From: an uncultured Lachnospiraceae bacterium
GTDB lineage: Bacteria; Bacillota; Clostridia; Lachnospirales; Lachnospiraceae
Reading direction: 5' to 3'
NCBI GenBank assembly: GCA_947565305.1
Contig: CANOFO010000009.1
Span: 1 to 49,266 of the forward strand
DNA: 49,266 nt
Position 1 is the stretch's first letter, and the number at the start of each line of letters is the position of its first letter. Under the pieces are notes generated by a model that was not told the DNA's origin, ran no database searches, and was given only the letters and a program-made list of their open reading frames with translations. Positions 1 through 49,266 of the stretch are shown here, piece after piece. A program made the position numbers and the translations under genes.

Positions 1-146
1 CCTTCTGTGAACGAAGAGAGAGGATTGTTTGTGATGGTGGGATTTATAGGGCAGTCAAACAGATGATAAATACATATGGCAATCGTATATCAAATATGTT
101 AAAATATGAACGAAAGAGAGATTTTTTACAACCGGGAGGTAAGCGT

Positions 147-323
147 ATGCCAATAAATGAAAAAGAACTGAATGCTGCTCTTTTCGACCAGCTGACATTA
201 GTTGAACGAATTGAGAGACAAGTGCAAAAAGGCAATCTTGAAGCAGTAAAAGAAGAAATTGAAATCCTAAAAAAAGAAATTAACCGCAAGCTTTACCAAC
301 AACCACCTCTAAAAAGTGAATAG
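147..323 (+). CDS. Small charged protein of unknown function (58 aa)
   Basis: I do not recognise this protein. It is short, rich in Glu, Lys and Leu, and its middle (about residues 20-48, from LVERIERQVQKGN to IEILKKEINRKL) should form one amphipathic helix or coiled coil. There is no signal peptide or membrane segment. The start at ATG 147 is chosen because GGGAGG lies 7 bases upstream (134-139). The same frame is open without a stop all the way to the left window edge (from base 3), so the gene could instead be the 3' end of a longer one; the well-placed Shine-Dalgarno argues against that. It is followed 7 bases after its stop by a strong hairpin, so it ends a transcription unit. It runs convergent to the anti-sigma gene. 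Confidence 0.55.
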   Translation: MPINEKELNAALFDQLTLVERIERQVQKGNLEAVKEEIEILKKEINRKLYQQPPLKSE

Positions 324-330
324 CAATTAA

Positions 331-356
331 GAGGATGCCAAGCGGCATCCTCTTTG
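331..356 (+). terminator. Rho-independent terminator, small gene at 147
   Basis: A perfect 9-bp stem, GAGGATGCC (331-339) and GGCATCCTC (344-352), has a 4-base loop and is followed by TTTGCG. It lies just after the stop at 321-323 and between two convergent genes, so it may serve both strands; the T-run is short. Confidence 0.75.
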
Positions 357-371
357 CGCAAACATCAGCTA

Positions 372-1508
372 TTATTTTTCCACAGTTTCTTCTTTTACCA
401 AATCATAATGTACACCGTCAATTTCTATGCCTGTCAGCGCATTGGGGTCGTCTATCGGCATAACCCTATCCCAATCCTCGCTGTCCACATTAAACTGTCC
501 TGCAGAAATGCAGAAATCAAAACCTGAAACAGCCTCCTTTTCCTGATAAAACCCTGCTGTGGCATAACCCATTTCCAGCGTTGAGCCATCTTTCATCGTA
601 AATGCCAAAGGAATACCATCTGGATACACAAAATTTCCAACATCCTCATTTCCTTTCTCTTCAAAAAAGCCTTCACTGTATTCTTGGCACAACATTCCGT
701 CTTTATCAAACCATCGCTTGTACGTTCCATAATCCTTCCCATACAACGCATAAGACAGTTTGGAAACAACCAGATATTTCGGCTCATAATATTCACTGGG
801 AGACTTGTCGCCTACTAACCGGTAGGAAACGGTATCAAGATTGCTGGTTACCTTTACTTTGCCAATCCCCTGACTTCTATACATGGGATAGAACAATGTC
901 AGACTTCTGTTTTTAAGGGAGAAGTTGCTGTCGCCATTCTCAAAGGAAAATGCAAAATACCTCGCTTTCTCCGTTGCCAGCTCTTTCTGTTCATGCATAC
1001 TCCATCCGCCTATAAGCGTTTCCGTTTCACCGTCAACCGTTATAGTATTTATATAATCATCTTCATCGGCAAACGAGGTAAATCTTATGCTTTCCGAATC
1101 AAATTTCTGTTCTTTCAGCCATTGCTCCCCTTCCGCATCCAACGCCTCATAGCAGATGGTACAGTACACGCAGGCGCCATCTGAAAGCATCTCCTGTATC
1201 CGCATCCTCACATGCCCATATTTCCCCTCATCCTCATAGATATTGGGCACAATGTCCTGCTTGATATCCGCATTGGCATAGAAAAATTCCTTTACTATTC
1301 CTGTTATCTGGTCCGCCCAGCTTGTCTGCGGAATCAGGGCAACAAATACAAGCACTGCCGCCGCAATGCTGGCTGCCATTTTCAGCCCGGCCCATTTGTG
1401 TTTTTTCTCTCCCCTCGCAGCTTTCTTTTCAATCTCTTCCCACATCCAGTCCTGCGTTTCCTTACTGGGCAGAATTTCTTCCTGCATTTTCCTGTAATCC
1501 AACCTCAT
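372..1508 (-). CDS. Anti-sigma factor-like membrane protein (DUF4179 type)
   Basis: Likely the membrane-bound partner that holds the ECF sigma factor encoded just upstream. The protein is about 378 residues: a cytoplasmic N-terminus of roughly 40 residues, one membrane segment (around AASIAAAVLVFVALIP), then a large outer domain resembling the DUF4179 proteins that follow ECF sigma genes in Firmicutes. ATG 1508 starts two bases after the sigma gene's stop, typical of translational coupling; a GTG at 1517 overlapping the sigma gene is the alternative. No zinc-binding HxxxCxxC anti-sigma motif is visible, so the assignment rests on architecture and gene order. The gene ends facing the terminator at 331-356. 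Confidence 0.7.
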   Translation of the reverse strand: MRLDYRKMQEEILPSKETQDWMWEEIEKKAARGEKKHKWAGLKMAASIAAAVLVFVALIPQTSWADQITGIVKEFFYANADIKQDIVPNIYEDEGKYGHVRMRIQEMLSDGACVYCTICYEALDAEGEQWLKEQKFDSESIRFTSFADEDDYINTITVDGETETLIGGWSMHEQKELATEKARYFAFSFENGDSNFSLKNRSLTLFYPMYRSQGIGKVKVTSNLDTVSYRLVGDKSPSEYYEPKYLVVSKLSYALYGKDYGTYKRWFDKDGMLCQEYSEGFFEEKGNEDVGNFVYPDGIPLAFTMKDGSTLEMGYATAGFYQEKEAVSGFDFCISAGQFNVDSEDWDRVMPIDDPNALTGIEIDGVHYDLVKEETVEK

Positions 1509-1510
1509 GT

Positions 1511-2035
1511 TCACCACGCCTTTCTCACATTTTCTTGCGGTTCGTTTTCTGGAAATGTCACCGCCGGTTCTATGCTTTCCAGTTCCAGCCGCAGTATTTT
1601 GCGCGCCTTTGCCAGGCGGCTCCTCACAGTGGAAGCATTGACACGGAGCATCTTGGCAATCTCCGCGCTGTGGTATCCCTCGAAATAATATAGATACACC
1701 GGCAGACGGTATTTCTCTTCCAATTCCTCCACCATCCGAAGCAGCAAATTATCCGGCTCTTCTTTTCCTTTATCATGGACAGCCGCATCATAGGCAACCT
1801 GCTTCTTGCGCCAGCTTTTCCTGAGCTGGCTCTTGCAGCAGTTTGAGGCTGTCACAATCAGCCAAGCCCTGGCTTTTTCTTCATCCTCATAAGCAAAATT
1901 CCCTTGCAGCAGCCGCAGAAACGTTTCCTGAACCATGTCACAGGCATCCGCCTGGTTTTTCATATAAAGAAAGCAGATGCTATACACTGCAGCAAAATAT
2001 TTATCATACAGTTCCTCTGCATTTTTGACCTGCAT
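1511..2035 (-). CDS. ECF-type RNA polymerase sigma factor
   Basis: A sigma-70 family protein of the extracytoplasmic function group, 174 residues, with only regions 2 and 4. Region 2 includes YDKYFAAVYSICFLYMKN and DMVQETFLRLL; region 4 holds a helix-turn-helix around YHSAEIAKMLRVNASTVRSRLAKAR. ATG 2035 is chosen because GGAAGGAG/GAGG precede it; a longer reading frame upstream lacks a ribosome site. The anti-sigma gene follows in the same operon with a 2-base gap. A perfect catabolite-response element lies 69 bases upstream of the start, so expression may respond to CcpA. Which promoters it recognises cannot be read from the sequence. Confidence 0.9.
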   Translation of the reverse strand: MQVKNAEELYDKYFAAVYSICFLYMKNQADACDMVQETFLRLLQGNFAYEDEEKARAWLIVTASNCCKSQLRKSWRKKQVAYDAAVHDKGKEEPDNLLLRMVEELEEKYRLPVYLYYFEGYHSAEIAKMLRVNASTVRSRLAKARKILRLELESIEPAVTFPENEPQENVRKAW

Positions 2036-2103
2036 GTTCCTCACTCCTTCCCTCAGGGACTGTCCGTTAGTCTTTACGCATGGCGGCAATTCCTGTCATT
2101 ATC

Positions 2104-2117
2104 TGTAAACGCTTACA
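2104..2117. promoter_or_regulatory. cre box (CcpA site) ahead of ECF sigma gene
   Basis: TGTAAACGCTTACA fits the Bacillus/Clostridium cre consensus TGWAANCGNTNWCA at every defined position. It is intergenic, about 70 bp upstream of the sigma factor start. A second small palindrome, GGACA-TTT-TGTCC, lies at 2137-2149. Confidence 0.65.
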
Positions 2118-2214
2118 TATATAAAACTCCTCAGGGGGACATTTTGTCCACGGATTCTTTATTTTTTAATAGGCATGTCCAAATCAGCGGTAAAGCTTTC
2201 CTATTGACATAATT

Positions 2215-2248
2215 AGGGCTGTGGCGCTTATTTCAGCTCCACAGCCCT
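2215..2248 (-). terminator. Hairpin after the DUF4190 gene
   Basis: AGGGCTGTGG (2215-2224) pairs perfectly with CCACAGCCCT (2239-2248), a 10-bp stem just beyond the stop of the minus-strand gene at 2263. The tail (TAATTATG) is T-poor, so termination may be imperfect. Confidence 0.6.
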
Positions 2249-2262
2249 GTAAAACTCAAATC

Positions 2263-3021
2263 TCAATATGTTCGGTAACTGTCCATATTCTCAAGTTCCT
2301 GAATTATGTCATAATAATTCTGATAATAACTTTCGGTAAACCCGGAACTGTTCATTACAATGGTAAATACTATGCTTATCACCATCAGAATCAAGCCAAC
2401 GGCAGAACAGATAATACCGGCAATCGCCATTCCCCTGCCGCTTCCTGCTCCCTTGCTAATCTGCAGGATTCCCAACACGATTGACACAATCGCCAGCGGC
2501 GCACATGGACAGCTGCAGCAGCAGGTAACGATGGAAAGGATACCGCAAATCAGGGAAGCAATTCCAAAGCCCTGTCCCTGCTCCTCACTTTCGGCATTGT
2601 ACTGGTTGTTATATACCGGCTCTGCATAGCCAGAAAGCGGGGTGTGCTGGTTCTGGTCCCCATAATACTGATTATAACCTTGCTGCTTGTTATAGTCAGA
2701 CAGCTGACCATTGTAGCCCTGCTGCTGGCTGCTGGCTGGCTGCTGACCGCTGTAGCCTTGCGGACCACTGTAGCCCTGCTGCTGGCTATAGCCTGGCTGC
2801 TGTCCACTGTAGTCTGGCTGTTGTCCGCTATAGCTCTGCTGCTGTTGGTAATTCTGCTGTCCTGCCTCCGGCGTGTGACTCACTTCCGACTGCTGGTCGG
2901 CTCTTTTCTGCAAGCTTACCTCTGACTGCTGGTCGGCTCTCTTGTTCAGGTCCACCTCTGACTGCCGGGATACCTCGGGCTGCTGCCCATTATTTCCAAA
3001 CATGTTGTTATCTTCGCTCAT
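2263..3021 (-). CDS. DUF4190 membrane protein with Gln/Tyr/Gly/Ser-rich low-complexity N-terminus
   Basis: A 252-residue protein in two parts. Residues 1-145 are disordered low-complexity sequence: two near-identical KRADQQSEVS repeats, then about ten units of the type GYSGQQP or YSQQQG, a Tyr/Gln/Gly/Ser composition like eukaryotic phase-separating domains. Residues 150-230 hold two membrane helices of DUF4190 type around a Cys-rich stretch (IVTCCCSCPCAPLAIVSIVLG), ending in a short Tyr-rich tail. The start has GGGAGG at the right distance. Function is unknown; DUF4190 proteins are small membrane proteins without an assigned role. It has its own promoter and terminator, so it is probably a single-gene unit. 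Confidence 0.85.
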   Translation of the reverse strand: MSEDNNMFGNNGQQPEVSRQSEVDLNKRADQQSEVSLQKRADQQSEVSHTPEAGQQNYQQQQSYSGQQPDYSGQQPGYSQQQGYSGPQGYSGQQPASSQQQGYNGQLSDYNKQQGYNQYYGDQNQHTPLSGYAEPVYNNQYNAESEEQGQGFGIASLICGILSIVTCCCSCPCAPLAIVSIVLGILQISKGAGSGRGMAIAGIICSAVGLILMVISIVFTIVMNSSGFTESYYQNYYDIIQELENMDSYRTY

Positions 3022-3074
3022 GTAAATCCTCCCACCTGTTGCTTCTTACGACTTCCATATAGTTACTGTAAACA

Positions 3075-3103
3075 ATTATAACAGACCTGATTTTATAATA
3101 CAA
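3075..3103 (-). promoter_or_regulatory. Sigma-A promoter for the DUF4190 gene
   Basis: Reading the minus strand: TTGTAT (3103-3098), 17-base spacer, TATAAT (3080-3075), about 55 bases upstream of the start at 3021. Confidence 0.6.
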
Positions 3104-3109
3104 GAAATA

Positions 3110-6100
3110 TCAATAATAGCTGGTAAATCCTAACCCTGACATCCCGAACCCTAGTTTCCTTTTTAGCAGGACACTCCAGGCAGACATACCAACCCGCAGT
3201 TCTGCATTTGCCAATTCGTTGTACATTTCCGTTGGCGCTCCGCTGTACGATTCAAAATTAAAATTCAGTTTCGTATAATTTGTAAAACTCGCAACATCAA
3301 TAAAAGTCGCTGCCTCACAAAACATATCATAGGAAGCATCATAAGAAAAATAACATGGTGCCGTTGTACTCCCATTCCTTCCCATTATCATTGAAATAGC
3401 AGCCCTGCCCGGACCTGTACAGATAAAATAAAACTGACTTGTACTCGGGTCATAGAAAATTCCTGTTTGCCAAAGCTGACCATCCACATAGAAGGAATAG
3501 CTGATATAACGGTCGCCGGAAGAATCCACATCTCCCATGACATTGATATAATTGTACAATCTATCAAAATTCGTCACTGTTTTGACACTGACTGTGCAGG
3601 AATAAGCACGTCCCTGGCATTCTGCGGTAACTTTGGCTGCTCCATCGGCTACGGCAGTCACCTTGCCGGCGGAATTTACACTTGCCACTGCCGGATTGGA
3701 ACTCTTCCAAACTATGGGACTTTTCGCTCCCAGTAATTTCAAAGTTACTGTCTGTCCTGTTTCCAGAGACAATGACTTATAATTCAGCCTTATATTCCGT
3801 GTCTTCGCTGATTTTTTCTTGCTCCAGGCGCCATAATATATTTTTCCTGAAACTTTCTTATAGCATCTGACCTGCACATAGTACTTTTTCCCCTTGGCAA
3901 GTTTCTTTAAAATAATCTGTTTTGTTTTCGCGCCTTTCACTTTCTTTGTTTTGCTTCCTTTCATACTGCTTTTCGAGGAATAGCGGACTTGGTAACCGTC
4001 GATGTTTTTCTTGGCTCCCCATTTGACTCTAAGCTGTCCCTCGGCACTGGCGGAGACAGATTTCAGCGAGGTATTTGGCGGCAGGATTGTATAATTCAAG
4101 GTTTTCATGCCCGCATACATATTGCCCTTAAATCTGACTGCCACCTTATATATTCCAATATTTTTCGATTTCTTCTTTGCATAGGAAACAGTATAATTTG
4201 AAGCTGGGATAGTTCTCCCCTTGCTGTCTTTCACGATAACTTTCGGCGTCTGGGCTTTCCCATTATAACGGTAGGTATCTTGGGAAAGCCGCAATGTGCT
4301 GATTCTGTAATAAGTGTTTATGGGAACCTTATGCCCGCAGTTCAGACAGATATTTGCCGTACCGCCATCGCTGCTCAAGGTAGCCTTTACCGTCTGCTGA
4401 TAATACTTATGTCCCAATGGATTCACTTCCACCTTGGTAATCTGCTTGCTGCCGGACATATCACTAAATTTATTCCCGCATTCTTCACAATAAAAAAATT
4501 GTATATTTCCTTTCTGCGTACAAGTTGCTTTTTTCGCCTCTACACGCCAAAGGCTGTGCTCCCTCGGCTTTATTACAATATCCTCCGCCGCAAGTTCTTC
4601 CATTCCCTCCGCATCGCGGTACAGTTTCCCGCAGTTTTCACATGTATAATAGGCAATACGTCCCTCTTCCTTGCAAGTTGGCGGTTTTGCTCCCACTTTC
4701 ACCAGACTGTGCCCGAATTTCTCCGTGTAAATTTCGTCTGGTGTGATTTCTTCCATGCCATCCATATCTCGGTACAATTTCTCACATCTGCCACATTTGT
4801 AATGCTCTATGCTGCCAGCTTCTGCACAGCTTGCCGGTTTCGCCTCCACCTTTACAATACTGTGCCCAAGCTTTTCTATTTTGGTATCCCCTAATGTTAT
4901 TTCCTGCGCTGCATCTGCATCGCGGAATAATTTCCCGCAATTTTCACATGTATAGCAGGCAATTCTCCCCTCCGCCGTGCAGGTTGCCTGCACTCCTTCC
5001 TCTTTCACAAGGCTGTGGGCAGGCTTCCCTATGACAATATCCTCTGCCCTTATTTCCTCTGCTGCCTCTGCATCGCGGAATAGTCTCCCACATTTTTCAC
5101 ATTTGTAATGTTCTATATTGCCCGCCGTTCCACACGTAGCCTGAATTTCTTCCACTTTAGCGAGACTATGTTCCGCCCTTTCCATAATATCTTCAAGAGC
5201 TATTTCCACATCGCCTGATTGATCAAGAAAATATCTGCCGCACAGCACACACTTGTGATATGCTTTGCCTTCGATTCCAGAACAGATATTTCCAAACTCA
5301 TTTGCCACAACTATTTCACGATGCGGCACTGTAATTTCCCGTTCTTCCGCAGCTCCGCATACTGTACAGGTAGAGAACACCCTATTATTTGCACAGTTAA
5401 GATTGCTCGTATCTCCATCATCCCACTCATGTGCATGTTCCTCAAAATGATATCCATTCTTTTGGGCATATGTTTCTATCGCTGAACCTTTTGCCCCGAC
5501 AAGTGTTAGATTCCTGTCTCCAGAAAACACAACCTCCCCAATCGTCACAACAGATGATGGGACGATTAGCTGCGTTAAGGCAATGCAGTCACGAAATGCA
5601 CAGCTTGCTATATCTGTTAAGCCTTTCGGCAATACCACATTTTGCAAACTTTTACAGGACTCAAAGGCATTATTTCCTATTTCTGTCACTTTTTCCGGAA
5701 TCACCATCTCTTGTATGCTGCAGCCCTGAAACGCATACATCTCTATCTTTGTTACAGCAGATGGAATTGTGAATTCCTGCAGATTCTCACATCCTGCAAA
5801 TACATATGCCCCCAACTCCGTTATTCCAGATGGAATTACAACATTCTGCAGATTACTGCAGCCCTGAAATAACGAACTTTGTATCTTTGTTACGCCATCC
5901 GGAATCACTATCTCCCGTAAACTGCTGCAATCCTTAAATGCCGAACTACCTATTTCAGTGACACTCAATGGTATGGTTAATTCCCGCAGACTGCTGCAGC
6001 CATAAAACGCTGAAGACCCTATCTCCTTCACACCATCTGGTATAATAACTTCGCGCAAATATCTGCAATTTCCAAACACGCAGATTCCAATATATTTTAC

Positions 6101-6514
6101 ATTTGCCGGAATCCTCATACAGGTCAGCCGGGTGCAGCCTTTGAAAGATTTATAGCCCAAATCCGTAACAGAATCTGATAGAAGCGCTTCATTTACATTC
6201 GTACAATCCCAAAAAGCACACTTTCCTAAACGGGTCACGCCATCTTCCACTACTATGCGCGTGATAGTTTCCCGATTTCCATACCACGGAGCTTCAATAT
6301 TGTTTGAGGGCGGATACGCTTCCATTTGATAATTGTCCATGGCTCCGCTTCCGCTGATTGTCAATGTCCCATCACTTGCCAATGTCCAGTTTACCTGCCT
6401 CCCGCAGCTGCCGGATGCTATCGTCCCGGCTTCTTCTGCCGCCGCTGCTGTCATCGGCAGCATCGAAAAAAACATGCAGATCGACAAAATTACCGCTATT
6501 AATCTTTTGTTCAT
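3110..6514 (-). CDS. Secreted BspA-type leucine-rich repeat surface protein with Cys/His repeats
   Basis: A 1134-residue exported protein, probably cell-surface associated. Order: signal peptide (1-26, ending TAAAAEE); a short N-terminal module (GTCxW-like, around 30-70); about a dozen LRR_5/BspA repeats (about 75-345, units like AFYGCSSLRELTIP); six repeats of some 57 residues (about 370-690), each with one His, one Cys and a CxxC (for example HYKCEKCGRLFRD, YYTCENCGKLYRD); an Ig-like domain (735-810, YNGKAQTPKVIV); fibronectin III (820-905); a Big_2 domain (910-985); and an unrecognised C-terminal domain of about 145 residues. No LPXTG motif. The start is ATG 6514 with GGGAGGAGG upstream. 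BspA-like LRR proteins usually bind host or matrix ligands; the ligand here is unknown. Confidence 0.85.
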   Translation of the reverse strand: MNKRLIAVILSICMFFSMLPMTAAAAEEAGTIASGSCGRQVNWTLASDGTLTISGSGAMDNYQMEAYPPSNNIEAPWYGNRETITRIVVEDGVTRLGKCAFWDCTNVNEALLSDSVTDLGYKSFKGCTRLTCMRIPANVKYIGICVFGNCRYLREVIIPDGVKEIGSSAFYGCSSLRELTIPLSVTEIGSSAFKDCSSLREIVIPDGVTKIQSSLFQGCSNLQNVVIPSGITELGAYVFAGCENLQEFTIPSAVTKIEMYAFQGCSIQEMVIPEKVTEIGNNAFESCKSLQNVVLPKGLTDIASCAFRDCIALTQLIVPSSVVTIGEVVFSGDRNLTLVGAKGSAIETYAQKNGYHFEEHAHEWDDGDTSNLNCANNRVFSTCTVCGAAEEREITVPHREIVVANEFGNICSGIEGKAYHKCVLCGRYFLDQSGDVEIALEDIMERAEHSLAKVEEIQATCGTAGNIEHYKCEKCGRLFRDAEAAEEIRAEDIVIGKPAHSLVKEEGVQATCTAEGRIACYTCENCGKLFRDADAAQEITLGDTKIEKLGHSIVKVEAKPASCAEAGSIEHYKCGRCEKLYRDMDGMEEITPDEIYTEKFGHSLVKVGAKPPTCKEEGRIAYYTCENCGKLYRDAEGMEELAAEDIVIKPREHSLWRVEAKKATCTQKGNIQFFYCEECGNKFSDMSGSKQITKVEVNPLGHKYYQQTVKATLSSDGGTANICLNCGHKVPINTYYRISTLRLSQDTYRYNGKAQTPKVIVKDSKGRTIPASNYTVSYAKKKSKNIGIYKVAVRFKGNMYAGMKTLNYTILPPNTSLKSVSASAEGQLRVKWGAKKNIDGYQVRYSSKSSMKGSKTKKVKGAKTKQIILKKLAKGKKYYVQVRCYKKVSGKIYYGAWSKKKSAKTRNIRLNYKSLSLETGQTVTLKLLGAKSPIVWKSSNPAVASVNSAGKVTAVADGAAKVTAECQGRAYSCTVSVKTVTNFDRLYNYINVMGDVDSSGDRYISYSFYVDGQLWQTGIFYDPSTSQFYFICTGPGRAAISMIMGRNGSTTAPCYFSYDASYDMFCEAATFIDVASFTNYTKLNFNFESYSGAPTEMYNELANAELRVGMSAWSVLLKRKLGFGMSGLGFTSYY

Positions 6515-6554
6515 AGACCCTCCTCCCATATCCTTTACATTAGTCCTTACAATT

Positions 6555-6582
6555 ATTATATAACTTCTGCTTTCCATGTCAA
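6555..6582 (-). promoter_or_regulatory. Sigma-A promoter for the LRR protein gene
   Basis: Minus strand: consensus TTGACA (6582-6577), 16-base spacer, consensus TATAAT (6560-6555), about 40 bases upstream of ATG 6514. It lies back to back with the typA promoter. Confidence 0.75.
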
Positions 6583-6627
6583 TCTGCAAAACAGCAACAA
6601 AAATACAAACGCGCAGTAAACCGGGTC

Positions 6628-6656
6628 TTGCCAAATGCCGCCGCGGGCAGTATAAT
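6628..6656 (+). promoter_or_regulatory. Sigma-A promoter for typA
   Basis: TTGCCA (6628-6633), 17-base spacer, TATAAT (6651-6656), about 57 bases upstream of ATG 6713. Confidence 0.75.
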
Positions 6657-6712
6657 ACGCTAGTGATAAATAATAGTAGCAATTTACCGATTTGAGAAAG
6701 AGGGATATTTTT

Positions 6713-8542
6713 ATGAAAATGAAACGTGAAGATATACGCAACATCGCCATCATCGCCCATGTCGACCACGGCAAGACCACGCTGGTGGATGAGCTGCTAA
6801 AACAAAGCGGCGTATTCCGCGCCAACCAGGAAGTGCAGGAGCGCGTGATGGATTCCAACGATATTGAGCGGGAACGCGGGATTACCATCCTTTCCAAAAA
6901 TACCGCTGTTTTTTATAAGGATACAAAAATCAACATTATTGACACCCCGGGACATGCAGACTTCGGCGGCGAAGTGGAGCGTGTGCTTAAGATGGTAAAC
7001 GGCGTTGTGCTCGTGGTGGACGCTTTCGAGGGCGCCATGCCGCAGACAAAATTCGTGCTGATGAAAGCCCTCGCCCTGGACCTCCCGGTGATTGTATGCA
7101 TCAACAAAATTGACCGCCCGGAAGCGCGCCCGGATGATGTGATTGACGAAGTACTGGAACTGTTCATGGATTTGGACGCCTCCGATGAGCAGCTCGACTG
7201 CCCCTTTGTTTATGCCTCGGCAAGAGACGGCTACGCCGTAAAAGACTTAAATGATGAAAAGAAAGACATGACCGCGCTGTTTGAGACCATTTTAGAGTAT
7301 ATCCCCGCACCGGAGGGAGACCCGGACGCCAACACGCAGGTGTTAATCAGCACCATCGACTACAATGAATATGTCGGACGTATCGGAGTGGGCAAAGTGG
7401 ACAACGGCTGCCTGAAAATCAACCAGGACGCCGTAGTGGTGAACCACCATGAACCGGATAAGCTACAGAAAGTGCGCATCAGCAAATTATATGAATTTGA
7501 TGGGCTGAACAAGGTGGACGTCACTGAAGCAAAAATCGGCTCCATCGTTGCCATCTCCGGCATCGCGGACATCCATATCGGAGATACCATCTGCGCCCCG
7601 GAAAATCCGCAGGCCATTGATTTCCAGAAGATTTCCGAACCCACGATTTCCATGAATTTTATTGTCAATGACAGCCCGCTTGCCGGACAGGAAGGCAAAT
7701 TCGTGACCTCCCGCCATATCCGCGACCGCCTGTTCCGCGAACTGAACACAGACGTCTCGCTGCGCGTGGAGGAGACAGACAGCCCGGACTGCCTGAAAGT
7801 ATCGGGCAGAGGGGAGCTGCATCTTTCCGTACTGATTGAAAACATGCGCCGGGAAGGCTACGAGTTTGCTGTCAGCAAGGCAGAAGTGTTATACCACACA
7901 GACGAAAAAGGCAAGCGTTTAGAGCCCATGGAACTTGCCTATGTCGATGTGCCGGATGAATTTACCGGCTCCGTCATTGAAAAGCTGAGCCAGCGCAAAG
8001 GGGAACTTCGGAATATGGGACCCATCAGCGGCGGCTACACACGGTTGGAGTTCAACATTCCCTCCCGGGGGCTTATCGGCTACCGCAATGAATTTATGAC
8101 AGACACAAAAGGAAACGGTATTATCAACACGATTTTTAACGGCTATGAGCCTTATAAAGGAGACATCGCTTACCGCAAGCAAGGCTCCCTTATCGCCTTT
8201 GAATCCGGCGAATCCGTCACCTATGGACTGTTCAGCGCCCAGGACCGCGGTACTTTGTTTATCGGTCCCGGAGAGAAAGTTTACGCCGGCATGGTCATCG
8301 GACAGTGTGCCAAGCCAGAAGACATTGAACTCAACGTGTGCAAGAAAAAGCACCTCACCAATACCCGCTCTTCGAGTGCAGATGAGGCGCTCACCCTGAC
8401 ACCGCCCAAAATCCTCAGCCTGGAACAGGCATTAGAATTTATCGAGACAGATGAACTTCTGGAGGTTACGCCTAAGAGCCTGCGCATCCGCAAACGGATT
8501 CTGGACCCGACTCTGCGCAAGCGGGCAGCCTTAAAAAAGTAA
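6713..8542 (+). CDS. typA: Ribosome-associated GTPase TypA/BipA
   Basis: A translational GTPase of the EF-G family that binds the 70S ribosome and aids assembly and growth under stress. The 609-residue length is normal for the family. The G1 P-loop AHVDHGKTT is at residues 15-23, switch [17 protein letters not shown] follows, then NKID (G4) and the two beta-barrel and EF-G-like domains; the C-terminal TypA domain includes [22 protein letters not shown] 6713 is chosen because AGAGGG lies just upstream; a TTG seven codons earlier lacks one. It is a single plus-strand gene with its own promoter. Its 3' neighbour runs convergently, and the space between them holds a tandem repeat. Confidence 0.97.
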
Positions 8543-8564
8543 ACTGCAACGCCCCCAAAGCACT

Positions 8565-8660
8565 CTTAAGAAGCAGGTTGCAGCGCTTTCTTGAACACTT
8601 TTAAGAAGCAGACTGCAGCGCTTCTCGGACAATCTTAAGAAGCAGACTGCAGCGCTTCTA
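8565..8660. repeat. Three ~35-bp tandem repeats at the typA/foldase convergent gap
   Basis: The core TTAAGAAGCAGACTGCAGCG occurs near 8566, 8601 and 8635 (period 34-35; the first copy has GGTTGC in place of GACTGC). The copy at 8634-8659 overlaps the 3' end of the minus-strand lipoprotein gene, including its stop codon, so the last codons and stop have been copied twice downstream. Confidence 0.85.
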
Positions 8661-9672
8661 GGGCAATCGCTTCTAACTGCTCCTGCGATATCTTAAGTTC
8701 AATCTCAGCTTCTTTCTGCCTGGCTTCTATCTCCTCATACGCCAGGCTGCTCTGGACGCTGTCTTTCAGCAGCCCTTTCACTTCTTCAAAGGGCTGCACT
8801 GCCTGTTCAGACCTCTTAAGACAGCGCATAACCATCAGGTTTTCCCCTATCGCAAAAGGTTCGCACACTTCCCCCTGCTGCATGGCAGAGGCAGTCAGCC
8901 AACGCTGCATATATGCCCCGCTCTTTCCCTCCTGCATATTGAGGGACGACATTGTAAGCTCGTAGAAATTTACCGTGGGATATTTCTCTGCAAGATACGG
9001 TAAATCCGTATGCTCTTTTAAATCTTCTGCCACATGTGCAGCCTGTTCATCCCCTACATCGGCCGCCATCTCGGCAACCAGCATGTCCACGCTCACATCA
9101 CTGGTATACTCCTGCTGGTTTTCCTCATAAATTGTCTGCAGTTCCTCATCGGAAATGTCCTGTTCCCCTTTGAGAATCTCTATCAGCTCATGCTCTGCCT
9201 GAGTATAGGCATAATCGTAGTATTCCCGGATACCAAAAGCAGTGATGCCATAGAGAGTCCCTCCTGACGCTTCTGCTCCCTCACGCCTGGCATTTTCCCC
9301 CTCCTGCTGTTCCGCCAGGGACAGGTAGTCCAGTTCTGCCGCAATCCCTTTCTCCTCGGCAAGCTGCGCTACCGTTTTATTAGACACCAAGGCTTCCCTG
9401 GCAAGCTGCATGGCTTTATCCAAAGGCCGTTCTCCCGGCTCTCCTGTGTTCCAGAAATCCTTGCTGTTAACCGTATCCGTATCATACTGCTGTTTGATTT
9501 TGGCCTGGCAGCTGTCAACAATCATCTGATATTCTGCTTTCACCACTGGCTGGCCTGCAATTTCCATGACTACCTCACTGTCCCCGACAGTCTTTGTGCC
9601 GCAGCCCATAAATGCTGCGGCACAAAAGACTGCCAGAATGCACAGGAGATATTTGACATACCTTTTTCGCAT
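8635..9672 (-). CDS. SurA/PrsA-type foldase-like lipoprotein
   Basis: A 345-residue lipoprotein: signal peptide with lipobox FMGC (Cys about residue 24), then a SurA_N/PrsA-like helical chaperone region with GQPVVKAEYQMIVDSC, and a long acidic helical segment (ISDEELQTIYEENQQEYTSD is typical of the link into a parvulin domain). The later part (VDMLVAEM..., YAEKYPTVNFYELT, EPFAIGENLMVMRCLKR) has the outline of a degenerate rotamase domain, but the usual parvulin signature is not clear, so isomerase activity is doubtful. It starts 29 bases after the beta-helix gene with GGAAGGAA upstream, so it is probably co-transcribed with the two secreted glycan proteins and may help fold them outside the membrane. 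That link is inference from gene order. Confidence 0.75.
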   Translation of the reverse strand: MRKRYVKYLLCILAVFCAAAFMGCGTKTVGDSEVVMEIAGQPVVKAEYQMIVDSCQAKIKQQYDTDTVNSKDFWNTGEPGERPLDKAMQLAREALVSNKTVAQLAEEKGIAAELDYLSLAEQQEGENARREGAEASGGTLYGITAFGIREYYDYAYTQAEHELIEILKGEQDISDEELQTIYEENQQEYTSDVSVDMLVAEMAADVGDEQAAHVAEDLKEHTDLPYLAEKYPTVNFYELTMSSLNMQEGKSGAYMQRWLTASAMQQGEVCEPFAIGENLMVMRCLKRSEQAVQPFEEVKGLLKDSVQSSLAYEEIEARQKEAEIELKISQEQLEAIALEALQSAS

Positions 9673-9701
9673 ATTGGCTCTTTATTCCTTCCTCAAAAGC
9701 G

Positions 9702-12700
9702 TTACTTAATCTTTTTGCTGGTCAAAACCTTGCTCCATGCGCCGGTAAGCTTCGTGGACTTACCGTTTACCTTTACGGTCTTATATGCACGGATACGCAC
9801 ATAATATTTCTTACCCTTTTTCAGCTTCTTGAAAGTTGTGGCCGTGGTATTCGCCTTTTTGATATTGGCTTTCTTAACGCCTGATTTAAATTTCTTATTC
9901 AGGCAGCACTGTACCTCATATCCGCTCACCTTGGCATCCTTATTCCAGGTCACCTTAAGCTGCTTTTTACCCGGTTTCAGCGCTTTCAATTTTGCTTTTC
10001 CCGGATTAACCGTGACAGTTACATTTACCGCCTTCTGGTTATAATTTGCTGTCCCTGAAGCCGTTACTGTGATGGTACAGGTTCCGATTCCTTTGACAGA
10101 TACATTGCCGTTAGCGTCTGCCACTGCCACTTTCTCATCAGAACTCTTGTACGTCAGCGCTCCATCGCCGACGGTAACCTTAGCGCCCAGGCTGAACGCT
10201 TTGTCACCAAATGCTTTAGTCACGCTGGTCTTAGAAACGCTGATTGCCTGGTCTTTCTTCTGGGCTGGCGGATTTACGACTGGCGGTTTCTCCTCGGATG
10301 GTTTCAGTGTCAAGCCGTTCACTGCCGTCTTCAAATCAGCCAGAGCCTTGTCAGCAGCCTCCTGAGTCGCCTGGTCTCCCAAATCCAGCACATCTTTTGC
10401 CGCCTGTAAAGCTGCTGTAAAGCGGTTCCAGCTGACATCCGTGTAATTCCCCTTCTGCTTGGAAGCATGGGTCGTATAGTAAGCGCGTAAAAGCCCCGTC
10501 TTGTCAGCTTTCTTTGCCAGGTTATTATATGCCGTGTTGAGCGCTTTGGCTGCAGCATCGATGTCTTTCTGCTCTGCTGCCGGATTTACACGCATAACCT
10601 TCGCTGAATTGTAAGCACTTTGGTAAGCCTCCCACAGCGCAGTCGGGTAATCTTCCTGTCCATACTGCGGCTCTTTTGCAAGCGCAGCCTCTATTTGGGT
10701 GCGGTCCAGCTTCGTTACCGTCTTCTGTGCCGGATAGAGCGCAACGTCATCTGCATAGGTAGTTGTAATACTGCTGCTGAATGCAATGCTGACTTTATTG
10801 TAACCTTGTGTGGTAAATGCAAGCGTCACCTTATACCAGCCAGGATGGTCTGCATCCTCCACCGATGCCACGGCATTTCCCAGTTTAATGTCATTGCCTC
10901 CAGTGACACTATTATGATGTTTGGCTTCCATTCCCACTTTGGATGCATCGCTGGCACTGCTGCAGTACATCCACGCTTCCAGTACATAGTCGGTATTCGG
11001 CTCTACTGTGATACCGCCAAGCTCTGAAAAAGCCGTATCGCTGGCTGCATTGGCATAATTAATCTTCAAACTCTGGCTGCCACTGCGCTTCTGCTCTGTG
11101 GATGCCGTCACGGAAACGTCAGAGGGCCAATTTCCCCAATCACCTTTTCCGCTTTCAAAGCCAGACTGTGCCTCGGTCAGCACATTATCTGTTGCCCCGC
11201 CGGCTCCGCCTTCTCCTTCTTTCACCATGTTCATCAGCACATGCTCCATGCGGTATACCATGGCGCTTACCTGGACTGGATTGCTCTCTAACGCCGTATT
11301 GGCAGCTTCGAGCGCACTCTCTAAATCCTGTACGCTTGCAGCTTCAAATTTCGTCTTGTCAACATCTCCTGCCAAAGTTACCATCTCCTGCAGCCATGCT
11401 GTATCATCTGCTGGCGCCTCAAAGCTGCCCTGGCGTGCTCCCTGGTACTCGAAAGCGCCGATATCAACTTTCTCAGCCGCGGTTGCCTCTGCACCTGCTT
11501 TGTAAGGAACATCACTGCCCTTGTAGTCTTTATTTTCTAAAGTAATCTGCGTCTTGTCATCCGGCAGCTTCTCATCCGCCACCGCATCAAAAGATTCATT
11601 GGGCACTGCCATGTAAGCCTCTCCGGCATCGATACAGGGAGAGGTCTCTGTCAGTTCCAGACCTTCCGTCTTGCCAAGCCTTACCGTGCCTCCTGCAAAT
11701 GTTCCGTCTGTACAATCCGTTACATCCTTAAGCCCTGGGTCAGCCGCGATTCCCGTAAGGTCCTCCTCCCAGGGATATGCTTTCTCTGCTCCTCCCCAGA
11801 CACAGTTGTTCCCGTAATGTACGCCCTCATGGTTGACGAACTCTGAACTGTCCCCATAGAAAATATTATTGTAAATATCGGTTCCGCTGGTCTTTGCCGT
11901 AGCAGTACCCGATATCCAGGAACCCTGTTTTACTGCCTGTATGTTTTCATATCCATTGTCCCAATACATGGTATTGTTATAAACCTGATGTCCGATACTT
12001 CCAGATTCTCCGACCCAAAGGACGCGGGAGCCGTCATATCTGCCGTCATTGACGCTGACGTTGTAGCGTACTACAGAATTGATGGAATAATAAGGTCCCG
12101 GGCAGGCCATCCAGAAACCGCCCTTATTGTCATGGCTGTAGTTATACTGGAATAACACATTCTGGTTACCGTAATCGGAATCGAACGCCATACCGTCCTG
12201 TGTGCTCTCCGTATAAGCTGCCTCATTATTCTGGAATGTCACATTGTTGCAATCCCATGCCCAGATTGAGGCATGTGCCGGATTCCTCGCATAATACCAG
12301 TCCTCACTGGCCGCCTTTACCACCAGGTTGTTCTCTGCCACGCCGCCGTCCGCATTGATTAACACGATACCATCCCCGGCAACATCATGCACATAATTGT
12401 TCTTTACATGGACAGAGGGCCAACCTACCCACGGCTTGCTTCCTGCCTGCTGGCTGCCTGCGCCGCCGACCAGCTTGCGGGCTGCCCAGCAGCTTTCCAT
12501 ATAGATGGCTTCATGGCAGACTTTCTCTACCTGATTGCCATAAATCTTTAAATCCTTGAAATAAGACTCCGTCTCGCCGCCGGTTACCAGAACCATAATT
12601 CCGCCGGAGCCTTTCTTATGTCCTTCCGAACCATTCTGCGACATATAGCCGTTGACGTCATGGACATAGTTGTTCTGAATCGTAACGCCTTTCAGTTCCC

Positions 12701-13367
12701 CGGCATCATGGTTCTCCACCAGAATGCCAGTCAGCATATACTTACTCTGGTCAAATAAAATTTCTCTTCCCGGGCTGTTGCTGTTGGAATTGGTCTTGCC
12801 CAGCCTGCCCTCCAAATCCGCCTTGTCGCTCTCCCAGTTGGTCACTTCCAGATTCTCAATCGTAATGTACTCAGAGTTCTGGATATGCACGGCAGCAACA
12901 TCCTCTTTATTTAAGGCGCTTCGGTTCTGGCTGTCAAGCCATTTGCTTCCGTTGCCGTTGATGAGCGGATTATCTCCATCGCCATATTTGCCAATGACAA
13001 CCGGATTCTCCGCTGTTCCTTTGGCATCTTTAATCATCAGCTTCTGGTCATTCCAGGTGCATCCCGCTTTCAGCAGCACTTTGCCTCCTGCTACAAGCCT
13101 CAAGTCAGAAACCTTCTTAAATGATTTCCATGGCTTTGCTTCTGATTTACCATCGTTTGTGTCATTTCCGTTTACAGCATCAATATAATATGTACCGTTA
13201 TCTCCAGTTACATTCGTGTCTCCTGCCGCTCTGCTTTCTGCGGATGGCGTTTCTGTGCCCGCTTTCGCCGCATCCGCTGTCAGCGGACTTGCCATGCCCA
13301 AACTGGTCACGGCAAGTACTGCTGCCAGAAACAGGGAGATACCGGATTTCCATTTCTTCTTACCCAT
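9702..13367 (-). CDS. Secreted right-handed beta-helix protein, CBM4/9-like, FIVAR, Ig and FnIII tail
   Basis: A 1221-residue secreted protein. Signal peptide (1-36); right-handed parallel beta-helix of pectate-lyase fold (about 55-640), opening with YYIDAVNGNDTNDGKSEAKPW, the usual start of bacterial beta-helix polysaccharide-active proteins; a FIVAR module (650-720); a CBM4/9-like beta-sandwich (735-885); two more FIVAR modules (890-1020); a bacterial Ig domain (1035-1115); and a Lys-rich fibronectin-III tail. The last 190 residues closely match those of the upstream galactanase. ATG 13367 has GGAGG 7 bases before it. Polysaccharide lyases and glycoside hydrolases (for example GH28, GH120, PL families) share this fold; I cannot tell which. 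Position between an arabinogalactan enzyme and a foldase suggests a joint substrate. Confidence 0.8.
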   Translation of the reverse strand: MGKKKWKSGISLFLAAVLAVTSLGMASPLTADAAKAGTETPSAESRAAGDTNVTGDNGTYYIDAVNGNDTNDGKSEAKPWKSFKKVSDLRLVAGGKVLLKAGCTWNDQKLMIKDAKGTAENPVVIGKYGDGDNPLINGNGSKWLDSQNRSALNKEDVAAVHIQNSEYITIENLEVTNWESDKADLEGRLGKTNSNSNSPGREILFDQSKYMLTGILVENHDAGELKGVTIQNNYVHDVNGYMSQNGSEGHKKGSGGIMVLVTGGETESYFKDLKIYGNQVEKVCHEAIYMESCWAARKLVGGAGSQQAGSKPWVGWPSVHVKNNYVHDVAGDGIVLINADGGVAENNLVVKAASEDWYYARNPAHASIWAWDCNNVTFQNNEAAYTESTQDGMAFDSDYGNQNVLFQYNYSHDNKGGFWMACPGPYYSINSVVRYNVSVNDGRYDGSRVLWVGESGSIGHQVYNNTMYWDNGYENIQAVKQGSWISGTATAKTSGTDIYNNIFYGDSSEFVNHEGVHYGNNCVWGGAEKAYPWEEDLTGIAADPGLKDVTDCTDGTFAGGTVRLGKTEGLELTETSPCIDAGEAYMAVPNESFDAVADEKLPDDKTQITLENKDYKGSDVPYKAGAEATAAEKVDIGAFEYQGARQGSFEAPADDTAWLQEMVTLAGDVDKTKFEAASVQDLESALEAANTALESNPVQVSAMVYRMEHVLMNMVKEGEGGAGGATDNVLTEAQSGFESGKGDWGNWPSDVSVTASTEQKRSGSQSLKINYANAASDTAFSELGGITVEPNTDYVLEAWMYCSSASDASKVGMEAKHHNSVTGGNDIKLGNAVASVEDADHPGWYKVTLAFTTQGYNKVSIAFSSSITTTYADDVALYPAQKTVTKLDRTQIEAALAKEPQYGQEDYPTALWEAYQSAYNSAKVMRVNPAAEQKDIDAAAKALNTAYNNLAKKADKTGLLRAYYTTHASKQKGNYTDVSWNRFTAALQAAKDVLDLGDQATQEAADKALADLKTAVNGLTLKPSEEKPPVVNPPAQKKDQAISVSKTSVTKAFGDKAFSLGAKVTVGDGALTYKSSDEKVAVADANGNVSVKGIGTCTITVTASGTANYNQKAVNVTVTVNPGKAKLKALKPGKKQLKVTWNKDAKVSGYEVQCCLNKKFKSGVKKANIKKANTTATTFKKLKKGKKYYVRIRAYKTVKVNGKSTKLTGAWSKVLTSKKIK

Positions 13368-13444
13368 ATCTGCCTCCATTATCTTAATTTCCGCTTGCCT
13401 TAGCTCTGCGCAAGCCTGTTCCCTGTTTTACATCCACTCAGGTC

Positions 13445-16400
13445 TTACTTCACCTTTTTGCTGGTCAGGACCTTGCTCCATGCACCGGTAAGCTTCTTAG
13501 TCTTGCCGTTTACCTTCACCGTCTTGTATGCACGGATGCGCACATAATATTTCTTGCCCTTTTTCAGCTTCTTAATGGTTGTAGATGTCGTTTTTGCCTT
13601 CTTGATGTCCACTTTTTTAACGCCAGATTTAAACTTCTTATTCAGGCAGCACTGTACTTCATATCCGCTTGCCTTCGTATCTTTTTTCCAGGTCACCTTA
13701 AGCTGCTTTTTGCCCGGTTTCAGCTTGCTCAATGCAGCCTTTTTCGGATTTACCGTCAAGGTCACATTTGCTGTCTTTGACTTATAGTTAGCTGTCTCCT
13801 GTGCTGTTACGGTGATGGTGCAGATTCCACAGCCTTTGATTTCTATTTTACCATTCTTGGCATTGTAGTCTGCCACCTTCTTATCCGAACTTGTGTAACT
13901 CAGCTTGCCATCGCCATTGGTTTTCGCTCCCAAATCAAATGCTTTATCGCCAAATGCCTTGGTGATGCTGGCCTTGACATTGATTACCTGATCTTTCTTC
14001 TGCGCGGTCGGACCTGTCGGGTCTGATGGTCCTGGCTTCTGCGGCTGCTGTTTTGCCGGCGTCAGCAGGTCAACGGCATCCTGCAAATCTTTCACTGCTT
14101 CCTCTGCCTCTGCTTCCGTCAGCCCCTCTTCCTCAGCAAGCGCTCTGGCAGCGGAAAGAACCTCCTGGTAATAAGTCCACATAGCGTCCTTCTCATAGTT
14201 CTTCTCATCCGTTGCAGATATGGCAATCTTCTCGATGGATGACTGCAGATACTCTTTCGGGGTCTGCAATGCATTCATGGCATCCCGCAGTTCCAAAACT
14301 GCAGCTGCAATTTCTTCCTGCGTTGACAGCACATACCTCTGTACTTCAACTGCTTTCTCCAATGCTTCCTGGAATTTCTCCCAGCTTCTATCGGTATAAT
14401 TGCCTTTTTCTACACTCTCTGCCTCTCCGATAAGTTCCTGCAAAGCCTCCTTATCTTCACTTTCAAGGCTGCCCTGCTTTTCGTCCTGAATCACTGCAAT
14501 CCAGCTTAAGATTGGATCCGCTCCGCTTCCGGTAATGCTCACCGTCACTTTGGCATTCTCCGTCAAAGTGAATGCCACATTCTTCTGCAGCTTCTTGCTT
14601 CCTGCCACTTTAAACGTATCGGAAGAAACGAGGTCCTTGCCATTGGAGGTAACCACAATCTTCGTATTCCGGTCGCCGCTCCACCACTCATGGTAGCCGG
14701 TAGCCACCGTATAAGTTCCTTTTTCTAAGACAAACGCATAATCGATGGTGCTGTTCTTGGTTGCCCAATACCCAATTGACCACATGTCGTCGCCATCGCT
14801 CTTCACACCGAAGTCATACGTTGTATCACTGCTCGCAATTCCTTCTCCACCGTTTTCTCCGGTATATCCGGCAAGGTTCTCTACTGAATATGGCTGATCC
14901 ACATCTGCATTGCGCAGCTTATCTTCCAATTCATTCCTCAATATATCATGATACTGGGACTCTTCTGCCGCACAGTCAAAGAAGTAGATAAGTTTCTCAT
15001 TCCACAAAGTCACCTTGTGGGTAATGGCGCGCTCATGCTCTTTCGTATTCTTGGTGTATGTCATCGTACCCGACACGGTAATCTCACCCAAGGTCTTTTC
15101 CTCCGGCAGTGAATCCGTATCCCAAACAACAGCCGCCGTTGTCTCTGCCGTATCAGAAGCAAGTTTAATCTTAAGTGTTGCCGGCAGTTTCGTTTGCAGT
15201 TCTGCTACAGATTTTGCTGTCGCTGGCAGCTGCCCAGCCACTACCTCGTAAGGCTCTATATTTTCAAATATACTCTTATCCCAGTCACTGTACTTTCTCA
15301 GCGCAATCTCACCATCACCGGTGAACTCAATGGGCAGCCACACATATCTGGAATCGCGCAGACTGCCGCCAGCCCCTGGTCCTACAGAAATCTCGGGATT
15401 ATACCAGCGGTCTCCCATGTAGATATACTGACCCTTCTCAGCATCCATAGGAATGACACAGGTACTCTGGGTAAAGTAGGTGGTATTGGCATCTTCATCC
15501 GTACAGGGATCTCCCATCACTTTCCAGGGACCCAACGGAGTGTCTGCCACTGCATACTGTGCCGCATTGGGCGACCAGCCGCTGCAGCCCGAAGTAATCA
15601 GGTAATATTTGTCATTGTATTTAAACATTGCCGGCGCTTCCCGGGAACTGCCGATAAAGTTGACGGAGAAGTCCACGCCCTGGATGGCGCCTTCGTCATT
15701 TGTCTTGGCAATATTCGTGTAGGAATCATTCAGTTTGGCAATGTACATATTTGCATTACCGTCTGAGGAGTAGATAACATATGCTGTTCCGTCATCATCC
15801 TTAAACAAGTTCATGTCACGCACATTTCCGTGCCCATCGGCAAAGCCCTGCTTCAAGCCATCGACATAGTTGAGCAGATAAGAGCCCTTCATCTGGAACG
15901 GTCCGAATGGGCTGGATGACACTGCCACACCCGCTTTCGCTTTGGCATAGTTGCCACCGCTGCTGCCCGGAATCTGACCGTCTGCGTGAAACCAAATCAC
16001 ATACTGTTTTGTCTTTTCATTATAAATCATCTTCGGACGTTCAATGACACAGCCGGAATCCGTGGCATCATCGTCAGTCCAGATATCATTGTAAGCTAAT
16101 TTTTGCTCATCCTCCGACAGATTTCCATATAAATCCGTGAAATACTTATCGGTTGTAAACGTTTCCCAGTTAGGTACCGTGCGAAGCACACGCCCCATAT
16201 CTACCCAATTGAATAAATCCTGAGAGATGTATGCGTGTATTCCCGGACATGGACGGTAATCATTGGTTTTATCCTCGCCAATCCAATACCAGAATTCCTT
16301 CTCACTTGCTTCTATCTGCCCATTTCCATTAAAGTCATAGCCTTCTTCCCATTGAATCCTCTGCACCTGACCGCCGTGCGCCTGAATGACCTCTCCGTTA

Positions 16401-19400
16401 TTGTCATAAATTGTCGCGCCATCTGCGCCGGAGAACGTTGTGTAATTATAAATTTCTTTCAGATTCAGGTACGCCTCAAACAGTGCATACATGGCATCTT
16501 CCCTAGCTGTCGCATCCGAAGAAGAACTTAAGGCTTTCGCTGCCGCAAGAGCTCTGTCGTAAGCTGTCTTGGTCGACTGGGAATAGTTATGGTTATTTGT
16601 CTTTCCTTCGCAATAGGTTACCCACTTCTCCAGTGTATCCGGTAATTCCGGCACAGAAATATTCTGCGGCATTTCATAAAGGCTGAGTTCCGCAATGTTA
16701 CAGTTTCCACTGGCAGTCACCGCATACTTATAATAGCGGTATGCCTTTCCTATCACTTCTGCTGAAGCAAACTCATTCGCATAGGCATAATTAAACTTGC
16801 CGCCTTCCGGCGTCTTGGCAATTGTATGCAGCAGCTCCCAGTTCGTTGCATCATTGGAACCGTAAAGAGATGCTCCCACGCATCTGCCCACATATTGGCT
16901 GTCATTGTTCACATACCTCGGTGCATAGCCATAAGCAGCAATTGCTTTCGCATTGCCTGCTCCCAAGTCAATCTGCACATAACCACTCGAAACGCCATCA
17001 AAGAACGTGCTGAAATCGCCGTCAATAACCTTAGCAACCGTATTTGTCGTGCTGTTCTGGTATGGTGCGCTTCCGCTTACCATGCCCTCCGTAAGCGTGA
17101 TATTCTGGCTGTCTAAATCTATATCACTCAAGTCCAAGGTACTCATGATTTCCGTCTGCATTTTCTCTAAGTTTTGTTGTCTCTTGACATACTCATCATC
17201 TTTCTCTTTATCGAACGTCACGCCATCCACAACAAAGGTGGTGATAGAGTTGCCTTTCACCGTAGCCGTAAACGCTTTGTTAGCTGTATCTGCAGCGGTA
17301 TTGACAGATGCTGATACATCTACCCAGTTCTCGCCTTCCTCCGAAGAACCGCTGGTACGGGTAGCCGTGATTGTACTTCCCATAGTCTCAAACCTGCTGA
17401 GGTCAAACTTCCAGGTCTTATCTTCCTTTGCCGTGTTGACTGCCACGATGACTGCCTTACTTCCTTCAGGATCATAAGCCACCAAGGTATTGGCGTCATC
17501 GCTGGTTCCCATAATCGTGTAGCCCGGACGGATATATCTGGAGAATTGTCCATAAGCGTAATATTTCCTTGTCAGGACAAGTTCTTTGTTGTTGTGGTCG
17601 CCGATGGCGATGCCCCACCAGCCTTTGTTATCAGGGTCATACATGATTTCACCGCTATCATTTGTCTTCGTCTTCAAATCTTCGATGGAATCAGCGTCAA
17701 ATTCATTGTTGGCATCCACATTAAGGTCCACGGCATTCCACATAATCCATGCAGAACTCTTAAGGCCGTTGATGTCTGTGATAATTCTCTGGGCAAATCC
17801 CAAACCGCCAGCCATCTCTCCGGCATCTGTGCCTGCCCTGGACGCGCCGTCAATCTCGGACATCCACAGATTCTTATTTGCCTTCTGCGCCAACTCAGAT
17901 AACTCGGCACGCTTAGAGCCGCCATATGTATGGGTATCAATACGCTGAATTGCTTTCTTTGCCGCACTTGACAATTTGTTATAAGAATCAATCGCCGTGT
18001 CGATGCTGGTCTCATCCGTTCCGGAAAGGATAATGCTGTTCAGCACATCTTTGACTTTCTGGTTTGTAGACGCTTCCGCTTTCTCTTTCAGCGCTTTCTG
18101 GAACGCAAGAATCATATTGGACTCGGAATCTCCCTGGTCAAAGTGGCAGCCCTCCTGCTTCGCGCTGTTGGCACTCCAATAACTCGTATACGGCTCATTC
18201 ATCGCCGTTGCACTCGTGAAGTCCACGATACCTGCCTCTGCATAATGCGCAATTACATCCGCCATATATGCGGCAAACGCATTGTAAGAATCTTTGCGCA
18301 GATTGTCACTGCTTCCGCTGGCTGCCCCTGAGGTACATCCGCTGACTGTCATAAAGTAGGGCGGTGAATTGGAAAATGCCTCCGCAATGAACTCATCACC
18401 GCTGGCTTTCTTGGCTGCGTTTAAGATATTCCTCTGGTTCGCATCTTTGTTCCAGTCATAGTTCCAGGCATAACCGCATTCTTCGTCTGCCCTGGCAAAG
18501 TTCTGTTTGTACCATTCTATGGTATGTTTTTGCGTATCAATCTTCGTCACATCTTTCCAGTAACCTGGCATGTCGGAATCAGAACGCTTGATGTGTGCTG
18601 GATGCAGGAATGGGTCTGCCTCAGGCAATGTACCCTCCTTACTGGTTTCTACTACCAGCATGTTTACGAAATCCAAGGTCCAGTCATCCTTACCCGCTAC
18701 CTCAATCGTATTTGCACCCTGCTTCAACGCCACGTCCTTAATAGTTGCCAGGAACAACCCTTTATTACCAGTTGTACTGTTTGCAATCTTATTCTCTAAG
18801 AGCTGATCCTTAGTAACAACATATTCCGTCTCATTATTTACTTTGATTGCAATATCCCGCGTTAAATTGGAATTGTGGTACCCAAGCAATTTTACGGTGT
18901 AATTTGTCGCTGTTTGCGCATTTACCGTATAATGCAGATGATCCCCCTCTCCTACAGTATCGCTTAGCTTATTCACCCAGCCTACATATTGGAATTCACC
19001 GACCTTCTGCCCCTTGGTAAACCCGAAGTCTGCATCGGAGAACAAATAGGCGGCATCCTTAAATCTGCTCTCTGTACCCACTTTCATACTTGAACCTGCA
19101 TAAGAGAGAACACCCTCTTGCTTCTCCACGCCAAATACCTCTGCGGCATCATTCGGTGTTACCAACGGCGTGTCACCTGTGTTGTCGCCGCCACCTACGT
19201 TGTAACGACCGATGTTCAGGCCCAGACCCTTCTCCTTGTCAAAGAAAGCCTCTGCCGCCTTATCCGTCATGGTGGTGTCATAACCCAGACGGTTTGCCCA
19301 CCAGCAAAGGGACGTGCCCCAGCCTTCAAACTCTCCCAGCCCATCGCCATCCGTGTCATTGAACGGCGACGATTTGTCTGGGAGCACTTTCACTGTCGCA

Positions 19401-19522
19401 TCCACTGCCGCTTCCCGGGCACTGCCTGCTGCCTGTGCCTGACCTAGTCCGTCCATTGGCAATGCCGTGAAAACAAGAGCTGCTGCAAGGACAGTGCTGA
19501 TACATTTTTTTAATCCTCTCAT
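13445..19522 (-). CDS. Bifunctional GH30 (beta-1,6-galactanase-like) and GH43 (exo-beta-1,3-galactanase-like) secreted enzyme
   Basis: A 2025-residue secreted enzyme likely to cut type II arabinogalactan. Signal peptide 1-32. GH30 domain from residue 60: EGWGTSLCWWAN (66-77) is typical of endo-beta-1,6-galactanases; the acid/base is Glu443 in MNEPY and the nucleophile Glu556 in WMSEIDG. A beta-sandwich of about 175 residues (125-300) interrupts the barrel between GGGD and DSDMPGYW. Then discoidin/CBM32 (850-985), FIVAR, GH43 (about 1027-1412; QAHGG, ERPKMIYN with Glu1161, SREAPAMF, GDRWYNPE, SRYVWLP: subfamily 24-like exo-beta-1,3-galactanase), Ig-like and CBM-like modules (1420-1690), two FIVAR, Ig and Lys-rich FnIII. 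No LPXTG. ATG 19522 follows GGAGAAGAGG. First gene of a three-gene operon. Substrate is inferred from family resemblance. Confidence 0.88.
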   Translation of the reverse strand: MRGLKKCISTVLAAALVFTALPMDGLGQAQAAGSAREAAVDATVKVLPDKSSPFNDTDGDGLGEFEGWGTSLCWWANRLGYDTTMTDKAAEAFFDKEKGLGLNIGRYNVGGGDNTGDTPLVTPNDAAEVFGVEKQEGVLSYAGSSMKVGTESRFKDAAYLFSDADFGFTKGQKVGEFQYVGWVNKLSDTVGEGDHLHYTVNAQTATNYTVKLLGYHNSNLTRDIAIKVNNETEYVVTKDQLLENKIANSTTGNKGLFLATIKDVALKQGANTIEVAGKDDWTLDFVNMLVVETSKEGTLPEADPFLHPAHIKRSDSDMPGYWKDVTKIDTQKHTIEWYKQNFARADEECGYAWNYDWNKDANQRNILNAAKKASGDEFIAEAFSNSPPYFMTVSGCTSGAASGSSDNLRKDSYNAFAAYMADVIAHYAEAGIVDFTSATAMNEPYTSYWSANSAKQEGCHFDQGDSESNMILAFQKALKEKAEASTNQKVKDVLNSIILSGTDETSIDTAIDSYNKLSSAAKKAIQRIDTHTYGGSKRAELSELAQKANKNLWMSEIDGASRAGTDAGEMAGGLGFAQRIITDINGLKSSAWIMWNAVDLNVDANNEFDADSIEDLKTKTNDSGEIMYDPDNKGWWGIAIGDHNNKELVLTRKYYAYGQFSRYIRPGYTIMGTSDDANTLVAYDPEGSKAVIVAVNTAKEDKTWKFDLSRFETMGSTITATRTSGSSEEGENWVDVSASVNTAADTANKAFTATVKGNSITTFVVDGVTFDKEKDDEYVKRQQNLEKMQTEIMSTLDLSDIDLDSQNITLTEGMVSGSAPYQNSTTNTVAKVIDGDFSTFFDGVSSGYVQIDLGAGNAKAIAAYGYAPRYVNNDSQYVGRCVGASLYGSNDATNWELLHTIAKTPEGGKFNYAYANEFASAEVIGKAYRYYKYAVTASGNCNIAELSLYEMPQNISVPELPDTLEKWVTYCEGKTNNHNYSQSTKTAYDRALAAAKALSSSSDATAREDAMYALFEAYLNLKEIYNYTTFSGADGATIYDNNGEVIQAHGGQVQRIQWEEGYDFNGNGQIEASEKEFWYWIGEDKTNDYRPCPGIHAYISQDLFNWVDMGRVLRTVPNWETFTTDKYFTDLYGNLSEDEQKLAYNDIWTDDDATDSGCVIERPKMIYNEKTKQYVIWFHADGQIPGSSGGNYAKAKAGVAVSSSPFGPFQMKGSYLLNYVDGLKQGFADGHGNVRDMNLFKDDDGTAYVIYSSDGNANMYIAKLNDSYTNIAKTNDEGAIQGVDFSVNFIGSSREAPAMFKYNDKYYLITSGCSGWSPNAAQYAVADTPLGPWKVMGDPCTDEDANTTYFTQSTCVIPMDAEKGQYIYMGDRWYNPEISVGPGAGGSLRDSRYVWLPIEFTGDGEIALRKYSDWDKSIFENIEPYEVVAGQLPATAKSVAELQTKLPATLKIKLASDTAETTAAVVWDTDSLPEEKTLGEITVSGTMTYTKNTKEHERAITHKVTLWNEKLIYFFDCAAEESQYHDILRNELEDKLRNADVDQPYSVENLAGYTGENGGEGIASSDTTYDFGVKSDGDDMWSIGYWATKNSTIDYAFVLEKGTYTVATGYHEWWSGDRNTKIVVTSNGKDLVSSDTFKVAGSKKLQKNVAFTLTENAKVTVSITGSGADPILSWIAVIQDEKQGSLESEDKEALQELIGEAESVEKGNYTDRSWEKFQEALEKAVEVQRYVLSTQEEIAAAVLELRDAMNALQTPKEYLQSSIEKIAISATDEKNYEKDAMWTYYQEVLSAARALAEEEGLTEAEAEEAVKDLQDAVDLLTPAKQQPQKPGPSDPTGPTAQKKDQVINVKASITKAFGDKAFDLGAKTNGDGKLSYTSSDKKVADYNAKNGKIEIKGCGICTITVTAQETANYKSKTANVTLTVNPKKAALSKLKPGKKQLKVTWKKDTKASGYEVQCCLNKKFKSGVKKVDIKKAKTTSTTIKKLKKGKKYYVRIRAYKTVKVNGKTKKLTGAWSKVLTSKKVK

Positions 19523-19587
19523 CTTCCTCTTCTCCTTTTCTTTTTTTAGTGCATGGTGATCCCTTCCACCCTGCATCTATTATCCTT

Positions 19588-19629
19588 ATTTTAGGATTTT
19601 TTAGTAAAATTTTCAAGCATTTTACTAAA
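19588..19629 (-). promoter_or_regulatory. Promoter with overlapping inverted-repeat operator, galactanase operon
   Basis: Minus strand: TTGAAA (19616-19611), 17-base spacer, TAAAAT (19593-19588). A perfect 10-bp inverted repeat, TTTAGTAAAA (19600-19609) and TTTTACTAAA (19620-19629), brackets the -35 box with arm centres 20 bp apart, two helical turns. A third, one-mismatch half-site TTCAGTAAAA lies at 19652-19661. This layout fits a dimeric regulator, probably a repressor; the protein is not identified. Confidence 0.65.
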
Positions 19630-19661
19630 TTTATAAGTAAGAAAATCACTTTTCAGTAAAA

Positions 19662-19709
19662 ACATACAAAAAACCAGGGGCGGATTATTGCAATCTGCCA
19701 CCCCTGGTT
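19662..19709 (-). terminator. Terminator of the hisA-glnA-dap operon
   Basis: On the minus strand AACCAGGGG (19709-19701) pairs with CCCCTGGTT (19680-19672), with further pairing inside, followed by a run of Ts (19671-19665). It lies about 85 bases beyond the dapL stop and shields the galactanase promoter. Confidence 0.85.
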
Positions 19710-19795
19710 CTGCTATTTGGCAATAGCCGTGCCGATTTTTCTCTCATTTCTGTCTTTTCATTTCTGTCTGTACAGTCTCGTCCTTAAAATCTGCA

Positions 19796-21010
19796 TTATA
19801 ACTTCTGAATGCGCGCAAGCGCCCCCAGCGTATTCTCATAACTTCCAAATGCGGTCAATCTGAAATAACCTTCCCCGCTGGGACCGAAGCCAGAACCTGG
19901 CGTTCCCACAACATTTGCATTATTCAGGAGATAATCAAAGAACTCCCAGGACGTCATCTTATCCGGCGTTTTCAGCCAGATATACGGTGCATTGACACCG
20001 CCGAACACCGTGTAGCCCGCATCCTGTAAACCTTTCTTAATCGTGGAAGCATTCTTCATATAATAAGCAACCTGCTCCTTTAACTGCGCTTTGCCCTCAG
20101 GGCTATAGGTAGCCTCCCCGGCGCGCTGTACAATGTAGGGCGCACCGTTAAACTTCGTTCCGTGGCGGCGTGCCCACATGGCATTCAAAGAAACTTCCCC
20201 GCATTTCAAATCCTTGGGCACTACGGCATAGCCAAGGCGCACACCGGTAAATCCGGCATTTTTGGAAAAACTCTTGAGCTCAATGGCACAGGTCTTTGCG
20301 CCCTCGCACTCATAGATGGAATGCGCCACATCATCCTCTGAAATGTACGCCTCATACGCAGCATCGTAGATAATCACTGCCCCCACTTTATTGGCATAAT
20401 CCACCCATTCCTGCAGTTGGGGCTTGGTGATGGTTGTTCCGGTTGGGTTATTGGGAAGGCAAAGGTAAATCATGTCTGGCGTCTCCTTGGGGAATTCCGG
20501 CACAAACTGATTTTCCATTGTGCAGGGCATATAGATAACGTCACTCCATGTCTCGGACGCAGCATCATACACGCCTGTCCTGCCGGACATTACATTGGAA
20601 TCCACATAAACCGGATAGACCGGGTCACAGACTGCAATACGGTTCCTGGGTCCGAAAATCTCCTGGATATTGGCAGAATCGCTTTTGGCGCCGTCTGAGA
20701 CAAAGACTTCATCTGCAGAAATATCACAGCCTCTCGATTTATAATCATTCTCCACGATAGCATCCCGCAAAAAAGCATAGCCCAAATCCGGGGCATATCC
20801 GTGAAAGGTCTCCGCCTTGCCCATCTCATCGACTGCCTTATGCATAGCCTCAATCACTGCCGGCGCCAGCGGCTGCGTGACATCGCCAATTCCCAGACGG
20901 ATAATGTCTTTGTCCGGGTTTGCCTCGGTGAAAGCTGCCACCTTTTTCGCTATCGTGCTGAATAAATAACTTCCTGGTAACTTCTGGTAATTCTCATTAA
21001 TCTGAAACAT
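19796..21010 (-). CDS. dapL: LL-diaminopimelate aminotransferase
   Basis: A PLP-dependent class I/II aminotransferase that converts tetrahydrodipicolinate to LL-diaminopimelate in one step, bypassing the acylated intermediates, for lysine and peptidoglycan. Length 404 fits the DapL family. Visible marks: IIRLGIGDVTQPLAP near the start, ETFHGYAPDLGYAFLRDAI, DPVYPVYVDSNVMSGR, CLPNNPTGT, and the PLP lysine in ELKSFSKNAGFTGVRLGY. The ribosome site TAGGAGG sits 6 bases before ATG. dapF lies upstream in the same operon, separated by 123 bases that hold a structured repeat element; a strong terminator follows. The pair covers consecutive steps of the same pathway. Confidence 0.96.
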   Translation of the reverse strand: MFQINENYQKLPGSYLFSTIAKKVAAFTEANPDKDIIRLGIGDVTQPLAPAVIEAMHKAVDEMGKAETFHGYAPDLGYAFLRDAIVENDYKSRGCDISADEVFVSDGAKSDSANIQEIFGPRNRIAVCDPVYPVYVDSNVMSGRTGVYDAASETWSDVIYMPCTMENQFVPEFPKETPDMIYLCLPNNPTGTTITKPQLQEWVDYANKVGAVIIYDAAYEAYISEDDVAHSIYECEGAKTCAIELKSFSKNAGFTGVRLGYAVVPKDLKCGEVSLNAMWARRHGTKFNGAPYIVQRAGEATYSPEGKAQLKEQVAYYMKNASTIKKGLQDAGYTVFGGVNAPYIWLKTPDKMTSWEFFDYLLNNANVVGTPGSGFGPSGEGYFRLTAFGSYENTLGALARIQKL

Positions 21011-21030
21011 AATATCCTCCTAATATAATA

Positions 21031-21118
21031 ATGGTATCGGCACGTGCCGCTTTGCGTCACCTGCCAGTTCGGCGGAAGGCAGCTTCATAAATGCTTCGCA
21101 TTTGCCTTCCTCCTAATA
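21031..21118 (-). repeat. Dispersed SD-containing intergenic repeat (dapF-dapL gap)
   Basis: This copy shares most of its sequence with the tandem repeats at 34576-34844: CGGCACGTGCCGCTTTGCG, CACCTGCCA, TTCGGCGGAAGGCA and GCTTCGCATTTGCCTTCCTCCT. On the minus strand it carries AGGAGG, 7 bases, then ATG (21101) opening a 14-codon frame that ends at 21057. It can fold through GGAAGGCA/TGCCTTCC and the palindrome CGGCACGTGCCG. Confidence 0.75.
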
Positions 21119-21133
21119 AATGTTTTTCATAAA

Positions 21134-21985
21134 CTATCGCAATTCCTCCGGCAGCTCTATTTCACCGTCAAACACTGTCACCGCCGGTCCTGTCATATAC
21201 ACCGGAGCCTCGCCTCCTGCCCAGGAAATTTCAAGTTCCCCGCCCAAAAGCTGAACGGTAACCTCATGCCCGGTCTTTTCATTTAAGATAGCCGCCACAG
21301 CCGTGGCACAGGAACCAGTTCCACAGGCAAGCGTCTCACCGCTGCCGCGCTCCCACACACGCATACGCAAGGTCGAAGCGTCAACAACATTGACAAATTC
21401 CGTATTAATCCGTTTGGGGAAACGAGGATGGTTCTCAAACAGAGGACCAATTGCTGCCAGGTCCAGTTCCCGCACATCCTCCTCCATAAAAATGACGCAA
21501 TGGGGATTTCCCATGGACACTGCTGTCATCTGGTATGTCCTGCCGTCCACTTCAATGGGCTCATCTATTACCCGTTCCACATCGGCTGCCACCGGAATCT
21601 GCTCTGCCACAAGGCAGGGCGCTCCCATATCCACTTTAACTTTAGAAACTTTACTGTTCTCTAACGTTAACTCAAGATATTTTATCCCGGCAAGGGTATT
21701 TACGCTGATACTCGTTTTATCTGTCATCCCCCGGTCATAGACGTATTTGCCCACACAGCGGATAGCATTTCCGCACATTTCGCCCTGAGAGCCATCCGCA
21801 TTGTACATTGCCATCTCAAAGTCGGCACATTCTGACGGCTTAATCAGAATCAGCCCATCCCCTCCAATGCCAAAATGCCTGTCACTGACGTACTTAGCCA
21901 CTTCAGACGGATTCTTTACCTTCTCTTCAAAACAGTTGACATAGATATAATCATTGCCAGCCCCCTGCATTTTTGTAAATTTCAT
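21134..21985 (-). CDS. dapF: Diaminopimelate epimerase
   Basis: Interconverts LL- and meso-diaminopimelate by a two-cysteine, cofactor-free mechanism. The 283-residue protein has both catalytic cysteines in their usual settings: [10 protein letters not shown] in the N-terminal half and LACGTGSCA in the C-terminal half; [14 protein letters not shown] opens the fold and [10 protein letters not shown] joins the two halves. ATG 21985 is preceded by AAGGAG at 8 bases; seven extra upstream codons are unlikely to be used. It follows the ANTAR gene by 31 bases and precedes dapL, the enzyme that makes its substrate. Confidence 0.97.
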
Positions 21986-22016
21986 ATGACGCTCCTTTCT
22001 ATACAAAATATCTTCA

Positions 22017-22559
22017 TCAGCCCATCATGCTCAAAATCATCTGTGCCGTCTCAACCAGCCCGGTTCCGCTGTCCATACTGCTTTTTTGTATGTAACGGTG
22101 GGCTTCTTCCTCTGTCATGTTGTTGCGCACCATCAGCACCTCCTTCGCCTTTTGCAGCATCTGCCTCTCCTCCTCGCTGCGTTTCGGCGGATTGTTCCTT
22201 TTCTTGCGTCTGCGCACAAAGTCATGGGACATCATCTCCAAAGTGCTTACAAGTTCATGCACCTTCAAGGGCATAGTAAGAAATACCACATTATCCCTCG
22301 TGCCTTCCTCCCTCTGCTTAGGGGAGGACACCACGAGCATTGGAAAATGCGGCGGCAGGTATTCCCGCAGCTGTGTATACATCATATCCTGCAGCCGCCC
22401 GGCACACACCACAATTCCCTCCCCCAGCATATCTGCGTGCTGCAAGACGCGTGCGCCTGTTGTGCACACGGCATTTACCCCAAACCCACTTTTCACCAAT
22501 ATGCTTTTTATGCTCTTTGCATTTTCCTGTCTGGGAAATGCGACAATCACATTAATCAA
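22017..22559 (-). CDS. ANTAR-domain RNA-binding regulator linked to glnA
   Basis: A 180-residue protein: a receiver-like N-terminal domain (1-115) without an obvious phospho-acceptor Asp (the strand reads GIVVCAGRL), followed by an ANTAR helical domain (about 120-180; [18 protein letters not shown]...[18 protein letters not shown]). ANTAR proteins bind paired hairpins in nascent RNA and prevent termination. It starts with TTG at 22559, with GGAGG 7 bases upstream, 18 bases after glnA. A similar glnA-antiterminator pair is known in Clostridium (GlnR of C. saccharobutylicum), so control of nitrogen genes is likely. No double-hairpin target was identified in this operon's short gaps. Confidence 0.88.
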
Positions 22560-22577
22560 AACACTTCCTCCATGGAA

Positions 22578-23909
22578 CTATATCTTGTAGAGATAATTGT
22601 CAATTTCCCATTCTGTCACCTGCCTGCAGTAATCTTCCCATTCGGCACGCTTTTCCTCTGCATATTTGTCGGAAATGTGGTCTCCCAGCACTTTGCGCAG
22701 CAGCGGGTCTTTCTCAAGTTCATCGACCGCCTCATTCAAGTCCGCCGGCAATGCAGTAATATGAAGGGCCCTTCTCTCTGCTTCCGTCATTTCCATAACG
22801 CTGGCACTGACAGGTTCCGGCGGCAGAATCCTGTTCTTTATGCCATCAAGACCCGCGGCCAGGCACACGGCAAGGGCAAGGTACGGATTAGCTGCCGGGT
22901 CCGGGCTGCGCAGTTCAATCCGCGTAGATTCCCCTCTTTCCACTGGTATGCGAATCAACGGACGCCTATGGCTTTCCGACCAGGTGATATAGATTGGCGC
23001 CTCAAATCCCGGCACCAGACGTTTATAAGAATTTACCAGAGGATTCGTCACGGCTGCCAGGCCACGCATATGTTTCATCAGACCACCAATAAAAAAGTAT
23101 GCTTCCTCGCTCAGGCCCCGCTTATCTTGCGGGTCTGCAAAAATATTCCTGCCGTCCTTAGTTACTGATATATTGAGATGCATCCCAGACCCATTGATGC
23201 CGTATTTCGGCTTGGGCATAAAACTGGCAAACAGGCCAAATCTTTTGGCAATTGTCTTCACTGCCAGCTTAAAGGTCATGATATTGTCCGCCGTCTTCAA
23301 CGCCTCATCATAGCGGAAATCAATGCGGTGCTGTGCAGGAGCCGCTTCATGGTGGGAAGACTCAATCTCAAATCCCATATCCTCCAACGTCAGCACCATA
23401 TCACGCCTTGCATTCTCTCCCAAATCCACCGGACCTAAATCGAAGAACCCGGCGCGCTCATGGGAAACCGTGGTAGGACCTCCATCTTCATCGGTATGGA
23501 ACAGGAAGAACTCGCATTCCGGCCCCACATCAAGATGATATCCAAACTTTGCCGCCTCATCAATCGTCCGCCGCAAAATATAGCGTGGGTCCCCCTCAAA
23601 AGGCGTCTTATCCGGGCGGTAGATATCACAGATAATGCGCGCCACCTTGCCTTGCTGGGGACGCCAGGGAAAAATTGCAAACGTGTCTAAGTCTGGATAG
23701 AGATACATATCCGATTCTTCAATACGCACAAATCCCTCGATGGAGGAAGCATCAAACATACACCTGTTGTTCAGCGCTTTCTCCAGCTGTCTCTTGGTAA
23801 TCGCCACATTTTTGAGCGTTCCGAACATGTCGGTAAACTGCAGGCGAATGAACTCAACATCTTCCTCCTCCACCATACGGATAATATCTTGCTTGGTATA
23901 ATTATTCAT
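22578..23909 (-). CDS. glnA: Glutamine synthetase, type I
   Basis: Makes glutamine from glutamate, ammonia and ATP in the cytoplasm as a dodecamer. Length 443 matches the short GSI-alpha form of Firmicutes, which lacks the adenylylation region. Seen: MFDASSIEGF and ESDMYLYPD near the start, the metal site VGPECEFFLF, EAAPAQHRIDFRY, the ATP-site FMPKPKYGINGSGMHLN, and NSYKRLVPGFEAP, the glutamate flap region; the C-terminus carries the SRSPDP-like ELRSPDPAANPYLA. AGAGGAG precedes ATG 23909. It sits between the DUF4349 lipoprotein (22-base gap) and the ANTAR regulator, in a run of same-strand genes. Confidence 0.97.
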   Translation of the reverse strand: MNNYTKQDIIRMVEEEDVEFIRLQFTDMFGTLKNVAITKRQLEKALNNRCMFDASSIEGFVRIEESDMYLYPDLDTFAIFPWRPQQGKVARIICDIYRPDKTPFEGDPRYILRRTIDEAAKFGYHLDVGPECEFFLFHTDEDGGPTTVSHERAGFFDLGPVDLGENARRDMVLTLEDMGFEIESSHHEAAPAQHRIDFRYDEALKTADNIMTFKLAVKTIAKRFGLFASFMPKPKYGINGSGMHLNISVTKDGRNIFADPQDKRGLSEEAYFFIGGLMKHMRGLAAVTNPLVNSYKRLVPGFEAPIYITWSESHRRPLIRIPVERGESTRIELRSPDPAANPYLALAVCLAAGLDGIKNRILPPEPVSASVMEMTEAERRALHITALPADLNEAVDELEKDPLLRKVLGDHISDKYAEEKRAEWEDYCRQVTEWEIDNYLYKI

Positions 23910-23930
23910 AATTACGGTTCTCCTCTTCCT

Positions 23931-25169
23931 CTACTCTTTTCCATCTTCCTGCGGTTTTTCCCCACGCTCCACTTCTGCCAAAGCATTTTGCTGTTCCCCC
24001 TGAGATTTTTCTCCTTGCATCTGCTGTCCCTCCTGGGATTTCTCTCCTTGCGCCTGCTGCTGTTCTCCTTGCATTTGCTGTTCCCCTTGAAATTGCTTTC
24101 CTTTCATTTGCTGCTGCGTTCTCTGAGAGCTCTGCTGTCTCGCCTGGTAATCCTGCATGACCCGCTGCCGCTCCCGTTCTCTCTTAACCTGATACCTTTT
24201 GATGAACTTCACGATAAAGAAGATAACCAAAAAGAACAGCAGCAACTTATACCAGTGCAGGATAAAGAAGAACAAAATAGCCTCAAAAAAGCGTAACATG
24301 CCTTGCCAGCTCTGTGACAGCACCTTTACAAGGCGGTTAAAAAATCCAGATTCCTTCTCCTCAAAAGCTGTGACCTCCTGAATCCTCATCTCCACCGTAC
24401 TGTACATACTATCCGTATCTATCACCGCCATCTCGCTCTTCGTCCTTGCAATATCAAGCGACAATTCGGTAAGCTTTTCCTGAATGGCAAGCATGGCGCT
24501 GTCTTCCGATACTTCATCGAACATCTTCAAGTATCTCTCATATTCTGCCTCATAAATTTCAAGTTCCGCTTTCAGGGTGCCATACTGCCTGGTCATGTTC
24601 GTCACCTGGGAATTGCTCTCCGTGACCACGCCCAGCCCCTGGGTCTTATCCATAAATTCCTGATACTTCTCCGAGGGAATCCTGGCAGTCGCCTGAAATG
24701 TCCTGGGGACACTCGCATTATAAAAACTTTCTTCCGCATACTTGCTGCCCGCACCGTAGCTCTGCTCATTTTCTAAAAATCCCCCATATTCTTCTATGGC
24801 TTTCTTAAAGGCAAGCACGGTATCCTCGAACTCCATCGTATCAATGGACACAGCCCCAGTGTAAACCAGAATTTTGTCCTGCTCCTGCTGGGAAGGGATA
24901 TCTTCCTCCTTGCTGTCTGCAGAATCAGCATCCGCGTTATCCTCAGTATCAACCGTTTCTATCTCCGCTACCTCTGCCGTATCATCCATAGCGACATCTT
25001 TATCCTCATCATAATTCTCAAAGCCAATCTCCTCACTGCTCATTTCAGCTGCAGAATCATCATAGGTTGCGCCGCCGCAGCCTGAAAGCATAAAAACACA
25101 GGCACACATTGTCGCAAACAATGCCATTTTCCCTCCCAGATAAACACTTTTTCGTTCTCTTCTCCTCAT
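23931..25169 (-). CDS. DUF4349 lipoprotein with coiled coil, membrane segment and Gln-rich tail
   Basis: A 412-residue envelope protein. Lipoprotein signal (LSGCGG, Cys about residue 31), an acidic low-complexity linker (35-95), the DUF4349 domain (about 100-290; ILVYTGAVSIDTMEFEDTV, QATARIPSEKYQEFMD, coiled coil through YGTLKAELEIYEAEYERYL), a hydrophobic segment (about 315-345), and a basic then Gln-rich tail with MQGE/QGEK repeats. It would be lipid-anchored at one end and membrane-spanning at the other, leaving the tail in the cytoplasm. ATG 25169 follows AAAGGAGG; the longer reading frame upstream overlaps hisA and has no ribosome site. Function is unknown for the family. Confidence 0.85.
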   Translation of the reverse strand: MRRRERKSVYLGGKMALFATMCACVFMLSGCGGATYDDSAAEMSSEEIGFENYDEDKDVAMDDTAEVAEIETVDTEDNADADSADSKEEDIPSQQEQDKILVYTGAVSIDTMEFEDTVLAFKKAIEEYGGFLENEQSYGAGSKYAEESFYNASVPRTFQATARIPSEKYQEFMDKTQGLGVVTESNSQVTNMTRQYGTLKAELEIYEAEYERYLKMFDEVSEDSAMLAIQEKLTELSLDIARTKSEMAVIDTDSMYSTVEMRIQEVTAFEEKESGFFNRLVKVLSQSWQGMLRFFEAILFFFILHWYKLLLFFLVIFFIVKFIKRYQVKRERERQRVMQDYQARQQSSQRTQQQMKGKQFQGEQQMQGEQQQAQGEKSQEGQQMQGEKSQGEQQNALAEVERGEKPQEDGKE

Positions 25170-25185
25170 AAGCCTCCTCCTTTCA

Positions 25186-25959
25186 CTAATGCAGAAAATC
25201 GAGCACCTTCTCAAACTGCATGTCTCCGCCAAACAAATCAAGGGCGCTGCCAATCGTCACATTCAGGCGTCCCTTGCCAAGCTCTTTGAGCAACTGCAAA
25301 TCTGCAAAGCTGCCTACGCCGCCGGCATAAGTGACCGGCAGTTTCCCCCACTCGCCCAATAATGCTGCCAAATCCTCTTCAATCCCACTGGCTTTTCCTT
25401 CCACATCAACCGCATGGATTAAAAATTCATCCGCATATTGCGACAATTTGTCCAACAAAGCTAAGGTCACTGTCTCCTGTGTAAACTTCTGCCAGCGGTC
25501 TGTTACAATGTAATAGTCTCCACCCTGTCTGCGGCAGCTCAGGTCCAATACCAGATGCTCTCTGCCCACAGCAGCAGAAAGCCGCTCTAAATTCTCATAA
25601 TGCACCATGCCGCCCTGAAATACATAAGAGGTAACAATCACATGGCTTGCCCCTGCCGCCAGGAACTGCCCCGCATTGTCAGGGGTTATGCCTCCGCCTA
25701 CCTGCATCCCGCCAGGATAGGCACGCAATGCCTGTATTGCCTGCTCCTTTGTCGCTTCATAATATTCGCTCCCCGCAGGATTCAGCAGGATGATATGACC
25801 GCCTTTGATATGATGGCTCTGATACAGCCTGGCAAAAAACGCAGCATCCTGGCTGGCGACAAAATTCTCAACTGCCTGACTGCCCATATCCTTAAGGCTG
25901 CCCCCTATGATTTGTTTCACTTTTCCATTGTGGATATCTATGCAAGGTCGAAATTCCAT
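25186..25959 (-). CDS. hisA: HisA of the eukaryotic type (ProFAR isomerase)
   Basis: Phosphoribosylformimino-5-aminoimidazole carboxamide ribotide isomerase, the fourth step of histidine synthesis, as a (beta/alpha)8 barrel of 257 residues. It resembles the fungal and plant HIS6 branch rather than ordinary bacterial HisA: MEFRPCIDIHNGKVKQIIGGSL, GGHIILLNPAGSEYYEATKEQA, QVGGGITPDNAGQFLAAGASHVIVTS, LVLDLSCRR, FLIHAVDVEGKASGIEEDL, VTYAGGV. The two catalytic Asp residues (CIDIHNG, HAVDVEG) are present. ATG 25959 is preceded by GAGGAG; a promoter lies upstream. No other his genes are near. It is the first gene of the run that continues to dapL. Confidence 0.85.
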   Translation of the reverse strand: MEFRPCIDIHNGKVKQIIGGSLKDMGSQAVENFVASQDAAFFARLYQSHHIKGGHIILLNPAGSEYYEATKEQAIQALRAYPGGMQVGGGITPDNAGQFLAAGASHVIVTSYVFQGGMVHYENLERLSAAVGREHLVLDLSCRRQGGDYYIVTDRWQKFTQETVTLALLDKLSQYADEFLIHAVDVEGKASGIEEDLAALLGEWGKLPVTYAGGVGSFADLQLLKELGKGRLNVTIGSALDLFGGDMQFEKVLDFLH

Positions 25960-25998
25960 GTGGCTCTCCTCATACTCTACGATTTTTTTCTCGTTTCC

Positions 25999-26027
25999 AT
26001 TATAAGCAAAAACCAGCTTTTTCACAA
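25999..26027 (-). promoter_or_regulatory. Sigma-A promoter for the hisA-glnA-dap operon
   Basis: Minus strand: TTGTGA (26027-26022), 17-base spacer, TATAAT (26004-25999), about 40 bases upstream of ATG 25959. No other convincing promoter was seen before dapL. Confidence 0.65.
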
Positions 26028-26083
26028 CAAAAATTTTCATGACTGAACTACAGCAATTTTCATAAAATAATTTTATTCAGTCG

Positions 26084-26112
26084 TTGACAGTTGCCATCTT
26101 TTTTGTTAAAAT
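26084..26112 (+). promoter_or_regulatory. Sigma-A promoter for guaB
   Basis: TTGACA (26084-26089), 17-base spacer, TAAAAT (26107-26112), about 44 bases before ATG 26157. The short leader leaves no room for a purine riboswitch. Confidence 0.75.
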
Positions 26113-26138
26113 CGTGGGAATAACAAAAAAACTTTTAA

Positions 26139-27611
<1,473 letters not shown>

Positions 27612-27617
27612 GCATGT

Positions 27618-27684
27618 GCCTCGCGTTATCGTTTTGCAGGCATTGCCTGCAAGCTGCAATAGCGATAACATTATCCCTCTGCGA
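27618..27684. other. Long hairpin after guaB
   Basis: Nested inverted repeats: GTTATCG (27625-27631) with CGATAAC (27663-27669), an inner TTGCAGGCA/GCCTGCAA, and outer CTCGC/GCGAG. There is no T-run, so it is not itself a terminator; it could protect the guaB 3' end or be a relic repeat. Confidence 0.45.
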
Positions 27685-27692
27685 GTGTACAT

Positions 27693-27734
27693 AAAAGAAT
27701 TCAAGGCCTCCTCATGAGGTCTTGAATTCTTTTT
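27693..27734. terminator. Bidirectional terminator, guaB and Asn-rich lipoprotein
   Basis: AGAATTCAAGGCCTC (27696-27710) pairs with GAGGTCTTGAATTCT (27716-27730), one wobble, with T-runs on both strands. It separates guaB from the minus-strand gene ending at 27743. Confidence 0.9.
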
Positions 27735-27742
27735 ACGCCAGT

Positions 27743-28195
27743 TTACGGATTCGGTGTCTCCTTGGTTGTATTGTTCTTGTTGGTATTGTTCGTATTATTT
27801 GTATTGTTAGTGTCTGTGTTGTTGCCGTTTCCTGCACCGTTCTCATCTGTCATATCATCTACGCCGTCTTTGACGTCTTCGCCGATATCTTCCACACCAT
27901 CGACAATATCATCTCCTACTTCATCCATCACGCCAGCTCCGTTACCAGCGGTATCGTCGTTGTTGTTCGTGTTGTTGGTGTTATTGTTGTTATTCTTGTC
28001 GGTATTGTTCGTATTGGTGTCATTCTTGTTCGTATCATTTGTCCCTGCACCATTGTTGTCTGTCCCGTTCGTCACATCATTTGTCGTATTATTGTCCGTA
28101 TTGTTATCCGCGTTATCATTATTTCCGCAAGCGGTAACACTTCCCAATACCAGGATGAGCAGACAGCCCATCAGCACTTTTTTTAACTGTTTCAT
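27743..28195 (-). CDS. Asn/Thr/Asp-rich lipoprotein, possible forespore product
   Basis: A 150-residue lipoprotein: signal peptide with lipobox VTAC, then low-complexity sequence dominated by Asn, Thr and Asp (NNTNN, TNKND, NTDKN runs) on both sides of a short acidic amphipathic segment, MDEVGDDIVDGVEDIGEDV, the only part likely to fold. ATG 28195 has AAAGGAG upstream; longer starts lack one. It lies right after spoVAE, but a sigma-G-like promoter (28236-28264) is positioned to start its own transcript in the forespore. Spore lipoproteins of the YhcN/YlaJ type and GerS occur in this group, yet I see no sequence match to them. Function unknown. Confidence 0.75.
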   Translation of the reverse strand: MKQLKKVLMGCLLILVLGSVTACGNNDNADNNTDNNTTNDVTNGTDNNGAGTNDTNKNDTNTNNTDKNNNNNTNNTNNNDDTAGNGAGVMDEVGDDIVDGVEDIGEDVKDGVDDMTDENGAGNGNNTDTNNTNNTNNTNKNNTTKETPNP

Positions 28196-28235
28196 AATAA
28201 AGTCTCCTTTGCAAATAATTTTCTTTTCTCTATCC

Positions 28236-28264
28236 ATTATGAACAAAATTTTCTAATTTATACT
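28236..28264 (-). promoter_or_regulatory. Sigma-G-type promoter ahead of Asn-rich lipoprotein
   Basis: Minus strand: GTATA (28264-28260), 17-base spacer, CATAATG (28242-28236). This matches the sigma-G consensus GHATR-N17/18-CATNMTA except for the last base. It lies in the spoVAE-lipoprotein gap, about 40 bases before ATG 28195. Confidence 0.55.
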
Positions 28265-28270
28265 TATTTT

Positions 28271-28627
28271 TTATTTTTTCATCTTAGGCTGGAAAATGAG
28301 ACTTGCCAAATAGCCAAATACCAACGCTGCGGAAATACCCACTGCGCTTGCAGTAAAGCCTCCCATGAAGATTCCTAAAAATCCATCAGAGTCCACGGCC
28401 TTCTGGATGCCTTTCCAGAGCACATTTCCAAATCCCAGCAGAGGGACGCTGGCTCCTGCCCCGGCAAATTCCTGAAAAGGCTCGTATAATTGCAGCGCAC
28501 CCAGAACTGCTCCGCTGCATACCAGCAAGACCATAATCCTTCCCGGAAGCATCTTTGTCTTTTCCATAAGAATCTGAACCAGTGCGCATATAAGGCCGCC
28601 TACCCAGAATGCATTTACATAATCCAT
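28271..28627 (-). CDS. spoVAE: Stage V sporulation protein AE
   Basis: Inner-membrane part of the SpoVA channel that moves dipicolinic acid into the forespore and out at germination. The 118-residue protein has about four membrane segments: FWVGGLICALVQILM, RIMVLLVCSGAVLGALQLY, a Gly-rich middle GAGASVPLLGFGNVLWKG that is the family hallmark, and FMGGFTASAVGISAALVFGYLASLIF. ATG 28627 has AAAGGAG upstream. spoVAD precedes it by 56 bases, the standard order. SpoVAC, its usual membrane partner, is more than 6 kb away. Confidence 0.92.
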   Translation of the reverse strand: MDYVNAFWVGGLICALVQILMEKTKMLPGRIMVLLVCSGAVLGALQLYEPFQEFAGAGASVPLLGFGNVLWKGIQKAVDSDGFLGIFMGGFTASAVGISAALVFGYLASLIFQPKMKK

Positions 28628-28683
28628 ACTTTTTCTCCTTTTCCTAATTATTTTTTGACCTATTCTCCCCATAAAGCTTTGAA

Positions 28684-29697
28684 TCATCCGGCATGTTCAA
28701 TGACAACCCCATGGGCAATCCCCGGTACGCTCTGCCCCTCATTAAAGCTCACTGTAGACAGCAGCGCCCCGGTCGGCACAAAAAGCACCCGCTTCCAGGT
28801 GCCTGTCTCCAGTTTGGGCAAAATATACGCACTCAGAGTCACTGCAGAACATCCGCAGCCACTGCCGCCAGCATTGGTATTCTGTGTCTCACTGTCAAAA
28901 ATCTCAATCCCGCAATCCATGTGCACCTTGGAAATATCAAAACCTTTCTCCTTTAAAAGGTCAAAGAGGATTTCCTGCCCAACCTTACCCAAATCCCCGG
29001 TGACAATCTTATCGTAATCTTCCGGCTTACGGTTAAAGTCCATCAGATTCTGACGTATGGTATTGCACGCTGCCGGCGCCATCGCCGCACCCATGTTCAT
29101 GGAATCCTTAATGCCGTAATCCACGACTTTTCCCGGAGTGATTCCGGTAATCCGCACTTTACTGCGCTTCTTGCCAAGCACAAAGGCCCCGCTTCCTGTC
29201 ACTGTCCAGGTGGCCGACAGGGGTCTTTGATTGGCATATTCCAAAGGAAAACGGAACTGCTTTTCTGCACTGGCAAAATGGCTGGACGTTACAGCAAGCA
29301 CATGGTCACCATAACCGCCTGCGACTGCCATTGCACCAAGGGCAAGAGATTCCCCGGCTGTGGAGCAGGCTCCATACAATCCAAACAGCGGAATATTTAA
29401 TTCCATCAAGCCAAAGGTTGTGGCAATATTCTGCCCCAGGAGGTCGCCGCCAAAAATATAGCGGATATCCTCATTCAAAATACCTGCTTTGCCGATTGCC
29501 ATGGAAGCTGCCTCTTTCTGCAGCGTACTTTCCGCCTCCTCCCAGGTGTCCTCCCCAAACTTATCGTCTTCTCCGACCAAATCAAACAACTCGCCAAGCG
29601 GACCTTCGCCCTCCTTAGTTCCTACAATGCTGGCGCTGCCAAGAATATAGGGAGCCTGGTCAAATTGTATGCTCTGCGTCCCGATTGTCTGTGACAT
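28684..29697 (-). CDS. spoVAD: Stage V sporulation protein AD (DPA-binding)
   Basis: The soluble, thiolase-fold SpoVA subunit that binds dipicolinic acid at the inner membrane's outer face. Length 337. Seen: PYILGSASIVGTKEGEGPLG, YIFGGDLLGQNIATTFGL, LFGLYGACSTAGESLALGAM (the thiolase-like Cys position), FPLEYANQRPLSATWTVTGSG, and NAGGSGCGCSAV near the C-terminus. ATG 29697 follows AGGAGGAG. In Bacillus spoVAC lies immediately upstream; here a terminator and about 5 kb of unrelated genes intervene, and a weak sigma-G-like promoter sits just before the gene. Confidence 0.95.
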   Translation of the reverse strand: MSQTIGTQSIQFDQAPYILGSASIVGTKEGEGPLGELFDLVGEDDKFGEDTWEEAESTLQKEAASMAIGKAGILNEDIRYIFGGDLLGQNIATTFGLMELNIPLFGLYGACSTAGESLALGAMAVAGGYGDHVLAVTSSHFASAEKQFRFPLEYANQRPLSATWTVTGSGAFVLGKKRSKVRITGITPGKVVDYGIKDSMNMGAAMAPAACNTIRQNLMDFNRKPEDYDKIVTGDLGKVGQEILFDLLKEKGFDISKVHMDCGIEIFDSETQNTNAGGSGCGCSAVTLSAYILPKLETGTWKRVLFVPTGALLSTVSFNEGQSVPGIAHGVVIEHAG

Positions 29698-29728
29698 AAT
29701 TTCTCCTCCTGTTTGCATTTTCCTGCTG

Positions 29729-29758
29729 TTATTTTGCCCGAAATCTGCTTTTTTACTC
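29729..29758 (-). promoter_or_regulatory. Possible sigma-G/F promoter ahead of spoVAD
   Basis: Minus strand: GAGTA (29758-29754), 17 bases, CAAAATA (29736-29730). One mismatch in each box against GHATR and CATNMTA. Weak alone, but some promoter is expected here because a terminator lies directly upstream. Confidence 0.35.
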
Positions 29759-29790
29759 AAAAAAAGGAATGAGATTTTCTCTCATTCCTT
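29759..29790 (-). terminator. Terminator between deacetylase-like gene and spoVAD
   Basis: On the minus strand a perfect 11-bp stem AAGGAATGAGA (29790-29780 with 29774-29764) is followed by seven Ts (29765-29759). It lies 30 bases past the stop at 29820 and cuts spoVAD-spoVAE off from upstream transcription. Confidence 0.9.
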
Positions 29791-29819
29791 CTGATGATTA
29801 TGATAAATCGGTATTTTTG

Positions 29820-31355
29820 CTAATTTAATCTTGGCACCGGAGGACGCTTCGGGTCAATTACGTCTGAAGCATTAAACAAATCAGACAGGCTATCCATCTC
29901 GCCAATGGAATTATAATAGATGCGATATCCGTCAAGGTTCCTTCTCCCCTGCCTGAAATAGGTATCCGTAATCTGTACGGCGTACTGCTGGGAATCTACA
30001 TTGCAGAAATAATTGAATCCCTGTGATTTCAGATAATTATATTTCTCATTATCCGGCGTATATCCGGTGGTCCACTCTGCCAAATCCTGACCATGGGCAA
30101 AAATAATCGTGTCAGTGCTTCCTACCAGCGGTTCTACATTCTCTTTCCATTTCTCCGTGTCTGCCCGCAGACGCTCCATTGAGGCTTCGCCCACTTTCAA
30201 ATGCCCCCAGGTATGGCTGGCAAACCTCCATCCTTGCTCTTTGATGGCATCCGCCACTTTCTTCGCCTCGGCCCGCTCTGTATCCAGACTGAAATCCGGG
30301 TGCTCTTCCAGCCATTTCAGCTTATCCGCATTCATATCGGCAGGCTTTGTCTGATAACTGATATCTGTCCGATATCCCAAAATGCCATTGTACCCGGTAA
30401 GGGCAATCGTCCCCCGCGCTCCATGATAGGATGCATCCGGATGCTCCTCAATAAATTTGTTCATCAACGGTACAACATCATAATCCCCGACAACGGTAGT
30501 TCCATCCCTTTGTATGTACTCACATTTGGGCTTTCCATTCTCATCCAAAACCATCTTAGAGGCATAGCCATAACCATCATAGCTGTGATAATAGCAAAGG
30601 TCATCCACAGAGAGCACAAATGCTTTCTTATCCGGCGGGAGCATAATCTCCCCCTTCTCAAAATGCACATTTCCATTCTCATCTGTCGTCTCTTTAACCA
30701 TATCGTGCAAATCCACCAACACATACCCTTCATCATACATTGTCTGGGTAATCTTGTTAAATTCCTCAATGGTCGTCATCCACTGGTTATTTCCCACTGC
30801 CTGTGGGTCTGTATCCTGATTAGCAAAGCAAAGCTCAGGGTCTACCACCAGCGAATGGTAGAACACATGGGTAACCTTATCTATATCCACCGGAACACAA
30901 GTCGCTTTCCGGTTCTCATAATCTGTAATTTTGGCTGTCAGCTCTGAATCTCTCTCATATCCCTCAAAGCTCTTCACGGTCTCAATGGCACTGTCATAAT
31001 CATATCCCGCCGCCAGCAAATCTGCCTGTGTAATTACTGCCGTACGCACCTCGTCCACATTGTCCTGCTTCTCCTGCGATTTCTGCACATCCGGCTCTTG
31101 GGAACCTAAATCCTTAGATTCCTCTTCCTTGTCCACTGGTTTGGCGCTGGTCTGCAGGGACTCCCCCTGGCCGGAGACCTTGCCTTTATCATTCTTGGGA
31201 ATGAGAACTACCGCCGTAATCCCTATCCCGGTCATTACCAAAAGGGTGAAAAATGTCTTAATCAGCCTTTTTTGCATATCTCTCTTTCTCTGCCTATACT
31301 TCCTGCCCTGTTCCTTATTGCTCTTTCTCTCATAAGTATCCTGATGCTTTTCCAT
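29820..31355 (-). CDS. Membrane-anchored polysaccharide deacetylase-like protein
   Basis: A 511-residue protein with a basic N-terminus, one membrane helix (about 31-52), a charged Gln/Ser/Lys/Glu linker to about residue 110, and an extracellular NodB-like domain. Family motifs seen: FVLSVDDLCYYH (about 245; the Asp-Asp of motif 1), RFASHTWGHLKVG (about 380; the SHTxxH metal site of motif 2), and TIIFAHGQDLAEW later. The domain carries inserts (SYHGARGTIALTGYNGILGYR), making it longer than peptidoglycan deacetylases such as PgdA. The substrate may be peptidoglycan or another surface glycan; spore-cortex work is possible given the location but not shown. ATG follows AAGGAGAG. It ends at a strong terminator. 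Confidence 0.8.
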   Translation of the reverse strand: MEKHQDTYERKSNKEQGRKYRQRKRDMQKRLIKTFFTLLVMTGIGITAVVLIPKNDKGKVSGQGESLQTSAKPVDKEEESKDLGSQEPDVQKSQEKQDNVDEVRTAVITQADLLAAGYDYDSAIETVKSFEGYERDSELTAKITDYENRKATCVPVDIDKVTHVFYHSLVVDPELCFANQDTDPQAVGNNQWMTTIEEFNKITQTMYDEGYVLVDLHDMVKETTDENGNVHFEKGEIMLPPDKKAFVLSVDDLCYYHSYDGYGYASKMVLDENGKPKCEYIQRDGTTVVGDYDVVPLMNKFIEEHPDASYHGARGTIALTGYNGILGYRTDISYQTKPADMNADKLKWLEEHPDFSLDTERAEAKKVADAIKEQGWRFASHTWGHLKVGEASMERLRADTEKWKENVEPLVGSTDTIIFAHGQDLAEWTTGYTPDNEKYNYLKSQGFNYFCNVDSQQYAVQITDTYFRQGRRNLDGYRIYYNSIGEMDSLSDLFNASDVIDPKRPPVPRLN

Positions 31356-31457
31356 CTTATCTCTCCTTACATCAAAAGTAACTTTTCTACTCTTTCATCA
31401 TATGATGCACCTGTGGAAAAAATCAACCTTTCCTTCTAAAAAAATTATTAATATTTA

Positions 31458-32816
31458 TTAAGATTCTGCAAGCCCCTGCTGCCGCAGCTTTTTCATCACA
31501 TACAGATACGCCGGAACTAAGAACAAGTCCGCCAATATCCATGCCGCCGGGCTTGCAAAACAGATTGCTGCATATCCGAACAAGGGTACAAGCATCATCG
31601 CCACAAGGCTGCGCGCTGCCATCTCACAGACCCCAGCCAGTATGGCAAACCGACTGAATCCCAGACCCTGGATAGTAAACCGCACAATATTTACCAGTGC
31701 AAGCGGGAAAAAGAAAGCGGAGTTGGCAGCAAGGAACCAGGAAACCTGTTGGATTATCAGCGTCTCGGAAGGAGCCACAAACAGCAAAGCAATTGTTCCC
31801 CCAAAACATACCAGCACAACACACGCCAAAACAGAATACCCCAGCCCCAGCAGACTGGTAGACTTGATGCCCTGGGAAATACGTTCCAGCTTCCCTGCCC
31901 CCACATTCTGCCCCGCATACGTTGCCATCGTGGAACCCATGGCATCGAAAGGACAGGCAAAAAACATGCTGATTTTGCTGCCCGCAGCAACTGCGGCAAC
32001 CGATATGGAGCCGAGGCTGTTCACCGCTGTCTGCAGGATAACGCTGCCAATCGCTGTGATGGAATACTGCAGCCCCATAGGGATTCCCATGTTACAGAGG
32101 ATTCCCACGCAATTGCTGTCAATGCGCCATTCATCCCTGGTAATTTTTAATATATCGAACCGCCGTATCATATAGAACAGACAGGCAATCCCTGAAATCA
32201 ATTGGGAAATCACCGTTGCCCAGGCTGCACCTGCCACCCCCATATGAAATGCCAGTATCAGCGTAACATCCAAAATTATATTCAGAATAGACGAAAATAC
32301 TAAAAAAAGCAATGGGCTTTTGCTGTCTCCCAGAGAACGTATAATCCCGGACAGCAAATTATACAGATACACTGCCGGAATCCCCATAAATATTACAAAA
32401 ATGTAGCTGTAAGAGCCATCTATGATATCCAGGGGCGTATTCATCCACAACAGAATCTGTCTGCAAAGTACACAGACTGCCACCGTCATCACTCCGGCAA
32501 ATGCAATGGACAGCCACACGCTGTTTGCCACATATTTCCTAAGGCTGTGGTAATCACCTGCCCCAAACCGCTGCGCCACCGGAATAGCAAACCCATTGCA
32601 CACTCCCATGCAAAAACCGATAATCATAAAATTAATAGAGCCGGTAGCTCCCACAGATGCCAAGGCGGAAACACCTAAAAACTGACCGACAATCAGCGTA
32701 TCCATCATATTGTAAAACTGCTGGAACAACATTCCAAAAAACAGCGGTATGCAGAACTGCAAAATCAGGCGAATCGGAGACCCCACTGTCATATCTTTTG
32801 TTACACTTTTTGCCAT
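31458..32816 (-). CDS. MATE-family multidrug efflux transporter
   Basis: A 452-residue, 12-helix exporter of the MATE family that uses a Na+ or H+ gradient to expel drugs or other organic cations. The usual repeats are present: GSPIRLILQFCIPLFFGMLFQQFYNMMDTLIVGQFLG in the first half (with the Gln-Asn-Asp pattern) and MGIPMGLQYSITAIGSVILQTAVN opening the second; GTMATYAGQNVGAG-like GSTMATYAGQNVGAG is typical. ATG 32816 has GGAGG upstream; a second ATG at 32837 overlaps the stop of a short leader frame. A MerR-type gene lies upstream on the same strand and an attenuator-like terminator lies in the leader, so expression is probably induced by a substrate. Confidence 0.93.
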   Translation of the reverse strand: MAKSVTKDMTVGSPIRLILQFCIPLFFGMLFQQFYNMMDTLIVGQFLGVSALASVGATGSINFMIIGFCMGVCNGFAIPVAQRFGAGDYHSLRKYVANSVWLSIAFAGVMTVAVCVLCRQILLWMNTPLDIIDGSYSYIFVIFMGIPAVYLYNLLSGIIRSLGDSKSPLLFLVFSSILNIILDVTLILAFHMGVAGAAWATVISQLISGIACLFYMIRRFDILKITRDEWRIDSNCVGILCNMGIPMGLQYSITAIGSVILQTAVNSLGSISVAAVAAGSKISMFFACPFDAMGSTMATYAGQNVGAGKLERISQGIKSTSLLGLGYSVLACVVLVCFGGTIALLFVAPSETLIIQQVSWFLAANSAFFFPLALVNIVRFTIQGLGFSRFAILAGVCEMAARSLVAMMLVPLFGYAAICFASPAAWILADLFLVPAYLYVMKKLRQQGLAES

Positions 32817-32833
32817 AGCAGCTACCTCCTCCA

Positions 32834-32896
32834 TCATTTTCTGTAGGGTAAAAAAAGAACCACCCAGACTGATTCCTCACTCATGTGGTTCTTCAT
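32834..32896 (-). CDS. Leader peptide of the MATE gene (20 aa)
   Basis: A 20-codon frame beginning MKNHMSEESVW and ending in TGA that overlaps the upstream MATE ATG (ATGA, 32837-32834). Its ATG lies only about 13 bases after the -10 box, so it may be read nearly leaderless; no clear Shine-Dalgarno is seen. It spans the whole terminator hairpin, so a ribosome stalled in it would control folding. Confidence 0.5.
   Translation of the reverse strand: MKNHMSEESVWVVLFLPYRK
32850..32893 (-). terminator. Attenuator terminator in the MATE leader
   Basis: Minus strand: AAGAACCAC (32893... complement of 32885-32893) pairs with GTGGTTCTT (32863-32855), a 9-bp stem with a 21-base loop, followed by Ts to 32850. 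It lies between the promoter and the MATE start, so it must be read through for expression. Confidence 0.75.
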
Positions 32897-32906
32897 TGTG
32901 TTTGAA

Positions 32907-32935
32907 ATTATATGCCCCTTTCTGGCATTTGTCAA
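32907..32935 (-). promoter_or_regulatory. Consensus promoter for the MATE gene
   Basis: Minus strand: TTGACA (32935-32930), exactly 17 bases, TATAAT (32912-32907). Both boxes are consensus. It sits in the gap just after the MerR gene. Confidence 0.85.
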
Positions 32936-32944
32936 TCTCTTTTT

Positions 32945-33787
32945 TCACTTTTTCATTTTATGAGTATCCAGGTTCCTCCATGATATAAGTAAAATTCCAA
33001 TGAGTACAGCAGTGTCGGCCAACAGGAGCGCTGTAACATGCCTTACAATTCCCTTTATGAAGAAAATAGTAAACATTTCCAATGAAAAGATAATAAAACA
33101 AAAATAGTTTGTTATGTAATCACTAACAACATCACTGCAATTAAAATTATGTTCCAGCCATCTCCATATATATGGGCGCAATAAAAATCTTACAACGATA
33201 CATGCTATTGGATATGCAAAAATGAAGATTTTCCCAACTTCACTGCTTGCTTCCCCATCACTCCATTGAATTGGAATGTACGCTGGCAAATAGGGAAACA
33301 CGGAAAGTGCAAGCAATGCACATGCCCCCATAATAAATGCCCATGCTAATGAACCACCCCACAGATAAATAAAACCGACAGAATCCATTTCAAATATTTT
33401 ACTGTTAGATTCCCAATAATCCACAACTTCCGGCACATAGGCTTCTATATCCAACCCATCGTAGGTTATTTCCTCATCAGCCAGCATCTTATTACATATC
33501 GATTTCGATTTTTCCAAATCTTCTATCTGCCCATCAAGTTTTTTCAGTTGTTTTTCAATCACTGTACGCAATTCTATTTTATGTTCCATAATTTGATGGA
33601 TATTTTCAATTGAAATGCCCAATGTTCGCAGATATGCAATTTTCCGGATATTATCAATATCTTCTTCTGTATAAATCCGGTAACCATTGCTCTCATCCCT
33701 GGCAGGTTGTATCAAATTTTCTTTCTCATAAAAACGAATGCTGGAACGCGCAAGTCCCGTCCTCGCTTCTGCCTCCTTAATTGTCAT
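32945..33787 (-). CDS. Membrane-anchored MerR-family regulator with DUF1648-like domain
   Basis: A 280-residue protein. Residues 1-70 form a MerR winged helix-turn-helix (TIKEAEARTGLARSSIRFYEKENLI, NGYRIYTEEDIDNIRKIAYLRTLGISIENI), followed by the usual dimerising coiled coil to about residue 115. Instead of a small soluble sensor, the rest (about 150-275) has four hydrophobic segments with YIPIQWSDGEASSEVGK between them, close to the DUF1648/SdpI motif. So the regulator appears to sense at the membrane. ATG 33787 follows AAGGAAG. It has its own MerR-type promoter, and the MATE gene follows on the same strand. SdpI-like domains give immunity to membrane-active toxins; the signal here is unknown. 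Confidence 0.85.
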   Translation of the reverse strand: MTIKEAEARTGLARSSIRFYEKENLIQPARDESNGYRIYTEEDIDNIRKIAYLRTLGISIENIHQIMEHKIELRTVIEKQLKKLDGQIEDLEKSKSICNKMLADEEITYDGLDIEAYVPEVVDYWESNSKIFEMDSVGFIYLWGGSLAWAFIMGACALLALSVFPYLPAYIPIQWSDGEASSEVGKIFIFAYPIACIVVRFLLRPYIWRWLEHNFNCSDVVSDYITNYFCFIIFSLEMFTIFFIKGIVRHVTALLLADTAVLIGILLISWRNLDTHKMKK

Positions 33788-33837
33788 AATCTTCCTTCTC
33801 CATTCCATTTTATCCAATTTTTCCAATGTCAATACTT

Positions 33838-33868
33838 AAAATAAAGCATAAACAAGGTTTACAGTCAA
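33838..33868 (-). promoter_or_regulatory. MerR-type promoter with operator in the spacer
   Basis: Minus strand: TTGACT (33868-33863), a 19-base spacer and TATTTT (33843-33838). The long 19-bp spacer contains the inverted repeat TAAAC-CTT-GTTTA (33861-33849). A long spacer with a central palindrome is the hallmark of MerR-regulated promoters, so autoregulation is likely. Confidence 0.55.
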
Positions 33869-33953
33869 TCTTTTTACTCAAACTTATCTTATTTTAACAT
33901 GGCAAAATCTTTTTCAAATAGAATCAGAACGTTCGTCTATTTATATCTACACA

Positions 33954-34302
33954 ATTTTAATTCTCTACAAACGTTTTGAAATGACCCAGAAACAATGCTC
34001 TCGCGAGTATACCTTTCCATAATTGTCAAATTTATTCAGAGAGATAATTTGCTTTATACATATTAAACAGCCGCACTCCCAGCCCCTACTCCAAAGGCGA
34101 CCTGTAGAGTGCTACATAAATAAAGGGTTAAGTGCATTTCCCTTCTCTCCTCTGCTCAAGGGGAACGGAAGAATCTGTTGTTATCGCGTCCATCTTGCAT
34201 ATTTTAATTCTCTCCCCTACTCGTGGGGCGACCCTATCCTGCCTGTCAAGGCGTTTTCCTATCTCGATTTCAATTCTCGCCCCCCCTATACGAGGGGCGA
34301 TG
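33954..34302. CRISPR. Degenerate type I-C-like CRISPR array remnant, no cas genes
   Basis: Repeat-like units of about 32 bases start near 34070, 34136, 34201 and 34267, separated by 33-34 bases. The best two read ATTTTAATTCTC-TCCCC-...-GGGGCGAC (34201-34232) and ATTTCAATTCTCGCCCC...GGGGCGA (34267-34300). The unit at 34136 keeps ATTTC..TTCTCTCC..CTC..GGGG; that at 34070 keeps CCCCTACTC..GGCGAC. A further unit at 33954-33985 shares its first 13 bases with 34201 and ends GAC, but is off register. The end ATTTCAAT, the GC hairpin and the GCGAC end match type I-C repeats read in reverse, so the array would be transcribed leftwards. The rest of 33869-34356 shows no gene. Confidence 0.6.
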
Positions 34303-34356
34303 AAAGATGAAATCCTCCAGAGCATTAAGGAACAGACTGCTTGCTCATACGCAGTA

Positions 34357-34554
34357 TCAGCAGAAATTCTGCTCCAGCCCTTCCACAATCTGATGCATTT
34401 CCGATTTAGTGGTAACATTCCTTGCCGCCTCTACCACCTGGCGTTTTTCCTCATCGTTCAGTTTGCCATACGCATCCATCGCTTTGGGGTTCATCCCAAG
34501 CTGGAAGCTTAAGCCCATAGGCATATCATAACTGTAATCTGTTTTTCCATCCAT
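34357..34554 (-). CDS. Conserved small protein of Lachnospiraceae, unknown function (65 aa)
   Basis: A 65-residue soluble protein with PMGLSFQLGMNPKAMDAYGKL, then DEEKRQVVEAARNVTTKSEMHQIVEGL. The pattern of a short Gly/Ser-rich start, a run of 'MN..AM..Y..L' and a helical 'EEK..VV...R.V.SK.EM..IV' end is one I have met in small uncharacterised proteins of Clostridia, sometimes predicted as spore-related or stress proteins; no function is known. ATG 34554 has AAAGGAGG at 8 bases. It lies downstream of spoVAC on the same strand, separated by the tandem repeats at 34576-34844, and could be the last gene of that fragment. Confidence 0.75.
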   Translation of the reverse strand: MDGKTDYSYDMPMGLSFQLGMNPKAMDAYGKLNDEEKRQVVEAARNVTTKSEMHQIVEGLEQNFC

Positions 34555-34575
34555 ACGCAATTCCTCCTTTCACAT

Positions 34576-34745
34576 GGTAACGGCACGCCCCGCTTTGCGG
34601 CACCTGCCATTTCGGCGGAAGGCATTCCTCTCGGGTAACGGCACGTCCCGCTTTGCGGCACCTGCCATTTCGGCGGAAGGCATTCCTCTCGGGTAACGGC
34701 ACGTCCCGCTTTGCGGCACCTGCCATTTCGGCGGAAGGCATTCCA
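34576..34745. repeat. 58-bp tandem repeat, about three copies
   Basis: Units start GGTAACGGCACG at 34576, 34634 and 34692, nearly identical (first copy GCCCCG for GTCCCG). Each contains CCGCTTTGCGG and TTCGGCGGAAGGCATTCC. A related single copy lies at 21031-21118. Noncoding spacer between spoVAC and the small gene at 34554. Confidence 0.95.
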
Positions 34746-34748
34746 GAA

Positions 34749-34844
34749 ATGCTTCGCATTTGCTTTCCTCCTATGCTTCGCATTTGCCTTCCTCCTATGC
34801 TTCGCATTTGCCTTCCTCCTATGCTGCGCATTTGCCTTCCTCCT
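34749..34844. repeat. 24-bp tandem repeat carrying SD and ATG, four copies
   Basis: Units ATGCTTCGCATTTGCCTTCC(TCCT) start at 34749, 34773, 34797 and 34821. On the minus strand each copy reads AGGAGG, 7 bases, ATG, that is a complete ribosome binding site and start codon. Each unit is 8 codons long, so the frame stays open through all copies (MRSIGGRQ repeats). Confidence 0.95.
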
Positions 34845-34845
34845 T

Positions 34846-35328
34846 CTAACATACTCCCATCAGTTTCAATATCCAGTAAATCAGCCCCAGCAGCCAACTC
34901 GTGAAAATCCCATAAAGAATAACCGGACCTGCAATCGTGAAAATCTTGCAGCCAATGCCAAAGACCTGTCCCTCTTTCTGGAACTCAATCGCCGGAGCCG
35001 CCACGGAATTGGCAAACCCCGTGATGGGTACCAGCGCACCAGCGCCGCCCCAGTTGGCAATGGAAGGATAGATGTTTAACCCAGTCAGCAGCACGCTTAA
35101 GAAAACCAGTATCATGCTGCACCAGCTCCCGGCCGTCTCCTTGTCCAGACCGAAATTATTGGCTGCCATGTTCAAGATAAACTGCCCAATTGCACAGATA
35201 ATCCCTCCCACCACGAACGCCTTTGCCATATTTGCCGGCAGGGAATGTGTGGGGGTCACCTGCTTGACGTATTCATTATATTCCTGATTTTTCTTTTCTT
35301 TCTGTTCCATCGTCTCTTGCTGTGCCAT
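34846..35328 (-). CDS. spoVAC: Stage V sporulation protein AC
   Basis: The mechanosensitive membrane subunit of the SpoVA dipicolinic acid channel in the forespore inner membrane. The 160-residue protein has a polar N-terminus of about 35 residues ending YVKQVTPTHSLP, then several membrane segments with the family's Gly-rich stretches: AFVVGGIICAIGQFIL, LNIYPSIANWGGAGALVPITGFANSVA, EFQKEGQVFGIGCKIFTIAGPVI. GAGGAG precedes ATG 35328. spoVAB lies upstream beyond a 170-base repeat-filled gap. Its normal downstream partners spoVAD and spoVAE lie about 5 kb further on, past unrelated genes. Confidence 0.95.
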   Translation of the reverse strand: MAQQETMEQKEKKNQEYNEYVKQVTPTHSLPANMAKAFVVGGIICAIGQFILNMAANNFGLDKETAGSWCSMILVFLSVLLTGLNIYPSIANWGGAGALVPITGFANSVAAPAIEFQKEGQVFGIGCKIFTIAGPVILYGIFTSWLLGLIYWILKLMGVC

Positions 35329-35361
35329 GATTTCTCCTCGCTTTCCATAGTTATTATTTTA

Positions 35362-35528
35362 TCCTCATGCCATTTGGTCACTCCTTAGGACTTCAACTTC
35401 AATGGCTTCGGCACGAGTCCTAAGGCATCCTCCCAACTTCGTTTTACCTTGTTGAAGCCGATAAGAGACATCAGGTCTCCTCCCACTTCGTGGGTCCCTC
35501 CTCATGTCATTTGGTCCCTCCTTAGGAC
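35362..35528. repeat. 30-bp direct repeats flanking a 107-base spacer, spoVAB-spoVAC gap
   Basis: TCCTCATGCCATTTGGTCAC (start of 35362-35391) recurs as TCCTCATGTCATTTGGTCCC (start of 35499-35528), 28 of 30 bases alike. The right copy overlaps the spoVAB stop (TAA, 35522) and holds AAGGAGG. The spacer contains short hairpins (CCCACTTCGTGGG at 35482-35494). No gene is supported inside it. Confidence 0.85.
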
Positions 35529-35953
35529 ATTTTCTGCATATGGTTGGCATAGAAATAAAATGCTCCTGCCATCTTTCCCAGCGCCATGAACATCATAATC
35601 CAGCTCAGTCCTTCTTTAATACCGAAGCGGCGGAACATAATGGGAAAGGTATTAAGGATTTCCGCCAGCGCCACCGCCAGGCAGCCGACAAAGACACCTG
35701 CCGACAAACCAAACAGGATTACCAGCCAGAGCCCCAACTGCATCTGGATATGGAACAGCGCAAAAATATTTCCGCATACGCCGCCGAGGATTACTGCATT
35801 CTCATAGAGCACGATATCTGTTGCCGTGCGGCTCTTGCCGATGATCCTCGGCACTACCCCTACGGTGATGATAAAACTGAACACGCCGGCGGAAACCGCC
35901 GTCCCGCTTGCCAGACCGATAAACCCCAGAAATATTTCCTTAATCCACATCAT
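35522..35953 (-). CDS. spoVAB: Stage V sporulation protein AB
   Basis: A 143-residue membrane protein of the spoVA operon, needed with the other SpoVA proteins for dipicolinic acid uptake into the forespore. About five hydrophobic segments: IFLGFIGLASGTAVSAGVFSFI (with the conserved GLASG turn), VILGGVCGNIFALF, LWLVILFGLSAGVFVGCLAVALAEILNTFP (family signature), and GLSWIMMFMALGKMAGAFYFY. ATG 35953 overlaps the end of spoVAA by 14 bases, with AAAGGG upstream, so the two are translationally coupled. Confidence 0.93.
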   Translation of the reverse strand: MMWIKEIFLGFIGLASGTAVSAGVFSFIITVGVVPRIIGKSRTATDIVLYENAVILGGVCGNIFALFHIQMQLGLWLVILFGLSAGVFVGCLAVALAEILNTFPIMFRRFGIKEGLSWIMMFMALGKMAGAFYFYANHMQKMS

Positions 35954-36581
35954 TGCTCGACCCTTTCCGCCCGCAGTTTTCAATAAAGGTGGTATCGACA
36001 TCTTTCTCGTAAGTACGCATTTCCACCTGGATAGGCGTGGGGTCCGGGGTGATTTTCTTATGCCCTACATGGTTAAAGAATATCATAATTCCCAGAAACA
36101 GCCCAATCGAATAACAGATTTCAAGAACCGTGAAGCCGTTCGATTCTGTCCCCATGACCTGCTGGTAGAAATCCGCAAAGACTTCCCCCACGCCCACGTC
36201 GTTGTTAAACGTCATGATGGTGAATGCCGAACCAAAAAAGATTAAGATACATAAAACTGCTGTCTTTAGATACAGCAGCCATTTGGGCTCCTGCTTGGGC
36301 ACGTACTCAATCACAAAATCTTTCTCGCCAATATTTTGTATTTCCACATTGGGAAACTCCTGACCAATCAACTCAATAATCTTGAGAACCGAAAACACCT
36401 GCATCTGTGTTTTTTTCTTACTCTGGTTTGCCGGCATGTGGAAATTATAAACTTTCATCTGCTTCATCTTATTGATGAGCGGACGGTCTGTGCTGGTGAG
36501 CTTGGCTATGTCTTTTAAGACTACCGATGGCTCTGTTACTTTCACATTCTGCTCTATTTTCAGATATACGATTTCTGCCAT
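35940..36581 (-). CDS. spoVAA: Stage V sporulation protein AA
   Basis: First named protein of the spoVA operon, 213 residues. A soluble N-terminal part of about 100 residues (IVYLKIEQNVKVTEPSVVLKDIAKLT, then VFSVLKIIELIGQEFPNVEIQNIGEKDFVIEY) with two ferredoxin-like/SLBB-type folds is followed by two membrane helices (LYLKTAVLCILIFFGSAFTIM, ICYSIGLFLGIMIFFNHVG). The segment FNNDVGVGEVFADFYQQVMG between them is typical of the family. Its ATG directly follows the stop of the small membrane protein gene (TAGATG), and spoVAB overlaps its end. Confidence 0.93.
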   Translation of the reverse strand: MAEIVYLKIEQNVKVTEPSVVLKDIAKLTSTDRPLINKMKQMKVYNFHMPANQSKKKTQMQVFSVLKIIELIGQEFPNVEIQNIGEKDFVIEYVPKQEPKWLLYLKTAVLCILIFFGSAFTIMTFNNDVGVGEVFADFYQQVMGTESNGFTVLEICYSIGLFLGIMIFFNHVGHKKITPDPTPIQVEMRTYEKDVDTTFIENCGRKGSSNDVD

Positions 36582-36785
36582 CTATGCCACCGCCTTCTCC
36601 CATTCTTCTTGGGGGCTGACAGATTTATCCTTCTGCTGCCCATCCGCAGAATCCTCCATCACAAGGGTTCCCTCTGTCACTTTCACCTGGCTTTCCAGAT
36701 AATTCACATAATAAAATATGCCTCCGATAATCGTGAGTATCACAACTACCAGAAGGCATATCCGATAAATGGTACTATGGCTCAT
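36582..36785 (-). CDS. Small single-span membrane protein at the head of spoVA
   Basis: A 67-residue protein with one N-terminal membrane helix (YRICLLVVVILTIIGGIFYYV) and an acidic polar tail (VKVTEGTLVMEDSADGQQ). It is not one of the Bacillus SpoVA proteins. It is likely part of the sporulation operon: its stop abuts the spoVAA ATG with no gap, and a perfect sigma-G promoter lies just upstream, making it the first forespore-transcribed gene of the unit. ATG 36785 has GGAAG upstream. A role beside the SpoVA channel is plausible but is inference from position only. Confidence 0.8.
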   Translation of the reverse strand: MSHSTIYRICLLVVVILTIIGGIFYYVNYLESQVKVTEGTLVMEDSADGQQKDKSVSPQEEWEKAVA

Positions 36786-36815
36786 ATACTCACTTCCTTT
36801 TTCCATCTTTGGAAG

Positions 36816-36845
36816 TAGTATGTCATAATAACCAGATTTTTATTC
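36816..36845 (-). promoter_or_regulatory. Perfect sigma-G promoter for the spoVA operon
   Basis: Minus strand: GAATA (36845-36841), 18-base spacer, CATACTA (36822-36816). Every defined base of GHATR-N18-CATNMTA is matched. The -35 box begins at the base after the stop codon of the rhamnosidase gene; the start codon at 36785 is about 24 bases past the expected transcript start. Confidence 0.85.
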
Positions 36846-39800
36846 TTATTTTTTAATAGCGGTAATTGTAACCGTCTTTTTCTGTCCCTTTCCTTTTAAT
36901 TTTTTCTGGTATGTTTTTAGTTTTGCTTTCGGCACACGCACAGAAGCTTTGGCATTGATTTTCTGCAAAGCATTTTTGCCGACCGTCTTTAATTTTGTGC
37001 TGCGGATTGTGAGTTTTTTTAATTTCTTGCAGTTATAAAATGCTTTGCTGCCGATGGAAGTCACATTTGCCTTAATCTCCGCACTGGATGCCTTGCCGCA
37101 GTTCTTAAACGCATTGCTGCCAATCGCCGTCACCTTAAAACTTTTGCCGCCAATCTTAACACTCGCCGCAACTGTAATCTTCTTTAGTTTCTTTCTCAGG
37201 GAGTTGCTCTTTACGCCGGTAAGGCTGACCGTCCCTTTCCCGTTTGTGCGGGCGTTGGTGATACGGTATTTATAATTCCCCACCGTGTAAAAAGCATTTT
37301 TCTTAACAGTAATCACAAATGTCCTGGTGACCGTCCCGGTAAATCTCCCTTTTCCGCTTATGCTCACGCTCGCATTGCCAATATTCGTATGATTGCTATA
37401 AGCAATCGTATAATCCGTATTTTCTACCAGCGTTTTTCCCTGATATTTAACGCTCACGCCGGGTGTTTTCTTCTGCCCATTATAGTACTGCGCAGGGATA
37501 TCGCCAATCTGGCAAACGGACAGGGAAATCTTATCTCCTTTATTATCATCTTTATCTCCTGCATTGCCGTTACTGTCTTCCTTGTCATAATCTTTGGCAG
37601 GAGCGGGAATAAGCTTTCCGCCGCTGACTGTAAAATCATAGCCGCCGGATTCCAACGTAAATTCTGCAACAATATTGCCATTGTGTTCTGTCATGCCTTG
37701 AAATGCTATGCCAGAAACCGCGGGAAGCTGCCCCAAATCCACACCTTCCGCCGGAAGGTATAAGGTCGCTGTCGTATTTGCGGGAATCCTGGCATGGTAA
37801 AATGCAAGTTTTCCTTCTTCACTCTTCCACGATGAATCAATTCGCCCATACAGGGATTCGTAGGAGGAAGATAAGCTGTTGATACGTTCTTCGTCATTGT
37901 ATTTCTCGCCTGTATCCAGCGTAGGCTGCAAGATAATATGCTTAAATCCCGGATTCTCCACATCGGCGCTGATACCTGCCATATAACGGTACATCCATTC
38001 TACCACAGAACCGTAAGCATAATGGTTAAAGGAATTCATCTCACTGTCTCCAAACCCTACGCCAGGTGTGTAGGAATTCCAGCGCTCCCATACAGTGGTC
38101 GCGCCAGCCTTTACCTCGAAAAGCCAGGAGGGCAAGCCATTTTGCAGCAGCAAATCATAGGACACTTCAGCATTTCCGGTATCTGTGAGCACTGGCGTGA
38201 TTACATTAGACCCCAGAAACCCTACGGCAAGCGTATTCTTCCCCGCCTGTGCACGAATGCTGGATTGGTCAGGGCTTTCGTTTTTGATGTTTTCAATCAG
38301 CAGCTTCTCTGCCGCTTCCTTCATCTCATCACTATCATAGAAACCAAGTTTTAACATCCACAGCAGCGAGGTCTGGGAATTGTTCTCCCACACGCCGCCT
38401 TTGCCGGCGCTGTACATAAACTGATAATTCTTGTTTCCTTCCCCTGATTTTATGACCAGGTCTCCATCTGCAAACGTCACATGGGTATTAAGGAACGTCT
38501 GTTTGATATTCTCAAACTTTGTCTGATATGCTGCCTGCTTCTCCTCATTGCCGAGGATACCGGCAATCTGTGCCATCAGCTGATTCATATATCCATAATA
38601 ATAATCATATATCACCTCAATGCTGGTGCCTTGGAATGAGAGCCAGTCTCCATAATTCCTGGCATTATTGGGTATCCAGCACTGGTTTGCGCCGCGCTCT
38701 TTACCGGCGAGGAACTCCATGTATGTGTCCAGATATTCCCAGTTATCTGCCAGAAAGCTAATGTCCCCGGTCTGCTGGTACAGTACCCAGGGCACAATAA
38801 TCAGCACATCGCTCCAGCCTGCCGCCCAGTTGCCGAAGAAAGCATTCGTGTCCACCATATCTGTCACAGCCGCCACATAGCCATTTTTCTTGGTGTTTTC
38901 ATTAAATATTTCCTGCATATCCTGCAAAAATGCATAGGAATTGAAATTGTATACTGCCGTCTGGGCAAACGCCTGGGTATCTCCGGTCCATGACAGACGC
39001 TCATCCCTCTGGTTGCAGTCGGTAGGCGCTGTATAATAATTGCTGAGCTGACCAAACAATACATTGTTAAAAAATTTATTGACATCCGCATTGTTGGTAG
39101 TTATCTGCCCGGTCTGCTCTGATACGGAGGAGATTCCCTTCGAGGTCAGCCCATAGATGACCATGTCATCGCTGGCAGTCAGTTCCACATACTGGTAACC
39201 AAAGAAAGACATACTGGGCTGATACGTCTCCACGCCATCGCCGGCAAAGACATAAGTTGCCTGGGAACGCGCATTTCTTATGCTCTTCTGGTAGATGGAG
39301 CCTTTGGGTCCGTCTGCCTGGGTCGCGCCCGCACCCACTTCACTTCCGTCATTGAGCATCTCGGCAAACCGCAGCCGCGCCCTGGTGCCGCAGGGAGCAG
39401 AAAAACGTACATTAGGCACAGCCGTCAGGTTCTGCCCCATGTTTACGACTATGGTCTGTCCCTTTGCCAAGGAAATACCATTGGCAAACATATCTGCCCC
39501 TGTATACTCTGCAATCGGGTCAATCTCGCCGCCCTTATACTCAGACTGCGCCTTAGTGCCGCTGTATACGACTGCCGACACCGGATTCTGGTCAAATTCC
39601 CCGGTCATCCGCCCCGGAAGCCCGGTCTGCGCCCGGATAACGCCTGGAAAGGTAACCGTGGACATTCTCATATTCTGTAAGTCCTCCTGCTTCCTTACCA
39701 TCCCCTTATCTTCTTTCACAACTTCCTTCCAGTCCGTCCCATTTTCTGAGACAGATACCGTATAAGCCTTAGGATAATTGGCATAAATTCCGCCCAGAAC

Positions 39801-41831
39801 GGAGTCCTTACCGCTTCTGGGGAACACACGCAGACTGGAAAATTCTACCGCCTCTGCAAAATCAAACTCTATGGTGATAGGTTCATCCAATTGCATAACT
39901 GGCTCCATCCTGCCTAAAATATCAGAAGTATAGCCCGCATCGGAAGCCACGCCGTAATCTCCGTCTGTAAGGTTAGAAGCCCGCCATTGTGTGCCCGCCT
40001 CAAAATTATTGCTGACCGCCGGAACCACGTCTGCGGCAACATTCCTGGTACCATCCCATAGCTCCAGCTCCATAATCTGCAGACGGTTCTCCTTATCATT
40101 GTCGCTTGTCTCATAGACCGCCGGCCCAACCTGGGATACGCTGATTCTTACTTTCTTCGCCGTAATGTTTTTACCAAATTCCGTATCCACATGCGCCGCC
40201 TGAACTTCCGGGAACAGTTCCGTGTTACGCAGACTCTCTACAGTGTAATCTGTCCCTGATTCTTCCCCATTCAAATCCACGTCCGTCCAGTTCTGCCCAT
40301 CCTGCGAAACCTGAAGCGTGTATTTCTTAGGATAATTGGCGCACTCATTGCCAGACACCGATTTCTCACTTGTCCTCGGGTACAGTTTTAAAGTTTCAAA
40401 TGCTTTCTCCCCACCGAGGTCAAACGTGATGCTCACCGGCTCGGCAAAATGATAGGACGTCTGCCCGCTGTTGCCCATCATATTGGAAGTATATCCGTTG
40501 CCGCTGTTTAGCCCCAGGTCGCCATCGGTCAAAAATTTCTTATTCCACTGCCCGGTCGGCTCCCAGCAGTTAGAAATGTCCGGTACAAGATTCTTTACTA
40601 CGTTGTTCTTTTCTGCATCCAAAAGCTCCAGTTCCATAATCTGCAGCAGATTTTCTTTGGAACTCTCAATCGCCGGACCTGACTCATGTACGAGGAGGCG
40701 CACATAGGATGATGTCTGCTGCGGAAACTGATTGACAATGCAAGGGCTTGTCGGCTGTCCCATTTCTGCCCCACTGCCCTGTGCAGTGACCCAGGCGCTG
40801 TCATCATAGCCCGCCTTGGTATAATCTCCTAATTCCTTAGCAAAGATAGCATTGTAATCCTCTCCATAATAAATACCGCTGGCAGTAATTCCCCCTGCAA
40901 GCGTCCCCTTCCAGTCCACGGTATTGGTCTTTATCACCTGGCTGCTTCCATCTGCATAATCAATCATCAGAAGCGCCTTCACCGCCGGGCTGCTGGTGTC
41001 CGTATTGCCCATTCCATTGTACCATCCGGTCCCGGCATTGACTGCCACCGCCGCAGAATCCGCCCCGGACAGGAAAGACGTAACGTCATACGTCTGATAG
41101 CCAAGGCTCATATTGGCATTTCCATAACCGGGATTCATGTGGTGGTAAACCAGTTTTCCGTCCTCATCCCATTCTCCCACCTGACTGCCATTGATATAAG
41201 CCTGATAAGCGCCCAGCGCCGTAATATAAAGCCTTGCTTTGCGGATTTCCTTGTGCTCCAACGCTTTCTCCGCCCGAAATACAGGCGCCAGACGGCTCTT
41301 ATTCATGCAGATAAACTCCGCAGATTTCCACTCCTGCAGATTGCTGACCCCAGTCTCAAAGAAAGCTTCCCCGGCATAAGACTTCCCTGCCTGGTCCCAG
41401 ACCGTAAGCTCCCACCGGTAAATATTTCTCTCAGAAATCTCTCCTCCACAGGCAATGCCGGTGGAACAATCGCTGTCCACCTTGCCGCTGTCCCAGACCG
41501 CAATACCGTCCTCTGCAAACACCTTAATCTGGTAAGCAGACTGTTTCGCCCCAATCACCGCCGAATCCATCTGCCATGCAAAACGAATCTTCTTGGTTTC
41601 AATCCCTATGGGATTCGTCTGATAATTTGTGGTCAGATGTGTCACCTTAGTCTTTGCCGCCACATCCTGCCGCGTACTCCCGGCTGTCACGCCTTGCTCC
41701 ACGCCCACTGTGCCCTGCTCTGCCAGGTACTGCTCCCTGTCTCCTGCTGCCTGTGCCATTGGCACCGGAAACAAAGAAAACACCACGCAGCCGGCAAGCA
41801 TAGCAGCAAGCCATCTTTTCCTTCTCTTCAT
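36846..41831 (-). CDS. Secreted GH78 alpha-L-rhamnosidase with discoidin inserts and LRR tail
   Basis: A 1661-residue exported enzyme that should release terminal alpha-L-rhamnose. Signal peptide 1-28; N-terminal beta-sandwich domains (about 180-380, LYITALGAYQAYINGSQVG); two discoidin/F5-8-like repeats (about 380-545 and 560-725, sharing LLQIMELEL and YPKKYTLQVSQDG/YPKAYTVSVSENG) set in the N-terminal half; GH78 helical barrel (about 870-1270). Catalytic motif DCNQRDERLSWTGD holds Asp938 and the general acid Glu944; the base is Glu1249 in VWERWNS. Then an Ig-like domain (1420-1500) and BspA-type LRRs (1510-1661). GGGAAGGGTGAG precedes ATG. Rhamnose caps type II arabinogalactan, so it could work with the galactanase. 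The divergent AraC gene probably controls it. Confidence 0.92.
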   Translation of the reverse strand: MKRRKRWLAAMLAGCVVFSLFPVPMAQAAGDREQYLAEQGTVGVEQGVTAGSTRQDVAAKTKVTHLTTNYQTNPIGIETKKIRFAWQMDSAVIGAKQSAYQIKVFAEDGIAVWDSGKVDSDCSTGIACGGEISERNIYRWELTVWDQAGKSYAGEAFFETGVSNLQEWKSAEFICMNKSRLAPVFRAEKALEHKEIRKARLYITALGAYQAYINGSQVGEWDEDGKLVYHHMNPGYGNANMSLGYQTYDVTSFLSGADSAAVAVNAGTGWYNGMGNTDTSSPAVKALLMIDYADGSSQVIKTNTVDWKGTLAGGITASGIYYGEDYNAIFAKELGDYTKAGYDDSAWVTAQGSGAEMGQPTSPCIVNQFPQQTSSYVRLLVHESGPAIESSKENLLQIMELELLDAEKNNVVKNLVPDISNCWEPTGQWNKKFLTDGDLGLNSGNGYTSNMMGNSGQTSYHFAEPVSITFDLGGEKAFETLKLYPRTSEKSVSGNECANYPKKYTLQVSQDGQNWTDVDLNGEESGTDYTVESLRNTELFPEVQAAHVDTEFGKNITAKKVRISVSQVGPAVYETSDNDKENRLQIMELELWDGTRNVAADVVPAVSNNFEAGTQWRASNLTDGDYGVASDAGYTSDILGRMEPVMQLDEPITIEFDFAEAVEFSSLRVFPRSGKDSVLGGIYANYPKAYTVSVSENGTDWKEVVKEDKGMVRKQEDLQNMRMSTVTFPGVIRAQTGLPGRMTGEFDQNPVSAVVYSGTKAQSEYKGGEIDPIAEYTGADMFANGISLAKGQTIVVNMGQNLTAVPNVRFSAPCGTRARLRFAEMLNDGSEVGAGATQADGPKGSIYQKSIRNARSQATYVFAGDGVETYQPSMSFFGYQYVELTASDDMVIYGLTSKGISSVSEQTGQITTNNADVNKFFNNVLFGQLSNYYTAPTDCNQRDERLSWTGDTQAFAQTAVYNFNSYAFLQDMQEIFNENTKKNGYVAAVTDMVDTNAFFGNWAAGWSDVLIIVPWVLYQQTGDISFLADNWEYLDTYMEFLAGKERGANQCWIPNNARNYGDWLSFQGTSIEVIYDYYYGYMNQLMAQIAGILGNEEKQAAYQTKFENIKQTFLNTHVTFADGDLVIKSGEGNKNYQFMYSAGKGGVWENNSQTSLLWMLKLGFYDSDEMKEAAEKLLIENIKNESPDQSSIRAQAGKNTLAVGFLGSNVITPVLTDTGNAEVSYDLLLQNGLPSWLFEVKAGATTVWERWNSYTPGVGFGDSEMNSFNHYAYGSVVEWMYRYMAGISADVENPGFKHIILQPTLDTGEKYNDEERINSLSSSYESLYGRIDSSWKSEEGKLAFYHARIPANTTATLYLPAEGVDLGQLPAVSGIAFQGMTEHNGNIVAEFTLESGGYDFTVSGGKLIPAPAKDYDKEDSNGNAGDKDDNKGDKISLSVCQIGDIPAQYYNGQKKTPGVSVKYQGKTLVENTDYTIAYSNHTNIGNASVSISGKGRFTGTVTRTFVITVKKNAFYTVGNYKYRITNARTNGKGTVSLTGVKSNSLRKKLKKITVAASVKIGGKSFKVTAIGSNAFKNCGKASSAEIKANVTSIGSKAFYNCKKLKKLTIRSTKLKTVGKNALQKINAKASVRVPKAKLKTYQKKLKGKGQKKTVTITAIKK

Positions 41832-41871
41832 GTCTCACCCTTCCCTTCACTAAATTTATACAGATATAGTT

Positions 41872-41901
41872 ATTATAATATGGTTTTTCCTCCGCTGTCA
41901 C
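41872..41901 (-). promoter_or_regulatory. Promoter for the rhamnosidase gene
   Basis: Minus strand: GTGACA (41901-41896), 18-base spacer, consensus TATAAT (41877-41872), about 40 bases before ATG 41831. The weak -35 fits a promoter needing an activator. Confidence 0.5.
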
Positions 41902-41914
41902 TGTTGCAAGGCAC

Positions 41915-41942
41915 TTGCTTTATATGACCTTTCTGATAAAAT
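41915..41942 (+). promoter_or_regulatory. Promoter for the AraC-type regulator gene
   Basis: TTGCTT (41915-41920), 16-base spacer, TAAAAT (41937-41942), about 58 bases before ATG 42001. It stands back to back with the rhamnosidase promoter; only 13 bases separate the two -35 boxes. Confidence 0.45.
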
Positions 41943-42000
41943 ATAGATATATGTTCTGATTAATTATGAATATTGATGAATACAAAGGGAGAAACATCTA

Positions 42001-43109
42001 TGAATGATAAAAAAATCCTTGCCTTGTTGAAAGAATTTGAGCCTGCAGAATCCGCCTACCGCAAGCTATACCTTGCCAATCCCTACGATGGCATTCCACC
42101 TGTCCGCGATTGGGATGACTTCACCACACAGTACCGTAAAATTATGAAAAGCCCTGTGGAAATTCCCACAGAGCCTATTTCTGATATTTCTACTTATTTT
42201 TATGAAAGCCAGTTCTTCTCCCCAAGGACGCTGATTCCGCAAGAGCCATCTCCCAATGCCTTTGAGATGGTCTATCCTCCTGTGGCGAATTCAGAATGCG
42301 TAATCTTCAAACATCTGCGCTACCTTCCGGTGTTTGACCACGCCCTGGAATTCGTCAAGCTGGTATATGTTCTGCAAGGAAGCAGCAGCTTCAACCTCAA
42401 CGGCAAGACATACCAGCTTCCCACCGGAAGCCTGATAGTAGTAGGACCGGATACCGTGCAGAGCTTTTTCGCCCCCCACGATGAGGACCTCGTGCTGAAC
42501 ATCATCATGCGCACTTCCTCCTTTGAGAAAATGTTCCTGCCGCTGCTCATGGAAAGCAATGAACTGTCCGATTATTTCTGGCAGATGCTATACGAAAAAG
42601 ATTTTTCCTCCATCCTGCTGTTTCACTGTTCCAATAACCGGGAAATCCGCCATCTTGTCCTGCAGCTATATTATGAATCACAGATAAACCATAATCACAG
42701 CCTGCTTATTATCAACAGCTACGTCCTGCTAGTATTTGCACAGCTTATCCGCAACCATATCAAAGATGTGCAGAAACTCTCCGGAGCAGACAGCACCCAA
42801 AATACAGCCAAAATCTTCCAGTATATTACGGAACACAAGACTGACATTACTTTAGGCAAAGCTGCCGCGCATTTCGGGCTCAGCCAGGGTTATTTGAGCC
42901 GCTACATCAAATCCCGCACAGGCTATACTTTTTCCGCACTGGTGCAAAAACTGCGTCTCAAAGAAGCTGCCTACCTGCTCATCAATTCCAGCCTCAGCGT
43001 GGAGGAAATCGTCTATAAGGTGGGTTATACAGATGTCAGCAATTTTTACCGTGTATTCAAGGAGTCGTATCAGATGACGCCTGGGGAGTTTCGCGACTTA
43101 TACTCCTAA
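42001..43109 (+). CDS. AraC-family transcriptional regulator, likely of the rhamnosidase gene
   Basis: A 369-residue regulator. The N-terminal 250 residues hold a cupin-like sensor (FVKLVYVLQGSSSFNLNGKTYQLPTGSLIVVGPDTVQSFF is the ligand-binding barrel pattern) with an unusual 75-residue lead. The C-terminal 100 residues carry two helix-turn-helices: ITLGKAAAHFGLSQGYLSRYIKSRTGYTF and SVEEIVYKVGYTDVSNFYRVFKESYQMTPGEF, the AraC signature. ATG 42001 has AAGGGAG upstream; an ATG nine codons earlier lacks one. Divergent from the GH78 gene, so it probably activates it in response to a sugar. Its stop is only 9 bases from that of sigF, which runs towards it. Confidence 0.93.
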
Positions 43110-43118
43110 CCATGACGG

Positions 43119-43886
43119 CTACCGGTTAAGCTTCCTGCGCATTTCCAGCAAAATCTTTTTTTCCATGCGGCTTACCTGTACCTGGCTGACCCCCATCTCT
43201 TCCGCTATCTGCGTCTGTGTCCGCTCCTTAAAATAGCGAAGTTCTATCAGATGGCGTTCCGTCTCTCCTAGCTCCTGCAAAAGCTGCTCCAGCACCATAT
43301 GGTTCAGCAATTTCTCATGGCTGTCCCCCTCCTGGGGCAGACGGTCGGCCAGGCAGATTTCTTTGCCTTCTGACGCTGCTGTATTCTTATAAATGGATTC
43401 TATCTCCCCATTCGCCTCCAACGCCATAACGATTTCCTCACGCGGCAGCCCGGTCTCCTCTGAGAGTTCCTGCAGCGTAGGCTCTCTGCCCAATTCAGCC
43501 TGCAGCTTCTCCCGCGCAAGTTTCATCTTTGCCCCACTCTCTTTCAGGCTGCGGCTGACCTTAATCATGCCGTCATCCCGCAGAAAACGCCGAATCTCCC
43601 CCGTAATCATAGGTACGGCATAGGTGGAGAATTTCACGGAGAAGGACACATCAAATTTATCAATAGCTTTCATCAGCCCTATGCTGCCAATCTGAAACAA
43701 ATCCTCAGGCTCATACCCTCGGTTGCTGAACCTGTGGACAATGCTCCACACCAACCCCATATTGCTCTGCACCATGGCATCCCTTGCCTTGCGGTCGCCT
43801 GCCTGGGACTGCTGCAGAAGTTTTCTATGTAACGCTTCCCTTTCCTCTTCCGTCACTGCCATCCTCAACTCATCCAAGCCACTCAC
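43119..43886 (-). CDS. sigF: Forespore sigma factor SigF
   Basis: First compartment-specific sigma factor of sporulation, active in the forespore once freed from SpoIIAB. Length 255 equals that of Bacillus SigF. Region 2: MVQSNMGLVWSIVHRFSNRGYEPEDLFQIGSIGLMKAIDKFD, FSTYAVPMITGEIRRFLRDDG; region 3 KVSRSLKESGAKM and LGREPTLQELSEETG; region 4 LIELRYFKERTQTQIAEEMGVSQVQVSRMEKKIL. GTG 43886 is chosen because it overlaps the spoIIAB stop (GTGA) and gives the Bacillus length; ATG 43862 is the alternative. Third gene of the spoIIA operon, followed at 9 bases by the convergent AraC gene, with no terminator seen between. Confidence 0.96.
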   Translation of the reverse strand: MSGLDELRMAVTEEEREALHRKLLQQSQAGDRKARDAMVQSNMGLVWSIVHRFSNRGYEPEDLFQIGSIGLMKAIDKFDVSFSVKFSTYAVPMITGEIRRFLRDDGMIKVSRSLKESGAKMKLAREKLQAELGREPTLQELSEETGLPREEIVMALEANGEIESIYKNTAASEGKEICLADRLPQEGDSHEKLLNHMVLEQLLQELGETERHLIELRYFKERTQTQIAEEMGVSQVQVSRMEKKILLEMRRKLNR

Positions 43887-44314
43887 CCTTCCCCTATGGC
43901 CTTGCGCATGGTGACACAAGTTCCCTTCCGCGGTTCAGAAACCACTTCCACCGTATCCATGAACGCCTCCATAAATGCAAACCCCATTCCAGACCTCTCC
44001 AATTCCGGTTTTGTGGTAAACATCGGCGCCCGTGCCTGCGCTATATCGGAAATGCCCTTTCCCGTATCCATCACGGAGATTTCCACCTGGTTTCCCTCAA
44101 TGCTGCAATGAATCCAGACATGTCCTCCCTTCTGTTCATAGCCGTGGATGATACAGTTGGTCACCGCCTCGCTGACTGCCGTCTTGATATCTGCCAGCTC
44201 GTCCACCGTTGGATTCAAACCTGCCACAAATGCCCCCACCGCAACTCTTGCAAACCCTTCGTTGGAAGATGCCGCCAGAAACTCCATCTTCATCTCGTTT
44301 TTTAAATCCTCCAT
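43883..44314 (-). CDS. spoIIAB: Anti-sigma F factor and kinase
   Basis: A GHKL-type serine kinase that binds SigF and also phosphorylates SpoIIAA, so controlling forespore onset. The 143-residue length is normal. Seen: the N-box DIKTAVSEAVTNCIIHGYE, G1-box VMDTGKGISD, and G2-box ERSGMGFAFMEAFMD, the ATP-binding set of the family. AAAGGAGG lies 6 bases before ATG. It lies between spoIIAA (19-base gap) and sigF (4-base overlap), the universal order. Confidence 0.97.
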   Translation of the reverse strand: MEDLKNEMKMEFLAASSNEGFARVAVGAFVAGLNPTVDELADIKTAVSEAVTNCIIHGYEQKGGHVWIHCSIEGNQVEISVMDTGKGISDIAQARAPMFTTKPELERSGMGFAFMEAFMDTVEVVSEPRKGTCVTMRKAIGEG

Positions 44315-44333
44315 AGATTCCTCCTTTTCTCGC

Positions 44334-44639
44334 CTACTCCACTTCCATAATCTTCCTTAAACCGGATAACTGAAAAATCCTCTGTATCTGCTCATTGAGA
44401 TGCACTGCCTTCACATATCCTCCGGAAAAACGCACATTTTTACACCGCCCAATGACGACTCCAATTCCAGAACTGTCCATAAACCTGGTATCAGAGAAAT
44501 CAAACACCAGGCTGCGCACTGGATATTTTAAAATCAGCCCATCCGCCTCCTCTTTCAGAAACTCTGCCGCATGATGGTCCAGTTCCGCAGGCATTTTCAA
44601 AATCAGACATCCAAATTCTTTTCTGTATTTGTGATCCAT
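44334..44639 (-). CDS. spoIIAA: Anti-anti-sigma factor
   Basis: A STAS-domain protein that, unphosphorylated, pulls SpoIIAB off SigF. Length 101. The phosphorylated serine lies in FMDSSGIGVVIGR (Asp-Ser-Ser-Gly motif), after VRSLVFDFSDTR. AAGGAAGG precedes ATG 44639. First gene of the spoIIAA-spoIIAB-sigF operon; a terminator of the TPR gene lies 55 bases upstream. I could not find a convincing sigma-H promoter (AGGA..T / GAAT spacing) in the gap, though AGGAAAG occurs near 44690. Confidence 0.96.
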   Translation of the reverse strand: MDHKYRKEFGCLILKMPAELDHHAAEFLKEEADGLILKYPVRSLVFDFSDTRFMDSSGIGVVIGRCKNVRFSGGYVKAVHLNEQIQRIFQLSGLRKIMEVE

Positions 44640-44694
44640 ATACTTCCTTCCTTTCTATATTTCATCGAAATCTTGTAAAGACTACTTTCCTATA

Positions 44695-44727
44695 AAATAA
44701 AAAAGACGCCCATATATGACGTCTTTT
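44695..44727 (-). terminator. Terminator of the folC-TPR operon
   Basis: AAAAGACG (44701-44708) pairs with CGTCTTTT (44720-44727); on the minus strand the stem is followed by a T-rich tail through about 44691. It lies 25 bases past the TPR stop and ahead of spoIIAA. Confidence 0.85.
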
Positions 44728-44751
44728 GTAATGTACTGCTTTCATTAAGTT

Positions 44752-46068
44752 CTACTGCCTGTTCAGTTCATCCAGATACTGCTGGGATGCCTTTGCCCGC
44801 TGGGTTCCCGGATGAAGTTCTATCATACGCTGGTAATATTTCTTGGCGTTCTCTGCATCCCCGGTCTGCCGGTAACAGTGCGCCAGATGATAGATTGCAT
44901 AGCCATCATCATGGTCTTCCTCCGCCTGCACAACTTTCAGAAGCCCCGGAATTGCCGCCTCAAAGTTCCGGCTGTTGTAATCCTGCTCGGCCTGCTCATA
45001 TACAGCGGTCATATATTGCTCATTTACCAGACCATTCATATCATCATAGACCGCCTTCGCCTGCGCTCCCAACAACCCAGGGTCGACCTTATCCATTCCA
45101 TCTCCTGCCGCCTGTACGTCCTGTTTAGAGTAATCATAACACACCTTTATCATCTGTTCATAATTATCTATGATTTTCTGCGTATCTGCAGATTCTCCCT
45201 CCATATTCTCAATCTGGGCTTTCAAATCCTCAATCTCCTGATTCAGCCCATTCATTTCCTGCGTCCTTGTCGTCAGCTCGTTATTCGCCTCTATCTCTGC
45301 CTTACGAGCCTCTGAAATAACATTCTGGCGAACCGTAGGAATAATGAGGAACCAGGTAATCAACGCCCCGATTGCCACTCCGATAACCAGATTTAAAATC
45401 GTCATAAATGGTGAAGTATCCCGGATATTCACCGGCTGGATAATGGTCTCATTGCCGCTGCGGTAAGATGCCGTCTCCTCCTTCTTATTCCCGCCAGCCT
45501 TGGACGAAGATGAATCTTTCTGCAAATGCTGGTTAACCTCCCGCAGATAACGCAGTGTCGTAAGGTTGCTTGTGTCGACCTTAGCCGCATCGCTCAATTC
45601 CCGCTTGGCACGCTCATACTTCCCCTCCTCCATATACAGTAATGCCAGGAGCTGATGCCCCTTGACAAATCCCGGATTCATGGAAAGTACCTTTTTCAGC
45701 TGGATAATTGCCAGGTCCTTACTGTCCTGTTTACAATAGAGTAACGCCTGGTTATATTTCTTGATGGTCTGGTTCACGGAACTTAAACGAGAACGGTTGG
45801 ACTGAATCGCCTCTAAGTATTGCTCCGCCGGATTGTCCTCCGGCTTCAGGCTGCGGCTGATTACCCACTCACTCAAGGCATCAACCACCTCGCCCATTTC
45901 ATAGTAAACAAGCCCCAGCAAATTACGGGCCTGGATATTTGCCTTATAGTACTGCAGGCTCTTTCTTAAAGATTTCACTGCACCAGACAAATCACGCACA
46001 TTTGCCTTTGCCAATCCGTCATTATAAAACGTATTCGACAGACGGATAATTTTATTATAAGTATCCAT
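44752..46068 (-). CDS. TPR-repeat membrane protein
   Basis: A 438-residue protein. Residues 1-185 are TPR-like helices (SGAVKSLRKSLQYYKANIQARNLLGLVYYEMGEV; LAIIQLKKVLSMNPGFVKGHQLLALLYMEEGKYERAKREL), then a polar linker, one membrane helix (about 222-248, FMTILNLVIGVAIGALITWFLIIP), a coiled coil (about 255-310, EIEANNELTTRTQEMNGLNQEIEDLKAQIENM), and a second TPR block at the C-terminus (AIYHLAHCYRQTGDAENAKKYYQRMIELHPG). Both ends can bind partners across the membrane. ATG 46068 has GAGG at 6 bases. Last gene of the folC operon. Partner unknown; common in Lachnospiraceae next to folC and spoIIA. Confidence 0.85.
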   Translation of the reverse strand: MDTYNKIIRLSNTFYNDGLAKANVRDLSGAVKSLRKSLQYYKANIQARNLLGLVYYEMGEVVDALSEWVISRSLKPEDNPAEQYLEAIQSNRSRLSSVNQTIKKYNQALLYCKQDSKDLAIIQLKKVLSMNPGFVKGHQLLALLYMEEGKYERAKRELSDAAKVDTSNLTTLRYLREVNQHLQKDSSSSKAGGNKKEETASYRSGNETIIQPVNIRDTSPFMTILNLVIGVAIGALITWFLIIPTVRQNVISEARKAEIEANNELTTRTQEMNGLNQEIEDLKAQIENMEGESADTQKIIDNYEQMIKVCYDYSKQDVQAAGDGMDKVDPGLLGAQAKAVYDDMNGLVNEQYMTAVYEQAEQDYNSRNFEAAIPGLLKVVQAEEDHDDGYAIYHLAHCYRQTGDAENAKKYYQRMIELHPGTQRAKASQQYLDELNRQ

Positions 46069-46095
46069 ATCAATCCTCACTATCTCTCTGAACGC

Positions 46096-46239
46096 TTACC
46101 GCTGTTGCCTTGCTTCCTTGATAATCTCCTGCATGATATCTGTCATGTCGGTAAGGTCCCTGTCATATATCGCATCCTCAACCTCTTCCACTTCCAGGCT
46201 GGGTTTAAAATTCTTCAATTCTTCTTCAAAATTAATCAT
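46096..46239 (-). CDS. Small acidic protein (47 aa) between folC and TPR gene
   Basis: A 47-residue acidic protein starting MINFEEELKNFKPSLEVEEVEDAI; predicted helical, no membrane segment. Its ATG overlaps the folC stop (ATGA), and AGGAGG lies upstream inside folC, so it is translated by coupling. The TPR gene follows at 27 bases. I do not recognise a domain; the tight packing makes it a real gene. Function unknown. Confidence 0.8.
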   Translation of the reverse strand: MINFEEELKNFKPSLEVEEVEDAIYDRDLTDMTDIMQEIIKEARQQR

Positions 46240-47549
46240 TCCATGCCTCCTGCAATCTGTTCTAACGCTCCGATGAGATAAAGCGAACCTGCGCAAAATA
46301 ATACCTGTCCCGGCTTTTTTGATAACAGCGCCCGCGCATATGCTTCTTCTATATTCTCTATTACTGTAATTTTCACTGTCTGATGGCTCTTGTCTGCAAG
46401 ATTCTCAAATGCTTCTGCCAGCGTCCGGCAGTCCCTGCCCCGCTCTCCCGGAACGGAAGTGATGATAATCTCCTCCCAGTTGCCACGATGAAGCAAAAGT
46501 TCTGCTGCACATACATAATCCTTCTCCCTGACCATGGAAAAAAGCAAAATCCCCGGCTCTGCAGTAATCTGTCCTGCCGCCTCCAGAAATTTCCCAATGC
46601 CGTCTGTATTGTGCGCCCCATCAAAATAAATCTCAGGGCAAACCTGCTGCATCCTTCCTTTCCAGCGTACCCCGGCAAATCCCTGCTGCATCGCTTCCTC
46701 AGAAATCCCCTCATCCTCTGCCAGACAACGCAACGCCTGCAAAGCCACTGCCGCATTCCTTGCCTGATAAGGTGCACCAAATGGAATCTCAAATTTGGTA
46801 ACAGTACCATCATAACCAGAATTATAAGAAAATGCAATCTTTTTTCCTGTGATTAATAAAATTTTAACTTTATCTGAATAAACCGGATAAACCGGGCATC
46901 GCTGCCTTAAAGCACAATCCTCTATGACCCGCACAGCTTCCGGCAAAGAAGCATCGTATACAATGGGAATCCCCTGTTTCAGGATACCCGCCTTCTCCTT
47001 CGCAATCTCTGCAACCGTATCCCCAAGAATCTCTGTGTGCTCCAGGCTGATAGACGTGATGACCGTAAGAATCGGATGTTTTACGACATTCGTGGCATCC
47101 AGCCTTCCTCCGAGCCCTGTCTCCAACACTGCATACTCCACCTGGCATTTTTCAAAGATTACCATGCCCACGGCAAAGATATATTCAAAAAAAGTAGGGT
47201 GGGGCAGCCCCTGCGCCACCATGGATTCAGAGACATGTCTGACCTGCTCTGCTGCCCAGACGAAATCCTCCCGGTCACAAGGCTTTCCATCCACTGCAAA
47301 CCGTTCCTCAATATTTACCAGATGGGGGGAAGTAAACAGACCTGTTCGCTTTCCTGCCGCCCGAAAGACACTGTCCACAAAGGCACAGACGCTGCCCTTG
47401 CCATTGCTCCCAGCCACATGGACGACCTTGAACTTCTCCTGGGGATTCCCCAGCCGGTAAAGAAGTTCTCTCGTATGCTCCAATTTGTTCTTAGTGGTAA
47501 ATCCGGGGATTTCCAGAATAGCCCTCACTGTTTCCTCATAAGTCCTCAT
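46236..47549 (-). CDS. folC: Folylpolyglutamate synthase / dihydrofolate synthase
   Basis: Adds glutamate to dihydropteroate and to reduced folates in the cytoplasm, using ATP. The 437-residue protein is of Mur-ligase fold: P-loop VAGSNGKGSVCAFV, LFTSPHLVNIEERF (omega-loop region), VLETGLGGRLDATNVV, ITSISLEHTEILGDTVAEIAKEKAGI (metal and carbamylated-Lys site), and the C-terminal ligand domain FDGAHNTDGI. ATG 47549 has AGGAAA upstream. Head of an operon with the 47-residue protein and the TPR gene; a TATAAT at 47592-47587 could be its -10 box, with no good -35. Confidence 0.95.
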   Translation of the reverse strand: MRTYEETVRAILEIPGFTTKNKLEHTRELLYRLGNPQEKFKVVHVAGSNGKGSVCAFVDSVFRAAGKRTGLFTSPHLVNIEERFAVDGKPCDREDFVWAAEQVRHVSESMVAQGLPHPTFFEYIFAVGMVIFEKCQVEYAVLETGLGGRLDATNVVKHPILTVITSISLEHTEILGDTVAEIAKEKAGILKQGIPIVYDASLPEAVRVIEDCALRQRCPVYPVYSDKVKILLITGKKIAFSYNSGYDGTVTKFEIPFGAPYQARNAAVALQALRCLAEDEGISEEAMQQGFAGVRWKGRMQQVCPEIYFDGAHNTDGIGKFLEAAGQITAEPGILLFSMVREKDYVCAAELLLHRGNWEEIIITSVPGERGRDCRTLAEAFENLADKSHQTVKITVIENIEEAYARALLSKKPGQVLFCAGSLYLIGALEQIAGGME

Positions 47550-47661
47550 TATTTCCTGCTTTCCTCTGTATCTATTTGCAGTGCCCATTATAATACAGCA
47601 GAGACGCGAAATCCAGACCTAATTGCAGAAAATACCAAACTTTCGTATGACAAACTTCTAC

Positions 47662-47699
47662 AAAAAACTGCCTGCCGGATATTTATATCCAACAGGCAG
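47662..47699 (-). terminator. Terminator of the DUF342 gene
   Basis: CTGCCTG (47668-47674) pairs with CAGGCAG (47693-47699), with further inner pairing GGATA/TATCC; on the minus strand a T-run (47667-47662) follows. It lies 33 bases past the stop at 47732. Confidence 0.9.
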
Positions 47700-47731
47700 C
47701 TGCCACATTCCACTTCTTAATTTCAATATGC

Positions 47732-49093
47732 CTAAGACTCCAAAGCGCACATGAGAATCTTATCCTGGTCACGCACAAACTCTAACCGTTTCTGCTGCTC
47801 CTTCACCAGTACCCGCAGTTCGTCAATCTCCACCCTGACGCCCGGATATACATTGCCTGTCACTCTGACAGTACCGCCCCTGGCACGTTCAATCTGATCC
47901 TGCAGCTTCTCAAGTTCCGCTTCATCACCTGCCAGCAATGCTGTGTCCCTGATCTTCACTCGCAAAAGGTCGGTCCTTCTGGGGTCATTCTTCATATTCT
48001 GTAAAATCTTAAGCCCCTCCTCTATCTTGCTGAGGTTGGTCTTCTCTATCTTAATCTTATTCTGTAAAACGCTTATCCTGCGCCGCGTAGCCATGTCATT
48101 GCCAATCTTTACATGGGTCCTTACTTCACCTTCGCTGCCCAGCGTATCTACTTCAATGCTCTCAATCGCACCAACTTCGCCGCCGATTATGCTTGCCTTC
48201 TTCCCATTGAGGACAATGCTCTCTCCGCAGGATACCTGGCAGTTCAAAAATACATCCGCTTGAATCGTCCCATTGGCATGGACTCTGGTATATTCAAAAA
48301 ACTTGGCAGAGATATTGCCATTGGCAATAATCGTAGCTCTGGATGCTCCCATAACACCGCTTCTAAGTACAATATCCTTACCTGCCTCAATATTGGCGCC
48401 TTCTACGATGCCATCTACTGTCACAGTTCCGGTTGCTTTCACTGTCAGACCACTGCATACGCTGCCATGGATAATCACATCGCCGCGGAAATCAATATTC
48501 CCGACAGATAAATCTGCATCGCCATTTATCTCATATACTGGTAAAATAACAATTCGCTCACCGCTCTTCTCAATCTTGCCATCCATCATGGAAGTATAGG
48601 TAAGGCCATCTTCTGAACGTTCAAAACCTTTGCCGCGCAATGGGACCAAATCCCTGCCACGCTTTGCCAGAACCGGTTTGCCTCTCAGGTCTACACCATC
48701 CTTGCCCTGGATTGACTTGTGGTACTCTGCTATCACCTGACCTTCGGTAACCATTTCCACCATCTTAATGCTCCAGTAGTCAACGGAACCGTCCGGTTTC
48801 ACCTTAGGCTTCTTGCTGAAATTCATGTCAAATTTATATTCATAATACCCATCTATGCCGTCTTCAGGTACCTGACCTTCAGCAACAACAACTTCCTGAT
48901 TATAGACCTGCTGCTCTATCATCTGTTTAATCTTATCTTCATTAATCCCATAAGTCACACCGCTGGTCTTCAGTACGGCCAATATATAATTGAAATCATG
49001 GACTTCAAACTCCGGTCTGGGCAAAAGTAAATATGCCTTCATATTGTCTCTGCTCAATCTAACCTTGGGTTCATTTTGCGTTGAGGCTGCCAT
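47732..49093 (-). CDS. DUF342 (FapA-like) polymer-forming domain protein
   Basis: A 453-residue cytoplasmic protein of the DUF342/FapA family. The middle (about 175-320) is a repetitive beta-helix (VGNIDFRGDVIIHGSVCSGLTVKATGTVTVDGIVEGANIEAGKDIVL) typical of polymer-forming proteins; residues 340-440 are coiled coil (SVLQNKIKIEKTNLSKIEEGLKIL, then EEQQ). The N-terminal part (residues 45-160, TYGINEDKIKQMI, VAEGQVPEDGIDGYYEYKF, GKPVLAKRGRDLVPLRGKG) is the family core. Often annotated as a flagellar assembly protein, but no flagellar genes are nearby. ATG 49093 has GGGGGG upstream. Single-gene unit with promoter and terminator. Confidence 0.9.
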   Translation of the reverse strand: MAASTQNEPKVRLSRDNMKAYLLLPRPEFEVHDFNYILAVLKTSGVTYGINEDKIKQMIEQQVYNQEVVVAEGQVPEDGIDGYYEYKFDMNFSKKPKVKPDGSVDYWSIKMVEMVTEGQVIAEYHKSIQGKDGVDLRGKPVLAKRGRDLVPLRGKGFERSEDGLTYTSMMDGKIEKSGERIVILPVYEINGDADLSVGNIDFRGDVIIHGSVCSGLTVKATGTVTVDGIVEGANIEAGKDIVLRSGVMGASRATIIANGNISAKFFEYTRVHANGTIQADVFLNCQVSCGESIVLNGKKASIIGGEVGAIESIEVDTLGSEGEVRTHVKIGNDMATRRRISVLQNKIKIEKTNLSKIEEGLKILQNMKNDPRRTDLLRVKIRDTALLAGDEAELEKLQDQIERARGGTVRVTGNVYPGVRVEIDELRVLVKEQQKRLEFVRDQDKILMCALES

Positions 49094-49145
49094 CACAGTT
49101 CCCCCCTTTGTACGGAATTTCTGTCAAAAAAAGTATTCTCCTTAT

Positions 49146-49174
49146 ATATTACCAAGATTCTTAAACTTTTTCAA
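49146..49174 (-). promoter_or_regulatory. Promoter for the DUF342 gene
   Basis: Minus strand: TTGAAA (49174-49169), 17-base spacer, TAATAT (49151-49146), about 50 bases before ATG 49093 and downstream of the tRNA. Confidence 0.5.
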
Positions 49175-49212
49175 TATGTTTTCTTGCAAATCTATTCATT
49201 TCAACCAAATCA

Positions 49213-49266
49213 TGCGGATAACAGGACTTGAACCTGCACGGGGGTTGCCCACTAGAACCTAAATCT
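49213..49266 (-). tRNA. tRNA-Leu(UAG), 3' part, cut by the window edge
   Basis: The minus strand ends with a complete T-arm (GCAGGTTCAAGTCCTG) and the 3' acceptor strand TATCCGC plus discriminator A at 49213; CCA is not encoded. Upstream is a long class II variable arm (TAGTGGGCAACCCCCGTG), which with the anticodon-loop sequence TTTAGGT (anticodon UAG) points to leucine. The 5' half lies outside the window. Confidence 0.9.

What the first reader, a model, noticed from the sequence alone, without database searches (positions are those of the whole stretch)
33954..34302. Fossil CRISPR array with correct 65-66 bp register but decayed repeats
Four repeat-like units start at 34070, 34136, 34201 and 34267, a spacing of 66, 65 and 66 bases, with 32-base units and 33-34-base spacers, as in type I-C arrays. 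The repeat keeps ATTTYAATTCTC, the C-rich/G-rich hairpin and the GCGA end. Decay is strongest at the left end. A fifth unit at 33954 keeps a 13-base identity. No cas genes are in the window. It sits in the insertion that splits spoVA, hinting that this interval was once occupied by a CRISPR locus.
Basis: partly seen in the sequence, partly recalled or inferred. Interest (0 to 1): 0.7.

Follow-up and report, generated by a model that had tools for sequence, protein, structure and literature searches.

The report
Decayed remnant of lost CRISPR locus
This short stretch looks like the worn-out tail of a bacterial CRISPR immune memory whose working genes are gone from this spot but still present at the same place in a sister species; one old memory in it still matches a phage gene.

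Summary
Window 34070-34301 is a decayed four-repeat type I-C CRISPR array. (1) Scored against the repeat of congener G005, the four best positions of the window, both strands, are exactly these units, in 66/65/66 register; joint score 93, best elsewhere in the window 67, 0 of 2000 local shuffles reached it, and the best joint score in 80 related loci is 66. (2) In G005 the same slot, between the spoVA side and MATE, holds cas3-cas5-cas8c-cas7-cas4-cas1-cas2 and an array with the same 32-bp repeat, spread over four contigs. (3) The spacer 34233-34266 matches a phage gene 33/34 in two IMG/VR contigs and 31/34 in congener G003; a 31/34 contig carries portal and major head genes. Searches for Cas1, Cas5c, Cas7 and Cas8c found none in this genome, 83% complete. 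Three points fail: the fifth unit at 33954 is chance level, unit 4 is 35 bases, and the interval does not split spoVA. Best reading: cas genes and leader were deleted, leaving a non-functional trailer-side stub. Such relics are known; interest is modest.

The parts
34267..34301 (-). Repeat unit 4 (closest to the former leader side), 35 nt with three extra C relative to the 32-nt repeat; stem-loop still intact
   Evidence: 23/32 ungapped to the G005 repeat; folds at -19.0 kcal/mol, G005 repeat -14.8
34233..34266 (-). Spacer S34; the crRNA-sense strand reads EIGKRLDRQDR in one frame; matches a phage gene
   Evidence: G003, 94% of 33 nt; 33/34 in L075 and L076, 31/34 in L074 and G003, 26/34 in L077
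34201..34232 (-). Repeat unit 3, 28/32 to the G005 repeat; stem weakened
34168..34200 (-). Spacer S23 (33 nt), no source found
34136..34167 (-). Repeat unit 2, 21/32, strongly decayed
34102..34135 (-). Spacer S12 (34 nt), no source found (not searched in IMG/VR)
34070..34101 (-). Repeat unit 1 (trailer side), 21/32, strongly decayed
   Evidence: (D3)
34302..34353 (.). Unassigned stretch between unit 4 and the point where homology to relatives resumes; perhaps one more spacer plus the deletion scar
   Evidence: no match to this part in 61 genomes, INPHARED, the compared slots, IMG/VR by codon pattern, held loci
34357..34554 (-). Small ORF (65 aa, no Pfam or NCBIfam match at E<=0.001) that bounds the slot on the right; found in relatives
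32945..33832 (-). MerR-type regulator, slot content of this genome, no visible relation to CRISPR
31458..32837 (-). MATE transporter that bounds the slot on the left; its orthologue flanks the array in G005

Best explanation
It is the trailer-side stub of a degraded type I-C CRISPR-Cas locus. G005 carries, in the slot between the spoVAA-AB-AC side and the MATE gene, a cas3-5-8c-7-4-1-2 operon, a leader-like stretch and an array (shown, over four contigs); that the common ancestor of G005 and the window's species carried it is inferred. In the window's lineage a deletion removed the cas genes, the leader and the leader-side repeats (inferred: homology to relatives on the spoVA side stops at 34354-34356, 53-55 bases from unit 4). 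The four repeats left can no longer be renewed by spacer acquisition and mutate freely: unit 3 differs from the G005 repeat about as much as the flanks do, and units 1 and 2, at the trailer end where repeats are often degenerate anyway, differ more. While active it would have stored phage fragments as spacers and made crRNAs guiding Cascade and Cas3 (general knowledge of type I-C); S34 is the surviving record of such a phage. Today it is most likely non-functional.
For: The four units are the four best repeat matches in the window and stand in register. At <=3 mismatches the repeat occurs in 2 of 29 genomes of the genus: G000 once, G005 15 times. The G005 locus lies in the orthologous slot: MATE (96% aa) and spoVAD (97% aa) on the array side, spoVAA/AB/AC (93-97% aa) on the cas3 side; contigs C56-C245-C275 share exact 55-nt end overlaps; Cas1c, Csd2 and Cas5d models are met above cut-off, Csd1 just below it (214.1 against 218.65 bits). 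S34 matches a phage gene 33/34 and identity stops at both repeat borders; the 31/34 contig L082 has portal, minor head, scaffold, major head and adaptor genes. Flanks are 88.6-89.3% identical to G005, unit 3 28/32. No Cas1, Cas5d, Csd2 or Csd1 in G000.
Against: The genome is 83% complete in 202 contigs, so cas genes elsewhere cannot be excluded. No spacer is shared: the 15 G005 spacers reach at most 19 of 33-35 against 33850-34360. The bases next to the S34 protospacer are GTC or GAC, not the TTC recalled for type I-C. S34 has no match in INPHARED. S12 and S23 have no known source. The left parts of the slots (MerR here, IS110-type fragment in G005) show no homology.
Confidence: 0.93

Rival explanations
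1. Orphan array still in use: units 3-4 are transcribed from a nearby promoter and served by Cas proteins encoded elsewhere in the genome or on a mobile element.
For: Unit 4 keeps a strong stem-loop (-19.0 kcal/mol) and unit 3 a weaker one (-8.2); S34 still matches phages; the genome is 83% complete.
Against: No Cas1, Cas5d, Csd2 or Csd1 in G000; no G005-like leader beside unit 4 (sequences printed, compared by eye); unit 4 carries a 3-base insertion and unit 3 has lost stem pairs, as expected without selection.
Confidence: 0.04
2. CreTA-like degenerate-repeat RNA that represses a toxic RNA with the help of Cascade.
For: CreA genes carry divergent, degenerate CRISPR-like repeats (starts of the abstracts of PMC8501985 and PMC9458426, seen in the listing).
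Against: Four units in array register, where the listing speaks of one or two repeats in most cases; no cas genes found to carry out repression; one spacer matches phage. Partial complementarity to local promoters was not tested.
Confidence: 0.02
3. Chance resemblance or an unrelated repeated element.
For: The left half of the repeat alone is only weakly enriched in the window (13 matches, mean 7.6 expected, 3 of 100 shuffles as many), Rfam has no match, and unrelated tandem repeats lie at 34576-34857.
Against: Register and score test with controls, cas-bearing locus in the orthologous slot and a phage-matching spacer bounded by the repeats.
Confidence: 0.01

Closest known systems
Type I-C CRISPR-Cas locus of the congener G005 (contigs C56, C245, C275, C71)
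   Same: Same repeat family, 65-67-nt period, same chromosomal slot, same orientation (array end towards MATE, cas side towards spoVA)
   Different: G005 has seven cas genes, a leader-like stretch and near-identical repeats; the window has four decayed repeats and none of the genes
Degraded CRISPR/cas loci of Escherichia and Salmonella (PMC2886076, passages read)
   Different: Other subtypes (the paper's Ecoli and Ypest subtypes) and other hosts; there several stages of decay are described, here one cas-bearing and one decayed species

Membership tests
CRISPR array (type I-C repeat family) | Direct repeats of one family at regular 60-70-nt spacing | tested here: met
   Four units, spacing 66/65/66; 0 of 2000 shuffles; best joint score 66 in 80 related loci against 93
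CRISPR array (type I-C repeat family) | Repeat belongs to an array next to type I-C cas genes in a relative | tested here: met
   G005 C275: cas7-cas4-cas1-cas2, leader-like stretch, repeats
CRISPR array (type I-C repeat family) | Unique spacers derived from phage or plasmid | tested here: met
   1 of 3 spacers: S34, 33/34 in two viral contigs; S12 and S23 without source
CRISPR array (type I-C repeat family) | Protospacer-adjacent TTC | tested here: inconclusive
   GTC in L074-L076, GAC in G003 and L077; target of one G005 spacer has TGT or GTC; TTC itself is recalled, no call
CRISPR array (type I-C repeat family) | Leader next to the newest repeat | tested here: not met
   34302-34353 does not resemble the G005 leader-like stretch (printed, compared by eye)
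Functional type I-C CRISPR-Cas system | Cas5c, Cas7, Cas8c, Cas3 and Cas1-2 present | tested here: not met
   No Csd1, Csd2, Cas5d or Cas1 in G000, 83% complete. Cas3 and Cas2 were not searched in the whole genome, only in the window
CreTA | Degenerate repeat RNA plus small toxic RNA, worked by Cascade | tested here: not met
   No Cascade genes found; the toxic RNA was not tested

The most novel reading that the evidence does not exclude
The unit 3 - S34 - unit 4 mini-array is still expressed and used by Cas proteins supplied in trans, so that a species without its own cas genes keeps immunity to one phage family by borrowing.
Probability: 0.03. Interest if true: 0.6.

Novelty: new member of a known kind. 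Interest (0 to 1): 0.3.

Why it matters
It documents CRISPR-Cas loss in a Lachnospiraceae genus (family from the record titles): cas-bearing locus and relic at the same site in two species whose flanks are about 89% identical in DNA, with a fossil spacer that still names the phage family. The slot between the spoVA side and MATE varies across the genus (I-C locus, a gene that reads like a C5 methyltransferase, a Schlafen/AlbA-type gene, a choloylglycine-hydrolase-family gene, or nearly empty), so it is a place to look for gain and loss of defence genes.

Tried and rejected
Fifth unit at 33954: 16/32 to the repeat, a level reached at 244 positions, out of register; rejected. 'Insertion splits spoVA': rejected, G002 has the same order from spoVAC on with a nearly empty slot. 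Rfam: no match at gathering score. INPHARED phages: no match for 34222-34280, for 34060-34360, or for the G005 array. Codon-degenerate patterns for S23 and for part of 34302-34335 in IMG/VR: 0 matches each. S23 and S12 with up to 3 mismatches in 61 genomes: only the window itself. In 172 of 178 held loci (the six that hold the window's own array left out) S23 reaches 23/33, S12 22/34, 34302-34335 23/34, which is chance level; S34 reaches 33/34. The same comparison was void for the window's spacers, because a locus holding the window itself had been left in. Match of G009 to 34131-34157 in a gene that I read as plsX (and sequence) overlaps unit 2; taken as chance, not followed. PAM from G005 spacers: one spacer matches G014 31/35 and G023 30/35, no TTC; inconclusive. 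Slot survey of 80 loci from named genomes (207 relatives found, best 80 kept): 11 show MATE within reach of spoVAC, none of them with a cas hit. Five of the 80 loci have a single repeat score of 21 or 22; one of these, L112, is among the 11, but its 21 at 13516 lies outside its slot (6890-7380), and no locus has a joint score above 66.

Full report
What is there. On the + strand the units read 34070-34101 (U1), 34136-34167 (U2), 34201-34232 (U3) and 34267-34301 (U4); the spacers are 34102-34135 (S12), 34168-34200 (S23) and 34233-34266 (S34). The repeat-sense strand is the minus strand, judged from the G005 locus, where repeats read GTCGCCCC...GAGAATTGAAAT away from cas2. U4 is 35 nt because of three extra C.

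Is it more than chance? Each position of both strands was compared, without gaps, with the two variants of the repeat of the congener G005. The four best positions of the window are U3 (28/32), U4 (23), U1 (21) and U2 (21); the fifth best is 20. The summed score in the 66/131/197 register is 93, against a maximum of 59 elsewhere on + and 67 on -, and 0 of 2000 dinucleotide-preserving shuffles of 33850-34350 reached it (highest 64). As a second control, 2,733,224 positions of 80 related loci were scored: the best joint score is 66, while single scores of 21 or 22 occur in five loci. So U1 and U2 alone could be chance; in register with U3 and U4 they are not. The proposed fifth unit at 33954 scores 16, a level reached at 244 positions, and lies out of register. 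A plain pattern scan of the left half of the repeat is only weakly enriched (13 matches, mean 7.59 expected, 3 of 100 shuffles as many).

The relative with cas genes. A search of 61 genomes with 33860-34560 gave repeat-bearing matches in G005 only. Among 29 genomes of the genus the repeat with up to 3 mismatches occurs in G000 (one unit) and G005 (15 copies) and in none of the other 27. G005 contig C71 carries a SpoVAC/AEB-family gene, spoVAD, the deacetylase, MATE, an IS110-type fragment and then 14 repeat copies up to the contig end, the first and last incomplete (names of the first four by homology to the window genes). C275 carries cas7, cas4, cas1, cas2, a leader-like stretch and two full repeats; C245 the end of cas3, cas5 and cas8c; C56 spoVAA, AB, AC, the small ORF, a GNAT gene and the start of cas3. 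C56-C245 and C245-C275 share exact 55-nt end overlaps; the link C275-C71 inside the array is inferred from the shared repeat and the shared flanks. NCBIfam gives Cas1c, Csd2, Cas5d, Cas4, Cas2 and Cas3 HD above cut-off; Csd1 reaches 214.1 bits, just below its 218.65, and the cas3 helicase pieces, cut by the contig end, stay below theirs. Relic and cas-bearing locus thus occupy the same slot, with the cas side towards spoVA in G005.

The slot. Homology with relatives stops at about 32946-32953 on the left and 34354-34356 on the right. In G002 the slot is nearly empty (small ORF to MATE about 270 bp); in G012 it holds a gene that reads like a DNA cytosine-5 methyltransferase (my reading of the translation; no family search); in G001 a Schlafen/AlbA_2 plus HATPase_c_4 gene; in G003 a choloylglycine-hydrolase-family gene, two collagen-repeat genes and a glycosyltransferase. 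The split of spoVA is therefore not caused by the CRISPR locus.

The spacer. The first hit was G003 C33:23414-23446, 94% over 33 nt, which is 34233-34265, the spacer and nothing else. The gene there (77 aa) has no PHROG match itself; 7 of 10 proteins of that stretch match PHROG families at E<=0.01, none a structural hallmark. Eight IMG/VR loci encode relatives of the gene. Ungapped, S34 matches 33/34 in L075 and L076, 31/34 in L074 (same contig as L082) and G003, 26/34 in L077 (same contig as L083), and 16-18/34 in the other four, L078-L081, where the stretch is missing from the match or diverged. L075 and L076 may be the same phage in two samples. Of 10 proteins of L082 scanned, five are portal, minor head, scaffold, major head and head-tail adaptor by PHROG. 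For comparison, 12 of 13 G005 spacers reach only 21-24 of 33-35 in held sequence; the thirteenth has a true-looking match, 31/35. The three bases before the S34 protospacer are GTC (L074-L076) or GAC (G003, L077), not TTC. S34 with short flanks has no INPHARED match. S12 and S23 gave nothing (S12 was not searched in IMG/VR).

How it worked and what happened. From general knowledge of type I-C systems: the array would have been transcribed from the spoVA side, cut by Cas5c and used with Cas7, Cas8c and Cas3. In this lineage cas genes and leader are gone from the slot. Searches for Csd1, Csd2, Cas5d and Cas1 in G000 (82.95% complete) found nothing, while G005 gave a match each time. U3 at 28/32 is as far from the G005 repeat as the flanks are from G005 (88.6-89.3% identity), while U1 and U2 are at 21/32. 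Folding agrees with loss of constraint towards the left: G005 repeat -14.8, U4 -19.0, U3 -8.2, U2 -6.9, U1 -10.2 kcal/mol, z-scores -4.1, -4.0, -2.3, -0.9, -0.9. That the G005 and window loci are one inherited locus is inferred from slot and repeat; no spacer is shared.

Precedent. In Escherichia and Salmonella, cas clusters with total or partial deletions, CRISPR reduced to a few copies as relics, and a usually degenerate terminal repeat are described (PMC2886076, passages only). The finding is a further case of that kind, documented by its cas-bearing sister locus. No paper on this particular locus was looked for.

Noticed in passing
34576-34857: Three 58-bp tandem repeats followed by 24-bp repeats between the small ORF and spoVAC; similar units occur in G002 at another place (L086 4556-4733), so this looks like a dispersed repeat family.
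   Followed up: partly
32953-34356 (slot) and relatives L041, L043, L044, L048: The interval between MATE and the spoVA-side small ORF varies across the genus, holding different genes including possible defence genes and a choloylglycine-hydrolase-family gene.
   Followed up: partly
32945-33832: MerR regulator with a below-cut-off DUF1648 match, in the slot; no hit in the other loci compared.
   Followed up: no
L021 12014-12048 (G005): A spacer of the G005 array matches G014 (31/35) and G023 (30/35).
   Followed up: partly
34131-34157: Near match (96%, one gap) to a plsX-like gene in G009, overlapping unit 2; probably chance.
   Followed up: no
L022 3331-3408 (G005 C275 end): The contig ends in an inverted copy of part of its last spacer and repeat, probably an assembly artefact.
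   Followed up: no
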